Source: Azospirillum lipoferum 4B (GTDB taxonomy: Bacteria > Pseudomonadota > Alphaproteobacteria > Azospirillales > Azospirillaceae). Taken from it: 64,000 bases of DNA. The position numbers and the translations under genes were made by a program. A model generated the notes under the pieces. That model did no database searches. It was not told where the DNA came from and saw nothing but the letters and a program-made list of their open reading frames with translations. This document shows positions 1-64,000 of the stretch, one piece after another. The stretch covers positions 1,996,501 to 2,060,500 of the forward strand of contig NC_016622.1 of the NCBI RefSeq assembly GCF_000283655.1, read 5' to 3'. Each line of letters opens with the position of its first letter. Within the stretch, counting starts at the first letter, position 1.

Positions 1-641
1 ACGAGATCGGCGACATGCCGCTATCGTCGCAAACCCGCCTGCTGCGCGTGCTGGCGGAACGGGAGGTGACGCCCATCGGCCGGACCAAGGCGGTGTCGGT
101 GGATGTCCGCGTCATCGGCGCCACCCACCGCGATCTGGTGGAACTGGTCAAGGCCGGCAAATTCCGCGACGACTTGTACTTTCGTCTCAACGGCGCGGTG
201 TTCACCGTGCCGCCGCTGCGCCAGCGCGGGGACCTGGACTGGCTGATCGAAAGGCTGCTGGCCGAGCGGGCGGAGCGTGACGGCGTCGCCTACCGCCTGA
301 CCCCGGCGGCGCTGGCGGCACTGCGCGGCCACGGCTGGCCGGGCAATGTGCGGGAGTTGGTGAATGCGCTGGACTATGCCTGCGCGGTCAGCGACGGCGG
401 GCTGATCGACCTCGCCGACATTCCGGAGCCGGTGCAGCACAGCGGCCTGTTCCAGGCCTGGCCGGCGGAGGCGGCGGAAACGGTGGCGGCGGAGGAGGAT
501 CCCGCCGCGCGGCTGCGCGAGACGCTGCGGCGGCACCATTGGAACGTGTCGGCGACGGCGCGGGCGCTGGGGGTCGACCGGTCGACCATCCACCGGCAGA
601 TGCACCGCTTCGGCATCGTGGCGCCGCATCGGGCGGAGTGA
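1..641 (+). CDS. Sigma-54-dependent Fis-family transcriptional activator, C-terminal part
   Basis: The reading frame is already open at base 1, so the gene begins upstream of the window. It enters at the Walker B motif (DEIGDM) of an AAA+ domain. It then shows the sensor I region RDDLYFRLN, the sensor II motif GWPGNVREL and a C-terminal Fis-type helix-turn-helix (NVSATARALGVDRSTIHR). This is the classic end of an enhancer-binding protein that hydrolyses ATP to open sigma-54 promoters. The signal-sensing N-terminus is missing, so the inducer is unknown. It converges on the hydantoinase/oxoprolinase gene; a regulatory link to that gene cannot be shown. Confidence 0.93.
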   Translation, partial: EIGDMPLSSQTRLLRVLAEREVTPIGRTKAVSVDVRVIGATHRDLVELVKAGKFRDDLYFRLNGAVFTVPPLRQRGDLDWLIERLLAERAERDGVAYRLTPAALAALRGHGWPGNVRELVNALDYACAVSDGGLIDLADIPEPVQHSGLFQAWPAEAAETVAAEEDPAARLRETLRRHHWNVSATARALGVDRSTIHRQMHRFGIVAPHRAE

Positions 642-662
642 GGGGGGAAGTGCTACGGCAGG

Positions 663-797
663 TGCCCCCACCCCATCCCTCCCCCGCTGCGCGGGAGAGG
701 GGGCAGGAGCTTTGCAAGGGTTCAGCGGCAGTCCCCTCTCCCGCAATCGGACCGGCCTTCGGCCGGCCGAGAGCGGGGGAGGGTTAGGGAGGGGGCA
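663..797. repeat. C-rich palindromic intergenic repeat, copy 1
   Basis: An imperfect palindrome of about 135 bp. It opens with TGCCCCC and closes with GGGGGCA, and holds two inner hairpins (CCCCCGC/GCGGGAGAGG and CCCTCTCCCGC/GCGGGGGAGGG). It starts 21 bp after the stop of the sigma-54 activator and fills the gap to the convergent hydantoinase gene. The same layout recurs at 38444, 43908 and, inverted, at 63491. It probably acts as a bidirectional terminator or is a mobile palindromic unit. Confidence 0.8.
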
Positions 798-810
798 TCA
801 CACTCCCCCC

Positions 811-4491
<3,681 letters not shown>

Positions 4492-4688
4492 CGTCGTCGC
4501 ACCCGCCGAATCCCTGCGCGGCAACCGCACCGCGCGTGGGCCGGAGTTTCGCGATCCGGCTGCGAATTTCAACCGCCAGCGTGACCCACGCCCATCAGGG
4601 CAGCGATCAAGACAGGCGGCCGCGGCGGAAAGAACACAGGATCACCGATGAAGCGGCCCTTCGGTCAGGCAACGAGCCGCTACCTATT

Positions 4689-5270
4689 TCATGCGGCAAG
4701 CCGTTGTGGCAGCGCGCCCGACAGGCGGGACAGGATGGCGTTGCCGGTCAGGATGCTGTTGAAGGCGCCGCTGCCGTCCTCCAGCGCTTCCAGGGCGAAG
4801 GAGAACTGGTTGGGCGGCGGCAGTTCGAACAGGGCCGTGACCTCGCCGCCTTCCAGGGCCAGCCGGCCGCCGAAACGGCGGGCCAGGGCACGCGTCCGGA
4901 CATTCTCCGGCAGACACATCATATGGACATGGCGGATGCCGCGGTTGCGGGCGACGGTCAGGATGCGGCGGACCAGCGTGCTGCCGACGCCCTTGCCCTG
5001 CAGTCCCGATTCGACGCTGATGCCGAATTCGGCCTGATCGGGCCAGAGGATGCGGTCGCCGCACAGTTCCGCGGCTCCGCGCAGGACGCCGTCCTCGAAC
5101 GCGCCCAGCAACACCGTCCGGCCCCAGTCGATGGCAGCGCAATGGCGCTCCACCGCCTCGTCCGACAGCGTGCCGGTGAAGCGGGCATAGCGGTCGGAAC
5201 GGTTCAGACGGAGGAGATGCGCCCGATACTGCGGCAGTTCGGTCGGCATGATCTTACGGATGACAGGCAT
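4689..5270 (-). CDS. GNAT-family N-acetyltransferase
   Basis: A 193-aa protein with the GNAT acetyl-CoA loop QGKGVGS at residues 91-97, preceded by the strand EFGISVES and followed by an alpha helix, LVRRILTVARNRG. These features identify an acetyl-CoA-dependent acyltransferase; the acceptor cannot be read from the sequence. The start at 5270 (MPVIRKIMPTEL) begins at the usual first beta strand; the reading frame continues 51 codons further upstream but those codons look non-coding. It is divergent from the TerB/J-domain gene and shares a 307-bp gap with it. Confidence 0.85.
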   Translation of the reverse strand: MPVIRKIMPTELPQYRAHLLRLNRSDRYARFTGTLSDEAVERHCAAIDWGRTVLLGAFEDGVLRGAAELCGDRILWPDQAEFGISVESGLQGKGVGSTLVRRILTVARNRGIRHVHMMCLPENVRTRALARRFGGRLALEGGEVTALFELPPPNQFSFALEALEDGSGAFNSILTGNAILSRLSGALPQRLAA

Positions 5271-5577
5271 GGCTCTGCTCACGGTTCTCGAAATTCGAAA
5301 ACGCATTCGCGCAGAACGTTTTTCCCCAGGACCCGGCGGCGCACGCCCGTGACAAGCGCCAGGCGGTCGCCGTTGTTGTCGAAACCGGCGCTCTCTGCGG
5401 CGCCCTTTACTGCAGTGCAACATGGCCTTCTCGCCGAGATTCGCAAGCGCTTATTAGAAATTCGCAATGCGAACAATGCTGGTATGTTGCGGCTGCGCCA
5501 CAGTTGGCCGATAACCGGACGGCGGCTATGCTGCCGGCCGACGGGATGACGGGCGGGCGGAACGCGGAAGGCGAAGC
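5271..5577. other. Divergent intergenic region without a recognised gene
   Basis: This 307-bp gap separates the minus-strand GNAT gene from the plus-strand TerB/J-domain gene. It is AT-richer around 5440-5520 than the flanking genes, as expected for divergent promoters. I could not assign a confident -35/-10 pair, an RNA gene or a repeat. Confidence 0.5.
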
Positions 5578-6357
5578 ATGAGCATTTGGGGCAGGATCCT
5601 GAACAGCGCGGCTAGCCTGTTCAGCGGCGGGCCGCTGGGCAGCCTTCTCGGCGGGCTTGCCGGGCAGGCGGTGGACCTGTGGTCGCCCTGCGGCGCCGGC
5701 GACCAGCGCAAGGCCATGACCGATGCGGAGGCCGAGGAGGCCAAGCAGACCGTCGCCTTCACCATCGGCGTGATCGCCCTCGCCGCGAAGATGGCGCGGG
5801 CCGACGGCGTGGTGAAGCGGGTGGAGGTCGACACCTTCAAGCGGCTGTTCCGCGTCCCGGCCGACGAGTTGGCCAATGTCGGCCGCGTCTTCGACCTCGC
5901 CCGCCGCGACACCCATGGTTTCGAGGAATATGCCCGCCAGATCGCCAACCTGTTCGAGGACAGGCACGCGGTGCTGGAGGAACTGCTCGACAGCCTGCTG
6001 TTGATAGCCGAGGCCGACGACGAGTTGCACGAGACGGAGGTGGAGTATCTGCGCGCCATCGCCGTGATCTTCGGCTTCGACGAGGCGGAATTCCGCCGCA
6101 TCGTCGCCGGGCACCATATGGCCGGCGGCCCGACCGATTCGGACCCCTATGCGGTGCTGGGCGTGCCGCGCACCGCCGGCGACGACGCGATCAAGGCCGC
6201 CCACCGCGCGCTGGTGCGCGAACACCACCCCGACCGGCTGATCGCCCAGGGCATGCCGCAGGAGTTCGTGGATCTGGCGACGCAGAAGCTCGCGCTCGTC
6301 AACGCTGCCTATGACCGCATCCGCCGTGAACGGGAAGGCAGTGCCGCGCTGCTCTAG
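5578..6357 (+). CDS. TerB-like/J-domain co-chaperone (DjlA-like)
   Basis: A 259-aa protein. Residues about 45-175 form a TerB-type helical domain, with two similar acidic halves (ADGVVKRVEVDTF and ADDELHETEVEYL) as in metal-binding TerB folds. Residues about 188-255 are a J-domain with the essential HPD triad at 217-219, which would stimulate DnaK ATPase activity. The order TerB then J matches DjlA. DjlA is anchored by an N-terminal transmembrane helix; here the N-terminus has only a Gly/Leu-rich amphipathic stretch (residues 10-33), so membrane association is uncertain. It appears monocistronic. Confidence 0.85.
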   Translation: MSIWGRILNSAASLFSGGPLGSLLGGLAGQAVDLWSPCGAGDQRKAMTDAEAEEAKQTVAFTIGVIALAAKMARADGVVKRVEVDTFKRLFRVPADELANVGRVFDLARRDTHGFEEYARQIANLFEDRHAVLEELLDSLLLIAEADDELHETEVEYLRAIAVIFGFDEAEFRRIVAGHHMAGGPTDSDPYAVLGVPRTAGDDAIKAAHRALVREHHPDRLIAQGMPQEFVDLATQKLALVNAAYDRIRREREGSAALL

Positions 6358-6486
6358 CATGTCGCGATTCGTCACGATGTGACTGGATTTTAAATTGCTT
6401 TGTCGTGGGCTTTATCCCGCTTTCTGACATATCGTTCCCGATGGGGCGGGCGACCGGTTGCCCGCAGGATCTGGGAACGAGACGAC

Positions 6487-7623
6487 ATGCAACGCACGAT
6501 CATCCGAACGATCTTCGCTGCAGCTTTGGGAACCACATTGGCGGCAGGAACGCTCTGCGCCGCTCAGGCGCAGACCGCATCCATCGACAGCCCGGTGGTG
6601 CTGGGTCAGCCGCTGACGCTTAATCTGGGGGCTCCGCCGTCCGGCACCGACTGCCCGACCCAGGCCGCGGCGCTCAACGCGCAAGGGCTGGTCCTGGTCG
6701 CCAACGGCCAGACCATTCCGGGCGCCCGCGCCAGCTTCGGCTGCTCGGCCAAGGGCGAACTGGTCGGCACCGCCTCCACCTCCATCGCCGGCAACGGTGA
6801 CGACGCGGCACAGCGCCGGGCGGCATGGCAAACCGCCTTCAGCGGCTTCTTCAGCCTTTCCGGCACCAAGACACTGCCGGTCGCCTTCGGCCCGGCCACC
6901 GGCGGCATGACCACCGCGCCGAAGCTGGTCGCCATCCAGGGCGCGAGTGACCGCGATCTCGGGCTGGCCGGCCTGTGGTTCGCGCTTGTGGCTGCGGGGT
7001 TCCTGTTCGCCTTCTTCCGCCATTTCGGCCGCATGGATTCGATCACCCCGGTGCAGGGCGTGCCGATGCCTGCCAATTACCGGGCGCCCTACAGCCTCGC
7101 CCGCTTCCAGCTTCTGTGGTGGAGCGGGATCGTCACCGCCTCCTACGTCGCCATCCTGACCATCACCGGATCGATGGACACCGTCACCACCGGCACCATG
7201 GCGCTGATGGGGATCGTCGGCGGCACCTCCGTGCTCGCCGCCTTCCAGGACCGCCGGCCGGGCGACGACGAGACCCGGCGCCAGCAGCATGCCGCCACCT
7301 ACCGCGCCGCCGCCGCGGCCAACCCGCCCGATCAGGCGACGATGGCCGCCAGCCTGGACGAGGTCTATCCGCCGACGCAGGGGCTGCTGCCGGACCTGCT
7401 GAGCGATGCCGCCGGCTACAACATCCACCGCCTGCAGCTGCTGGCCTGGACCATGGTGCTGGGCATCACCTTCCTCTACGAGGTCACCCGCACGCTGGGC
7501 ATGCCGGAGCTGTCGGCCAACCTGCTGGCCCTGACCGGCATCAGCAACGGCACCTATTTCGGCTTCAAGCTGCAGGAGCAGCAGGTGGCGACGCCGACCG
7601 GACCGGCTCCGGCGGCGGGGTAA
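6487..7623 (+). CDS. Membrane protein of unknown function with signal peptide
   Basis: I do not recognise the family. The 378-aa product begins with a clear signal peptide ending in AQA near residue 26. About 130 residues of extracytoplasmic domain follow, with two Cys (DCPTQA and GCSAKG) that could form a disulfide. Hydrophobic segments lie near 158-181, 206-228, 237-255, 315-337 and 342-362. Two of these are internally similar (TMALMGIVGGTS and LLALTGISNGTY, each after an LQLL/FQLLW helix), suggesting a duplicated two-helix module. The reading frame is open from 6400, but the ATG at 6487 starts exactly at the signal peptide. Confidence 0.75.
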   Translation: MQRTIIRTIFAAALGTTLAAGTLCAAQAQTASIDSPVVLGQPLTLNLGAPPSGTDCPTQAAALNAQGLVLVANGQTIPGARASFGCSAKGELVGTASTSIAGNGDDAAQRRAAWQTAFSGFFSLSGTKTLPVAFGPATGGMTTAPKLVAIQGASDRDLGLAGLWFALVAAGFLFAFFRHFGRMDSITPVQGVPMPANYRAPYSLARFQLLWWSGIVTASYVAILTITGSMDTVTTGTMALMGIVGGTSVLAAFQDRRPGDDETRRQQHAATYRAAAAANPPDQATMAASLDEVYPPTQGLLPDLLSDAAGYNIHRLQLLAWTMVLGITFLYEVTRTLGMPELSANLLALTGISNGTYFGFKLQEQQVATPTGPAPAAG

Positions 7624-7740
7624 GGGGAGCCCGGCTCCGCAGGACGCAACCCGCCCAACCGTTTTTCCGGGTCGCGGTGGAGGGGGATGGCGCGCTATAA
7701 CCCATCCCCTTCCCTCGATTTTCCGGCGCACGAACGGTCC

Positions 7741-9570
7741 ATGGCTCCTCCCGCACCCATCACGGCGCTCCAGGGCGTCACCGTCACCTTCGGCGGCCGT
7801 CCGCTGTTCGACGGCATCGACCTGTCCATCGCCCGCGGCGACCGCGCCTGTCTGGTCGGCCGCAACGGGTCGGGCAAGTCGACGCTGATGAAGGTGCTGG
7901 CCGGGATGATCCACCCCGACGGCGGCACCGTCTTCGTCCAGCCGGGCGCCCGCCTCGCCTATCTGCCGCAGGAGCCGGACTTCACCGGCTGCGCCACCGT
8001 TCACGACTATGTCGTGCAGGGCCTGCCCGCCGACGAGCAGGACGAGGCCCACCGGGTCGACGCCGTGCTGGACCGGCTGCAGGTGGACGGCAGCCTCGAC
8101 CCCCGCACCCTGTCAGGCGGCGAGTCGCGCCGCACGGCGCTGGCCCGCACGCTGGTCGGCAACCCCGACGTCATGTTGCTGGACGAGCCGACCAACCACC
8201 TCGACCTCCCCACCATCGAGTGGCTGGAGGAGGAACTGCTGTCCTTCCGCGGCGGGCTGCTGCTGATCAGCCACGACCGCGCCTTCCTGAACCGGCTGGC
8301 CAAGCGCACGCTGTGGCTCGACCGCGGCACGGTGCGCGCCACCGATCGCGGCTTCGCCGAGTTCGAGACCTGGCAGGCCGAGGTGTTCGAGGCGGAGGAG
8401 GCCGCGGCCCACAAGCTGGACCGCAAGATCGAAAGCGAGATGAAGTGGTTGCGCGAGGGCATTTCCGCCCGGCGCACCCGCAACATGGGGCGCGTGCGCA
8501 ACCTGCTGGACCTGCGCGCCGGACGTGCCGAGCAGATCAAGGGAGGCCAGCAGGCCAAGCTCGCCATCGCCGAGGCGGAGCGCGGCGGCCGGCTGGTGAT
8601 CGAGGCGACCGGCATCTCCAAGGGCTTCGACACGCCCGACGGCCGCAAGACCATCGTGAAGAACTTCTCCACCCGCATCCTGCGCGGCGACCGGGTGGGT
8701 CTGATCGGGCCGAACGGCGCCGGCAAGTCCACCCTGCTGAAGATGCTGACCGGCCAGCTCGATCCCGACGAGGGCACGGTGAAGCTCGGCACCAACCTCG
8801 ACACCGCCTATTTCGACCAGCGGCGCGAGGGCCTGGATCCGGAGGACACCATCCGCAAGGTGCTGTGCCCGTTCGGCGGCGATGCGGTGATGGTCAACGG
8901 CGTGTCGCGCCATGTCGCCGGCTACATCAAGGACTTCCTCTTCGACACCCGGCAGCTGGACAGCCCGGTCAAGGCGCTGTCGGGCGGCGAGCGCAACCGG
9001 CTGCTGCTGGCCCGCCTGTTCGCCAAGCCCAGCAACATGATGATCCTCGACGAGCCGACCAACGACCTCGACATGGACACGCTGGACCTGCTGGAGGACG
9101 TGCTGGGCGACTATCAGGGCACGCTGCTGCTGGTCAGCCACGACCGCGACTTCCTCGACCGGCTGGTGACCGCCACCATCGCGCTGGAGGGTGACGGCAC
9201 CGCCACCGAATATGCCGGCGGCTATTCCGACTATCTGGTGCAGCGGCCGGCCAAGGCGGCCCCCGCCGTCGCCGCCAAGCCGAAGCCGGCCACCACGGCG
9301 CCGGCCGCCGCGGCCAAGCCGCGCGGCAAGCTGAGCTACAAGGACCAGCGCGAGCTGGACGAGCTGCCGGCCCGCATGGATGGGCTGGGGGCGGAGATCG
9401 CCAAGCTGGAGAAGGCGCTGGCCGACCCCGACCTGTTCACCCGCGATCCCGCCAAATTCCAGAAGACCAGCGAACAGCTGCACGCCAAGCAGGCCGACCT
9501 CGCCGCGGCGGAGGAGCGCTGGCTGGAGCTGGAGGCGATGCGCGAGGAGCTGGAAGGCGGCCGGGCATGA
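7741..9570 (+). CDS. uup: ABC-F ATPase Uup
   Basis: A 609-aa soluble protein with two ABC domains and no membrane segments. Walker A motifs are GRNGSGKST (near 40) and GPNGAGKST (near 323). The signatures are LSGGESRR and LSGGERNR, and both domains have the ABC-F DEPTNHLD/DEPTNDLD Walker B. A charged Ala/Pro linker leads to the C-terminal coiled coil (about 530-605) typical of Uup, which binds DNA and ribosomes and acts in genome stability and translation. The ATG at 7741 fits the usual family N-terminus. An in-frame ATG at 7687 has a GGAGG, but placed only 3 nt away. Its last 4 nt overlap the EamA gene. Confidence 0.93.
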   Translation: MAPPAPITALQGVTVTFGGRPLFDGIDLSIARGDRACLVGRNGSGKSTLMKVLAGMIHPDGGTVFVQPGARLAYLPQEPDFTGCATVHDYVVQGLPADEQDEAHRVDAVLDRLQVDGSLDPRTLSGGESRRTALARTLVGNPDVMLLDEPTNHLDLPTIEWLEEELLSFRGGLLLISHDRAFLNRLAKRTLWLDRGTVRATDRGFAEFETWQAEVFEAEEAAAHKLDRKIESEMKWLREGISARRTRNMGRVRNLLDLRAGRAEQIKGGQQAKLAIAEAERGGRLVIEATGISKGFDTPDGRKTIVKNFSTRILRGDRVGLIGPNGAGKSTLLKMLTGQLDPDEGTVKLGTNLDTAYFDQRREGLDPEDTIRKVLCPFGGDAVMVNGVSRHVAGYIKDFLFDTRQLDSPVKALSGGERNRLLLARLFAKPSNMMILDEPTNDLDMDTLDLLEDVLGDYQGTLLLVSHDRDFLDRLVTATIALEGDGTATEYAGGYSDYLVQRPAKAAPAVAAKPKPATTAPAAAAKPRGKLSYKDQRELDELPARMDGLGAEIAKLEKALADPDLFTRDPAKFQKTSEQLHAKQADLAAAEERWLELEAMREELEGGRA

Positions 9571-10445
9571 GTTTCGCCCACACGCTCCAGGCGCTGGCGG
9601 TGATGGCGCTGTGGGGGCTGAACTTCGTCGTGGCGAAATGGGCGCTGGCGGAATTCCCGCCGCTGTTCGTCATGTTCATTCGCTTCGCCCTGGTGGCGGT
9701 GCTGATCATCCCCTTCTTCCGCATGCCGCGGGACAAGCTGTGGAAGATCGCGCTGCTGTCGGTGACGCTCGGCAGCATCCATTTCCCGATGATGTTCACC
9801 GGGCTGCAGGGGATCGACGCCGCCACCGCATCGCTGGCGGCACAGGCGCAGGTGCCCTTCTCCTCGCTTCTGGCGGCGGTGGTTTTCAAGGACAAGCTGG
9901 GCTGGCGCCGCGGCATCGGCATGGCCGCCGCCTTCGCCGGGGTGGCGGTGATCGCGGGCGAGCCGCGGCTGGGCGAATCGCTCTTTTCGCTGCTGCTGAT
10001 CCTGGCCGCGAGCTTCGCCTTTGCGGTGGCGAGCGTGCAGATGAAGCTGATCGGCGCGGTGAACGGCTTCGCCGTCAACGGCTGGATGGCGCTGTTCGCC
10101 ATGCCGCAGTTGCTGGTCCTGTCGCTGCTGCTGGAGCATGGCCAGATGGAGGCGCTGGCGAATTCCACCTGGGTGGGCTGGGCATCGATCGTCTACATGG
10201 CGGTCGCCGTCACCATCATCGCCTATGGGCTGTGGTATCCGCTGCTCGGCCGCTACTCCGTCAACCAGACCATGCCCTATCTGCTGACGGTGCCGATCTT
10301 CGGCGTCGCATCGGGCGCGCTGCTGATGGGGGATCCGCTGACGATCAACCTCGCCATCGGCGGGTTGCTGACCGTCGGCGGCGTCGCGGTGATCGTCCGG
10401 CGCGGGCCGAAGGCGGTCAACGAAACGGTCACCAATCCAACATGA
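9567..10445 (+). CDS. EamA/DMT-family transporter
   Basis: A 292-aa inner-membrane protein with about ten hydrophobic helices in two EamA repeats. The first opens with MALWGLNFVVAKWAL, the second near residue 145. The conserved Pro/Gly-rich turns of the drug/metabolite transporter superfamily are present. Members export amino acids or other metabolites; the substrate cannot be predicted here. It starts in an ATGA overlap with uup and ends in an ATGA overlap with the amidase, so the three genes are probably translationally coupled. Confidence 0.88.
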   Translation: MSFAHTLQALAVMALWGLNFVVAKWALAEFPPLFVMFIRFALVAVLIIPFFRMPRDKLWKIALLSVTLGSIHFPMMFTGLQGIDAATASLAAQAQVPFSSLLAAVVFKDKLGWRRGIGMAAAFAGVAVIAGEPRLGESLFSLLLILAASFAFAVASVQMKLIGAVNGFAVNGWMALFAMPQLLVLSLLLEHGQMEALANSTWVGWASIVYMAVAVTIIAYGLWYPLLGRYSVNQTMPYLLTVPIFGVASGALLMGDPLTINLAIGGLLTVGGVAVIVRRGPKAVNETVTNPT

Positions 10446-11149
10446 ACGCCTTCCGCCGGATCGACCTCCCCTCCCCCAACCATGGCCCTCGGGCCGAGGG
10501 TGCGCGGGTGGAGCTGTTGATCCTGCACTACACCGGCATGCCGACCGCCGCCGATGCGCTTGACCGGCTGTGCGATCCGGCGGCCCAGGTCAGCGCCCAT
10601 TACACAGTGGACGAGGACGGCACCGTCTACGCCCATGTGCCGGAGGACCGGCGCGCCTGGCATGCCGGCCGGTCGAGCTGGGGTGGGGTGGAGGACGTGA
10701 ACAGCCGCTCCATCGGCGTCGAGATCGTCAACCCCGGCCACGAGTTCGGCTATCGCCCCTTCCCGCCGGTGCAGATGGCGGCGGTGGCGGAGCTTTGCCG
10801 CGGCATCGTGGAGCGCCACGGGATCGCCCCCGCCGACGTGCTGGGCCACAGCGACGTGGCGCCCTCCCGCAAGGAGGATCCGGGCGAGCTGTTCGACTGG
10901 CCGGGCCTTGCCACCCAGGGGATCGGGCTCTGGCCCACGCCGTCCCAGGCCGATGAGGGTTCCTTCACCGATGCCCCCGTCACCGGCGCCGAAGTCGCCG
11001 CGCTGCTGGGACGCTATGGGTACGACCCGGCCGAGCCGCGAGCGCTGCTGGCTTTCCAGCGCCATTTCCATCCCGATTGCCTGACCGGCACCCCGGATGC
11101 CGAGACGCTGCGGCGCCTGCGCGCGCTGCTGCGGCTGACGGGGCGGTGA
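10442..11149 (+). CDS. N-acetylmuramoyl-L-alanine amidase, AmiD/AmpD type
   Basis: A 235-aa zinc amidase of the Amidase_2 fold. Metal ligands are expected at His29 (in ILHYTG) and in GHSDVAPSRKEDPG near 139-149. The C-terminal part (LLGRYGYDP...LLAFQRHFHPD) matches the peptidoglycan-binding helical domain that distinguishes E. coli AmiD from AmpD. Such enzymes cut the bond between MurNAc (or anhydro-MurNAc) and the stem peptide. E. coli AmiD is an outer-membrane lipoprotein, but no signal peptide or lipobox is visible here, so a cytoplasmic recycling role like that of AmpD is plausible. ATGA overlap with the EamA gene. Confidence 0.9.
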   Translation: MNAFRRIDLPSPNHGPRAEGARVELLILHYTGMPTAADALDRLCDPAAQVSAHYTVDEDGTVYAHVPEDRRAWHAGRSSWGGVEDVNSRSIGVEIVNPGHEFGYRPFPPVQMAAVAELCRGIVERHGIAPADVLGHSDVAPSRKEDPGELFDWPGLATQGIGLWPTPSQADEGSFTDAPVTGAEVAALLGRYGYDPAEPRALLAFQRHFHPDCLTGTPDAETLRRLRALLRLTGR

Positions 11150-11218
11150 TGGCCACTCGCCCCGGCGGCGCCGATCCCTTATATTAGGCACTCCGGCCCA
11201 GCTGAGCGGGAGAGCGGC

Positions 11219-11815
11219 ATGTCGTCCCTGGCCTACAAGCGGATGAGCCTCGACGAGTTCCTGTCGTGGGACGATGGGACGCAGACCCGCTACGAGTTGA
11301 TCGACGGCGTGCCGGTGGCGATGGCGCCCAGTTACGGTGCCCACCAGATCGTCGCAGGAAACATCGCCCGCCATGTCGGCAACGCGCTCGACAAACGTCC
11401 GCCCTGCCATGTCCGATCCGAAGCCGGCATCCTGAAGCCCAACAGCTTCCGCAACTTCTTTCAGGCCGATCTTGCCGTCACCTGCACGCCGCACCGGCAT
11501 GGGCAGTACCACACGCCCGACCCGCTGGTGATCGTCGAGATCCTGTCGCGATCCACCGAGGACCACGACCGCAGGGTGAAGCTGCCGGTCTACCGCTCCA
11601 TCCCGTCGGTGCAGGAAATCCTGCTGGTGCAGAGCGAGTTCCTGTTCGTCGAGGTGCATCGCCGGCTGGACGACAGCCGCTGGCAATGCGACCTGCTGGT
11701 GGAGCCTGGGGACGTGCTTCGACTGGACAGCATAGGCGTCGAGGTGCCGGTGTCGGCACTCTACGCCAATGTGGAACTGGGACCGGAGCCGTCGGACGTC
11801 GAACAGGCTCCCTGA
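11219..11815 (+). CDS. Uma2-family (DUF820) endonuclease-like protein
   Basis: A 198-aa protein with the Uma2 pattern: MSLDEFLSW...RYELIDGVPVAM at the N-terminus, then ADLAVTC and PLVIVEILSRSTEDHDRRVK, which carry the Asp, Glu and Lys of a PD-(D/E)xK nuclease core. The family is abundant in cyanobacteria and soil bacteria and its biological role is not established. A GAG-rich site (GCGGGAGAGCGGC) lies just before the ATG. It stands alone between the amidase gene and rnpB. Confidence 0.85.
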   Translation: MSSLAYKRMSLDEFLSWDDGTQTRYELIDGVPVAMAPSYGAHQIVAGNIARHVGNALDKRPPCHVRSEAGILKPNSFRNFFQADLAVTCTPHRHGQYHTPDPLVIVEILSRSTEDHDRRVKLPVYRSIPSVQEILLVQSEFLFVEVHRRLDDSRWQCDLLVEPGDVLRLDSIGVEVPVSALYANVELGPEPSDVEQAP

Positions 11816-11848
11816 TCTGCCCCTTGCTCCGAATTCGCTATTTGGGAT

Positions 11849-11875
11849 TTGCCCCCACTGCCGCTTCTCTATATG
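11849..11875 (+). promoter_or_regulatory. Predicted rnpB promoter
   Basis: A TATATG -10 element (11870-11875) lies about 7 nt before the first base of the RNase P RNA terminal helix. A TTGCCC -35-like element is at 11849-11854; the spacer is short at 15 bp. The position, not the -35 match, is the main support. Confidence 0.5.
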
Positions 11876-11881
11876 AACGGT

Positions 11882-12290
<409 letters not shown>

Positions 12291-12343
12291 CCCGCACCAT
12301 CGCCCATTCCATCCCGGTTCGGGCAGCCGGCCGGGCCGCATGG

Positions 12344-12388
12344 TCCCATGCCGCCCCAATGGCGGCAGTCCTGACCCATGCCGCCCCA
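12344..12388 (-). promoter_or_regulatory. Upstream MraZ-box array A (four pentamers)
   Basis: NCCCA pentamers start at 12344, 12354, 12374 and 12384. All are on one 10-bp phase, with one position (12364) degenerate. Read on the minus strand they are TGGGN boxes separated by 5-nt spacers, two of which are CGGCA. This is the spacing reported for MraZ operators in E. coli, although the array lies 650 bp from mraZ. Confidence 0.55.
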
Positions 12389-12425
12389 TGGCGACACTAT
12401 TTTGCCCCCGCCCCGCCCAATCGGA

Positions 12426-12450
12426 TGGTTCGGCATGGGACGGCATGGGC
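12426..12450 (+). promoter_or_regulatory. Upstream MraZ-box pair B
   Basis: On the plus strand TGGGA (12436) and TGGGC (12446) are separated by CGGCA. A degenerate TGGTT lies one 10-bp step upstream at 12426. The 15-mer TGGGA-CGGCA-TGGGC is identical to the one on the opposite strand at 12889-12903. Confidence 0.5.
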
Positions 12451-12461
12451 GCTCTCCGGCG

Positions 12462-12767
12462 TCATCCACAGGCCGGGCACAGGCCGGGCTCCGCCCCCCT
12501 CGCCCACATCCCGCAGTTTGCCGGGCTTTCCCGCGGCCATCCCCAGGATGTGCACGGCCCCATCCACATTTTCCCCAGACTAATCCACAGCCGGTGGATA
12601 ACTGTGGGGCGATTTCCCATGCTGTCCCATGCCGGACCGGGCTTTCCCACCCAAGGTTCTATGCCGTCGGAAGGGGTCGATTCGACAGTGCAACAAACCA
12701 TGGATCAATCACATTTTCTTAAAATTTTGGAACGTTTGAAGAACGTGTGTGGATAACTTTATCCACA
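12462..12767. promoter_or_regulatory. Cluster of DnaA-box-like sites
   Basis: Two perfect DnaA boxes face each other with a 2-bp gap: TGTGGATAA at 12748-12756 and TTATCCACA at 12759-12767. One-mismatch boxes lie at 12462 (TCATCCACA), 12581 (TAATCCACA) and 12593 (GGTGGATAA), and a weaker one at 12560 (CCATCCACA). An AT-rich segment flanks the perfect pair, and GANTC sites occur nearby (GATTC near 12680 and 12796). The set could be a replication origin or DnaA control of division gene transcription. Only the box matches are directly seen. Confidence 0.6.
12615..12649 (-). promoter_or_regulatory. Upstream MraZ-box array C (three pentamers)
   Basis: TCCCA pentamers start at 12615, 12625 and 12645, again on a 10-bp phase with one degenerate position (GACCG at 12635). 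On the minus strand the first pair reads TGGGA-CAGCA-TGGGA, close to the repeated 15-mer of the other arrays. It lies between two groups of DnaA-box-like sites. Confidence 0.55.
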
Positions 12768-12883
12768 TTGCCCGTTTCCAACATAATACTGCGACGATTC
12801 AGAAATTTCGTACACCAACTTGCTCGGATGCCACAGCCAGACTCGAAAGTCTTGACACCCCCGTCTGAATACTCGGGGGGCCG

Positions 12884-12923
12884 TTGACGCCCATGCCGTC
12901 CCATGCTATCCCAAGAATGCCCA
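12884..12923 (+). promoter_or_regulatory. mraZ promoter overlapped by a four-box MraZ operator
   Basis: A TTGACG -35 (12884-12889) is followed, after 17 bp, by GCTATCCC (12905-12912), which resembles alphaproteobacterial -10 elements. Four NCCCA pentamers start at 12889, 12899, 12909 and 12919 with exact 5-nt spacers. On the minus strand this is TGGGN repeated four times, the known MraZ operator layout. The boxes cover the whole spacer, the -10 and the expected start site, so MraZ binding would block RNA polymerase (autorepression of the cluster). The promoter assignment is inference; the box array is plain in the sequence. Confidence 0.75.
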
Positions 12924-13043
12924 TTTAAGGGGGGCTCTTACCCATTCTGGTTAACACCGGGGGCGGGAGCTGAATGGGCCAAGCGGGGCTAGCGCGGAGC
13001 ACCCGACCGCGCACGGGGGATAGCAGGGGGGATCGCCGGGCCT

Positions 13044-13541
13044 ATGGCCGTTTTCCTGTCCACATACGTCAACAAGGTTGACAGGAAAGGGCGTGTGTCC
13101 ATCCCGGCACAGTTCAGGCAGTCGCTTGCCAAGACGTCGGCTCCCAGCACCGTCTATCTCTGGCCCTCGCTGAACCACCAGGCGCTGGAAGGCGCCGACC
13201 AGGACTATCTCGACGTCCTCTCCGAAAGCCTCGAATCCCCCGACCTCGATGCCGACGAGCGCGACATGATCGAGACCTTCATCTTCGGAAAGCTGATCCC
13301 CGTCTCCTCCGACGCCGAAGGCCGCATCGTCCTGCCCAAGGAGCTGGCGGAATTCGCCGGCATCACCGAGGAGGCCGCCTTCATCGGCCGCCGCAAGACC
13401 TTCCAGATCTGGGAACCCGACGCTTTGAAAGCCCACGAGGCCGCGCTCCGCGAGCAGGTCGTGCGCAAGGACATCTCCCTCAGCCAGATCGTCGCCAAGG
13501 CCTCCCGCGGCGCCGCCAGCCGGAGCGGGGAGGGCGCCTGA
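13044..13541 (+). CDS. mraZ: Transcriptional regulator MraZ
   Basis: A 165-aa protein with two AbrB/SpoVT-like swapped-hairpin domains: [23 protein letters not shown] at the N-terminus and [24 protein letters not shown] near 85-112. In other bacteria MraZ forms ring-shaped oligomers that bind phased TGGGN repeats and repress its own dcw operon. Matching repeats lie at 12889-12923. A G-rich Shine-Dalgarno (AGGGGGGA) precedes the ATG by about 12 nt. Its stop overlaps the rsmH start by 1 nt (TGATG). It is the first gene of the 13-34 kb cluster. Confidence 0.96.
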
Positions 13542-14518
13542 TGACCGGAAACACCCCCATCCATATTCCCGTCCTGCTGGACGAGGTGATCGCGGCCTTG
13601 GCCCCGCGCGACGGCGGCCTCTATGTCGACGGCACCTTCGGCGCCGGAGGCTACAGCCGTGCCCTTCTGCGCTCCGCCTCCTGCCGCGTGATCGGCATCG
13701 ACCGCGATCCCGCCGCGATCGAGCGCGGCCGTGCGCTGGCCCAGGAATTCCCGGGCCGGCTGGAGGTGATCGAGGGCCGCTTCGGCGACATGGACCGGCT
13801 GCTGGCCGACCATGGCGTGACCAGCGTGGACGGCGTGGCGCTCGACGTCGGCGTCTCCTCCCCCCAGATCGACGAGCCGGAGCGCGGATTCTCCTTCCGC
13901 TTCGACGGCCCGCTCGACATGCGGATGGGACGGGATGGGCCGACCGCCGCCGACGTGGTCAACACCGTCGACGAGGCGGAGCTGGCCGACATCATCTATC
14001 ATCTGGGCGAGGAGCGGATGGCGCGCCGAGTCGCCCGCGCCATCGTCGCCGCCCGCCGCGAGGCGCCGATCGAGCGCACGGCGCGGCTGGCCGAGATCAT
14101 CCGCTCCGTGGTGCCGAAGGGGAAGGGCGACGGGATCGACCCGGCGACCCGCAGCTTCCAGGCGCTGCGCATCCATGTGAACGACGAATTGGGCGAATTG
14201 CGGCGCGGCCTGTCCGCCGCCGAGTCGCTGCTGGCGCCCGGCGGGCGTCTGGCCGTCGTCTCCTTCCATTCGCTGGAGGACCGCGAGGTCAAGGCGTTCC
14301 TGCGCGAACGCTCCTCGCCGCCGTCCTCCCCGTCCCGCCATACGCCCGTGACCGCGGTCGCGGCGCATCACCCATCCTTCCGCCTGCTCTCCCGGAAACC
14401 CGTGGACCCGAGCGAGGCCGAAGCCCGCAACAATCCTCGCGCCCGGTCCGCCCGGCTGCGCGCGGCTGAACGTACCGAGGCGCCCGCGTTTCCGGCGCCC
14501 GGCAAGGAGGCAGCATGA
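13541..14518 (+). CDS. rsmH: 16S rRNA (cytosine(1402)-N(4))-methyltransferase RsmH
   Basis: A 325-aa SAM-dependent methyltransferase (MraW) that modifies the N4 of C1402 in the ribosomal P site. The SAM loop [11 protein letters not shown] is at residues 29-39. The family blocks [24 protein letters not shown] and [16 protein letters not shown] are all present, and the length is typical. The start overlaps the mraZ stop, and the end overlaps ftsL in ATGA. Confidence 0.97.
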
Positions 14519-15333
14519 AGGGCAAGACCTGGCTGTTCTGGGGTGGCCTGATCGCGGCCGCCGGTGGCGTGCTGTTCCAGACCAGCTACGACGTCCAGGA
14601 TCTGGAGGAGAAGCTCGCCGGGCTGAACCGCAAGATCATCCATGAACAGGAGTCCATCCAGGTCCTGAAGGCCGAGTGGAGCTACCTGAACGATCCGACC
14701 AAGCTGGAGCAGATGGCCCAAAGCTATCTGGCGCTGCAGCCGACGGAGCCGCGCCAGTATCTGGCGATGGACCTGATCCCGATGCGCCCGGCCGACGCGG
14801 TCAACCCGCCGGCCCCTGCCCTGCCCGGCCAGCCCGGCGCCGCTCCGCTGCCGCCGATGGTCCGCGCGCCCGGCACCGGAACCTCCCAGGTCGCCTCCGC
14901 CCGCGTCCCCGCCGTTCCCAACACCGCCGCCGCCGGAATCGTTCCGGTCCGCGCGCCGGCGGCTGCGAAGCCGTTGCCGATGGACAAGGCGCTGGAACGC
15001 GCGGCGGTCGTCGTGCCGGCCTCCCTGCCGTCGGGCGGCGGCCTCGCCGATCCGGCTCCCCGCGTCAAGCCCTCCGCCCTGGTGCCGGGGGCGGCCCGCG
15101 CGCCGGTGGAGAAGACCCCTGAGAGGGCGGCGACCGACCGCGCCGCCGGCAAGCTCGCTCCGAACGCCCCGACCGCGCCCAACCGGGCGACCGAGGTGGC
15201 GACCCGGCCGATGCCGCCCGCCGCGGCTCCGGCTCCGGCGCCCGCACCCAAGGCGGCGGCACAGCAGCCCTACCAGCCCAAGCCGACCGACAGCCTGGGT
15301 CTGCTCGTCGCGCGGCTGGGGGCCAATCGATGA
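14515..15333 (+). CDS. ftsL: Cell division protein FtsL-like, with long Ala/Pro-rich tail
   Basis: A 272-aa protein with a short cytoplasmic start, one transmembrane helix (about residues 5-20) and a periplasmic coiled coil (about 25-60, [29 protein letters not shown]). It continues with the FtsL-type [19 protein letters not shown]. FtsL joins FtsQ and FtsB in the divisome and activates FtsWI. FtsL proteins are usually near 100-130 aa; here about 180 residues of Ala/Pro-rich low-complexity sequence follow residue 90. The position between rsmH and ftsI supports the call. ATGA overlaps on both sides. Confidence 0.85.
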
Positions 15334-17225
15334 GCGGTTACGACCATGGCGGCCCGGCCGGTTACGGCCAGCCCGGCGGCGGAACCGGTGGCGGCGTGCC
15401 CGGCAGCCCGGGCAGCACCTATGTCCCGCCGCCGGCGCCCTCGCCCTACCAGCAGCCGCCCCAGCAGCCGTCCGCCAGGCCGCGGACGTCGCTGGCGGTT
15501 GCGCTGGAGCAGAGCCGTTACCGCCTGCTGGTGACGGCTGCCGTGGTCACGACGGTCTTCACCGCGATCAGCGTCAAGCTGGCGATGGCGACGCTGTTCG
15601 CCGGCGGCGGCGAGCCGCGCCAGCATGTGGCGCTGGAGGTGGACAACACCACCACCAACCGGGCCGACATCGTCGACCGCAACGGCAACCTGCTGGCGAC
15701 CTCGCTGGTCACCCAGTCGCTCTTCGCCGATCCCAAGCTGGTCTCGCGCCCGGAAGAGGCTGCGCAGAAGCTGGTCAGCGTCCTGCCGGAACTGGACTAC
15801 AAGGATCTGGTGGGCAAGCTGAGCGGCGACCGCCGCTTCGTCTGGCTGAAGCGCAACCTGACGCCGAAGCAGCAGGCCGCCGTCCACCGGCTGGGCATTC
15901 CCGGCGTCGCCTTCGAACGGGAGGAGCGCCGCTTCTACCCGGCCGGCCCGCTGACCTCGCATGTGGTCGGCTTCACCGGCATCGACAACAACGGCCTCGC
16001 CGGCATGGAGCAGGGCTTCAACAAGCGCCTGACCGAGGATCCCGGCACGCCGCTGCAGCTGTCCATCGACCTGCGGCTGCAGCACGTCCTGAAGAAGGAG
16101 CTGACGGCGACGGTGCAGGAGTTCAGCGCCATCGGCGCCGCCGGCATCGTCTTCGACGTGCGCAGCGGCGAAGTCCTGGCGATGGTTTCGCTGCCCGACT
16201 TCGATCCGCAGGACCCGACCGGCCTCAACCCCGACACGCTGTTCAACCGGGCGACGCTCGGCGTGTACGAGATGGGTTCGACCTTCAAGATCTTCAACTC
16301 CGCGTTGGCGTTCGACACCGGCAGGATCCGGCCGTCGGACCTGTTCGACGCCAAGAATCCGATCAAGATCGGCCGCTTCACCATCAACGACTACCACAGC
16401 CTGCATCGCGCCCTGACAGTGGCGGAAGTGTTCCAGCACTCCTCCAACCTCGGGTCCGTGCGCATGGTCCAGCAGGTGGGCGTCGCGGCGCAGAAGGCCT
16501 TCATGACCAAGATGGGCTTCACCAAGCCCACCGGGCTGGAGCTGCCGGAAAGCGGCTGGCCGCTGGTGCCCAATCCGTGGCGCGAGGTCAACAGCTATAC
16601 CATCTCCTTCGGCCACGGCCTCTCGGTCAGCCCGATGCACACGGTGGCCGCCGCCGCGTCCGTCATCAACGGCGGCCTCTTCCACAAGCCGACGCTGCTG
16701 AAGCGCAAATCGGACGCCGACATTCCGACCGAACAGGTGGTGTCGCGCCAGACCTCCGATTTGATGCGGCGCATGTTCCGCTTCGTGGTCACCGAAGGAA
16801 CCGGCAAGTCGGCCGATGTGAAGGGCTATGTCGTCGGTGGCAAGACCGGCACCGCCGACAAGCAGAAGGGTCGGCATTACCAGAAGAACTCGCGCATGTC
16901 GTCGTTCCTGGGGGCCTTCCCGATGAACGATCCGCGCTATGTCGTCTATGTTCTTGTCGACGAGCCCAAGGCGACGGCCAAGACCTATGGCTACGCCACC
17001 GGCGGCTGGGTCGCCGCCCCGGCGGTGGGCCGCATCATCAAGCAGGTCGGCCCGCTGCTGAACGTTCCAACGGTGGACGAGAGTTCGCCCGAAATCCTGA
17101 ACTCCACCTTCCTGAACGCCGCCGGCTCCACCAACTGGCAGCAATCCCTGCCCCCCGTCTCAGCCCCACCCCCGTCGAAGGGAAGCACCGTTGCGTCTTT
17201 CCCAACTCAGACCAAACCGCGCTGA
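15330..17225 (+). CDS. ftsI: Septal peptidoglycan transpeptidase FtsI (PBP3)
   Basis: A 631-aa class B penicillin-binding protein that cross-links septal peptidoglycan. The catalytic SxxK is S317-T-F-K320, SxN is in QHSSNLGS near 370, and KTG is at 505-507. A transmembrane helix near 70-92 is followed by the PBP dimer domain (RADIVDRNGNLLATSL). The first 60 cytoplasmic residues are Gly/Pro/Gln-rich, longer than in E. coli. The last 35 nt also encode the start of murE in another frame. Confidence 0.96.
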   Translation: MSGYDHGGPAGYGQPGGGTGGGVPGSPGSTYVPPPAPSPYQQPPQQPSARPRTSLAVALEQSRYRLLVTAAVVTTVFTAISVKLAMATLFAGGGEPRQHVALEVDNTTTNRADIVDRNGNLLATSLVTQSLFADPKLVSRPEEAAQKLVSVLPELDYKDLVGKLSGDRRFVWLKRNLTPKQQAAVHRLGIPGVAFEREERRFYPAGPLTSHVVGFTGIDNNGLAGMEQGFNKRLTEDPGTPLQLSIDLRLQHVLKKELTATVQEFSAIGAAGIVFDVRSGEVLAMVSLPDFDPQDPTGLNPDTLFNRATLGVYEMGSTFKIFNSALAFDTGRIRPSDLFDAKNPIKIGRFTINDYHSLHRALTVAEVFQHSSNLGSVRMVQQVGVAAQKAFMTKMGFTKPTGLELPESGWPLVPNPWREVNSYTISFGHGLSVSPMHTVAAAASVINGGLFHKPTLLKRKSDADIPTEQVVSRQTSDLMRRMFRFVVTEGTGKSADVKGYVVGGKTGTADKQKGRHYQKNSRMSSFLGAFPMNDPRYVVYVLVDEPKATAKTYGYATGGWVAAPAVGRIIKQVGPLLNVPTVDESSPEILNSTFLNAAGSTNWQQSLPPVSAPPPSKGSTVASFPTQTKPR

Positions 17226-18666
17226 CGCCACTGTCGGCGCTGCCGATCCCGACATCGCCGGGCTGACCGCCGACAGCCGCGCGGTCAGGCCCGGCTTTGT
17301 CTTTGCCGCCCTGCCCGGCGTCAAGGCCGACGGCCGCGCCTTCATCGCCGACGCGCTCGCCAAGGGCGCCGTCGCGGTGCTGGCGCCCGAGGGTACGGAG
17401 CTGCCCGCCGGTTCGACCGCCGTCCTGCTGACCGATCCCCAGCCCCGCCTCGCCTTCGCGCGCATGGCCGCCGCCTTCCATGGCGGGCGCCAGCCGGAGA
17501 CGGTGGTGGCGGTGACGGGCACCAACGGCAAGACCTCCACCGTCCAGTTCGCCGCCCAGATCTGGACCCGCATGGGCCTGCCCGCCGGCAGCCTGGGCAC
17601 GCTGGGGCTGCTCGGCCCCGGCCTGCAAGGCTATGGCGGGATGACGACGCCGGACCCCGTGTCGCTCCACCGCGACCTCGCCGCCGCCAAGGATGCCGGG
17701 ATCGACCATCTGGCGATGGAGGCGTCGAGCCACGGGCTGGAGCAGTTCCGGTTGGACGGTGTCGCGATCCGGGCCGCCGGCTTCACCAACCTGACGCTGG
17801 ACCATCTGGACTATCACGGCACGATGGACGCCTATCGCGATGCGAAGGCGAAGCTCTTCCAGCGTATACTACCCGCAGGATGCACGGCCGTCCTGAACGC
17901 GGACAGTGACGACTTCCACTTTTTTGCCGCAATTTGTAACGAACGTGGCCACCGGGTCCTGTCCTATGGTCTGGCCGGAACCGAGCTTCGGGTGACCGGG
18001 GTGGAGCCGTTGGCCCATGGCCAGCGCCTCTCCCTGTCCGTGCTCGGCCGCGACGTGACGGTGGACCTGCCGCTGGCCGGTCGCTTCCAGGCCTGGAACG
18101 TGCTCTGCGCGCTGGGGCTGGTGATCGGCTCGGGCGGCGACACCGAGCAGGCGCTCGCCACCCTTCCCTCGCTGGAAGGCGTGCCGGGCCGGCTGCAGCA
18201 TGTCGCGACCCACCCCAACGGGGCGACGGTCTATGTCGATTACGCCCACACGCCCGACGCGCTGGAAACGGTGCTGCGGGCGCTGAAGCCGCATGCTGCG
18301 CGCCATCTGGTGACGGTGTTCGGCTGCGGCGGCGACCGCGACCGCAGCAAGCGACCGGTGATGGGGGCGCTGGGGGCCAGGCTGGCCGACCGCGCCATCG
18401 TCACCGACGACAACCCGCGCACCGAGGATCCCGCCTTCGTGCGGGGGCAGGTGCTGGCCGGCGCCACCGGGGACCTGGCCGGAAAGCTGGAGGAGATCGG
18501 CGACCGGGCCGAGGCGATCCGCACCGCGGTGCGGCAGCTTCAGCCCGGCGACGTGCTGGTCATCGCCGGCAAGGGCCATGAGCAGGGACAAACGATCGGC
18601 ACCGAGGTGCGTCCGTTCGACGACGCGGACGAGGCCCGGAAAGCCGTAGCGGAGGTTGGAGCATGA
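17191..18666 (+). CDS. murE: UDP-MurNAc-L-alanyl-D-glutamate--meso-DAP ligase MurE
   Basis: A 491-aa cytoplasmic Mur ligase adding the third residue of the stem peptide. The ATP loop is VTGTNGKTS. The DNPR motif at 407-410 (TDDNPRTEDP) is the signature of meso-diaminopimelate specificity. The start is a TTG at 17191, inside ftsI; it gives the family N-terminus MRLSQL and has GAAGGGAAG about 6 nt upstream. The 35-nt overlap implies translational coupling. ATGA overlap with murF. Confidence 0.96.
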   Translation: MRLSQLRPNRADATVGAADPDIAGLTADSRAVRPGFVFAALPGVKADGRAFIADALAKGAVAVLAPEGTELPAGSTAVLLTDPQPRLAFARMAAAFHGGRQPETVVAVTGTNGKTSTVQFAAQIWTRMGLPAGSLGTLGLLGPGLQGYGGMTTPDPVSLHRDLAAAKDAGIDHLAMEASSHGLEQFRLDGVAIRAAGFTNLTLDHLDYHGTMDAYRDAKAKLFQRILPAGCTAVLNADSDDFHFFAAICNERGHRVLSYGLAGTELRVTGVEPLAHGQRLSLSVLGRDVTVDLPLAGRFQAWNVLCALGLVIGSGGDTEQALATLPSLEGVPGRLQHVATHPNGATVYVDYAHTPDALETVLRALKPHAARHLVTVFGCGGDRDRSKRPVMGALGARLADRAIVTDDNPRTEDPAFVRGQVLAGATGDLAGKLEEIGDRAEAIRTAVRQLQPGDVLVIAGKGHEQGQTIGTEVRPFDDADEARKAVAEVGA

Positions 18667-20171
18667 GCCAGGACGAGACGGACAAGACGGTCCTCTGGAC
18701 TGCCCCGGATGCGGCCGCCGCCACCGGCGGGCACCTGAGCGGCCCGGCCGCCTGGAGCGCCACCGGCGTCACCATCGACAGCCGCAAGGTGGCGCCGGGC
18801 GACCTGTTCGTCGCCATCCGCGGCCCGAACTTCGACGGGCACGCCTTCGTCGGCGCCGCGCTGGCCGCCGGGGCCGCCGCGGCGCTGGTCGACCATGTCC
18901 CGGACGGGCTTCCGGCCGACGCCCCCTTGCTGATCGCCCCCGCGGACACGCTGCAATCGATGGCGGCGCTGGGCGTCGTGGCGCGCGCCCGCTGCGGCGC
19001 GCGGGTCGTCGGCGTCACCGGCTCCGTCGGCAAGACCGGCACCAAGGAGACGCTGCGCCACGTCCTGTCGGCGCAAGGGCCGACCTACGCCACCGAAGGC
19101 AGCCTGAACAACCATTGGGGCGTGCCGCTGTCGCTCGCCCGCCTGCCGGAAGCCAGCGCCTATGGCGTGTTCGAGCTGGGGATGAACCACGCCGGCGAGA
19201 TCGGTCCGCTGTCGCGGCAGGTCAAGCCGCATGTCGCCATCGTCACCACGGTGGAAGCGGCGCATCTGGAGTTCTTCTCCGGCGTCGAGGCCATCGCCGA
19301 CGCCAAGGCCGAGATCTTCGAGGGGCTGGATGCCAACGGCGTCGTCGTGCTGAACCGCGACAATGGCCAGTATGCCCGGCTGGCCGCCGCCGCGCGCCGC
19401 CATGGCCTGACCCGCATCTGGAGCTTCGGCGCCCATGAGGAGGCCGACGCCCGCCTGATCGACTGTTCGCTGCACGCCACCTGCAGCGCGGTGACCGCGG
19501 TCATCCGCGGCGAGCGGCTGCAATATTGCCTGTCGCAGCCCGGCCGGCACTGGGTGATGAACAGCCTCGCGGTGCTGCTGGCAGTGAAGGCGCTGGGCGC
19601 CGACGTCGCCACGGCCGCACGCTCCCTGTCCAGCCTGCAGCCGGTCAAGGGTCGCGGCACCCGCAAGCGGATCAAGCTGCCGCAGGGCGCCTTCACCCTG
19701 ATCGACGAGAGCTACAACGCCAGCCCGGCCGCCATGGCTGCGACGCTGGAGGTGCTGGGCAAGATCGATCCCGGCGCCGGCGGACGCCGCATCGCGGTGC
19801 TGGGCGACATGCGCGAGCTTGGCGACCGTGCTGACACGCTGCACATCGCCCTGGCCGATCCGCTGCTCGCCGCGCAGGTCGATACCGTCTATGCCTGCGG
19901 CCCGCACATGAAGGCACTGTTCGACCGGTTGCCGGAAGCCATGCGCGGCGCCTGGACCGAGACCAGCGTCGACCTCGCTCCCATCGTGACCGCGACCGTA
20001 AAAGGCGGCGACGTTATCATGGTCAAGGGGTCCTTGGGCAGTCGTACAGGTCTGGTCGTCGATGCGCTCGCGGCACTCGACAGCGGACGCGAAAGCGAGG
20101 ACAAAGCCGCCTCCCAATCCAACAACCAGCCGCAGGCGGCCGCACACGGCCAGCAAGGCCCGCGAGGCTGA
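18663..20171 (+). CDS. murF: UDP-MurNAc-tripeptide--D-alanyl-D-alanine ligase MurF
   Basis: A 502-aa Mur ligase completing the UDP-MurNAc-pentapeptide with D-Ala-D-Ala. Visible features are the MurF N-terminal pattern TIDSRKVAPGDLFVAI, the ATP loop VTGSVGKTGTKE, and LNNHWGVPLSLAR in the central domain. Further on are DESYNASPAAM and LGDMRELG. It has a charged, low-complexity C-terminal tail of about 30 residues. It overlaps murE by 4 nt and lies 9 nt before mraY. Confidence 0.96.
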   Translation: MSQDETDKTVLWTAPDAAAATGGHLSGPAAWSATGVTIDSRKVAPGDLFVAIRGPNFDGHAFVGAALAAGAAAALVDHVPDGLPADAPLLIAPADTLQSMAALGVVARARCGARVVGVTGSVGKTGTKETLRHVLSAQGPTYATEGSLNNHWGVPLSLARLPEASAYGVFELGMNHAGEIGPLSRQVKPHVAIVTTVEAAHLEFFSGVEAIADAKAEIFEGLDANGVVVLNRDNGQYARLAAAARRHGLTRIWSFGAHEEADARLIDCSLHATCSAVTAVIRGERLQYCLSQPGRHWVMNSLAVLLAVKALGADVATAARSLSSLQPVKGRGTRKRIKLPQGAFTLIDESYNASPAAMAATLEVLGKIDPGAGGRRIAVLGDMRELGDRADTLHIALADPLLAAQVDTVYACGPHMKALFDRLPEAMRGAWTETSVDLAPIVTATVKGGDVIMVKGSLGSRTGLVVDALAALDSGRESEDKAASQSNNQPQAAAHGQQGPRG

Positions 20172-20180
20172 CGGATCCAA

Positions 20181-21266
20181 ATGCTCTATAACCTCCTCTT
20201 CGGACTGGCCGACGTCTTCACGCCGTTCAACCTGTTCCGCTACCTGACCTTCCGCACCGGCGGCGCCGTGATCACGTCGCTGGTCATCAGCTTCGTGTTC
20301 TTTCCGCGCCTGATCGCCTGGCTGAAGCGCAAGCAGGGCGAAGGACAGCCCATCCGCGCCGACGGCCCGGAGAGCCACTTCAAGAAGAAGGGCACGCCCA
20401 CCATGGGCGGCCTGATGATCCTGATCGCCATGACGGTCAGCACCCTGCTGTGGGGCGACCTGACCAACGCCTATGTCTGGATCGTCCTGCTGGTGACCAT
20501 CGGCTATGGCCTGATCGGCTTCGGCGACGATTACCTGAAGCTGACCAAGCGCAACACAAAGGGGCTGTCCGGCCGCTTCCGCCTGGGTTGGGAGATCGCC
20601 ATCGGGCTCGTCGCCTCCGCACTCATCATGTGGGTGTCGGCCCCGCCGCTGTCGGGCGGCGTCGCGGTGCCCTTCGTGAAGGATTTCCTGATCCAGCTGT
20701 CCTGGTTCTTCGTCCCCTTCGGCGCCTTCATCATGGTGGGTGCGTCGAACTCGGTGAACCTGACCGACGGGCTGGACGGGCTCGCCATCGTGCCGACGAT
20801 GATCGCGGCCGGCTGCTTCGGCCTGATCTCCTACCTGTCGGGCAACGCGATCTTCGCCAACTACCTGCAGATCCACCATGTGCCGGGCTCCGGCGAGCTG
20901 GCGGTCTTCTGCGGCGCCCTGGTCGGCGCCGGGCTGGGCTTCCTCTGGTACAACGCCCCGCCGGCCATGGTCTTCATGGGCGACACCGGCTCGCTGTCGC
21001 TGGGCGGTGCGCTGGGCGCCGTCAGCGTGGTGACCAAGCACGAGATCGTGCTCGCCATCATCGGCGGCCTGTTCGTGCTGGAAACGGTGTCGGTCATCGT
21101 GCAGGTCGCGTCCTTCAAGCTGACCGGCAAGCGCGTGTTCCGCATGGCGCCGCTGCACCATCATTTCGAGAAGAAGGGCTGGGCCGAACCGACGGTGGTG
21201 ATCCGATTCTGGATCATCGCCTCGATCCTGGCGCTGGTCGGCCTGTCCACGCTGAAGCTGCGCTGA
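20181..21266 (+). CDS. mraY: Phospho-N-acetylmuramoyl-pentapeptide-transferase MraY
   Basis: A 361-aa integral membrane enzyme with about ten helices. It transfers phospho-MurNAc-pentapeptide to undecaprenyl phosphate, giving lipid I. Diagnostic motifs are [10 protein letters not shown], the Asp-rich [31 protein letters not shown] and [11 protein letters not shown]. The length and motif order equal those of E. coli MraY. Confidence 0.97.
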
Positions 21267-21281
21267 GGGGGGGCTAAGGCG

Positions 21282-22691
21282 ATGATCGACCTGTTCTACA
21301 TGCAGGAGCTGCCGGTCGCGGTGATGGGGCTGGGCAAGTCCGGCCTCGCCACCGCCCGCGCGCTGCGCGACAGCGGGGCCGAGGTGCGGGTGTGGGACGA
21401 CAACCCCGCCTCCCGCGCCGCGGCAGAGGCCGAGGGCTTCGCCGTGGTCGATCTCGCCACCGCCGACCTGTCGGACCTGACCACCATCGTCTGGTCGCCC
21501 GGCATCCCCCACACCTTCCCCAAGCCGCACCCGGTCGCCGAGCGTGCCAAGGCGATGGGGATCGAGCTGATCTGCGACATCGAGCTGCTGGGCCGGGCGG
21601 AGCGCGACTGCGCCTTCATCGGCATCACCGGCACCAACGGCAAATCGACCACCACCACGCTGATCGGCCACATCATGGCCGCCGCCGGGCGCAAGGCCGC
21701 CGTCGGCGGCAACCTGGGCACGCCGGTGCTGACCTTCGACCCCATCGGGTCCGGCGGCACCTGTGTCCTCGAGATGTCGAGCTATCAGTTGGAGCTGACC
21801 CACTCCATCACCTTCGACATCGCCGTCCTGCTGAACATCACGCCCGACCATCTGGCCCGCCATGGCGGGATGGACGGCTACATCGCCGCCAAGAAACTGA
21901 TCTTCCACCGCCAGACTTGGCCGCGCACCGCGGTGATCGGCGTGGACGACGAGCATTGCCGGACGATCCACGCCGAGCTCGTGGCGGCCGGCGACCAGCG
22001 CATCTGGCCGGTCTCCGCCCTGGGGCCGGTCGCGGGCGGGGTCTATGCCGCCGACGGCTGGCTGGTCGACGACACCGACGGCGAGGCCGCCCGCGTGGTG
22101 GAGCTGTCCACCCTGCCCACCCTGCTCGGCACCCACAACTGGCAGAACGCCGCCGCCGCCTTCGCCGCCTGCAAGGCCGCCGGCCTGCCGGTGCCGGCCA
22201 TCGCCGCGGCGATGGCGACCTTCCCCGGCCTCGCCCACCGGCAGCAGCTGGTCGGCGAGGCGGACGGCGTGCGCTTCGTCAACGACAGCAAGGCGACCAA
22301 CGCCGACGCGACGGAAAAGGCGCTGGCGACCTTCGACCCGATCTACTGGATCCTCGGCGGACAGGCCAAGGACACCGGGCTGAACGGGCTGGAGGGCTAT
22401 ATGGGCCGCGTCCGCCACGCCTTCCTGATCGGCGAGGCGCAGGAACAATTCGCCGCATGGCTTGACGTGCAAGCTGTTGCTTATACACGGTGCGGAACGC
22501 TGGATATTGCAACCGCGAAGGCGGCCGGTCTGGCCCTGGCGGAACGGCTGGAGGGTGCTTGCGTGCTGCTGTCCCCAGCCTGTGCGTCATGGGACCAGTT
22601 CGCCAATTTCGAGAAGCGTGGCGAGGCCTTCGCAACTTACGTCGCGGGCATACTCGGCGCACGCGACGCGACGAGCGGGGGCGCTGAATGA
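21282..22691 (+). CDS. murD: UDP-MurNAc-L-alanine--D-glutamate ligase MurD
   Basis: A 469-aa Mur ligase adding D-Glu. The N-terminal Rossmann part begins VMGLGKSGLATARAL. The ATP loop is GITGTNGKSTTT near 113-124, followed by SSYQLELT and NITPDHLARH. The substrate-domain segment FVNDSKATNADATEKAL and the C-terminal LSPACASWDQF are characteristic of MurD. It overlaps ftsW in ATGA. Confidence 0.97.
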   Translation: MIDLFYMQELPVAVMGLGKSGLATARALRDSGAEVRVWDDNPASRAAAEAEGFAVVDLATADLSDLTTIVWSPGIPHTFPKPHPVAERAKAMGIELICDIELLGRAERDCAFIGITGTNGKSTTTTLIGHIMAAAGRKAAVGGNLGTPVLTFDPIGSGGTCVLEMSSYQLELTHSITFDIAVLLNITPDHLARHGGMDGYIAAKKLIFHRQTWPRTAVIGVDDEHCRTIHAELVAAGDQRIWPVSALGPVAGGVYAADGWLVDDTDGEAARVVELSTLPTLLGTHNWQNAAAAFAACKAAGLPVPAIAAAMATFPGLAHRQQLVGEADGVRFVNDSKATNADATEKALATFDPIYWILGGQAKDTGLNGLEGYMGRVRHAFLIGEAQEQFAAWLDVQAVAYTRCGTLDIATAKAAGLALAERLEGACVLLSPACASWDQFANFEKRGEAFATYVAGILGARDATSGGAE

Positions 22692-23809
22692 TCACCTTCG
22701 ACCGTACCGACCAATCGATCTTCGGCCGCTGGTGGTGGACCGTCGACCGCTGGCAGCTGGGCGCCATCGCCCTGCTGATGTTCCTCGGCACGGTCCTGAT
22801 CACCGCGGCCAGCCCGCCGGTCGCCGAACGCATCGGCATCCAGGACACCTTCTATTTCGTCGAACGCCACCTGATGATGCTGATCCCGGCGACCATCATC
22901 ATGGTCGGCGTCTCGCTGCTCAGCCCGCGCGGGGTGCGGCGGGTGGCGCTGGGCGTGTTCCTGTTCTCGGTTCTGCTGGTCTTCGCCACCCTGGTGGTGG
23001 GCATGGAAATCAAGGGCGCGCGGCGCTGGATCCATATCCCCGGCCTGTCCATCCAACCGTCGGAGTTCGTCAAGCCCGCCTTCGCGGTGGTGGCGGCTTG
23101 GCTGTTCTCGCTGTCGCGCACCAACCCCGGCTTTCCCGGCGCGCTGGTGTCGATCGTGCTCTACGGCATCACCGTGGCCGGCCTGATCCTGCAGCCCGAC
23201 CTGGGCATGACCTTCGTGGTCTCCGCCGTGTGGTTCACCCAGTTCTTCCTGGCCGGGCTGAACCTCGTGCTGGTGATGGGGCTCGGCGGGCTGGGCGTGG
23301 TCGGGCTGATCGGCGCCTATTACACGCTGCCGCACGTCACCAGCCGCATCGACCGCTTCCTCGACCCGAATGCCGGCGACAATTATCAGATCAACCGGTC
23401 GCTGGAGGCCTTCGCCAACGGCGGGCTGATGGGCACCGGCCCCGGACAGGGCACGGTGAAGTTCTATCTGCCGGACAGCCATGCCGACTTCATCTTCGCC
23501 GTCGCCGGGGAGGAGCTGGGGCTGATCTTCTGCCTCGGGCTGGTGGTTTTGTTTGCATTCGTTGTGCTGCGCGGGTTCGCTCGTGTCTTCAACGACAACA
23601 ATTATTTCGTTTTGCTGGCGACCGCCGGTCTTCTGATCCAGTTCGGGCTTCAGGCGGCGATCAACATGGGATCGGCCTTGCATCTTATGCCGACGAAGGG
23701 CATGACCCTGCCGTTCATTTCCTACGGCGGCTCCTCGCTGCTGGCACTCGGGTTCGGCATGGGTATGGTTCTGGCTTTGACACGCAAACGCTTCGGCCCC
23801 GCGGAATGA
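22688..23809 (+). CDS. ftsW: Septal peptidoglycan glycosyltransferase FtsW
   Basis: A 373-aa SEDS-family polytopic protein, the lipid II polymerase partner of FtsI. Family features are KGARRWIHIPGLSIQPSEF, LQPDLGM, RIDRFLDP with GDNYQINRSLEAFANGG, and the C-terminal LPFISYGGSSL. About ten hydrophobic helices are seen. It overlaps murD and murG by 4 nt each; murG lies directly downstream, so lipid II synthesis and use are encoded together. Confidence 0.96.
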   Translation: MITFDRTDQSIFGRWWWTVDRWQLGAIALLMFLGTVLITAASPPVAERIGIQDTFYFVERHLMMLIPATIIMVGVSLLSPRGVRRVALGVFLFSVLLVFATLVVGMEIKGARRWIHIPGLSIQPSEFVKPAFAVVAAWLFSLSRTNPGFPGALVSIVLYGITVAGLILQPDLGMTFVVSAVWFTQFFLAGLNLVLVMGLGGLGVVGLIGAYYTLPHVTSRIDRFLDPNAGDNYQINRSLEAFANGGLMGTGPGQGTVKFYLPDSHADFIFAVAGEELGLIFCLGLVVLFAFVVLRGFARVFNDNNYFVLLATAGLLIQFGLQAAINMGSALHLMPTKGMTLPFISYGGSSLLALGFGMGMVLALTRKRFGPAE

Positions 23810-25047
23810 GGAGGCCGACCGACTTGGATCCCACCGCGCACAAGGTGATCGTGCTGGCCGCAGGCGGCACCGGCGGGCATATGTTCCCGGCCGAGGCGCT
23901 GGCGCGCGAGCTGCTGGCCCGCGGCCGCGCCGTGACGCTGGTCACCGACAAGCGCGGCCATGCCTTCGGCGACAATCTGCCGGAGGTGCCGGTCCACCGC
24001 ATCCGCGCCGCCTCCCCCGGCGCCGGGATCGCCGGCAAGCTGAAGGCCGCCCTGCAGATGGGGCTGGGCCTGCTGGAAGCGCGCGCGCTGATGCGGCGGC
24101 TCGAACCCGCCGCAGTGGTCGGCTTCGGCGGCTACCCGTCCGTCCCCACCGTCTATGCCGCCATCCAGTCCAGGCTGCCGGCCCTGCTGCACGAACAGAA
24201 CGCCGTTCTCGGCCGCGCCAACCGGATGCTGATCGCAGGCGCCCGCCGCATCGCCGTCGCCTTCCCAGGCATCGAGAAGCTGGGCGAGGCGCAGCGCGGC
24301 AAGATCGTCCGCACCGGCAACCCGGTCCGCCCCGCCGTCGCCGCCCGCCGCCTCTCCCCCTACGAAGCGCCGCAGCCCGGCGGTCCCGTCCGCCTGCTGG
24401 TGATGGGCGGCAGCCAGGGCGCCCGCGTCTTCTCCGAAGTGATCCCCGCGGCGCTGGCCCTGTTGCCGGACGACCTGCGCGCCCGCATCCATCTGGCGCA
24501 GCAATGCCGCGCCGAAGACCTGGAGGCCGCCCGCGACGCGCTGGAGCCGCTGGGCCTCGCCCGGCTGGAACTGCAGACCTTCTTCCGCGACGTGCCGGAA
24601 CGGCTGGCCGCCTGCCATCTCGCCATCACCCGCGCCGGTGCCTCCACCATCGCCGAACTGACCTGCGTCGGCCGTCCGGCGATCCTGGTGCCCTACCCGC
24701 ACGCCACCGACGACCACCAGACCGCCAACGCCCGCCATCTGGCCGACGCCGGTGCCGCATGGCTGGTGCCGCAGCCCGCCTTCACCGCGAGCGCGCTGGC
24801 CGAGCGGCTGTCCGCCCTGCTGGCCGATCCGCAGGCGCTCGCAGCTTCGGCGCAGGCCGCCCATGGCTGGGGCACCGCCGACGCCGTCAGCGCCCTGGCC
24901 GACGCCGTTCTGGCGATGCTGGATGGCGGCATGCGACAGGCTCACTACGCCGACACCGGTTCCGATCCGACCACGACCGACCACGACCGATCCCACAACG
25001 CCCGGCGGGCCGCCGCCGGTGCCAGCGCCAAGGGGGCCGCGGAATGA
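23806..25047 (+). CDS. murG: UDP-GlcNAc--lipid I N-acetylglucosaminyltransferase MurG
   Basis: A 413-aa GT-B glycosyltransferase that adds GlcNAc to lipid I, giving lipid II, on the inner leaflet. Seen are the G-loop AAGGTGGHMFPA, VGFGGYPSVP, LHEQNAVLGRANR, GGSQGARVFS and the donor-site ITRAGASTIAEL. It runs about 40 residues past the usual end with a polar His/Asp/Thr-rich tail (from about residue 375), of unknown meaning. The ATG at 23806 forms an ATGA overlap with ftsW. It ends in an ATGA overlap with a small unknown gene. Confidence 0.96.
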   Translation: MRRPTDLDPTAHKVIVLAAGGTGGHMFPAEALARELLARGRAVTLVTDKRGHAFGDNLPEVPVHRIRAASPGAGIAGKLKAALQMGLGLLEARALMRRLEPAAVVGFGGYPSVPTVYAAIQSRLPALLHEQNAVLGRANRMLIAGARRIAVAFPGIEKLGEAQRGKIVRTGNPVRPAVAARRLSPYEAPQPGGPVRLLVMGGSQGARVFSEVIPAALALLPDDLRARIHLAQQCRAEDLEAARDALEPLGLARLELQTFFRDVPERLAACHLAITRAGASTIAELTCVGRPAILVPYPHATDDHQTANARHLADAGAAWLVPQPAFTASALAERLSALLADPQALAASAQAAHGWGTADAVSALADAVLAMLDGGMRQAHYADTGSDPTTTDHDRSHNARRAAAGASAKGAAE

Positions 25048-25295
25048 TCAACAAGACCAGGTCTCTGACCCGCCCGACGCCGCGCCCGCTGCAGGACTGG
25101 CCTGCGGACATGACGCGGACCGAAGGCGGCTGGTACAACCGTCCGGGCTGTCCGCTGGTGCCGCGCTTCCTCGCCGAAGGCGGCTTTCTGCGGGATCGCC
25201 TGTCGATGATCCACGGATCGCAACCCCTTCCCAACGACCTGTCCGACGGGGCGGTCGACGCCACCCTTCGCCTGATGCTTCGCCGCGGAAAGTAA
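25044..25295 (+). CDS. 83-aa protein of unknown function inside the dcw cluster
   Basis: A small frame starting in an ATGA overlap with murG and ending 7 nt before murC, so it is almost certainly translated with them. The product is soluble and basic. It is Pro/Arg-rich at the N-terminus, with the core [19 protein letters not shown] and a helical C-terminus ([12 protein letters not shown]). It has no membrane segment or motif I recognise. Codon use is GC3-rich like its neighbours. The standard dcw order has murC directly after murG, so this is an insertion. Function unknown. Confidence 0.8.
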
Positions 25296-25302
25296 GCCTG
25301 AC

Positions 25303-26721
25303 ATGCGCGCCCTCCCCCTCTCGATCGGCACCATCCACTTCGTCGGCATCGGCGGCATCGGCATGAGCGGCATCGCCGAGGTGCTGCGGAACCTGGGCTA
25401 TACCGTCCAGGGCTCCGACCTCGCCGAGAACGCCAACGTCAAGCGCCTGCGCGAACTGGGCATCAAGGTGTTCGTCGGCCATCGCGGCGAGAACATCGCC
25501 GGTGCCGCCGTGGTCGTCGTCTCCTCCGCGGTCAAGCGCGACAATCCGGAAGTGGTCGCCGCCCGCGCCGCCCTGGTGCCGGTGGTCCGCCGCGCCGAGA
25601 TGCTCGGCGAGCTGATGCGGCTGAAATGGGCCATCGCCATCGGCGGCACCCATGGCAAGACCACGACGACCTCGATGGTCGGCCACATGCTGGAGCATGC
25701 CAACCTCGACCCGACCGTCATCAACGGCGGCATCATCAACGCCTACGGCTCCAACACCCGGCTCGGCACCGGTGACTGGATGGTGGTCGAGGCGGACGAG
25801 AGCGACGGCACCTTCGTGAAGCTGCCGGCCTGCATCGCCGTCGTCACCAACATGGATCCGGAGCATCTGGACTTCTACGGCACCTTCGACAACGCGCGCG
25901 CCGCCTTCGACAGCTTCGTCCAGAACATCCCCTTCTACGGCTTTGCCGCGCTCTGCATCGACCATCCCGAGGTGCAGGCGATGATCCCCCGCGTGTCCGA
26001 CCGCCGCATCGTCACCTACGGCTTCTCGCCGCAGGCCGACATCCGCGCGGTGAACGTGGAGCTGGGGCCCGACGGCGCCAAGTACGACGTGCTGATCTAC
26101 GACCGCCACAGCGGCGAGAGCCGCGCCATCGCCGGCGTGCGCCTGCCGATGTACGGGCCGCACAACGTCCAGAACTCGCTGGCCTGCTTCGCGGTGGGCA
26201 ACGAGATGGGCCTGCCCGACGTGGTGATGCGCGACAGCATGGCCAGATTCCAGGGCGTGAAGCGCCGCTTCACCAAGACCGGCGAGGCCAACGGCATCAC
26301 GGTCATCGACGATTACGGCCACCACCCGGTGGAGATCGCCGCGGTGCTGAAGGCCGCGCGCACCGCCGGCACCGGCCGAACCATCGCCGTGGTCCAGCCG
26401 CACCGCTATTCCCGCCTCGCCGCCCTGTTCGAGGAGTTCTGCACCTGCTTCAACGACGCCGACGCCGTGATCGTCGCCGACGTCTATGCCGCCGGTGAGG
26501 CCCCCATCGAGGGCGTCAGCCGCGACAGCCTGGTGGAGGGCCTGCGCATGCACGGCCACCGCCATGTCGTGGCCCTGCACAACCAGCAGGAGCTGGCGCA
26601 GGTCGTGCGCGAGATGGCCAAGCCCGGCGACTTCGTCGTCTGCCTGGGCGCCGGCAACATCACCCAGTGGGCGAATGCCCTGCCGGGCGAGTTGACCGCC
26701 CTCTACGGCGCCCGTCGATGA
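25303..26721 (+). CDS. murC: UDP-N-acetylmuramate--L-alanine ligase MurC
   Basis: A 472-aa Mur ligase adding the first residue (L-Ala) to UDP-MurNAc. It has the MurC dinucleotide-like start [18 protein letters not shown], the ATP loop [10 protein letters not shown] near 112-121, and [13 protein letters not shown]. The segments [14 protein letters not shown] and [16 protein letters not shown] are also typical. The stop overlaps the murB start (ATGA). Confidence 0.97.
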
Positions 26722-27662
26722 CGGCGGCGCCCCGCATGAGCCCGGCGGACGGCCACCTGATCGGACGCATGCCGACCGTGCGCGGCCGGCTGACCGCCGA
26801 CGCCCCGCTGGCGCCGGTGACGTGGTTCCGCGTCGGCGGCCCGGCCGAGGTGATGTTCCGCCCCGCCGATGCCGACGACCTCGCCGGCTTCCTGGCGGCC
26901 CTGCCGGCCGAGGTGCCGGTGACGGTGATCGGCGTCGCCTCCAACCTGCTGGTGCGGGACGGCGGCGTGCCGGGCGTCACCATCCGGCTCGGCCGCGGCT
27001 TCACCGACATCCTGGCGGATGGGATGACGCTGACCGCCGGTGCGGCGGCGCTCGACCTCAACGTCGCCATGGTCGCCCGCGATGCCGGGATCGAGGGGCT
27101 GGAGTTCCTCTCCGGCATCCCCGGCACCATCGGCGGCGCGCTGCGCATGAACGGCGGCGCCTATGGCCGCGAGCTGGCCGACGTGCTGGTCTCCGCCACC
27201 GCGGTCGCGCGGGACGGCCGGCGGCTGGAATTCAGCCATGCCGGCATGGGCTTCACCTATCGCCACAGCGCGGCGCCGGAGGATTGCATCTTCACCGGCG
27301 CCGTCCTGCGCGGCGAGCCCGGCAACCCGCTGGAGATCGCGCGGCGCATGGCCGAGATCTCCGACAAGCGGGCCGACAGCCAGCCCGTCCGCTCGCGCAC
27401 CGGCGGTTCGACCTTCAAGAACCCGGAAGGCTACAAGGCCTGGGAGCTCATCGACAAGGCCGGCTGCCGCGGCCTGTCCATCGGCGACGCCCAGGTGTCG
27501 GAAAAGCACTGCAACTTCCTGATCAACAACGGCACGGCCACCGCCGCCCAGCTGGAAGCGCTGGGCGACGAGGTCCGCCGCCGCGTGTTCGAGACCAGCG
27601 GCGTGACGCTGGAGTGGGAAATCAAGCGCATCGGCATTCCCGCCGACGGAGGCCACGCATGA
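26718..27662 (+). CDS. murB: UDP-N-acetylenolpyruvoylglucosamine reductase MurB
   Basis: A 314-aa FAD enzyme reducing UDP-GlcNAc-enolpyruvate to UDP-MurNAc with NADPH. FAD-binding segments are [15 protein letters not shown] and [21 protein letters not shown]. The active-site segment [23 protein letters not shown] is followed by [11 protein letters not shown]. The lack of the extra E. coli loop makes it a type II MurB. The frame is open 17 codons upstream within murC, but the ATG at 26718 gives the ATGA overlap typical here. It overlaps ddl by 4 nt. Confidence 0.96.
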
Positions 27663-28618
27663 CCGAAGTCCTGCTCCACGCCCACAAGAAGCATGTCGCC
27701 GTCCTGATGGGCGGCTGGTCGGCCGAGCGCGAGGTGTCGCTGGTCAGCGGTGCCGGCGTCGCCAAGGCGCTGGAAGAGGAAGGCTACCGCGTCACCGCCA
27801 TCGACGTGCAGCGCGACCTGGGTGGGCTGATGCACGCCCTGACCAACCCGCGCCCCGACGTGGTGTTCAACGCCCTGCACGGCCGCGGCGGCGAGGACGG
27901 AACGATCCAGGGCGTGCTGGAGTTCCTGGGCCTGCCCTACACCCATTCGGGCGTCCAGGCGGCGGCCATCGCCATGGACAAGGCGATGACCAAGCGCGTG
28001 CTGGACACCGTCGGCATCCGCTCCCCCAAAGGAATGGTGCTGTCCCGTGGGGAGATCGCCGGCGGCGCCCACCCCATGCCGGCGCCCTATATCGTCAAGC
28101 CTGTGGACGAGGGCTCGACCGTTGGCGTAACCCTGGTCCGCGAGGGGCAGAACAGCCCGGTCGGCGACGATGGCTTCTTCGGGGGGACCTTCGGAGAACG
28201 CGTGCTGGTCGAGGAGTTCATCCCCGGTCGCGAACTGACCGTGGGCGTCATGGGTGACCGCGCTTTGGCGGTGACCGAAATCGTCTTCCAGGCTCAGGTC
28301 TACGACTACACCGCGAAATACAGCGCCGGCCATGCCGTCCACACCATCCCCGCCGCGATCCCCGAGGCCGTGGCGGAGGAGGCGAAACGGATGGCGGTGC
28401 TGGCGCACCACACCCTGGGCTGCCGGGGTGTCTCGCGCAGCGACTTCCGCTGGGATGACGGCCGGCCGGGAACGGACGGGCTGTACTTCCTGGAGATCAA
28501 CAACCAGCCGGGCATGACGCCCCTGTCGCTGGTGCCCGAACAGGCGGCGCATGTGGGAATTTCCTACGGCGCGCTGGTCGGCTGGCTGGTGGAGAATGCC
28601 GCATGTCAGCTCGCCTGA
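27659..28618 (+). CDS. ddl: D-alanine--D-alanine ligase
   Basis: A 319-aa ATP-grasp enzyme forming D-Ala-D-Ala for MurF. Family motifs are [32 protein letters not shown], the small-ligand loop [26 protein letters not shown] and the catalytic [11 protein letters not shown]. It is of the DdlB type by position and size. Its last 16 nt overlap ftsQ. Confidence 0.96.
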
Positions 28619-29565
28619 TGGCCGACCCGGACTTCCGCGCCGCCGCCGCCGGTGCGCGCGCCCGGGACGAGATGCCGACCCCGCCGCGCGCCATGGCCGC
28701 GTCGGCGCAGAAAGGCAAGCGACGCCGCGCCTGGCCGCGCTGGACCCGTTCGGCCGTCAAGGCGGCGCTGATCCTGGTGCCGGTGCTGGGGCTGACCGCC
28801 ACCGCCGGCTCCGCCTGGAAGCGCGGCACCCTGGCCGACACGCTGGACGCGGCGCGGGAAAGCGTCATCCAGACCACCGGCGACCTGGGCTTCCGCCTGT
28901 CGGAGATCCTGGTGGTCGGCCGCAGCGAGACCGAACGCGACGCCGTGCTCGACGCGCTGGGCGTGCGCCGGGGCGAGCCGATCCTGTCCATCGACCTCGC
29001 GGAGGCCAAGCAGCGCCTTGAAGAGCTTCCCTGGGTGTCGTCGGCCTCCATCGAGCGCCGGCTGCCCGGTTTCCTCTATATCCGCCTGTCGGAACGCCAG
29101 CCGATGGCGATTTGGCAGCATGAGCGGCAGTTCACCGTCATCGACCGCGCCGGCCGTCCGCTGGCCGACGCGGCGGAGCTGGCGCGCCGCGGCAACCAGC
29201 GCATCGACACGCTGCCCCAGGTGATCGGCGCCAACGCCCCGCAGCAGGTCCACACCCTGCTGTCGGCGCTGGACAGCGCGCCAACCATCGCCCCGATGCT
29301 GTCCTCGGCCAGCTGGATCAGCGACCGGCGCTGGAACCTGCAGCTCAGCAACGGCGTGACGGTGAAGCTGCCGGAAGGCACCGCGGAGATGCGCCGCGCC
29401 CTTCAGCAGCTGGAGCAGATGCATGCGGCCAGCCATGTGCTGGACCGCGACATCGTCGCCATCGACCTGCGGCTGCCCGGCCGCGCCGCGATCCAGACCT
29501 CCGCCACCGCCCAGCTTCCGGGCTGGGAGGATGAGTCGAAGAAGAAGAACGGCAAGAAATCGTAA
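28603..29565 (+). CDS. ftsQ: Cell division protein FtsQ
   Basis: A 320-aa bitopic divisome protein. The basic cytoplasmic N-terminus (KGKRRRAWPRWTRS) leads to one transmembrane helix near 50-68. A POTRA domain follows (ILVVGRSETERDAVLDALGVRRGEPILSIDL, about 102-170), then the beta domain. It ends in a Lys-rich tail (DESKKKNGKKS). FtsQ scaffolds FtsL/FtsB. It overlaps ddl by 16 nt. A 77-nt gap with a strong hairpin separates it from ftsA. Confidence 0.94.
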   Translation: MSARLMADPDFRAAAAGARARDEMPTPPRAMAASAQKGKRRRAWPRWTRSAVKAALILVPVLGLTATAGSAWKRGTLADTLDAARESVIQTTGDLGFRLSEILVVGRSETERDAVLDALGVRRGEPILSIDLAEAKQRLEELPWVSSASIERRLPGFLYIRLSERQPMAIWQHERQFTVIDRAGRPLADAAELARRGNQRIDTLPQVIGANAPQQVHTLLSALDSAPTIAPMLSSASWISDRRWNLQLSNGVTVKLPEGTAEMRRALQQLEQMHAASHVLDRDIVAIDLRLPGRAAIQTSATAQLPGWEDESKKKNGKKS

Positions 29566-29574
29566 AAGGACGGA

Positions 29575-29611
29575 CCGGCGGCGGGCCTTTCCGGGAAAAG
29601 CCCGCCGCCGG
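29575..29611 (+). promoter_or_regulatory. Strong hairpin between ftsQ and ftsA
   Basis: A perfect 12-bp GC stem (CCGGCGGCGGGC at 29575-29586 with 29600-29611) whose 13-nt loop contains a further inverted TTTCC/GGGAAA pairing. No T-run follows, so it does not look like an ordinary intrinsic terminator. It sits just before the ftsA ribosome site and could act as an attenuator, a processing site or an mRNA stabiliser. Confidence 0.6.
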
Positions 29612-29642
29612 CAGACAGGAGTAGAGGGGACGTTTGGGGGGC

Positions 29643-30926
29643 ATGTTCGGGATGGGATTCAACGGTGCCAAGAAGCCGAAGCGGCCGACCCGTGGCGGAA
29701 TCGTCACGGCGCTGGACGTCGGCTCGACGAAGGTGTGCTGCGTCATCGCGCGGATGGAGGAGCCCGGCTCCCTCCGCGTGATCGGCGTCGGCCACCAGAT
29801 CGCCACGGGCATCCGCGCCGGGACCATCATCGACATGGAGGCGGCGGAAACCTCGATCGGTGCCGCCGTGCATGCCGCCGAACAGATGGCCGGCGAGACG
29901 GTGCACGACGTCGTCGTCAACCTGTCGATGGGCCATCCGCGGTCCCACGCCTTCACCGCCACGGTCCCCGTCTCCGGCCAGGAGGTGACGGAGGGCGACA
30001 TCCGCCGCGCCATGGCCCATGCCCGCACCCTGCAGGCCGGCCCCGATCAGGCGCTGATCCACACCATCCCGCTGGGCTTCAGCCTGGACGGCAGCCGCGG
30101 CATCCGCGATCCCAAGGGGATGAGCGGCCATTCGCTGGGCGCCCAGCTGCATGTCGTCACCGCGGCGGCCGGCGCCATCCGCACGCTGCACGCCTGCGTC
30201 GCCCGCTGCCACCTGAACATCGAGTCCATCGTGGTCAGCCCCTTCGCCTCCGGCCTCGCCTGTCTGGTGGAGGACGAGATGGAGATGGGGGCGGCCTGCG
30301 TCGATATCGGCGGCGGCGGCACCACCATCTCGATCTTCGCCGAAGGCAATCTGGTGTGGACCGGCTTCGTGCCCCTGGGCGGCCGGCATGTCACCAACGA
30401 CATCGCCCACGGGCTGGCAACGCCGCTGGTCCATGCCGAACGGCTGAAGGTGCTCTACGGCAGCGCCCGGGTGAACCCGGCCGACGAGCGCGAAATGATC
30501 GAGGTGCCGCAGATCGGCGAGGACGAGCGCAGCGGCAGCGGCACCGCCAGCCACCCGCGCTCCTTCCTGGTCAGCATCATCCAGGCGCGGATGGAAGAGA
30601 TCTTCGAAGAGGTGCGCAGCGCCATCGAGCAGTCGGGCCATGCCCGGCTGGTCGGCCGGCGCGTCGTGCTGACCGGCGGCGCCAGCCAGTTGCCGAACAC
30701 GCGCGACATGGCCGCCCCGATCCTGGACAAACAGGTCCGCATCGCCCGCCCGACCCGGATCGCCGGCCTCAACGAGGCCCATGGCGGACCGGCCTTCGCG
30801 ACGGTCGCGGGCCTTCTGCTACACGCCGTCCGCAACCCGACGGAGCTGATGGTGACCGGCCAAGAGGCGGTCGCGTCCACCGGGCTCATCGGCCGCGTCG
30901 GCCTCTGGCTGCGGGAGAATCTGTGA
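29643..30926 (+). CDS. ftsA: Cell division protein FtsA
   Basis: A 427-aa actin-like ATPase that anchors FtsZ to the membrane. ATPase signatures are [16 protein letters not shown] (phosphate 1), [14 protein letters not shown] (phosphate 2) and [13 protein letters not shown] (adenosine). The inserted 1C domain lies after [14 protein letters not shown]. The C-terminus is an amphipathic membrane-targeting helix ([15 protein letters not shown]). The ATG at 29643 was chosen; a TTG at 29634 is in frame and also possible. The first 14 residues are a short basic extension. Confidence 0.95.
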
Positions 30927-31044
30927 TGATTCCCGCCGCCATCCACCGATTCCCGAACGGACAGACACCGGACACAACCGGGCGCCGGTCGCGGCATATC
31001 GAACATCAAACCCAACGAAAACAGGTTGTGGAGGCCTGAACACC

Positions 31045-32994
31045 ATGATCAACGTGACCATTCCCCAAATCGAGCCCGAACTGAAGCCGCGCATCACCGT
31101 GTTCGGCGTCGGCGGTGCCGGCGGCAACGCCGTCAACAACATGATCAAGTCGAACCTGGAAGGCGTGGACTTCGTCGTCGGCAACACCGACGCGCAGGCG
31201 CTGAAGGGTTCCTTGTGCGAGAAGCGCATCCAGCTGGGCACCGGCACCACCCGCGGCCTCGGCGCCGGCTCCAAGCCGGATGTCGGCCGTGCCTCGGCCG
31301 AGGAGCAGATCGACGAGATCGTCCAGTATCTCGAAGGCTCCAACATGGTGTTCATCACCGCCGGCATGGGCGGCGGCACCGGCACCGGCGCGGCCCCGGT
31401 CATCGCGCGTGCGGCCCGCGAGCGCGGCATCCTGACCGTCGGCGTCGTCACCAAGCCCTTCCATTTCGAGGGCGGCCACCGCATGCGGCTGGCCGAGGGC
31501 GGCATTGCCGAGCTGCAGCAGTATGTCGACACCCTGATCATCATCCCGAACCAGAACCTGTTCCGCATCGCCAACGAGAAGACGACCTTCGCGGACGCCT
31601 TCAAGATGGCCGACGACGTTCTGCATTCGGGCGTGCGCGGCGTCACCGACCTGATGGTGATGCCCGGCCTGATCAACCTGGATTTCGCCGACATCCGGTC
31701 CGTCATGACCGAGATGGGCAAGGCGATGATGGGCACCGGCGAGGCCGGCGGCGAGCGCCGCGCCATCGAAGCCGCCGAGGCCGCCATCTCCAACCCGCTG
31801 CTGGACGACGTGTCGATGAAGGGTGCCCGCGGCGTCCTCATCAACATCACCGGCGGTTACGACATGACCCTGTTCGAGGTTGACGAGGCCGCTAACCGCG
31901 TCCGTGACGAGGTCGATCCCGACGCCAACATCATCTTCGGCTCGACCTTCGACAGCTCGCTGGACGGCGTGATGCGCGTGTCGGTCGTCGCCACCGGTAT
32001 CGACGCCGCGGCGATGAGCAACCCGCGCACCCTGCATCCGGTCAACCTGTCGCTGATCCCCGGCGACCGCGCCAAGAAGCCGGCCGCTCCCGGCAACCTG
32101 ACCGGCGCGCCGGCTGCCGCCCCGGCCTCGGCGATTCCCAGTGCCGCCGCCGGCCTGCGCACCCCGCAGCCGGTGACCGCCGGCGCCGCCGCGATCCAGC
32201 ACGACCCGGCCCAGCAGCATGCCCCCCAACACCATGGCGAGGCGCCGAGGCCGGCCGCCGGTCCGCTGCATGGCGAGAACCAGGGCGGCCATTTCTTCGC
32301 ACCGAAGCCGGCCGATGCCGGTCCGCGCCAGCCGGTGACCGTCGGCGCCGCCCCGCTGTCCGCTCCCCAGCCGCAGCAGCCCGCCGCCCACCAGCACGCG
32401 CCGCAGGCCCCGCAGATCCACCAGCAGCCGCAGCAGCCCCATCAGCCGCAGCAGCCGGCCCCGCAGGCCCAGCAGCATCACCATCACGCCGCCCCGCAGG
32501 CCCACCAGCCGCATCCGGGCGGCCTGTCGGTCGGTCCTGCTCCGGCGCCGGCCCCCGCGCCGGAACCGGCGCCCGCCCGCAAGGGGAACTTCCTGTTCGG
32601 TCTGGTGACCGGCCTCGGCCGCAAGTCGGAACCGGCGCACCCGCCGGCTCCGCAGCCCGCGCCCCAGGCCTACCAGCCGCAGCCGGCCCCGCAGCAGTAC
32701 CAACCGGCCCCGCAGCCGCAGCAGCACCCGCAGCAAGGCTATCCGCAGCAGCAGCCGGCCTATCCTCAGCAGCCGCAGGCGCCGCAGGCCTATCAGCCGG
32801 CCCCGTCCTACCCGGCCGCTCCGCAGCAGGCGCCGGTCTATCCGCAGCAGCAGTCGGCTCCGCAGCAGGCCCCGCAGGCGCCCAGCTATCCTGCCGCTCC
32901 GCAGCAGATGGCCCCGGCCCCGCGCGCCGATGCCAAGCCGGGCGAGCAGGAAGAGCTGGACATCCCGGCCTTCCTGCGCCGTCAGGCGAACTGA
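31045..32994 (+). CDS. ftsZ: Cell division GTPase FtsZ with long Gln/Pro-rich linker
   Basis: A 649-aa tubulin homologue forming the Z ring. The GTPase core (1-320) has [15 protein letters not shown] and the tubulin signature [10 protein letters not shown]. The T7-loop segment [16 protein letters not shown] follows. Residues about 325-632 are an unusually long, unstructured Ala/Pro/Gln/His-rich linker. The last 15 residues ([14 protein letters not shown]) are the conserved C-terminal peptide that binds FtsA. Long linkers are common in alphaproteobacteria; this one is long even for them. GGAGG lies 10 nt before the ATG. Confidence 0.97.
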
Positions 32995-33009
32995 GCGCCC
33001 ACCGTTCCG

Positions 33010-33037
33010 GACCGCCGCGGCCTCATCCGCGGCGGTC
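33010..33037 (+). terminator. Stem-loop after ftsZ
   Basis: A perfect 11-bp stem (GACCGCCGCGG / CCGCGGCGGTC) with a 6-nt loop, 15 nt after the ftsZ stop. There is no T-run, so it may be a weak terminator or an mRNA-stabilising hairpin. Confidence 0.5.
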
Positions 33038-33130
33038 GGCCGATCCCGGCGAAAGCCGGAGATAACCGCCGGCGCCGCAGCCTGCTAATCGCGGCGCCGG
33101 TGGCTCCACAACCTGACCGAACCTCTCGGA

Positions 33131-33167
33131 CCCCGGGACGCCTTCGTGCGTTTCCGGGGATTTTTTT
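33131..33167 (+). terminator. Intrinsic terminator between ftsZ and lpxC
   Basis: CCCCGGGACGC pairs with GCGTTTCCGGGG around a short loop (one bulge), directly followed by seven Ts (33161-33167). This is a standard rho-independent terminator and suggests that lpxC is largely transcribed from its own promoter. Confidence 0.8.
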
Positions 33168-33414
33168 ATTGCATCACTATTGTGCGTATACCCGATTGCT
33201 TGCGATTCCCGCCTCTTTTGCCTTGCAACAAACGGTAACAATGAGTGATTTGCCGATTTCCAAGCCCCGGTGTTACCTATCAGCATGGTCGAAAGCGAAA
33301 GCCGCCGACGCGATGATCTTCCAAGATCATCCGGCGCGGCATCGCCGGGAACCTCCCCTTCATGACCAAGATGGAAAAGACATCGTGGCCAACAATCGCA
33401 GCAACGCGGACGGC
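33168..33414 (+). promoter_or_regulatory. lpxC leader region with inverted repeat
   Basis: About 250 bp between the ftsZ terminator and lpxC, AT-richer than its surroundings. It carries a perfect 9-bp inverted repeat with a 2-bp centre, GATGATCTT-CC-AAGATCATC at 33312-33331, which could be an operator or a short hairpin. The lpxC frame is open through this region, but the sequence does not look like LpxC. Confidence 0.5.
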
Positions 33415-34320
33415 ATGTTCCAGCAGACCCTGAAGAAGTCGGTGACGATTGCCGGCGTCGGTCTGCATTCGGGCGTCATCGTCACGCTGACGATTTCCCC
33501 GGCCGATGCGAATTCCGGGATCACCTTTCATCGCACCGACATCCGTGGCGCCGCCGCCGTCATTCCGGCGCGCTGGGACACGGTGGTCGACACCCGCCTG
33601 TGCACCGTGATCGGCAACGAGCATGGCACCACCGTCGGCACGATCGAGCATCTGATGTCCGCGCTGGCCGGCTGCGGCATCGACAATGCCGTCGTTTCGC
33701 TGGACGGCATCGAGGTGCCGATCATGGACGGCAGCGCCGCCCCCTTCGTCGCCGCCATCGAGCAGGCCGGCATCGCCGTGCAGAAGGCCCCGCGCCGCGT
33801 CATCCGCATCCTGAAGCCGGTCGTCATCGGTGACGGCGTGAAGAGCGCGTCCTTCACCCCCGACGACGCCACCACCTACAGCTTCGAGATCGACTTCGAC
33901 AGCGCCGCCATCTCCCGTCAGGCGCATGCGCTGGAGATCGACACGGACAGCTTCAAGGACGAGATCAGCCGCGCCCGCACCTTCGGCTTCCTGCACGAGG
34001 TGGAGGGGCTGCGCAAGATGGGCCTCGCCCGCGGCGGCTCGCTGGACAACGCGGTGGTCATCTCCGGCGACACGGTGATGAACGCCGACGGCCTGCGCTT
34101 CAGCGACGAGTTCGTGCGCCACAAGATCCTGGACGCCGTCGGCGACCTGTATCTGGCCGGTGCGCCCATCGTCGGGCACTTCCATGGCGTGCGCTCCGGC
34201 CACGCCCTGAACAACCAGCTGCTGCGCGCCCTGTTCGCCGACCGCAGCGCTTGGCGCTATGAGACGGCGGTGTCGCTGCCGGTTGCGCGCCGCGGTTTGG
34301 AGCAGCTGGCGGTCGCCTGA
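33415..34320 (+). CDS. lpxC: UDP-3-O-acyl-N-acetylglucosamine deacetylase LpxC
   Basis: A 301-aa zinc deacetylase for the committed step of lipid A synthesis. Zinc ligands are the His of TIEHLMSAL, and the His and Asp of [14 protein letters not shown]. The catalytic His is in [13 protein letters not shown]. The start [20 protein letters not shown] matches the family. A GTG at 33385 (10 codons longer, with GGAAAAG upstream) is a real alternative. It is the last gene of the cluster and is followed by a strong terminator. Confidence 0.95.
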
Positions 34321-34366
34321 CCACAGCCTGTTTTCGATTGGGCCGTTTTCGATTGGGTTTGCCCCT

Positions 34367-34396
34367 GCCCTCCCCTACCGGGGAGGGCTTTTTCTT
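34367..34396 (+). terminator. Intrinsic terminator after lpxC
   Basis: A perfect 9-bp stem (GCCCTCCCC / GGGGAGGGC) with a TACC loop, followed by TTTTTCTTT. It lies 47 nt after the lpxC stop and marks the end of the dcw transcription unit. Confidence 0.85.
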
Positions 34397-34564
34397 TGCG
34401 CGCACTCCCCTCCCCTGCCGGGGCGATGAGTCGCGCGAAAGAAAAAGCGCCCTCCCCTCTCGGGTTGGGCGCTCACCGGATTTTCTTGGCTGCTTACGCT
34501 TTTCTGAATTATTTCAGTATTTTAGGCAATTTTCTTTAGACAGCGCTTCGAGAACACTGAAATC

Positions 34565-34727
34565 GCCCTCTCCCGTCTCGGGAGAGGGAGGGGACCCGCG
34601 CCGCTAGGCGTGGGGAGGGTGAGGGGTATAGCAAAAGTCCCGAACCGCATGGCTTCGTGCCTAACCCCTCACCCTTCCCAAGCTTCGCTTGGGCCCCTTC
34701 CCTCTCCCGGGACGGGAGAGGGAGCGC
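34565..34727. repeat. Large imperfect inverted repeat, C-rich repeat family variant
   Basis: Two arms related by inversion, GGGAGAGGGAGGGG...GGGTGAGGGGT and ACCCCTCACCC...CCTTCCCTCTCCC, surround a 30-bp centre. Each arm contains its own hairpin. It resembles the 663, 38444, 43908 and 63491 repeats in sequence, but is longer. It lies between the convergent lpxC and bacteriohemerythrin genes, starting close to the end of the latter. The stretch from 34400 to 34560 holds only more C-rich hairpins and an AT-rich run. Confidence 0.7.
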
Positions 34728-34729
34728 CC

Positions 34730-35149
34730 CTACCCCGCCACCGCCAGTTCCGCTTCGCTGCCGGCATATTCGCCGAAGCGCGTGTCTTCCTTCAGAATGT
34801 GCTTGCCGAGCCAGTCGGAGCAGAACAGGAAAACCTCTTCGCCGCTGGTCGACCCGCCATTGGAGCGGAAGTCATCGCGGTAGCTTTCGACCTGGCGGGT
34901 CAGATTGTCGTGCAGAGCCTTGTGCGCAGCGAAGGTCGGGTAGTTCAGGCGCTGCATCTGCGCCTCTTCCTCCGCGAAATGGTGGCGGGTGTAGGCGATC
35001 AGTTCGTCCAGGATCGCTTCGATCAGGGCGGGATCCCGGCGGTTGGCATCGTCATACAGTTTGTTGACGATGCCGATCAGGACGCGGTGATCCTCGTCCA
35101 GAGCGTCGTTGCCGACGCTCATCCAGCGCGACCACTGAATTGGCTCCAT
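34730..35149 (-). CDS. Bacteriohemerythrin
   Basis: A 139-aa four-helix di-iron oxygen-binding protein. The expected ligands are present: His21 (DEDH), His57 and Glu61 (HFAEE), His76 and His80 (HKALH), and His117 with Asp122 (HILKED). No sensor or membrane domain is fused, so it is a free cytosolic form, likely storing or sensing O2 as expected in a microaerophile. GAAGGA precedes the ATG by about 6 nt. It stands alone between lpxC and ligA. Confidence 0.93.
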   Translation of the reverse strand: MEPIQWSRWMSVGNDALDEDHRVLIGIVNKLYDDANRRDPALIEAILDELIAYTRHHFAEEEAQMQRLNYPTFAAHKALHDNLTRQVESYRDDFRSNGGSTSGEEVFLFCSDWLGKHILKEDTRFGEYAGSEAELAVAG

Positions 35150-35357
35150 GGCGTTTCCTTCATCCCCTTCGTTGGCTGCCGGGCCGGCGGATGCGGGCGT
35201 TGTCCGCCCGTCGGCACCGCCCTGATCCAGGGTCGGGCCGCCTGTCTGGCATCGTTGCGCTTCTGATTATAAGCAATGTCTGATCTCACTCCCGCTGTCT
35301 CCGTCCGTCAATCCGACCGAACGGAGATGCGACATTTTGGCCAAGGCCGGCGTCCGG

Positions 35358-37847
<2,490 letters not shown>

Positions 37848-37889
37848 CTATATACTGACGGGCACATCTTTTCGGAGTCCGCCTGCCTG

Positions 37890-38426
37890 ATGAGCAAAGC
37901 CCATCTCCCGGACCTGCGCATCGACGACCGCATGATCGTCGCCGCCGCTCTGGACCGCATCCTCTACGACGATCCCGACCATTTCGCGGCGGAGGATGCG
38001 CGCACCGTGCGCCGCCTGATCCCCTACGGCCGCTCCGGCTGGCTGCGGCTGGGATTCCGTGCCGAGACCCAGGGTCCTTCGGTGAAGGGCGAGGCCGCCG
38101 GAGTCGGCGACGTGCGGATGGAGGGCGACAAGAAGGTGGTGGAGGGCAGCGTCGGCGAATCGACCGCCTGGCGCTGCGGCCAGTACAAGATCACCAACCA
38201 TGGCGGCGACCTGGAAATCTGGCAGGTGATGAGCGACGAATACGCGCCGGAGCCGAAGGGCGCCCGGCTGGAGTTCGACGCGCATGGCGAGCCGGAACGG
38301 CTGACCTTCTTCCAGCCGCGGGACATCGAACTGCGGATTCCCTTCACCAGCATGGCCGTCGGCGTGCGGCTGGGCGGGTGGCAGTTCTGGAAGCAGGTGG
38401 CTGAGGGGGCGGGCACCGCCGGGTGA
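37890..38426 (+). CDS. Conserved-looking protein of unknown function
   Basis: I do not recognise the family. The 178-aa soluble product starts MSKAHLPDLRIDDRM after GGAG at 8-9 nt. Its first half is helical (MIVAAALDRILYDDPDHFAAEDARTVRRL). The second half alternates strands and turns, with ITNHGGDLEIWQVMSDEY and a run ending GGWQFWKQVAEG. There is no signal peptide or membrane segment. Codon use is normal. It is divergent from ligA and convergent with guaB. Confidence 0.7.
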   Translation: MSKAHLPDLRIDDRMIVAAALDRILYDDPDHFAAEDARTVRRLIPYGRSGWLRLGFRAETQGPSVKGEAAGVGDVRMEGDKKVVEGSVGESTAWRCGQYKITNHGGDLEIWQVMSDEYAPEPKGARLEFDAHGEPERLTFFQPRDIELRIPFTSMAVGVRLGGWQFWKQVAEGAGTAG

Positions 38427-38443
38427 GTCGCGGCGTCGTATGC

Positions 38444-38570
38444 TGCCCCCTCCCCATCCCTCCCCCGCTTCGCGGGAGAGGGGGTAGAATGCTTGTATGC
38501 GTGACTTAACTGCCAAAGCAGCGGCAGTCCCCTCTCCCACCGAAGGTGGGGGAGGGTTAGGGAGGGGGCA
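38444..38570. repeat. C-rich palindromic intergenic repeat, copy 2
   Basis: Bounded by TGCCCCC and GGGGGCA, with inner hairpins CCCCCGCTTCGCGGGAGAGG and CCCACCGAAGGTGGGGGAGGG. It begins 17 bp after the preceding stop and lies between convergent genes. Closely similar to copies 1 and 3. Confidence 0.8.
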
Positions 38571-38602
38571 TTCGTCAGCCGACGCCTACCCCCAACCTCA
38601 CC

Positions 38603-40141
<1,539 letters not shown>

Positions 40142-40179
40142 CCCGTGCGCACACAGCATCTGTTATGCAACTGCGAAAA

Positions 40180-40896
40180 TCAGCGCATGTCGTCGTTCGC
40201 GCTGCCGCCGCGGAAGCCGGTGGCGACCACATAGGTCTCCGACGACTCGGCACGGCTGGCCGGCGGCTTGGCGTGCTTGACCACGGCGAAGTCGCGCCGC
40301 AGCCGGTCGAGCAGCGAACGCTCCGCCCCGCCCTGGAACAGCTTGGCGACGAAGGCGCCGCCGGGGGCCAGCACCTCCTCGGCGAAGTCATAGGCGGCCT
40401 CGGCCAGCCCCATGATGCGGAGGTGATCGGTCTGCTGGTGGCCGGTGGTGGGGGCGGCCATGTCGCTCAGAACCAGGTCGGCCGGGCCCCCCAGCGCTTC
40501 CTTCAGCGCCTCGGCAGCTCCTTCCTCAAGGAAGTCGGCCTGCATGGTGGTGGCGCCGGGGACCGGGTCCATCGGGAGGATGTCGAGCCCGACGACCTTC
40601 CAGCCGTCCTTGGCAGTCTGCACCTTCTCCACCGCAATCTGCGTCCAGCCGCCGGGGGCGGCACCCAGATCGACCACGCGCTTGCCGGGGGCGAGCAGGC
40701 GGAACTTCTCGTCCAGCTGCAGCAGCTTGAACGCGGCGCGCGAGCGGTAGCCGCGCTTGGTCGCCTCGGCCACATAGGGGTCGTTCAGGTGGCGCTCCAG
40801 CCAGCGCTTGGAGGATTCCGTGCGCTTGCCGGCGGTCTTCACACGGACCGTGGCACGGCGCCCGCCCGGGCGCGTCGACGGAGTCTTTTCGGTCAT
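40180..40896 (-). CDS. rlmE: 23S rRNA (uridine(2552)-2'-O)-methyltransferase RlmE
   Basis: A 238-aa FtsJ/RrmJ-type methyltransferase modifying U2552 of the ribosomal A loop. The SAM motif is VVDLGAAPGGWTQIA, followed by GLDILPMDPVPG and LVLSDMAAPTTGH. The K-D-K-E set is visible (K in RSRAAFKLLQLD, D in SDMA, K in FVAKLFQGG, E in SSETYVVATGF). The N-terminus is basic and about 25 residues longer than in E. coli. It lies 93 nt downstream of ppx on the same strand, probably in one operon. Confidence 0.94.
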   Translation of the reverse strand: MTEKTPSTRPGGRRATVRVKTAGKRTESSKRWLERHLNDPYVAEATKRGYRSRAAFKLLQLDEKFRLLAPGKRVVDLGAAPGGWTQIAVEKVQTAKDGWKVVGLDILPMDPVPGATTMQADFLEEGAAEALKEALGGPADLVLSDMAAPTTGHQQTDHLRIMGLAEAAYDFAEEVLAPGGAFVAKLFQGGAERSLLDRLRRDFAVVKHAKPPASRAESSETYVVATGFRGGSANDDMR

Positions 40897-40989
40897 GATC
40901 GCTGCAGTTCCTCGGTCATCCGGCACGGGCGGGGAACCGTCTCCCCTGCCCCGCCTATATAAGTCCGGCCGTTCGCCGGCCAAATCCGG

Positions 40990-42012
40990 TCACTCGCCGG
41001 CGGCCCCCATCAGGTCCACCAGAATCCCTTCGCGCAGGCCGCGGTCGGCGATGCGCAGCCGTTCCACCGGCCAGACGTCGCACAGCGCGTCCAGAACGGC
41101 GCAGCCGGCGACCACCAGATCGGCGCGGTCCTGCCCGATGCAGGGATGGCGGGCGCGGCCGTCGAAATCCTGGGAGACCAGATGGTCGATCACCGTGCGG
41201 GCATGGTCCACGCGCAGATAGCTGCCGTCCACCGCCCGGCGGTCGTAGCGGCATAGCCCCAGATGCACGCCGGCCAGCGTCGTCACCGTGCCGGAAGTGC
41301 CCAGCATCTGCACCTTGCCGGCGGCGATGCTCTCCTGGATGCGGTTGCGCGCCTCGAACGGGGCGATGGCGTCGGCCACCGCCTCCACCATCCGGTCATA
41401 GTTGACGCGGGTGACGTTGGGGCCGCCATATTCCTCGGTCAGGCCGATCACGCCGCAGCGGATGGAGGTCTGGTCCAGCAGGCGCGGCACCCGCCCCTTC
41501 TCCACCGCCAGCCACATCAGCTCGGTGGAGCCGCCGCCGATGTCGAACACGATGGCATAGGGATGAGTCGGCTCCAGCAGGGCGGCGCAGCCGGCAAGCG
41601 CCAGCCGCCCTTCCTCCTGGCTGGAGATGATCTCCAGCGCAATGCCGGTCTCGCGCTCCACCGCCTCGACGAAGGCGATGCCGTTGGCGGCGCGGCGGCA
41701 GGCCTCCGTCCCCACGGCGCGCACGGATGTGACACCGCGCCGTTCGATCTTGGAGCCGCAGACTCGCAGAGCCGCGATGGTGCGTTCCATCGCCGGTTCC
41801 GACAGATGGTCATTGCGACTCAACCCTTCGCCCAGCCGGACGATGCGGGAAAAGGCATCGATCACGCGGAAGCCGCCGGGTGCGGATTTGGCGATCAGCA
41901 GGCGGCAATTGTTGGTGCCGAGGTCCAGCGCGGCGAAGACCGGGCGCGCCAGCGCCGACGAACGCAACCGTCCGGTGTCGTTCTGCCGCTCGCTTTGCAC
42001 CTGTAGATCCAC
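40990..42012 (-). CDS. Ppx/GppA-family phosphatase
   Basis: A 340-aa ASKHA-fold protein with FAALDLGTNNCRLLI at the N-terminus and VFDIGGGSTELMWL near 150. These are the phosphate loops of exopolyphosphatase and guanosine pentaphosphatase. The enzyme hydrolyses polyphosphate or pppGpp; which one cannot be told from the sequence. It lacks the C-terminal HD-like domain of long Ppx proteins. It probably heads an operon with rlmE. Confidence 0.9.
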   Translation of the reverse strand: MDLQVQSERQNDTGRLRSSALARPVFAALDLGTNNCRLLIAKSAPGGFRVIDAFSRIVRLGEGLSRNDHLSEPAMERTIAALRVCGSKIERRGVTSVRAVGTEACRRAANGIAFVEAVERETGIALEIISSQEEGRLALAGCAALLEPTHPYAIVFDIGGGSTELMWLAVEKGRVPRLLDQTSIRCGVIGLTEEYGGPNVTRVNYDRMVEAVADAIAPFEARNRIQESIAAGKVQMLGTSGTVTTLAGVHLGLCRYDRRAVDGSYLRVDHARTVIDHLVSQDFDGRARHPCIGQDRADLVVAGCAVLDALCDVWPVERLRIADRGLREGILVDLMGAAGE

Positions 42013-42544
42013 GTACCGTCCCCGCCCGCGCCTAAAGAGCGGAGTGTAACCCGGATCGCAGTCCGGCGGGAACCCCTCTCGACCGCGATCACGCCGGCCC
42101 TGCCCCGCAGGTCACCCCTGCGCCGGTTGCCGGGCAAAACAAAAACCCTCGCTCCGATGTGGAGCGAGGGTTTTCGCATCGGGCATCTACGGCCCGCATG
42201 ATGGCGCCAGTCAGGCGAATGAATTCGGAACTGAAATCTCAGTTGTCGTGGCCGAGCAGATCGGCATGATCACGTAAGCGCCGGTGGAGTCATGATCTTA
42301 CTCACCCTCCCTGGTATCGGTTTTTACTGCTCCGCCCAAGCCATCAGCTTGTGCGGTTAGGCGTTTCCGAACTTCGCTCACTTCACCTCGATGTCGATTA
42401 CTGTAAGACGAAGCCTGCTCCCCTTTCCGGGGCCTGTCAAGAAAATCACACATTGCGGCGCAGCACCATTCGGGGGGCATCGGTCGGCAGTCTCCGACCG
42501 GGAGAGGGCTGGCCTTTTGCCGGGGGCGAACCCACCTTGTGGGC
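42013..42544. other. Divergent intergenic region, no recognised gene
   Basis: 532 bp between ppx and the ABC1 kinase gene. It contains one strong terminator (42142-42174). Beyond that, no coding frame or known RNA was recognised. The stretch 42175-42300, upstream of the terminator on the minus strand, is where a small RNA could lie. Confidence 0.5.
42142..42174 (-). terminator. Orphan intrinsic terminator
   Basis: A perfect stem AAAACCCTCGCTCC (42142-42155) / GGAGCGAGGGTTTT (42161-42174) with a 5-nt loop. T-runs follow in both directions, the longer on the minus strand. No annotated gene ends into it from either side, so it may end a small RNA, or act as an attenuator in the ppx leader. Confidence 0.75.
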
Positions 42545-43891
42545 ATGCCGGAACACGATGAGAACACATGGGGCGGACGGGTCGCGCGGTATGCGCGGGT
42601 CGGCACCGCCGTTGGCGGGCTGGCCGCGCGGTTGGCGGGCGAGCGCGTGCTGGGAATCCGCGTGGAGCGGGAACGCCATGCGGCGGAGCTGCGGGCGGCG
42701 CTCGGCGGGCTGAAAGGGCCTTTGATGAAGGTGGCGCAGATCCTGTCCACCATCCCCGACGCCCTGCCGAAGGAATACACCCAGGAACTGACGCAGCTTC
42801 AGGCCGACGCGCCGTCGATGGGCTGGCCCTTCGTCAAGCGACGGATGGCGAGCGAACTCGGCCCCAACTGGCAGTCGCGCTTCCAGAGCTTCGAGCGCAC
42901 GGCCGCCGCCGCCGCGTCGCTGGGCCAGGTCCACAAGGCCATCGGGCCGGACGGGCGGGAGCTTGCCTGCAAGCTGCAATATCCCGACATGGCCTCGGCG
43001 GTGGAGGCCGACCTGCGGCAGCTGGGCCTGATCTTCGCGATCTTCGAGCGTACTGACAGCGCCATCTCCACCCGCCAGATCCAGGCGGAGATCGGCGCCC
43101 GCCTGCGCGAGGAGCTGGATTACGAACGCGAGGCGAAGCAGGCCCGCCTCTACCGGTCGATGCTGGCCGGCACACAGGGCGTCCATGTACCGGACGTGGT
43201 GCCGGAGCTGTCGACCAAGCGGCTGCTGACGATGGGCTGGGTGCATGGCCGCAAGATCCTGGACTTCGTCGCCGAACATCCCGAGGCGCGCGACGAGCTG
43301 GCGATCAACATGTTCCGCGCCTGGTATGTGCCCTTCTACAATTACGGCGTCATCCATGGCGACCCGCATCTGGGCAACTACACGGTCCGGCCCGACCGCT
43401 CGATCAACCTGCTCGACTTCGGCTGCATTCGCGTCTTCAAGCCCAGCTTCGTCAAGGGCGTGATCGACCTCTACAACGCCCTGCGCACCGAAAACCGCGA
43501 GCAGGCGGTGGAGGCCTATCGCACCTGGGGCTTCGTCAACCCGTCGAACGAGCTGGTCGACGTGCTGAACATCTGGGCGCGCTTCGTCTACGCCCCGATC
43601 ATGGAAGACCGCCAGCGCAAGATCGAGGAGACCAACGGCGGCCATTACGGCCGGGAGACCGCCACAAAGGTCCATGCCGAACTGCGCCGCGTCGGCGGCG
43701 TCGAAATCCCGCGCGAGTTCGTCTTCATGGACCGCGCCGCGGTCGGGCTGGGCTCGGTCTTCCTGCATCTGAAGGCGGAGCTGAACTGGTACCAGATGTT
43801 CCAGGGGCTGATCCGCGACTTCGACGTCGATGCGTTGGCGGCACGGCAAAGCGCGGCGCTGGCGGCGCAGGGGTTGCCGCAGGCGGAGTGA
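42545..43891 (+). CDS. ABC1/UbiB-family atypical kinase
   Basis: A 448-aa protein of the AarF/ADCK family. It has the Ala-rich nucleotide loop AAAAASLGQVHKA, the catalytic HGDPHLGNY and metal-binding LLDFGCIR. The family KxGQ motif appears as KVAQ (in GPLMKVAQILS), with Gly replaced by Ala. Such proteins are tied to ubiquinone and isoprenoid lipid metabolism. It lacks the C-terminal membrane helices of UbiB, so it is not the usual UbiB. The ATG at 42545 was chosen over a GTG two codons upstream. Confidence 0.9.
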   Translation: MPEHDENTWGGRVARYARVGTAVGGLAARLAGERVLGIRVERERHAAELRAALGGLKGPLMKVAQILSTIPDALPKEYTQELTQLQADAPSMGWPFVKRRMASELGPNWQSRFQSFERTAAAAASLGQVHKAIGPDGRELACKLQYPDMASAVEADLRQLGLIFAIFERTDSAISTRQIQAEIGARLREELDYEREAKQARLYRSMLAGTQGVHVPDVVPELSTKRLLTMGWVHGRKILDFVAEHPEARDELAINMFRAWYVPFYNYGVIHGDPHLGNYTVRPDRSINLLDFGCIRVFKPSFVKGVIDLYNALRTENREQAVEAYRTWGFVNPSNELVDVLNIWARFVYAPIMEDRQRKIEETNGGHYGRETATKVHAELRRVGGVEIPREFVFMDRAAVGLGSVFLHLKAELNWYQMFQGLIRDFDVDALAARQSAALAAQGLPQAE

Positions 43892-43907
43892 GGGGGTGGC
43901 AAGTGAC

Positions 43908-44019
43908 TGCCCCCTCCCCATCCCTCCCCCGCCGTTGGCGGGAGAGGGGGCAGGAGCTTTGGCGAGATACGGCGGCAGTTCCCTCTCCCGCGAAGCGGGG
44001 GAGGGTTAGGGAGGGGGCA
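43908..44019. repeat. C-rich palindromic intergenic repeat, copy 3
   Basis: The shortest copy (112 bp), bounded by TGCCCCC and GGGGGCA, with inner hairpins CCCCCGCCGTTGGCGGGAG and CCCGCGAAGCGGGGGAGGG. It begins 16 bp after the ABC1 kinase stop. Unlike the other copies it lies between genes of the same strand, so it could separate the queuosine operon from upstream transcription. Confidence 0.8.
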
Positions 44020-44083
44020 TAGGATTGGCACAGTCCAAACCCTTCCCATCCGCCCACCGTTCAGTCTATAGCTTGCCCCTCCC

Positions 44084-45127
44084 ATGAAGACCGCCGATTT
44101 CGACTTCGACCTGCCGCCCGACCGGATCGCCGAGCATCCCGTCCGGCCGCGTGACGCCGCCCGCCTGCTGGAGGTGGGTTCCACCTTGCGCGACTTGCCC
44201 TTGCGCGACTTGATCGTGCGGGACCTGCCGGCGCTGCTGCAGCCGGGCGACCTGATGGTCGTCAACGACACCCGGGTCATCCCCGCCCGGCTCGACGGCC
44301 GGCGCGGCGAGGTGGCGGTGGAGATCACGCTGCACAAGCGGCTGGGCGAACGGGAATGGGCGACCTTCTCCAAGCCCGGCAAGCGACTGAAGCCCGGCGA
44401 CACCATCGACATCGCAGACGGTTTCAGCGCCGAAGTGATCGCCAAGGATGGCATGGAGGTGCGTCTGCGCTTCTCCGCCGGCGGGGCGGAGCTGATGGAG
44501 GCGCTGCACCGCCATGGCCGGATGCCGCTGCCACCCTACATCCGCCGCAAGGCCGACGAGGGCGACAACGCCGATTACCAGACCGTCTTCGCCGCGCGCG
44601 AGGGCGCCGTCGCCGCTCCCACCGCCGGGCTGCACTTCACGCCGGAGCTGCTGGCGGCGCTGGACGCGCGCGGGGTGCGGCGGGTGCCGGTTACGCTGCA
44701 TGTCGGCGCCGGCACCTTCCTGCCGGTGAAGGTCGACGACATCGCCGACCACAAGATGCACAGCGAATGGGGCGAGATCTCCCCGGAGACCGCCGCCGCG
44801 GTGAACGAGACGCGCAAGGCCGGCGGCCGGATCGTCTCGGTCGGCACCACCGCGCTGCGCATCCTGGAGACGGCGGGGCAGCCGGACGGGACGCTGGTTC
44901 CCTTCAGCGGCGACACCGACATCTTCATCACCCCCGGCTACCGTTTCCGCATCGTCGATCTCTTGTGGACGAACTTCCACCTGCCGAAATCGACCCTGTT
45001 CATGCTGGTCTGCGCCTTCGCCGGCTATGACCGCATGCGGGCGGCCTATCAGCACGCCATCGACACCAACTATCGCTTCTTCAGCTACGGCGACGCCTCG
45101 CTGCTGCACAGGACGGACCCATCATGA
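44084..45127 (+). CDS. queA: S-adenosylmethionine:tRNA ribosyltransferase-isomerase QueA
   Basis: A 347-aa enzyme transferring the ribosyl moiety of SAM to preQ1 in tRNA, giving epoxyqueuosine. Family blocks are [52 protein letters not shown] and [17 protein letters not shown]. First gene of queA-tgt-queF-queG, overlapping tgt by 4 nt. Confidence 0.96.
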
Positions 45128-46419
45128 CCGGCATCGGCTTTGACCTTCTGGCGACCGACGGGCGGGCGCGGCGCGGCCGCGTGACCACCGCCCACGGCAC
45201 CATCGAGACGCCGGCCTTCATGCCGGTGGGCACCGCGGCGACGGTGAAGGCGATGACCACCGACGCGGTGGCCTCGACCGGTGCGGAAATCCTGCTCGGC
45301 AACACCTATCACCTGATGCTGCGTCCGACGGCGGAGCGGGTGGCGCAGCTGGGCGGCCTGCACCGCTTCATGAACTGGAACAAGCCGATCCTGACCGACA
45401 GCGGCGGCTTCCAGGTGATGAGCCTGTCCGACCTGCGCACCATGTCGGAGGAAGGCGTCACCTTCAAATCGCACCTGGACGGCAGCCGCCATCACCTGAC
45501 GCCGGAACGCTCGATCCAGATCCAGCACATGTTGGACAGCAACATCACCATGTGCCTGGACGAGTGCACGCCCTTCCCGGCCACCGAGGCGCAGGCCGAA
45601 TCCTCCATGCGCCTGTCGATGCGCTGGGCGCGGCGCAGCAAGGACGCCTTCGTCGAGCGGCCGGGCTATGGCCTGTTCGGCATCGTCCAGGGCGGCATCT
45701 ATCCGGAGCAGCGGGCGGAGAGCGTGGCCGCCCTGACCGACATCGGATTCGACGGCTACGCCATCGGCGGGCTGGCGGTCGGCGAGGGGCAGGAGACCAT
45801 GTTCCGCGTGCTGGACTTCACCGAGCCGCTGATGGTCAAGGACCGCCCGCGCTACCTGATGGGCGTCGGCCGGCCGAGCGACCTGATCGGTGCGGTGCGG
45901 CGCGGCGTCGACATGTTCGACTGCGTGATGCCGACCCGCTCGGGCCGCACCGGACAGGCCTTCGTCCGCCGCGGCACCATCAACATCCGCAACGCCCGCC
46001 ATGCCCATGACGAGCGCCCGCTCGACGCCGAATGCGGCTGCCCCGCTTGCCGCAGCTACAGCCGGGGCTATCTGCATCATCTGTTCAAGGCCGACGAGAT
46101 GCTGGGGCCGATGCTGCTGACCTGGCACAACCTGCATTACTACCAGGACGTGATGCGGACGATGCGGCAGGCCATCGCCGACGGCAACTTCGAGGAGGTG
46201 GCCGGCGCCATGGAAGCCCGCCTGAACGAAGGCGACATCGAAGCGACCGTGGACCCCATCGCCAAGCCCGGCAAGCCGCCGAAACAGGGCCGCCCGCCGA
46301 AGGCGGGCAAAGACAGCGATCCGCCGAAGGCGGGCAAAGACAGCGCCCCGCCGAAGGCGGGCAAAGACAGCGCCCCGCCGAAGATCGGGCGGGAGGCAGA
46401 GGAAAAGACCGATGACTGA
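45124..46419 (+). CDS. tgt: tRNA-guanine transglycosylase, with repeat tail
   Basis: A 431-aa TIM-barrel enzyme exchanging G34 for preQ1 in GUN-anticodon tRNAs. Catalytic Asp residues are in [11 protein letters not shown] and [11 protein letters not shown]. Zinc ligands are in [18 protein letters not shown]. Bacterial Tgt usually ends near residue 375; here about 50 extra residues are Lys/Pro-rich, with three copies of the nonapeptide (D/A)PPKAGKDS encoded by a 27-bp tandem repeat. The tail is probably dispensable for catalysis. It overlaps queF by 8 nt. Confidence 0.95.
46294..46383 (+). repeat. 27-bp tandem repeat at the 3' end of tgt
   Basis: Three 27-bp units begin at 46294, 46321 and 46348, followed by a partial fourth. 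They are identical except for the last two bases. Each unit holds a CCGCC-GAA-GGCGG hairpin. Near-identity indicates recent duplication, and copy number may vary between strains without breaking the frame. Confidence 0.9.
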
Positions 46420-46876
46420 AAACATCTATGCCGGCCTGACCCAGCTCGGCGGCTCCACCGTCCAGCCCAGGACCCCGGAAGAGGCGGTGCTGGAACGGGT
46501 GCCGAACCCGAATCCCGGCGATCCCTATTGCGTGCGCTTCACCGCGCCGGAATTCACCTCGCTCTGCCCGATCACCGGCCAGCCGGACTTTGCCCATCTG
46601 GTCATCGACTATGTGCCGGGCGACTGGCTGGTCGAATCGAAGTCGCTGAAGCTGTTCCTGACCAGCTTCCGCAACCACGGTGCCTTCCACGAGGCCTGCA
46701 CGGTCGGCATCGGCAAGCGGCTGGTGGACGAGCTGTCGCCGGTGTGGCTGCGCATCGGCGGCTATTGGTATCCGCGCGGCGGCATCCCCATCGACGTCTT
46801 CTTCCAGACCGGCGAGCCGCCGAAGGGCGTCTGGATCCCGTCGCAGGACGTCCCGACCTACCGTGGCCGCGGCTAA
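46412..46876 (+). CDS. queF: NADPH-dependent 7-cyano-7-deazaguanine reductase QueF
   Basis: A 154-aa tunnelling-fold enzyme reducing preQ0 to preQ1. The catalytic Cys is in [10 protein letters not shown] near 52. The substrate Glu is in the QueF motif [20 protein letters not shown]. The size is that of the short YkvM-type enzyme. The start overlaps tgt and the end overlaps queG. Confidence 0.96.
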
Positions 46877-47951
46877 GCCCACTCCCCTGGCTTCCGCCGA
46901 CCCGGCGCGGCTGCGGGACGCCATCCGCGACCGCGCGCTTGCGGTGGGTTTCGACGCGGTGGGATTCGCCCCCGCCGCGTTGGGACCGGAAGCGCGCGAA
47001 CGCCTCGCCCGCTTCGTGGCGGAGGGGCGGCACGGCGACATGGGATGGATGGCCGAGCGCAGCGACCAGCGCAGCCATCCGCAATCCCTGTGGGACGAGG
47101 CGCGCACCGTCATCGCGCTGGGCACCAGCTACGCCCCCCACGACGACCCGCGCCGGCTGGCGGAGCATCCCGACCGCGGCATCGTTTCCGTCTATGCCCG
47201 CAACCGCGATTACCACGACCTGATCAAGGGGCGGCTGAAGACTCTGGCCCAATGGCTGGCGCACCAGACCAAGGCCGGGGTGAAGGTGTTCGTCGACACC
47301 GCGCCGGTGATGGAAAAGCCGCTGGCGGCGCAGGCAGGACTGGGGTGGCAGGGCAAGCACACCAATCTGGTGTCGCGCGACCATGGCTCCTGGCTGTTCC
47401 TCGGCGAGATCTACACGACGCTGGAACTGCCGCCCGACCCGCCGGCGCGCGACCGCTGCGGTTCCTGCGACCGCTGTCAGACCGCCTGCCCGACCGCCGC
47501 CTTTCCGGCGCCCTACCAGATCGACGCCCGGCGCTGCATCAGCTACCTGACCATCGAGCACAAGGGACCGATCCCCGACGAGCTCAAGCCGCTGATGGGC
47601 AACCGCATTTATGGCTGCGACGACTGCCTCGCCGCCTGTCCCTGGAACAAATTCGCCCGCGCGACGGGCGAGCCCGCCTTTCTTCCGCGCGCCGAACTGA
47701 CGGCGCCGCGGCTGGCCGACCTTGCCCAGTTGGACGATGCCGGCTTCCGGCAGGTGTTCAGCGGCTCCCCGATCAAGCGCATCGGCCGCGACCGCTTCGT
47801 CCGCAACGTGCTGGTCGCCATCGGGAACAGCGGCGACCCGGCGTTGCGGCCGGTTGCGGCGGCTCTGTGCGAGGATCCGAGCGACGTGGTGCGCGAGGCT
47901 GCCGGATGGGCGGCGGCGCGGTTGAGCGGTGCGGCAGATACACACGCCTGA
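46863..47951 (+). CDS. queG: Epoxyqueuosine reductase QueG
   Basis: A 362-aa cobalamin and Fe-S enzyme performing the last step of queuosine synthesis. Two 4Fe-4S motifs, [12 protein letters not shown] (near 200) and [10 protein letters not shown] (near 251), are followed by a C-terminal HEAT-like repeat. The reading frame has no ATG before the conserved region. The GTG at 46863, inside the end of queF (14-nt overlap), gives a normal-length N-terminus. It completes the tRNA queuosine module begun by queA; preQ0 synthesis genes are not in the window. Confidence 0.94.
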
Positions 47952-48035
47952 GTGACATTTCTTCTGCGCGACGATGGCCTGCGCTTACCTTGTCGCCGCC
48001 GGCGCTGTTGCGCTACTATTCTCGTGGAGGCGTGC

Positions 48036-48362
48036 ATGTCCAACAATGCCGAAATTCTGAACGCGATCCTGGACCTGAAGACCCATATCGACGGAAGATT
48101 CGAGCGGGTGGAGCAGCGCCTCGACCGCCTGGAGCAGCGGGCCGATGGAGTCGACCAGCGCCTGGATCGCATGGACCAGCGCCTGGACGGCATGAACCAC
48201 CGCCTGGACGACATGAACCACCGCCTCAAGGACCTGCAGGTCACCACCCACAATCAGGGTGAACGCATCAGCCGGATGGAAGGCCGCCTGGACGAGCAGT
48301 CGCGCATCCTCGCCGCGCTGATCCCGACCCGCGTCGCCGCGGTGCCGCCTGCCGCCGAATGA
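48036..48362 (+). CDS. Small heptad-repeat coiled-coil protein
   Basis: A 108-aa protein with no recognised family. Residues about 10-85 form a continuous coiled coil of seven-residue repeats (such as DQRLDRM, DQRLDGM, NHRLDDM) with Leu/Met at core positions, then a short Ala/Pro tail. GTGGAGG lies 6 nt before the ATG at 48036. The encoding DNA is itself a 21-bp tandem repeat. It probably oligomerises. It is 84 nt after queG on the same strand. Confidence 0.75.
   Translation: MSNNAEILNAILDLKTHIDGRFERVEQRLDRLEQRADGVDQRLDRMDQRLDGMNHRLDDMNHRLKDLQVTTHNQGERISRMEGRLDEQSRILAALIPTRVAAVPPAAE
48111..48236 (+). repeat. Six 21-bp tandem units encoding heptads
   Basis: Six degenerate 21-bp units of the type GACCAGCGCCTGGATCGCATG, each coding for one coiled-coil heptad. 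Units 3 to 5 are the most alike. The repeat preserves both the reading frame and the heptad register, so unit gain or loss would only change coil length. Confidence 0.85.
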
Positions 48363-48522
48363 GCGGAGTCCGGCCGTTTCCCTCCCCCCGCCACAGCCCG
48401 ACTATGGTCCGGCCCGTCCGGACGAACTGAGCGCCGTCGCCCGGCTGGCCCGACTCGGCTTCGGGCTGTCGCGCGACCTGTTCGACCGTTATGCGGCTCT
48501 GTTCGGCCTCGACAGCATCCGG
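48359..48522 (+). other. Likely frameshifted 5' part of the Eis-like acetyltransferase gene
   Basis: An ATG at 48359 overlaps the previous stop (ATGA), but its frame closes at 48430. From about 48391 the frame of the downstream acetyltransferase encodes a plausible N-terminus (ELSAVARLARLGFGLSRD) without any ATG, GTG or TTG back to its stop at 48319. Adding one C to the six-C run at 48384-48389 would join both frames. This looks like an indel, either a sequencing error or real slippage at the homopolymer. Confidence 0.65.
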
Positions 48523-49554
48523 GTGCTGAGACGTCCGCAATGCACCGGCACCACCCCGGTGGCCTGTGCCGCGCACTGGATGATGGACCAGTGGTTCGGC
48601 GGGCGGCCGGTTCCGGTACAGGCGGTCGCCATGGTGGCGGTCGATCCCGCACTGCGCGGCGCCGGCCATGGCAAGGCAATGATGCACGCGCTGCTGATGG
48701 AGGCGCATGCCGCCGGAGCGGTCCTGTCGGTCCTCTGCCCCGCCACGCTGCCCTTCTATCGCGGACTGGGGTACGGATGCGGAGGCATCACCTGCCAGTG
48801 GAGCGCACCGCCCACCGCCTTCGCCGCGCCGCGTTCCGTCGCCGCGGTGCTTCGGCCGGCGGATCCGCTCGACGCCGCGCCGCTGGCCCTACTCCGCCGT
48901 CCATTGCTGGCCGACGGGAACGGGTTGCCGGAACGGACGGAGGCACTGTGGACGCTTGCCCTCTGTCCGGACGGCGATCCGGCCGACCTCTTCCGCGACG
49001 ACGACGGATACATCGCTATCTTGCCGCCACGGGAACGGCGGCTTGCGGTCGCCGACCACTGCCTGCCCTCCGGCGCATCGCTGGGCGGGGCGACGGCCCT
49101 GCTGGCAGGCTTCCGCGCCCAGGTGGACCGGGTAACATGGTCCGGCGGCCCCGAGGACCTTCTGGCGCTCCTGGCCGGCGACGGCTTGCGGCTCGAAGGA
49201 CGGGAAGAATGGCTGGTCCGCCCGTTGAACGTTGCGGCGGCATTGGAGAAGCGCGGTTATCCGGCCGGCCTCACTGAAACGGCTACCTTCGAGGTAAAAG
49301 ATTCCTTAACTTTCGGCAATTGCGGGCTCTATCGCCTTGAGGTTGCCCACGCGAGGGGGAATATCTCTCAAATCGAGCAAGTTGTCGAAACACCGGCCAG
49401 GATGGAGATCGGGACCTTCGCCAGTCTGTTCACAGGACATGCAAGCGCTCGCGCATTGTGGCGGGCGGGTTTGCTTTATGGTGAAGAAAAGATGATCGAC
49501 AGGCTGCAGCGCATCTTTTGCGGCGCGGCACCCTGGATGCCTGACCGCTTCTGA
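48523..49554 (+). CDS. Eis-like GNAT acetyltransferase, 5' end frameshifted
   Basis: A 343-residue intact frame (GTG at 48523). The acetyl-CoA loop is in MVAVDPALRGAGHGKAMMHALL, followed by FYRGLGYGCGG. A second, degenerate GNAT-like region and a C-terminal SCP2-type segment (FEVKDSLTFGNCGLYRLEV...FASLFTGHASARAL) follow. This three-part layout is that of Eis (enhanced intracellular survival) acetyltransferases, some of which acetylate aminoglycosides or proteins. The true start is probably 48359, with a one-base shift in the C-run at 48384. Substrate unknown. Confidence 0.8.
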   Translation: MLRRPQCTGTTPVACAAHWMMDQWFGGRPVPVQAVAMVAVDPALRGAGHGKAMMHALLMEAHAAGAVLSVLCPATLPFYRGLGYGCGGITCQWSAPPTAFAAPRSVAAVLRPADPLDAAPLALLRRPLLADGNGLPERTEALWTLALCPDGDPADLFRDDDGYIAILPPRERRLAVADHCLPSGASLGGATALLAGFRAQVDRVTWSGGPEDLLALLAGDGLRLEGREEWLVRPLNVAAALEKRGYPAGLTETATFEVKDSLTFGNCGLYRLEVAHARGNISQIEQVVETPARMEIGTFASLFTGHASARALWRAGLLYGEEKMIDRLQRIFCGAAPWMPDRF

Positions 49555-49673
49555 AATAAGACGATTTCCTGACCTGAATCAAACCGGACGTTAACCGATC
49601 TGTGGTTCAATCCGGCAATGAACGGGAGAAAAGCGTCTCCGGAAAGGCGACGCCAGCGGGGAGTCCACCATTC

Positions 49674-52091
49674 ATGACGATCGGAACGCGGATCGCGCTT
49701 GGCTTCGCCACCGTGCTCCTTCTGACGGTTGGCGTGGCGTTCGTCGGCTGGAACAGCCTCAGCACCTATGCCGAGCGTGTCGATCTGGCGGCCCACACAG
49801 CCGATCTCGACACGCGGCTGAAGTCGGTGCGGCTGGAGGAGGCGCGCTTCGTTACCGAACGCGACGCCAAGGCCGCGGCCAATGTTCCCGGCATGCTGGA
49901 CGCCCTGCAGACCGAGGCGCAGGAGACGCGCGCGGCACTCGCCGACGGCGAAGGCCGGCGCCTGCTGGACGAGGTACGTTCGGGCATCGACGGCTACCGC
50001 GCCGCCTTCACCAACTTCGTCACCCTGGACAGCGAGGCGCACGCCCGCACCGCCAGCATGGAAATGCGCGCACGCGCACTGCGCGAGATCGCCGAGAAGA
50101 TCGGCAAGCAGCAGTCGGAGCGCTATGACCTGAACATGGCCAGCAAGCGCGACGCCGACGCCGAACTGCGCCATGCCATGGACACCGCCGAGCGCGCCAA
50201 CCGCGTGATCGAACGGGTGCTGGAGGTCCGCCGCCAGCAGAGCGAACTGCGGCGCAACGCCGAGGAGGCGCTGGCCACCCAGATCGTGGAGGCGCTGGAC
50301 GAGCTGGTGCAGACCACCGACACCGTCGCCAAGGACCTTGTCGGCACCAATGACGAGGCGCTGGCGGCAAGGATCGCCGACGATACCCGCGCCTACCGCG
50401 ACGCGGTGCAGGCCCTGCGCGGCAAAGGGGCCGCGGCGCTGGCCGATGCCGGGGTGGCCGCCGGGCTGGACGAGGCCGCCCACGGCGTGCAGGAACGCGC
50501 CGTGGAGCTTCAGCAGAACCAGGCCATCGTGACCGAAGCGTTGCGCGAAGCCTCCAAATTCGCCCAGAGCGAAGTGAACGAGGCGGTGATGCTGCGCGGG
50601 CTGGCGATGCGCCTGGTGCAGGGTGCCCAGGCCGCGATGCTGGGCCAGCGCGATTTTCTGCTGTCCGGCACGTCGGACGCCACGGCCGGCGCAAAGGCGG
50701 CGGTCGGCGCGGCGGTCAAGGAGATCCTCGACATCGCCGGACAGGCTGGAGCCGTGCTGGTCGACCAGGAAGGGCGCGCACTGATCGCCGCCATCACCGA
50801 CGCCGCCCGCGCTTTCGATTCGGAATTCGCAGCGCTATCGGCCGCCGCCGCCAAGCAGCATGAGGCGTCGGCGGCTATGGCGCAGGCCTCTGCCGCGGTC
50901 AGCGGACAGGTCGGCCGGCTGGTCACCCTCCAGCGTGAGGACCGCGAGGCCGGCCGCGCCAGCGCCGGTATGGTGATCGCCGTCGGCGCGGCGGTCGCCC
51001 TGCTGCTGGGCGCGCTGATGGCCTGGATCATCGACCGTGCGATCACCCACCCGCTGCACGCCATGACCGGCGCCATGGGCCGGTTGGCCGAAGGTGACCT
51101 GACGGTCGAGATCCCCGGCGGCGACCGCAAGGACGAGATGCGCCACATGGCCGATGCCATGACCATCTTCAAGGACAATGCCCTGGAGATGCAGCGGATG
51201 GAGCGCGAACGCGAGGAAATGCGCATCCAGATCGATGCCGACCGCCGCCGCACCATGAACGAGTTCGCCAACGGCTTCGAGCAGGCGGTGTCCGGCGTGG
51301 TGATGTCGCTGACCGAGTCGGCGGGGTCGCTGGGCCGCGACGCGCAGGAGATGTCGTCCGATGCGGCGCTGACCACCGCCAAGTCCTCCGCCGTCGCCAC
51401 CGCTTCGCAACAGGCGACGGCGAATGTCCAGACCGTCGCCGCCGCAGCGGAACAGCTGTCCGCCTCCATCGCCGAGATCTCGCGCCAGCTGAACGCCAGT
51501 TCCGCCACCGCATCCGGTGCCGCCGACAAGGCGGTGCAGACCAACAGCATCGTCGAGGGCCTGTCGCTCGCCGCCGAGCGGATCGGTCAGGTCGTCGGGC
51601 TGATCGGCGAGATCGCCGAGCAGACCAATCTACTGGCGCTGAACGCCACCATCGAAGCGGCCCGCGCCGGCGAGGCCGGCAAGGGCTTCGCCGTGGTGGC
51701 GACGGAGGTGAAGAATCTCGCCGGCCAGACCGCCAAGGCGACGGAGGAGATCTCCGCCCAGGTCGCGGAAATGCAGACCGCCACCTCCAGCGCCGTGGCG
51801 GCCATCCGCACCATTTCGGAAGCGGTGACCGCCATCAGCGGCACCGTCACCGACATCGCCCACGAAATGGAGCAGCAGGGCAGCGCAACCCGCGAGATCG
51901 CCCAGAATGTCCAGCAGGCGGCCGAAGGCACCCAGCAGGTGATGCGCAACATCGCCGAAGTGACCACCGCCGCCACCAAGACCGGCGGCGCCGCGGATGC
52001 GGTCCTGAATGCCAGCCGCACGCTGACCGCCCAGGCCGACCGCCTGCGCGGCGAGGTGCAGGGCTTCCTCGACAAGGTGCGGACGGCGTAG
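49674..52091 (+). CDS. Methyl-accepting chemotaxis protein
   Basis: An 805-aa chemoreceptor. It has transmembrane helix 1 near 8-30 and a large, mostly helical periplasmic domain of about 400 residues. Transmembrane helix 2 is near 432-455, then HAMP, then the cytoplasmic coiled coil. The signalling tip [32 protein letters not shown] lies near 644-675. The periplasmic part looks like a tandem helical-bundle (4HB/HBM-like) sensor; the ligand is unknown. The ATG at 49674 fits the [11 protein letters not shown] start; an upstream GTG at 49602 would add 24 unlikely residues. No other che genes are nearby. Confidence 0.93.
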
Positions 52092-52124
52092 CTTTTACAG
52101 GGACTAAGGCTTGATGCGGTTTCT

Positions 52125-52162
52125 CCGGTTCCTCCCGCCAATTCGGTGGCGAGGGGAGCCGG
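52125..52162. terminator. Bidirectional terminator hairpin between MCP and CYTH genes
   Basis: Arms 52125-52140 (CCGGTTCCTCCCGCCA) and 52147-52162 pair at 15 of 16 positions (including G-U) around a 6-nt loop. It fills the 93-bp convergent gap. T-runs are weak. Confidence 0.6.
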
Positions 52163-52184
52163 CACCCGCAACGGCACATATCCG

Positions 52185-52667
52185 CTAGGCGGCCGCCGAC
52201 GACGACCAGCGTTGGATGGGGGCGCGCGACAGGGACGAGTTGCCGTAGGCCCGCAGAGTGGTGACCTCCGCCCCGATCCAGTCAGGCAGCGGAACGGTCT
52301 GGTCGGGGTCTTCCAGTTCAACCTCTGCGATGATCAGGCCGGTGTTCTCCCCGTGGAAGACGTCGATTTCCCAGCACAGACCATCCTGGCAATGACGGTA
52401 GCGCGTCTTGTGGATCACCCGCCCCTCGCAGGCGTAGAGCATCAGGCGCCGGGCAAAATCCAGCGATAGGGGATGCTCCATCTCTTCGCGGCAGGCGCCG
52501 TGTTTCAAGGATTTGATGGTGAGTGTCGCACGGTCGTCGGCAATGCGGACGCGAACCGTGCTGATACCGTCGGACGGCAGATATCCCTGGACGATTCGCA
52601 CGCCGTCCCGGCAGAGGTGCCGGATATCCTTGCGAACCAGGAATCGTCGCTCGATTTCCAGTGCCAT
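52185..52667 (-). CDS. CYTH-domain protein
   Basis: A 160-aa protein of the CYTH (adenylate cyclase CyaB/thiamine triphosphatase) fold. It starts EIERRFLV, the ExExK motif with Arg in place of Lys, then IVQGYL, TVRVRI, TLTIKS and WEIDVFHGENTGLIIAEVEL. These supply the acidic and basic residues of the tunnel. Most bacterial members hydrolyse inorganic triphosphate. It is similar to the short YgiF/NeuTTM-like proteins. It is a single gene. Confidence 0.9.
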   Translation of the reverse strand: MALEIERRFLVRKDIRHLCRDGVRIVQGYLPSDGISTVRVRIADDRATLTIKSLKHGACREEMEHPLSLDFARRLMLYACEGRVIHKTRYRHCQDGLCWEIDVFHGENTGLIIAEVELEDPDQTVPLPDWIGAEVTTLRAYGNSSLSRAPIQRWSSSAAA

Positions 52668-52827
52668 GACCGGGCCCTTCGGACGAGTACGCCGACGACC
52701 CTAACCGAAAGTCGCGCCCACCTTCAACCTCGCTGCCCTGTGTGCAACGCAACCGAGACCGCATGCGGCCGTACTATGCCGTGACGATCGGTCGCAAACG
52801 CTCCGGCTTCGGTGCTATCCTGGAGCG

Positions 52828-53085
52828 ATGAATGCCGATTCCTCCGCCAGCGGTCTCTGGGCCGCCATTCCCTGGCTGGTCCTGTTCGCCTTCTATGGGC
52901 TGCCGCTGCTCCATGTGGCGCTGTCGCGCCGCGGCGGCGGATGGCGCCCGCCTGCCGGATCACGCTGCCCCTTCGGCCCGCGCGCCGGCTGGCTGGTGAT
53001 GGTGCTGATGCTGGGGCCGGTCGGCTGGCTGATGTTCGCCCTCCGCCGGCCCCGCCCTGCATCGAACGGACGGACTGCCCGATAG
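52828..53085 (+). CDS. Small two-helix membrane protein of unknown function
   Basis: An 85-aa product with GGAG 4 nt before the ATG, and hydrophobic helices near 11-30 and 53-70. The helices are linked by a basic, Gly/Pro-rich loop (RRGGGWRPPAGSRCPFGPRAGW). A basic tail follows. No family is recognised. It converges on the DUF3309 gene with a 9-bp gap. Confidence 0.65.
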   Translation: MNADSSASGLWAAIPWLVLFAFYGLPLLHVALSRRGGGWRPPAGSRCPFGPRAGWLVMVLMLGPVGWLMFALRRPRPASNGRTAR

Positions 53086-53093
53086 GCGGCGGA

Positions 53094-53249
53094 TCAGAGC
53101 CGGCCCATCAGCAGCAGAACGATCAGGACGATCAGCAGCACGCCGAGGATACCGCTGGGTCCATACCCCCAGCCGCGGCTGTGCGGCCAAGCCGGGACGG
53201 CACCGAGCAGCAACAGAATCAGGATGATGAGCAGTATCGTGCCGAGCAT
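53094..53249 (-). CDS. DUF3309-family small membrane protein
   Basis: A 51-aa protein made of two hydrophobic stretches around the conserved WPHSRGWGYGPSG centre, which identifies DUF3309. The start MLGTILLIILILLLLGA is typical. AAGGGAGAAGG precedes the ATG. The family is widespread in proteobacteria and its function is unknown. The frame is open 36 codons upstream, but that part does not belong to the family. Confidence 0.85.
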   Translation of the reverse strand: MLGTILLIILILLLLGAVPAWPHSRGWGYGPSGILGVLLIVLIVLLLMGRL

Positions 53250-53425
53250 GGCCTTCTCCCTTCCGGTGGAGCTTTCGTGACGGACAAGCGGGACCGGAAC
53301 GGGTATCCGTGGACATTGTTCCTGTCCGGCTCGAACGTGACATTCCGCCACCACCAAGGGGGGATTCGGCTCCTCCGATGCTCCCCGAACGCGACCTCTG
53401 CGAACATCCGGCTGTTCGGCCCCTG

Positions 53426-53454
53426 TTGACGAGGCAGTTGCGGCGGCTTAGGCT
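53426..53454 (+). promoter_or_regulatory. Predicted promoter of the leader ORF/ACT gene
   Basis: TTGACG (53426-53431), a 17-bp spacer and TAGGCT (53449-53454) form a good housekeeping promoter. Transcription would begin about 7 nt later, at or next to the ATG of the leader ORF at 53461, giving a leaderless mRNA. Confidence 0.6.
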
Positions 53455-53460
53455 GCTTCC

Positions 53461-53517
53461 ATGATCACGCATCGCTTCGACGGCATTCTGCGAATTAGCG
53501 GCCCGGTTCTCCTTTGA
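53461..53517 (+). CDS. Candidate leader peptide (18 aa)
   Basis: The frame encodes MITHRFDGILRISGPVLL. Seven of 18 residues are Ile, Leu or Val. Several codons are rare for this genome (ATT twice, CGA, GTT, CTT). It begins at the predicted transcription start and its stop lies inside a hairpin. Leaderless leader peptides are known for alphaproteobacterial trp attenuators. Because the next gene encodes an IlvM-like ACT protein, branched-chain amino acid attenuation is a coherent reading. Translation is not proven. Confidence 0.5.
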   Translation: MITHRFDGILRISGPVLL

Positions 53518-53530
53518 GAGCCGGGGATTT
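53502..53530 (+). terminator. Attenuator-like hairpin at the end of the leader ORF
   Basis: CCCGGTTCTC (53502-53511) pairs with GAGAGCCGGG (53516-53525) over 10 bp (one G-U) around a CTTT loop, followed by GATTT. The stop codon of the leader ORF (53515-53517) lies in the loop and 3' arm, so a ribosome at the end of the ORF would disrupt the hairpin. The T-run is short. Confidence 0.5.
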
Positions 53531-53573
53531 CGCTCGTCCATTCCGCAGTACCGTTTGAAGGCCCGATCACGCC

Positions 53574-53909
53574 ATGTCCGTCACCGTGAAGACCACCGCC
53601 GCATCCGCGTCCGATGCGCGCGTCACCGCGCCCGGCCGCCGGGTCGCCTTTTCCCTGGTCGCCGATGCCGATCCCGGCACCCTGCCCCGCATCTTGGAAT
53701 TCGTGGCAAAGCGCGGACTGGTCCCGCTGGCCCTGCACAGCCGCCTGACCGACGATACGCTCGCCATCGCCATGGAAGTGGGCGACCTGCCCCAGGCGGA
53801 GACCGACCATATCGGCCGCTGCCTGGGACAAATCCCGATGGTGGCGCGGGTCACCGTCGCGGAGCTTGCCGCCACCGCGTCCGCCGCGGAACTGGTTGCG
53901 GCGGAGTAG
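53574..53909 (+). CDS. ACT-domain (IlvM-like) protein
   Basis: A 111-aa protein with a basic 22-residue start, then a beta-alpha-beta-beta-alpha-beta ACT-like unit: VAFSLVADADPGTLPRILEFVAKRGLVPLALHSRL...IAMEVGDL...HIGRCLGQIPMVARVTV. The pattern resembles the small regulatory subunit of acetolactate synthase (IlvM type), which confers valine sensitivity. No catalytic subunit gene is adjacent, so it may act alone as an amino-acid-sensing protein. Preceded by the candidate attenuator. Confidence 0.65.
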   Translation: MSVTVKTTAASASDARVTAPGRRVAFSLVADADPGTLPRILEFVAKRGLVPLALHSRLTDDTLAIAMEVGDLPQAETDHIGRCLGQIPMVARVTVAELAATASAAELVAAE

Positions 53910-53968
53910 ATCGGATCGCGTAAAATCGGAATCGATTTGGAGCGTGAATCCGACCGCCAAACATAAAG

Positions 53969-54010
53969 CTACAGCGTCGTGCGTTTCATGTTAAACGCAC
54001 GACGCTGTAG
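53969..54010. repeat. Perfect 18-bp inverted repeat
   Basis: CTACAGCGTCGTGCGTTT (53969-53986), a 6-nt loop, and its exact reverse complement (53993-54010). It lies in the 133-bp gap between the convergent ACT and pssA genes. Very similar palindromes (CTACAGCG...CGCTGTAG cores) are scattered through rhizobial genomes as far as I recall, so this is probably a dispersed palindromic element that also terminates transcription. No T-run. Confidence 0.75.
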
Positions 54011-54042
54011 CGGCGGCGAAACGGAGAAAGGCGGAAAGCCGG

Positions 54043-54966
54043 TCAGACCGGCTTCCGCGGCTCCTCTCCGGGCGCTGCGGTATCGTCCGACGGCTTAGTC
54101 CCGGGAGAGGCTCCGGCCTCAACGTCCGGCCCCGGTTCCGCGATCTCCGTCCGCATCAATTCCGCGGCACTCTGCAGCTTGCGGAACTGGAGGACGGAAA
54201 AGGGCAGCATCGACAGATAGGCCAACCCGACGATGGACAGGGTCCACCAGGGCTGGCTGACCAGCATCGCCGCCAGCAGGCCGACGCCGGCCAGTGCCGG
54301 AACCACCCATTGTGCCGGCACGCGGGCGCCCTTGAAGGAGAAGGTCGGCAGGGTGCTGACCATCAGCCCGCCGATCAGCAGGGTCCAGGGCACGATCACC
54401 GCCGGATGGCCGAGGAACTCGGGCCCGATCTCGAACCCCAGGATCATCGGCAGCAGGACGAGGCCGGCACCGGCCGGAGCCGGAACCCCGGTGAAGTAGT
54501 TGTAGGCCCAGGGCGGCAGATCGACCACGCCGAGTCGCGAGTTGAAGCGGGCAAGACGCAGCGCGCAGCACACGGCATAGGCCATGGAGGCGATCCAGCC
54601 CAGGCTGCCCGCGCCGTTCAACCCCCACAGATACATCATGAAGGCGGGCGCGACGCCGAAGCTGATCGCGTCGGACAGGCTGTCCAACTCCTCGCCGAAC
54701 TTGCTCTGGCCGTTCAGCAGGCGGGCGATCCGGCCGTCGAGCGCGTCCAAAATGGCGGCGATGACGATGGCGATGACCGCCGGCTCCCACCGCCCCTGCA
54801 TGGCGAATCGGATCGCGGTCAGGCCGGAGCAGAGCGCCAGCACCGTCAGCACGTTCGGCAGCAGGTGGTTGATCGACAGGCCCTTCAGCCGCGGATGCGG
54901 CCGGCCGGGGCGGCGCGCCCGGTGCGGGCGGAAGATCTGCTGGCGGAAGACGGGCGGTCGTTTCAT
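54043..54966 (-). CDS. pssA: Phosphatidylserine synthase PssA
   Basis: A 307-aa type II CDP-alcohol phosphatidyltransferase forming phosphatidylserine from CDP-diacylglycerol and serine. The CDP-OH motif is [23 protein letters not shown] near 85-107 (DG..AR, G, D, D spacing correct). About seven hydrophobic helices are seen. Basic N-terminal and acidic Pro-rich C-terminal tails extend the core. It overlaps psd by 4 nt, forming a two-gene phosphatidylethanolamine operon. Confidence 0.94.
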
Positions 54967-55661
54967 CGACGCACATCCCCCTGCCGTTGCGCTTCCGTCC
55001 CGTCCAGGTCGGCCAGGATCGTCTCGCCGCCGATGGCGGTCTGGCCGACGCAGACCAGCGGGGCGACGCCGTCCGGCAGGTAGATGTCGGTGCGGCTGCC
55101 GAATCGGATCAGGCCGAACCGCTCGCCCGCCTTCACCTCCTGCCCCGCCTTGACCCACCACAGGATGCGGCGCGCCACCAGACCGGCGATCTGGACATAG
55201 GCGATCTCGCGCCCGTCGGGCAGGCGATGGCGGAAGGCCATCCGCTCGTTCTCGTCGCTGGCCTTGTCGAGCGCGGCGTTGACGAAGGTGCCCTTGTGGT
55301 ATTCGGCCGCCACGATGGTGCCGTCGGCCGGCACGCGGTTGACGTGGACGTTGAAGACGTTGAGGAACACGCTGATCCGGGTCAGCGGCTTGTCGCCCAT
55401 GCCCAGTTCCTTGGGCGGCACGGCCTGGACGATCATGGTGACGCGCCCATCGGCCGGGCTGACCAGCAATCCGGGCCGGGTCGGCGTCACGCGGTCCGGA
55501 TCGCGGAAGAAGTAGGCGCACCAGAGCGTGAGGACCAGCCCGATCCAGCCGAGCGGCGCCCAGACGGCGAGACCGAGAACCAGGGAGACCACCGCGAATC
55601 CGGCGATGAAGGGCCAGCCGGCACGGTGGATGGGGACGACGACGGTATCGATGGCGGACAT
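54963..55661 (-). CDS. psd: Phosphatidylserine decarboxylase
   Basis: A 232-aa proenzyme of the short alphaproteobacterial type. The self-cleavage site is the Gly-Ser of RFGSRTD near 200, which generates the pyruvoyl group. [16 protein letters not shown] and SPADGRV are family motifs. Two hydrophobic segments near 15-50 anchor it in the inner membrane. It makes phosphatidylethanolamine from the PssA product. The ATG at 55661 follows a weak AGG site. Confidence 0.95.
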
Positions 55662-55792
55662 CGCCTGCTTTCTTCGTATTTTCAGACCACAGCGAACAGC
55701 CATTCTAGACGTGCGTTCCGGGCCTTTACAGAATTTTAGCTGGCGGAGGCCATGCTGTCGTCTCAATCGCCCCAGAAGCCGAGCGTGCCGCC

Positions 55793-56263
55793 TTGTCCGT
55801 TCCCGATCTGAAGACCATTCAATCGCTGGCCGAGGTGCCCGACGGCGCCCTGCCGATCAGCCCCGGCTCCATCGAGATGACCCCGGAAGGCGTGCTGGGC
55901 ATCGCCAAGGCGCCCCGCCCCTGCAAGCTGACCTTCATGGCCGACGGCCTGCCCTTCAACGTCGCCGTCCGGCACGAGAGCGACGAGGAAGGCGGCGGGT
56001 CGATCTGCCAGATCTGGGCCGATGTCGGCCATGTGCCCTACACCGCCCAGGCGCCGGAACGCCGCCGCGCCCTGCTGGCCGTCCTGCGCGGGATCGAGGG
56101 GCTGCCCCATGTCCGCTTCATCGTCCAGGGCGGGCAGAAGATCATCCTGTTTTCGGAAGTCAGGCTGGAACACCACGCCTCGCCCGAGGACCTGTTCCAC
56201 CAGACCACCCTGGTCCTGCAGGAAGCGCGCCCGTTCCTGCGGCTGCTGGGCGAATATCTGTAA
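55793..56263 (+). CDS. Protein of unknown function, TTG start
   Basis: A 156-aa acidic soluble protein: [31 protein letters not shown], then mixed strands, and a helical end [16 protein letters not shown] cannot name the family; the size and strand-helix pattern recall YbjN or secretion-chaperone-like folds, which is weak evidence. No ATG or GTG exists between the upstream stop and residue 1, so the start is the TTG at 55793 without a clear Shine-Dalgarno. It is divergent from psd and converges on the DUF29 gene (25-bp gap). Confidence 0.7.
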
Positions 56264-56288
56264 GTTGGGCGGCGTCGAAAGGCGCCGC

Positions 56289-56729
56289 TCAAGCATCCGG
56301 CCAGAACGACTCGTCCATCATTTCGGCGAAGCTCCAGGGGCACTCCGGCGGGAAGGTCGCTTCGTCCATGCCCGTCCTGATGACGGCATCGAGCCGTGCC
56401 CGCAAGTATGCTTCGGCCACCAAGTCATCCAACTTGTCTGCCAAGCTCGGGCTGTCGCGCAAAAGATATTCTATTTCTTTGCGATCGCCGGTGATGGCGG
56501 ATCGCCAGGAACCGCACTGTCCAGACGGCAAGCAAGTCCAAACCAGCAGGTGCCGAAGAAGGACCCGGAGACGGTTGAGGAGTTCACGCCGTTCCCGGCG
56601 CCCCATGCTCTCGATCTCCTCGGCGATGTGCTCGATATCCGCCGCGTCGAGTTTGCCGGCCCGCAGGAGGGCCGCCTGTTCGTTCGCCCAGGCGTAGAAA
56701 TCGCGGTCGTAGAGGCTGCTTCCGTCCAT
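56289..56729 (-). CDS. DUF29 domain-containing protein
   Basis: A 146-aa protein with the DUF29 pattern: SLYDRDFYAWANEQAALLRAGKLDAADIEHIAEEIESMGRRERRELLNRL at the N-terminus and a helical C-terminal half. The ATG at 56729 has GGGGAGGTG a few nt upstream; the 39 extra upstream codons look non-coding. DUF29 proteins are numerous in cyanobacteria and Azospirillum-like bacteria and are of unknown function. It lies 82 nt downstream of the BMP gene on the same strand. Confidence 0.9.
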   Translation of the reverse strand: MDGSSLYDRDFYAWANEQAALLRAGKLDAADIEHIAEEIESMGRRERRELLNRLRVLLRHLLVWTCLPSGQCGSWRSAITGDRKEIEYLLRDSPSLADKLDDLVAEAYLRARLDAVIRTGMDEATFPPECPWSFAEMMDESFWPDA

Positions 56730-56811
56730 GGCCCACCTCCCCACATCGCCGCCGCGCCGGCGGCAGGCCGGAGGCACCCGCCTCCGGTCCGCCGCCGGCG
56801 CATCGCAGTGC

Positions 56812-57903
56812 TTACTTCGGAACCTTGCCCTGCACGCCCTCGACATACCAGTCCATCTTCAGGATCTGCTCGTCGGTGGCGGTCTTGCCTTCCGGGATCA
56901 CGACCTTGCCGGCCTGGTCCTTGACCGGACCCTGGAAGGAGTGACGCTTGCCCGACACGATGTCGGCCTTGAGCTGGTCGGCCATCTTCACGACGTCGGC
57001 CGGGATGGCCGGGTTGTAGGGGGCCAGCTCGACCATGCCGGTGCCGATGCCGCCCCAGGTGTCGATCGGCTTCCAGCTGCCGTCCAGCACCGCCTTGACG
57101 CGCTGGACGTAGTAGCCGTTCCAGTCCTCGACGATCGCGGTCAGGTGCGACTTCGGACCGAAACGGGTCATGTCGGACGACTGGCCGACCGACCACAGCC
57201 CGCGCTCCTGCGCGGTCTGGATCGGGGCCGGGCTGTCGGTGTGCTGGACGATGACGTCGGCGCCCTGGTCGATCAGCGCCTTGGCCGCCTCGGCTTCCTT
57301 GCCGGGATCGTACCAGCTGTTGACCCAGACCACGCGGACCTCGGCCTTCGGGTTCTGCTCGCGCAGGGCGATGGTGAAGGCGTTGATGCCGCCGACCACC
57401 TCGGGAATCGGATAGGAACCGACATAGCCGATGATGTTCGACTTGGTCATCTTGCCGGCGATGGCGCCGATGACCGTGCGGCCCTCATAGAAGCGGCCCG
57501 AGTAGGTCGCGACGTTCTCGGCGCGCTTGTAGCCGGTGGCGTGCTCGAACTTCACGTCGGGATAGCGCTTGGCCACCTTCAGCGTCGGGTTCATGAAGCC
57601 GAAGGAGGTGGTGAAGATCAGCTTGTGGCCGCTGGCGGCCAGCTGCTCGATCACGCGCTCGGCGTCGGCGCCTTCCGGCACATTCTCGACGAAGGTGGTG
57701 GTGACCTTGTCGCCCAGCGCCTTCTCCACGGCCAGACGGCCCTGGTCGTGCTGGTAGCTGTAGCCGTGGTCGCTGACCGGACCGACATAGACGAAGCCGA
57801 CCTTCAGCTTGTCCTGCGCGAGCGCAGAGCCCATGCCCACGCTCAGCGCGATGGCGGCGCCGGCCAGACCCAGCACCGCCTTGCCCATCGTCCTTCTGTT
57901 CAC
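56812..57903 (-). CDS. BMP-family ABC transporter substrate-binding protein
   Basis: A 363-aa periplasmic binding protein (BmpA/PnrA family, purine nucleoside-type ligands). The signal peptide ends ALAQ near residue 30 and has no lipobox Cys. FVYVGPVSDHGYSYQHDQGR and IPEVVGGINAFTIAL are family segments. The GTG at 57903 is taken as the start because AAGGAG lies 8 nt upstream; the ATG five codons later has poorer spacing. It follows the ATPase and two permease genes, so it is the receptor of that importer. Confidence 0.93.
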   Translation of the reverse strand: MNRRTMGKAVLGLAGAAIALSVGMGSALAQDKLKVGFVYVGPVSDHGYSYQHDQGRLAVEKALGDKVTTTFVENVPEGADAERVIEQLAASGHKLIFTTSFGFMNPTLKVAKRYPDVKFEHATGYKRAENVATYSGRFYEGRTVIGAIAGKMTKSNIIGYVGSYPIPEVVGGINAFTIALREQNPKAEVRVVWVNSWYDPGKEAEAAKALIDQGADVIVQHTDSPAPIQTAQERGLWSVGQSSDMTRFGPKSHLTAIVEDWNGYYVQRVKAVLDGSWKPIDTWGGIGTGMVELAPYNPAIPADVVKMADQLKADIVSGKRHSFQGPVKDQAGKVVIPEGKTATDEQILKMDWYVEGVQGKVPK

Positions 57904-57967
57904 GTCGAAGCTCCTTGTTCTTGATATCTCAGCGATATGGGCTTTGTTTCGATTTCAAAACGACGCG

Positions 57968-58897
57968 TCAAGCATCGGGATGAAACAGTTTTCCCAGACA
58001 GGCCGGCGCGTTCAGGCGGATGCGGGCGACGTCCCGCGAAATCAGCACCAGGACCAGAACGGTAGCCAGATACGGCAGCATCGACAAGAGCTGCGAGGGC
58101 ACGTCGATGCCCAGCCCCTGAACGTGCAGTTGCAGGATGGTGACGCCGCCGAACAGCCACGCGCCCAGCATGGCGCGCACCGGCTTCCAGGTGGCGAAGA
58201 CCACCAGCGCCAGCGCGATCCAGCCGCGGCCCGACGTCATGTTCTCCGCCCACATCGGCGTGTAGTCCATCGACAGGAAGGCGCCGCCCAGCCCGGCCAT
58301 GGCGCCGCCGAACAGCACGGCGAGGAAGCGGATGCGCAGCACCTTGTAGCCCAGCGCATGGGCGGCCGTGTGGTTCTCCCCCACCGCGCGCAGGACCAGC
58401 CCGGCGCGGGTACGGTAGAGGAACAGGTGGACCAGCGGCACGGCGGCGACCGCCAGATAGACCATGATGTCCTGGCCGAACAGCGCCTGCCCCACCACCG
58501 GCAGGTCGGTGAGGCCGGGGATATACAGCTTGGGCAGCCCTTCCAGCGGGATGCCGACGAAACCCTGCCCGATCAGCGCCGACAGGCCGACGCCGAACAG
58601 GGTGAGCGCCAGACCGGTCGCCACCTGGTTGGCCAGCAGGAACAGCGTCAGCACGGCGAACAGCGAGGCGGTGGCGGCACCGGCCAGCGCCGCGACCAGG
58701 AATCCGGTAACGGCGCTGCCGGTCTGGATCGTCACGGCGAAGCCGCAGACGGCGCCCACCAGCATCATGCCCTCGACACCCAGGTTGAGGACGCCGGACT
58801 TCTCGACCACCAGCTCGCCCAAGGCCGCGAACAGCAGCGGCGTCGCCGCGGCGAACATGGCGGCCAGGATCGGGCCGATCAGGGCAAAGTCGTTCAT
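57968..58897 (-). CDS. Nucleoside-type ABC transporter permease 2
   Basis: A 309-aa BPD_transp_2 permease with about eight to nine helices. It begins at ATPLLFAALGELVVEKSGVLNLGVEGMMLVGA, the typical YufQ/NupQ opening. It contains RAVGENHTAAHALGYKV, the coupling-helix region for the ATPase. ATG at 58897; 4-nt overlap with the first permease. Together they form the membrane channel. Confidence 0.92.
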   Translation of the reverse strand: MNDFALIGPILAAMFAAATPLLFAALGELVVEKSGVLNLGVEGMMLVGAVCGFAVTIQTGSAVTGFLVAALAGAATASLFAVLTLFLLANQVATGLALTLFGVGLSALIGQGFVGIPLEGLPKLYIPGLTDLPVVGQALFGQDIMVYLAVAAVPLVHLFLYRTRAGLVLRAVGENHTAAHALGYKVLRIRFLAVLFGGAMAGLGGAFLSMDYTPMWAENMTSGRGWIALALVVFATWKPVRAMLGAWLFGGVTILQLHVQGLGIDVPSQLLSMLPYLATVLVLVLISRDVARIRLNAPACLGKLFHPDA

Positions 58898-59970
58898 GCC
58901 GTGGCCCTCCGCGCCCCGAAGCGGACCCGGTAGCGGATCAGCACGTCGCTCGCCAGCAGGAAGAACAGAAGCATGCCCTGGAACACTCCGGTGATGGCCT
59001 TGGGCAGGCCCATGGCGATCTGTGCCGCCTCGCCGCCGATGAAGGACAGCGCCATCAGCAGCGCCGCCAGCAGGATGCCGACCGGATGCAGGCGGCCCAG
59101 GAAGGCGACGATGATGGCGGTGTAGCCGTAGCCCGGCGAAATGCCGGCAGTGACCTGCCCGATCGGGCCGGCGACCTCGCCCATGCCGGCGATGCCGGCC
59201 AAGGCACCCGATAGCAGCAGGGCCAGCCAGACGATCCGCTTTTGGTCGAATCCGGCATAGCCGGCGGCTGCCGGGGTCAGGCCGATCACCTTGATCTGGA
59301 AGCCGATGAAGGTCCGCGCGATCAGCAGCCAGCCGCCCGCCACCGCCAGCAGGGCGAACAGCGCGCCCAGATGGACGCGGGTGCCCGTCCACAGGATCGG
59401 CAGCACCGCGTCGGCCTCGAACAGGCGCGACTCAGGGAAGGCAAAGCCGTCGGGGTCGCGGTAGGGGCCGTGGACCAGATAGTTCAGCAGCAGCAGCGCC
59501 ACATAATTCAGCATCAGGCTGGTCAGGATCTCGCTGGCGTTGAAGCGCAGCCGCAGGAAGGCCGGCACCGCTGCCCAGACCGCACCGCCGACCGCGCCGC
59601 CGATCACCATCAGCGGCAGCAGCCACCAGCCGCCCTCGCCATAAAAGGCCAACGCCAGCCCACCGCCGGCGATGGCGCCCAGCGTCAGCTGTCCTTCGGC
59701 ACCGATGTTCCAGACATTGGCGCGGAAGCCGATGGCGAGGCCGACGGCGCACAGCACCAGCGGAGTGGCCTTCACCACCAGCTCGCCCAGCCCGCGCACC
59801 GAGGTCAACGGGGCGATGAAGAAGGCATGGAGCGCCTTGACGGGATCGAACCCCATCGCAAGGAACAGGATGAAGCCGCTGAGCAGGGTCAGCGCCACCG
59901 CCAGCAGCGGCGTGGCGTAGACCATCGTCTTCGACGCCTGCCCGCGCGGTTCCAAACGGATGAGGCTCAT
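58894..59970 (-). CDS. Nucleoside-type ABC transporter permease 1
   Basis: A 358-aa permease of the YufP/NupP type with about ten helices. FRANVWNIGAEGQLTLGAIAGG is the counterpart of the NLGVEG motif. IKVIGLTPAAAGYAGFD is the cytoplasmic coupling segment. It begins 27 nt after the ATPase stop and overlaps permease 2 by 4 nt. Confidence 0.92.
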   Translation of the reverse strand: MSLIRLEPRGQASKTMVYATPLLAVALTLLSGFILFLAMGFDPVKALHAFFIAPLTSVRGLGELVVKATPLVLCAVGLAIGFRANVWNIGAEGQLTLGAIAGGGLALAFYGEGGWWLLPLMVIGGAVGGAVWAAVPAFLRLRFNASEILTSLMLNYVALLLLNYLVHGPYRDPDGFAFPESRLFEADAVLPILWTGTRVHLGALFALLAVAGGWLLIARTFIGFQIKVIGLTPAAAGYAGFDQKRIVWLALLLSGALAGIAGMGEVAGPIGQVTAGISPGYGYTAIIVAFLGRLHPVGILLAALLMALSFIGGEAAQIAMGLPKAITGVFQGMLLFFLLASDVLIRYRVRFGARRATA

Positions 59971-59997
59971 GCGGCGTCTCCGGCAATCGCGAAACCA

Positions 59998-61662
59998 TCA
60001 GACCGCACGCGTGATCTCCCCGTCTTCGTCCGGCGGCGTGCCGAACAGGCCACCCATCAGCAGGCCGATGCGTTCCACCGTCGTCTCATGCGTCGGCCGG
60101 CTGTCGGACAGGCGGCCGTGGAACAGCACGGAAATCCGGTCGCTCAGCACGAACAGCTCGTCCAGGTCCTGGCTGATGACCAGAACCGCGGCGCCCGAGC
60201 GCGCCAGCCCGATCAGCGCCTTGTGGATCGCCGCCGCGGCGCCGGCATCGACGCCCCAGGTCGGCTGGCCGACCACCAGCAGCTTGGGTTTCTGCAGGAT
60301 CTCGCGGCCGATGATGAATTTCTGCAAATTGCCGCCCGACAGGGATCGCGCTTCCGCCCGGTGGCCGTGGGCGACCACGTTGAAGCCGCGGATGATCGTC
60401 TCGGCATAGGCCCGCGCCCGGCCGAAATGGACCATGCCGCCGCGCACCAGCGGTTCGCGGGCATAACCCGACAGCAGCGCATTCTCCGACAAACTCAGTT
60501 CCGGCACGGCGCCGCGGCCCAGCCGCTCCTCCGGCACGAAGGCAAGGCCGAGCGCGCGGCGCGCCCGCGGCCCGAGATGCCCGGCCGACGTGCCCTCGAT
60601 CACCACGGATTCGGCGTCGGCGACCAGCATCTCACCGCTGAGCGCGGCCATCAGCTCCGCCTGCCCATTGCCGGCAACACCGGCGATGCCCAGGATCTCG
60701 CCAGCCCGCACCTCGAAACCGACGTCCTTCAGGTTGGTGGCGAAAGGATTGTCGGAGGTGGTGGACAGATGGCGCACCGACAGGCGCGCGGCCCCGGCGG
60801 CACCCTGCGGCGACCGCTCGGGCGTGGAGAGTTCCGCCCCCATCATCATCTCGGCAAGGCTGCGCGCGGTCTCCTGCCGCGGGTCCGCGGCGCCCACCAC
60901 CTTGCCGGCGCGCAGAACGGTGGCGCGGCTGCATAGCGCGCGGATTTCCTCAAGCTTGTGCGAGATGTAGAGGATCGTGCAGCCCTCCGCCGCCAGGACG
61001 CGCAGCGTCTCGAACAGCTTGGCGGCCTCCTGCGGCGTCAGGACCGAGGTCGGCTCGTCCATGATCAGCAGCTTCGGGTCCTGCAGCAGGCAGCGCACGA
61101 TCTCCACCCGCTGCCGCTCGCCCACCGACAGGTGGAAGACATGGCGTTCGGGGTCGAGCGCAAGGCCATAGCGCTCGGACACGCTGCGGATGCGGTCGGC
61201 CAGCTCGTCCATCCGGCCGGCATCGTCCAGGCCGAGCGCGATGTTCTCCGTCACCGTCAGCGTGTCGAACAGCGAGAAATGCTGGAACACCATGCCGATG
61301 CCCAGCCGCCGGGCGCCGGCCGGGTCGGGGACATCGGTCGCCACCCCCTGCCACAGCATGGTTCCGGAATCGGGATGCAGCACCCCATAGATCATCTTGA
61401 CCAGGGTGGATTTGCCGGCGCCGTTCTCACCCAGCAGCGCATGGATCTCGCCCGGCTGGAGGACGAGATCGACATGGTCGTTGGCGAGGCATCCGGGGAA
61501 TCGCTTGGTAATGCCGCGCAGCTCCAGGCGGGGCGGCGGAGCGTCCGGGGGAAAGGTCTCGGCGTGCGAAGGCAAGGAGGGGCAATCCGGGATAAGGTCA
61601 AACCTGCATGGCAATGCCAAAGCCGTGCCACCGCTACCAACAGAGTAATCCGGTGGCACCAC
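59998..61662 (-). CDS. Nucleoside-type ABC transporter ATPase (duplicated)
   Basis: A 554-residue frame with two ABC domains as in YufO/NupO and sugar ATPases. The first domain has GENGAGKST, LSVGERQRVEI and MDEPTSVL. The second has a degenerate Walker A (GVAGNGQAE) and LSGGNLQKFIIGRE. It energises the importer with the two permeases and the BMP protein. The frame has no ATG before the first domain; GTG at 61662 or TTG at 61575 are the candidates and neither has a clear ribosome site, so the first 40 residues are uncertain. Confidence 0.9.
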   Translation of the reverse strand: MVPPDYSVGSGGTALALPCRFDLIPDCPSLPSHAETFPPDAPPPRLELRGITKRFPGCLANDHVDLVLQPGEIHALLGENGAGKSTLVKMIYGVLHPDSGTMLWQGVATDVPDPAGARRLGIGMVFQHFSLFDTLTVTENIALGLDDAGRMDELADRIRSVSERYGLALDPERHVFHLSVGERQRVEIVRCLLQDPKLLIMDEPTSVLTPQEAAKLFETLRVLAAEGCTILYISHKLEEIRALCSRATVLRAGKVVGAADPRQETARSLAEMMMGAELSTPERSPQGAAGAARLSVRHLSTTSDNPFATNLKDVGFEVRAGEILGIAGVAGNGQAELMAALSGEMLVADAESVVIEGTSAGHLGPRARRALGLAFVPEERLGRGAVPELSLSENALLSGYAREPLVRGGMVHFGRARAYAETIIRGFNVVAHGHRAEARSLSGGNLQKFIIGREILQKPKLLVVGQPTWGVDAGAAAAIHKALIGLARSGAAVLVISQDLDELFVLSDRISVLFHGRLSDSRPTHETTVERIGLLMGGLFGTPPDEDGEITRAV

Positions 61663-61857
61663 CGGCCGTCAACAGCCGATCCTCTGCCTATACGCAATGC
61701 ATTTGCCGCTTCGGTCATCATGCCACAGTCGGAGGCGGCAACCCAGCCTTTCGCCCGGGGGGCTGTTGCGATGCGGCAGGCCCTTGCCAGACGGCCCATT
61801 CGGACCAACACTCCGGACGGTCGGCAGTTCGGCCGATCGGACAGGGTGGAGGCAAGG

Positions 61858-62799
61858 ATGTCGGCGGGTTATGCGGTGCTGGACCGGCGGAGCGTGGTGG
61901 CAGTGACAGGGGAGGACCGCAAGGCCTTCCTGCAGGGGCTGGTGTCCAACGACATGCTGCGCGTCACGCCCGACCATGCCGCCTATGCCATGTTCCTGAC
62001 CCCGCAGGGCAAATTCCTGCATGATTTCACCGTCGTCGAATCGGCTGCCGTCGAATCGGGTTCGGATGCGGCCGCGGCACTTCTGCTCGATCCGGAGACG
62101 GACCGGCGCGCCGACCTGCTGCGCCGGCTGAAGATGTACAAGCTGCGCTCGAAGATCGCGCTGGAGGACCGGGCCGAGGCGCTGCGCGTCGTGGTGGCCT
62201 TCGGGGAGGGCGCGCTCGCGGCGCTTGGACTGCCGGCGGAGCCGGGCGCGGCACGGCCCTTCGGCGGCGGCATCGCCTTCACCGACCCCCGCCTGCCGGC
62301 GCTTGGCGCCCGCCTGTTCCTGCCGGTGGAGGGGCCGGCGGAGGGCATCGCGGCGCTGGAAGAGGCCGGGCTGGTGCGACGGGATGCCGCGGAGTACGAC
62401 CGCCTCCGCCTGTCGCTCGGCGTGCCGGACGGCACCGGCGAGCTGATTCCGGAGAAGTCGATTCCCCTGGAAAACCGGATGGACGCGCTGAACGCCATCT
62501 CCTGGGACAAGGGCTGCTACATGGGGCAGGAGTTGACCGCCCGCACCAAGTACCGCGCCCTGATCAAGAAGAAGCTGTTCCCCGCCGCCATCGACGGGCC
62601 GACGCCGGAGCCCGGCACCCCGGTGACGCTGGATGGCAAGGACGCCGGGGAAATCCGCAGCGCCCGCGACGGCGCGGCACTCGCCCTTCTGCGGCTGGAG
62701 GAGGTGCAGCGCGCGGCCGAAAACGGGCTTTCCTTCCAGGCCGGTGCCGCGACGCTGACGCCGCAGGAGCCGGATTGGGATTCTACCACCAAAGGCTAG
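61858..62799 (+). CDS. ygfZ: Folate-binding YgfZ/GcvT-like protein
   Basis: A 313-aa protein of the YgfZ/IBA57 family, which helps maintain Fe-S enzymes using tetrahydrofolate. The signature KGCYMGQELTART lies near 218-230. The N-terminal FLQGLVSND and FLTPQGKFLHDF are also typical. GGAGGCAAGG precedes the ATG at 61858. It is divergent from the nucleoside importer operon, with 195 bp between. Confidence 0.93.
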   Translation: MSAGYAVLDRRSVVAVTGEDRKAFLQGLVSNDMLRVTPDHAAYAMFLTPQGKFLHDFTVVESAAVESGSDAAAALLLDPETDRRADLLRRLKMYKLRSKIALEDRAEALRVVVAFGEGALAALGLPAEPGAARPFGGGIAFTDPRLPALGARLFLPVEGPAEGIAALEEAGLVRRDAAEYDRLRLSLGVPDGTGELIPEKSIPLENRMDALNAISWDKGCYMGQELTARTKYRALIKKKLFPAAIDGPTPEPGTPVTLDGKDAGEIRSARDGAALALLRLEEVQRAAENGLSFQAGAATLTPQEPDWDSTTKG

Positions 62800-62893
62800 C
62801 GCCACGCCGAAAGAGTTCGCGGAGGGTGGAATCAAACGGGGCCTGCGCCTGTTGTTCTGGTGTCTTTCGACACAACGACAAAGGAGCCACCCC

Positions 62894-63481
62894 ATGCGTC
62901 GCACCCTGATCGCCACCGCCGCCACGCTGGCTTTGCTCTCCGGCGCCGCCGTTGCACAGACCACCTCGCCGACCGTGGGCAATCCGTCCTCGTCGACCCC
63001 CAGCATGTCGAACAGCGCGTCGCCGGACAGCGCCACCACGGGCGGCACGGCCGGCAGCTCGGCCACCTCCGGCGCAACGGGCGGCCAGTTGGCCAGCGCC
63101 GACGAGTTGATCGGCAAGAACGTCTACGGTCGCGACAATGAGAAGATCGGCGAGGTCGACGACGTGATCCTCGACGCCAACGGGCAGGCCAAGCAGCTGG
63201 TGGTCAGCTCCGGCGGCTTCCTCGGCATCGGTGAGAAGCAGGTCGCGGTCGACTACACCGCTGCCAACTGGGATTCGCAGAACGACCGCCTGAACCTGGC
63301 CGGCATGAGCCGCGAGGACGTGAAGGCGATGCCGGAGTTCGAGTACGACGACACCATGACGTCGCTGAACAAGAACCGGAAGCCGGCCGAAGCCGGAACA
63401 ACGGCGCCGGGCGCCGCGCCGACGGGCGGTTCGATGGGCACCACCGGCGGCAGCACCACTGGAGGCAGCACAGCACAGTAA
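62894..63481 (+). CDS. Exported PRC-barrel domain protein
   Basis: A 195-aa protein. It has a signal peptide ending AVAQ near residue 23, a Ser/Thr/Gly-rich linker, and a PRC-barrel domain near 78-150 (ELIGKNVYGRDNEKIGEVDDVILDANGQAKQLVVSSGGFLGIGEKQVAVDY). A Gly/Thr-rich tail follows. Such periplasmic PRC proteins are common in alphaproteobacteria and linked to envelope stress, without a defined activity. AAGGAG lies 7 nt before the ATG. Confidence 0.87.
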   Translation: MRRTLIATAATLALLSGAAVAQTTSPTVGNPSSSTPSMSNSASPDSATTGGTAGSSATSGATGGQLASADELIGKNVYGRDNEKIGEVDDVILDANGQAKQLVVSSGGFLGIGEKQVAVDYTAANWDSQNDRLNLAGMSREDVKAMPEFEYDDTMTSLNKNRKPAEAGTTAPGAAPTGGSMGTTGGSTTGGSTAQ

Positions 63482-63490
63482 CGCCGACTT

Positions 63491-63617
63491 TGCCCCCTCC
63501 CTAACCCTCCCCCTCTTCGAGGGAGAGGGGACTGCCGCCGCAATCGGAAATCCCCCCTCTCCTGCCGTAGGCGGGGGAGGGAGGGACCCGCGGCGGAGCC
63601 GTGGGAGGGAGGGGGCA
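63491..63617. repeat. C-rich palindromic intergenic repeat, copy 4 (inverted)
   Basis: It begins TGCCCCCTCCCTAACCC and ends GGGAGGGAGGGGGCA, that is, copies 1 to 3 read from the other strand, with one segment (GGGACCCGCGG...) shared with the 34565 repeat. It begins 9 bp after the PRC-barrel stop, between convergent genes. Confidence 0.75.
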
Positions 63618-63631
63618 ACTATCCCAGCGCC

Positions 63632-64000
63632 TCACCCCCGCAGCAGATCCACGAAGCGCCGGCAGGCCACGATCTCCGCGCGCACGTTGGCGCGGCGCTT
63701 CGTGGCCTCGGCGTCCTCGCCCCATTGTTCGATCTGGTAGGTCTCGTCCAGCTGCGAGACCTCGAAGGCCTCCTCGGCACCGATGCGGCCTTCCAGCAGG
63801 GCCAGCGCCACGATGATCGAGCCGCAGACGCCGGTCGTGGTCTGCAGCGCCGACAGGTACCAGTCATCCGTCCGTTCCACCACCCGGCGCAGGGCAGCCA
63901 GCGCCTCCTCCGGCTGCGGCTTGGGCATCAGGCCGGCGCAGACATGCAGCGGCGCGTCGTAGGTCAGCGCCGCCCAGTCCAGCAGCGGCTGCCACAGCTG
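63632..64000 (-). CDS. ATP12-family F1-ATPase assembly chaperone, partial
   Basis: The frame is open to the window edge, so the N-terminal part is missing. The visible 122 residues contain WQPLLDWAALTYDAPL, GLMPKPQPEEALAALRR and LSALQTTTGVCGSIIVALALLEGRIGAEEAFEVSQLDETYQIEQWGED. These are hallmarks of ATP12, a chaperone for the alpha subunit of F1 found in mitochondria and alphaproteobacteria. Confidence 0.93.
   Translation of the reverse strand, partial: QLWQPLLDWAALTYDAPLHVCAGLMPKPQPEEALAALRRVVERTDDWYLSALQTTTGVCGSIIVALALLEGRIGAEEAFEVSQLDETYQIEQWGEDAEATKRRANVRAEIVACRRFVDLLRG

Follow-up and report, generated by a model that had tools for sequence, protein, structure and literature searches.

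The regulator MraZ is very widespread among bacteria, and boxes for it at the dcw promoter of Escherichia coli were reportedly described by Eraso et al. in 2014. The looping repressors LacI, GalR and AraC combine a main operator at the promoter with remote operators. The locus described here, the mraZ region within a 64,000-nucleotide stretch of Azospirillum lipoferum 4B DNA (the window), resembles these in that candidate remote operators are found upstream and inside the transcribed region, beside a main operator; it differs in that LacI, GalR and AraC act as dimers or tetramers on palindromes, whereas MraZ, an AbrB-type protein, forms rings and acts on repeated boxes, and its loop is a predicted one. 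Further likenesses come from three dcw loci. In E. coli, MraZ boxes at the dcw promoter and autorepression of dcw are described in the accessible parts of PMC8475190 and PMC7761207; in the K-12 sequence we likewise found 10-bp-phased TGGG repeats at the mraZ promoter, whereas over 20 kb the pairs there are restricted to those of the promoter (-43, -33) and our locus adds arrays at -428 and beyond. The MraZ site of Burkholderia cenocepacia consists of four phased repeats that overlap the dcw start, with recognition by an octameric ring suggested; it shares with our locus the phased repeats at the dcw promoter, and differs in that a single promoter site is described in the accessible part of the source (PMC7761207). 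In the alphaproteobacterium Rhodobacter sphaeroides the region upstream of mraZ is likewise long and regulated, through a leader RNA and with no promoter reported near mraZ in the part seen of PMC5089854, whereas here we find DNA boxes and a promoter-like element; this conserved, putative element would argue against a leader of the UpsM type, in which the stretch from leader start to mraZ is free of promoters. Remote auxiliary operators would be a variation on the known MraZ promoter operator, and we recognised no report of them among the MraZ papers listed within reach of our search, which most subscription papers lie beyond.

Phased TGGG boxes between rnpB and mraZ

The features of the locus are collected in Table 1. 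The gap between rnpB and mraZ measures 756 bp, and the MraZ protein of the window shares 98-100% identity with that of A. oryzae and of the other nearest loci. TGGG occurs 23 times in the gap (both strands, promoter included), in some cases out of phase. A preliminary description of the sequence had reported nine phased distal boxes, which we recovered at 12345-12649, 395-700 bp ahead of the mraZ start codon (13044) and in steps of 10 or 20 bp within groups: seven on the minus strand (12345, 12355, 12375, 12385, 12616, 12626 and 12646) and two on the plus strand (12436 and 12446). The 15-mer TGGGn-CrGCA-TGGGn, said to recur about five times with the promoter counted, was found in exactly five copies (12345, 12375, 12436, 12616 and 12890). 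The three distal arrays of that description are all present; they are not equivalent, as only the 12616/12626 boxes are retained genus-wide (38/38).

Table 1. Features of the mraZ region, in window coordinates
Feature	Position	Strand	Remarks
Pair in amidase gene frame, MraZ-type	10934..10947	-	one mismatch to strict pattern
Pair in amidase gene frame, MraZ-type	11007..11020	+	
rnpB (RNase P RNA), bounding the gap on the left	11886..12287	+	Rfam RF00010, 290 bits
Clade-specific MraZ-type pair	12345..12358	-	one mismatch to strict pattern
Clade-specific MraZ-type pair	12375..12388	-	one mismatch to strict pattern
Clade-specific MraZ-type pair, opposite strand	12436..12449	+	
Palindrome ATCCACAGCCGGTGGAT, two inverted DnaA-like boxes, adjoining the distal pair	12583..12599		15/17 Azospirillum rows
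Core distal MraZ-type operator (putative), two boxes, TGGGACAGCATGGG	12616..12629	-	homologous place in 38/38 Azospirillum gaps
Third TGGG box of the distal group	12646..12649	-	phased; no conservation in the alignment
LexA-type box GAAC-N7-GAAC, ~310 bp upstream of mraZ	12730..12744	+	24/37 family rows
Two DnaA-like boxes, TGTGGATAA and TTATCCACA	12748..12767		
Promoter-like element TTGACG-N17-TATCCC, overlapped by the array	12884..12912	+	read from sequence; conserved in alignment
Promoter MraZ array (putative), boxes 12890, 12900, 12910, 12920	12890..12923	-	at least 2 of its 3 pairs in 38/38 rows
mraZ	13044..13541	+	Pfam MraZ PF02381, E 2e-13; PDB MraZ 1n0e, E 0.00027
Pair inside rsmH, MraZ-type	13926..13939	+	one mismatch to strict pattern

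The promoter core CCCATGnTATCCCA was present in all 38 Azospirillum rows, and the promoter-like element lies ~150 bp upstream of mraZ. The location expected of a dcw promoter operator is occupied by the array at 12890-12923 and not by the distal pairs, which are therefore termed auxiliary. A recent duplication of the promoter as the source of the distal pairs was rejected: by eye, the flanks of 12345, 12616 and 12890 are unlike one another beyond the boxes. Just upstream of the promoter (12850-12873) there is a further conserved motif, TCTTGACA-N10-AATACT/ATTACT, the spacing of which does not fit a sigma-70 promoter.

We compared the number of phased boxes with several controls. The gap minus the promoter array (12288-12869) contains four phased pairs versus a mean of 0.17 in dinucleotide shuffles (0/5000 reached four), and the window contains ten TGGG-N6-TGGG pairs versus 3.9 expected (0/100 shuffles reached ten), all ten confined to the ~3 kb around mraZ (10934-13939). 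With TGGG alone counted within 3 kb of mraZ (spacer letters free, promoter left out, gaps 0-26), the N6 gap was found 82 times in 16 Azospirillum genomes and 74 times in 20 others, the other gaps 2-15 and 2-29 times, respectively; near mraZ no period but that of 10 bp is prominent, and other repeat spacings lack enrichment. Over whole genomes the loose pair and its backwards control gave 200/179 (G001), 184/185 (G010), 176/184 (G020), 126/108 (G062), 109/143 (G101) and 365/245 (G083). An equal density of phased boxes elsewhere, which the preliminary description had named as the result that would speak against it, was thus encountered neither in the shuffles nor in the window count nor in the scan of these six genomes. 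Three pairs had not been listed with the distal arrays there: two upstream of rnpB (10934 and 11007) and one within rsmH (13926).

Conservation in Azospirillum and range beyond the genus

Conservation within the genus was assessed for the window and 37 genomes (38 rows; 30 + 7 loci). The distance between the 12616 pair and the promoter core is 284 bp in 17 rows (the window among them), 286 in 13, 285 in six, 283 in one and 293 in one (SD 1.6), compared with an SD of 101 for the distance from rnpB, the end of which was located via a sequence anchor, to the distal pair and of 4.0 for that from the core to the ATG. Two or more candidate operators for one repressor at a conserved distance are found within Azospirillum (283-286 bp in 37/38), not across genera. 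The spacer between distal pair and promoter is mostly diverged except for short conserved islands (over its first 200 bases, identity to the window is 76-88% for the nearer rows, 13 in number, and 58-71% for the more distant L014-L037, 24 rows). Further pairs between rnpB and the 12616 pair occur in 22/38 gaps, at varying places, and the other distal groups are for that reason younger or looser. Loss of the arrays in close relatives, the second result named beforehand as adverse, holds, beyond the nearer clade, for two of the three arrays and does not hold for the 12616 pair. A set of 28 Azospirillum-type loci taken by name, including one with the label Roseomonas and many of the above genomes under their names, has a strict distal site in 27 cases and a loose one in all 28. 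The exact 14-mer TGGGAYRGCATGGG is present in 45/45 Azospirillum genomes, and each of its 25 matches in eight whole genomes is no more than ~1.5 kb away from where mraZ starts, with no match for the backwards control; among the matches listed, G067 apart, three are off the mraZ contig (G007, G017 and G029).

The strict pattern TGGGAYNNYATGGG was then scanned in 36 whole genomes of Azospirillum's family (13 genera, 230 Mb). The 175 sites recovered are distributed as follows: 51 in mraZ promoters, 75 at -2500 to -230 (in 30/36 genomes), five at 0 to +2500, two at 2.5-10 kb and 42 beyond 10 kb. The upstream number compares with 0.015 expected from the background beyond 10 kb, an excess that is not a probability, the pattern being drawn partly from these loci and the related genomes not being independent; after removal of amidase-spacer sites and overlaps it is 63, in 30/36 genomes and 10/13 genera. 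One of the 20-kb stretches (L132) is only 16.4 kb long. A strict distal site was absent in six of the 36 family genomes (G030, G074, G072, G102, G082 and G080), and G030 has a looser pair at the homologous distal place. In other genera of the family the distal sites are found at other positions and on either strand (e.g. plus at -453 in g26), and no common helical phase across genera was seen; the position turns over between genera and the feature persists. The distal site tracks mraZ and not rnpB: with rnpB ending ~1.4 kb upstream of it in one genome from g26 and another from g28, the site is still at -453/-454. In three loci (L119, L124 and L126, from g29, g35 and g36) strict pairs are found inside rnpB and others 190-840 bp upstream of rnpB. 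Regulation of rnpB by the distal sites is unsupported where the site stays with mraZ and rnpB is elsewhere, and possible in g29, g35 and g36.

Outside Azospirillum, mraZ was found in 68 genomes. The 28 loci compared, all from other families (1.5-kb flanks), contain a promoter pair in 27 cases, a loose distal pair in four and a strict distal site in one, and four 20-kb loci of other families contain no strict distal site. For 51 further named loci (six of Azospirillum's family) these numbers are 44, 16 and 4, where two of the 16 loose distal pairs, those of L219 and L236, lie near -270 and could instead belong to the promoter. A wider MraZ regulon was searched for with triple arrays in 15 genomes and was rejected: the 44 matches (32 in mraZ promoters, 12 elsewhere) are not above the backwards control (19), and the 12 non-promoter arrays lie away from mraZ in 11 cases and 2.9 kb upstream of it in one (G062).

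Possible roles of the distal pairs

The reading we favour, and consider reasonably probable, is that the distal pairs are auxiliary MraZ operators that would keep the repressor close to the dcw promoter, for which bridging or looping of the DNA is the most likely means. The main array would cover the promoter-like element, and the 12616 pair, 27 helical turns upstream, together with the weaker or younger outer pairs, would be bound by further faces of the MraZ ring on the main array, or by adjacent rings; the remote pairs could bind the same ring because it has spare binding faces. The bridged or looped DNA would raise the local MraZ concentration and tighten repression of mraZ-rsmH and the downstream fts and mur genes. 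Looping fits best because one distal pair holds a near-fixed distance to the promoter: 284 bp corresponds to 27.05 turns at 10.5 bp per turn, and the 293-bp row to 27.9 turns. The favoured reading also draws on the way in which the distal site tracks mraZ and on the codon choice in rsmH and the amidase frame (see below). Against this, other conserved motifs in the spacer (GATTC, the LexA-type box) could fix its length without a loop; the 12616-type site has two conserved boxes only, fewer than the promoter array; and the varying spacing and strand in other genera, together with the six family genomes that lack a strict distal site, also count against it. Near-fixed remote operators would directly explain the large ring of MraZ, as one ring could hold several DNA segments.

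Alternatively, the distal pairs could be MraZ sites that serve as a local reservoir or decoy and buffer MraZ without looping, for which the variable position and strand of the pairs among genera would be expected; decoys could sit anywhere, yet the sites crowd at mraZ and one of them stands at a near-constant distance from the promoter, and we regard this as rather unlikely. Control of a second promoter in the gap, which would give an SOS- or DnaA-controlled transcript or a leader or sRNA like Rhodobacter UpsM, is likewise an improbable role. It is in line with the LexA-type and DnaA-like boxes between both arrays and with the 268-nt leader and sRNA UpsM described for the R. sphaeroides dcw in the part seen of PMC5089854; however, no conserved -35/-10 pair was visible by eye in the alignment at the distal boxes, no Rfam family scored above threshold in the gap, and the conserved promoter-like element is close to mraZ. 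That MraZ bound upstream works as a roadblock, or as an insulator, and keeps transcription of rnpB from reading through into dcw would agree with rnpB being co-directional and directly upstream in the window, but the site persists in g26 and g28 with rnpB far off, and one genome each of g29, g35 and g36 has some of its sites inside rnpB or ahead of it, so that we give this role little credence. The preliminary description had also left room for another DNA-binding system. That MraZ binding is a prediction from sequence speaks for such a system; the core of the promoter boxes and their 10-bp phase are shared by the distal pairs, the promoter array is found in 27/28 loci outside Azospirillum, and the strict sites concentrate at mraZ, which supports the MraZ-box reading well and makes a different protein very improbable. 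Chance, or the composition of G+C-rich DNA, can be practically dismissed given the shuffles, the spacing controls and the 38/38 conservation, which contradicts it outright for the 12616 pair, although single loose pairs occur every 37-39 kb in three Azospirillum genomes and a loose-pair peak at +4 kb has non-consensus spacers and resembles coding chance. This +4 kb peak, seen in both groups, was not counted among the MraZ sites, its spacers being mixed.

LexA-type and DnaA-like boxes and pairs in coding frames

Within 500 bp upstream of mraZ, a LexA-type box is found in 37/78 class-level loci (six from Azospirillum's family). The LexA-related pattern has 22 matches in three genomes versus seven for the backwards control, and the same form adjoins lexA and ssb in G101 (both genes confirmed by Pfam). 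The gap contains a box of the GTTCN7GTTC type, as found at lexA in relatives, and LexA control is predicted. This is the type of the Caulobacter LexA consensus in the accessible parts of PMC12700426 and PMC9578287, and binding of B. subtilis LexA at an mraZ homologue from gut metagenomes, by EMSA, is described in that of PMC3998124. The box suggests an SOS input to dcw. DnaA-like boxes number five in all (12462-12767) and flank the distal MraZ pair; the longer palindrome pattern has its sole match at the homologous place in 7/8 whole genomes and none in the eighth. MraZ-, LexA- and DnaA-type sites share one ~450-bp control region before the cell-division operon, and the LexA-type and DnaA-like boxes may couple dcw to replication and DNA damage. 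The DnaA-like boxes and an A+T-rich stretch prompted us to consider an oriC, which was rejected: a parS-like site is at least 656 kb from mraZ on the same contig in 13/14 genomes of relatives (linear distances; circular ones may be less, e.g. in G005) and on another contig in G001, and the GC skew, negative over the 20 kb to the right of the gap, does not fit. The gap is probably not a replication origin.

A broader scheme, which we put forward tentatively and hold to be rather doubtful, has MraZ of the Azospirillales assemble a multi-loop nucleoprotein hub on its own operon, reaching ~2 kb upstream into the amidase gene and 0.9 kb downstream into rsmH. The DnaA and LexA sites would then lie within the main loop or next to it, and dcw transcription would be set by a loop that opens or closes according to replication state and DNA damage. 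The pairs at both ends of this span lie in coding frames. The rsmH pair encodes Met-Gly-Arg-Asp-Gly, with the Gly codons GGA and GGG in 33/38 rows each. The usual Gly codon in rsmH is GGC (724/938 across 25 conserved Gly columns); GGA has the majority in no other conserved Gly column and GGG in two others. A strict pair at ~+835 is also found in two loci outside the family (L154 and L220). The amidase-frame letters GGA CGC TAT GGG occur in 11/12 motif-bearing rows, the motif being missing in 5/17 rows examined. This codon choice in favour of the box letters hints at selection on the DNA, with the caveat that the rows share ancestry. A Uma2-family gene (11219-11815) separates the amidase gene from rnpB. 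In nine near relatives (L001-L007, L009 and L011) the amidase box is closer to mraZ by ~0.7 kb; in others, e.g. L104, L105 and L115, it is placed as here.
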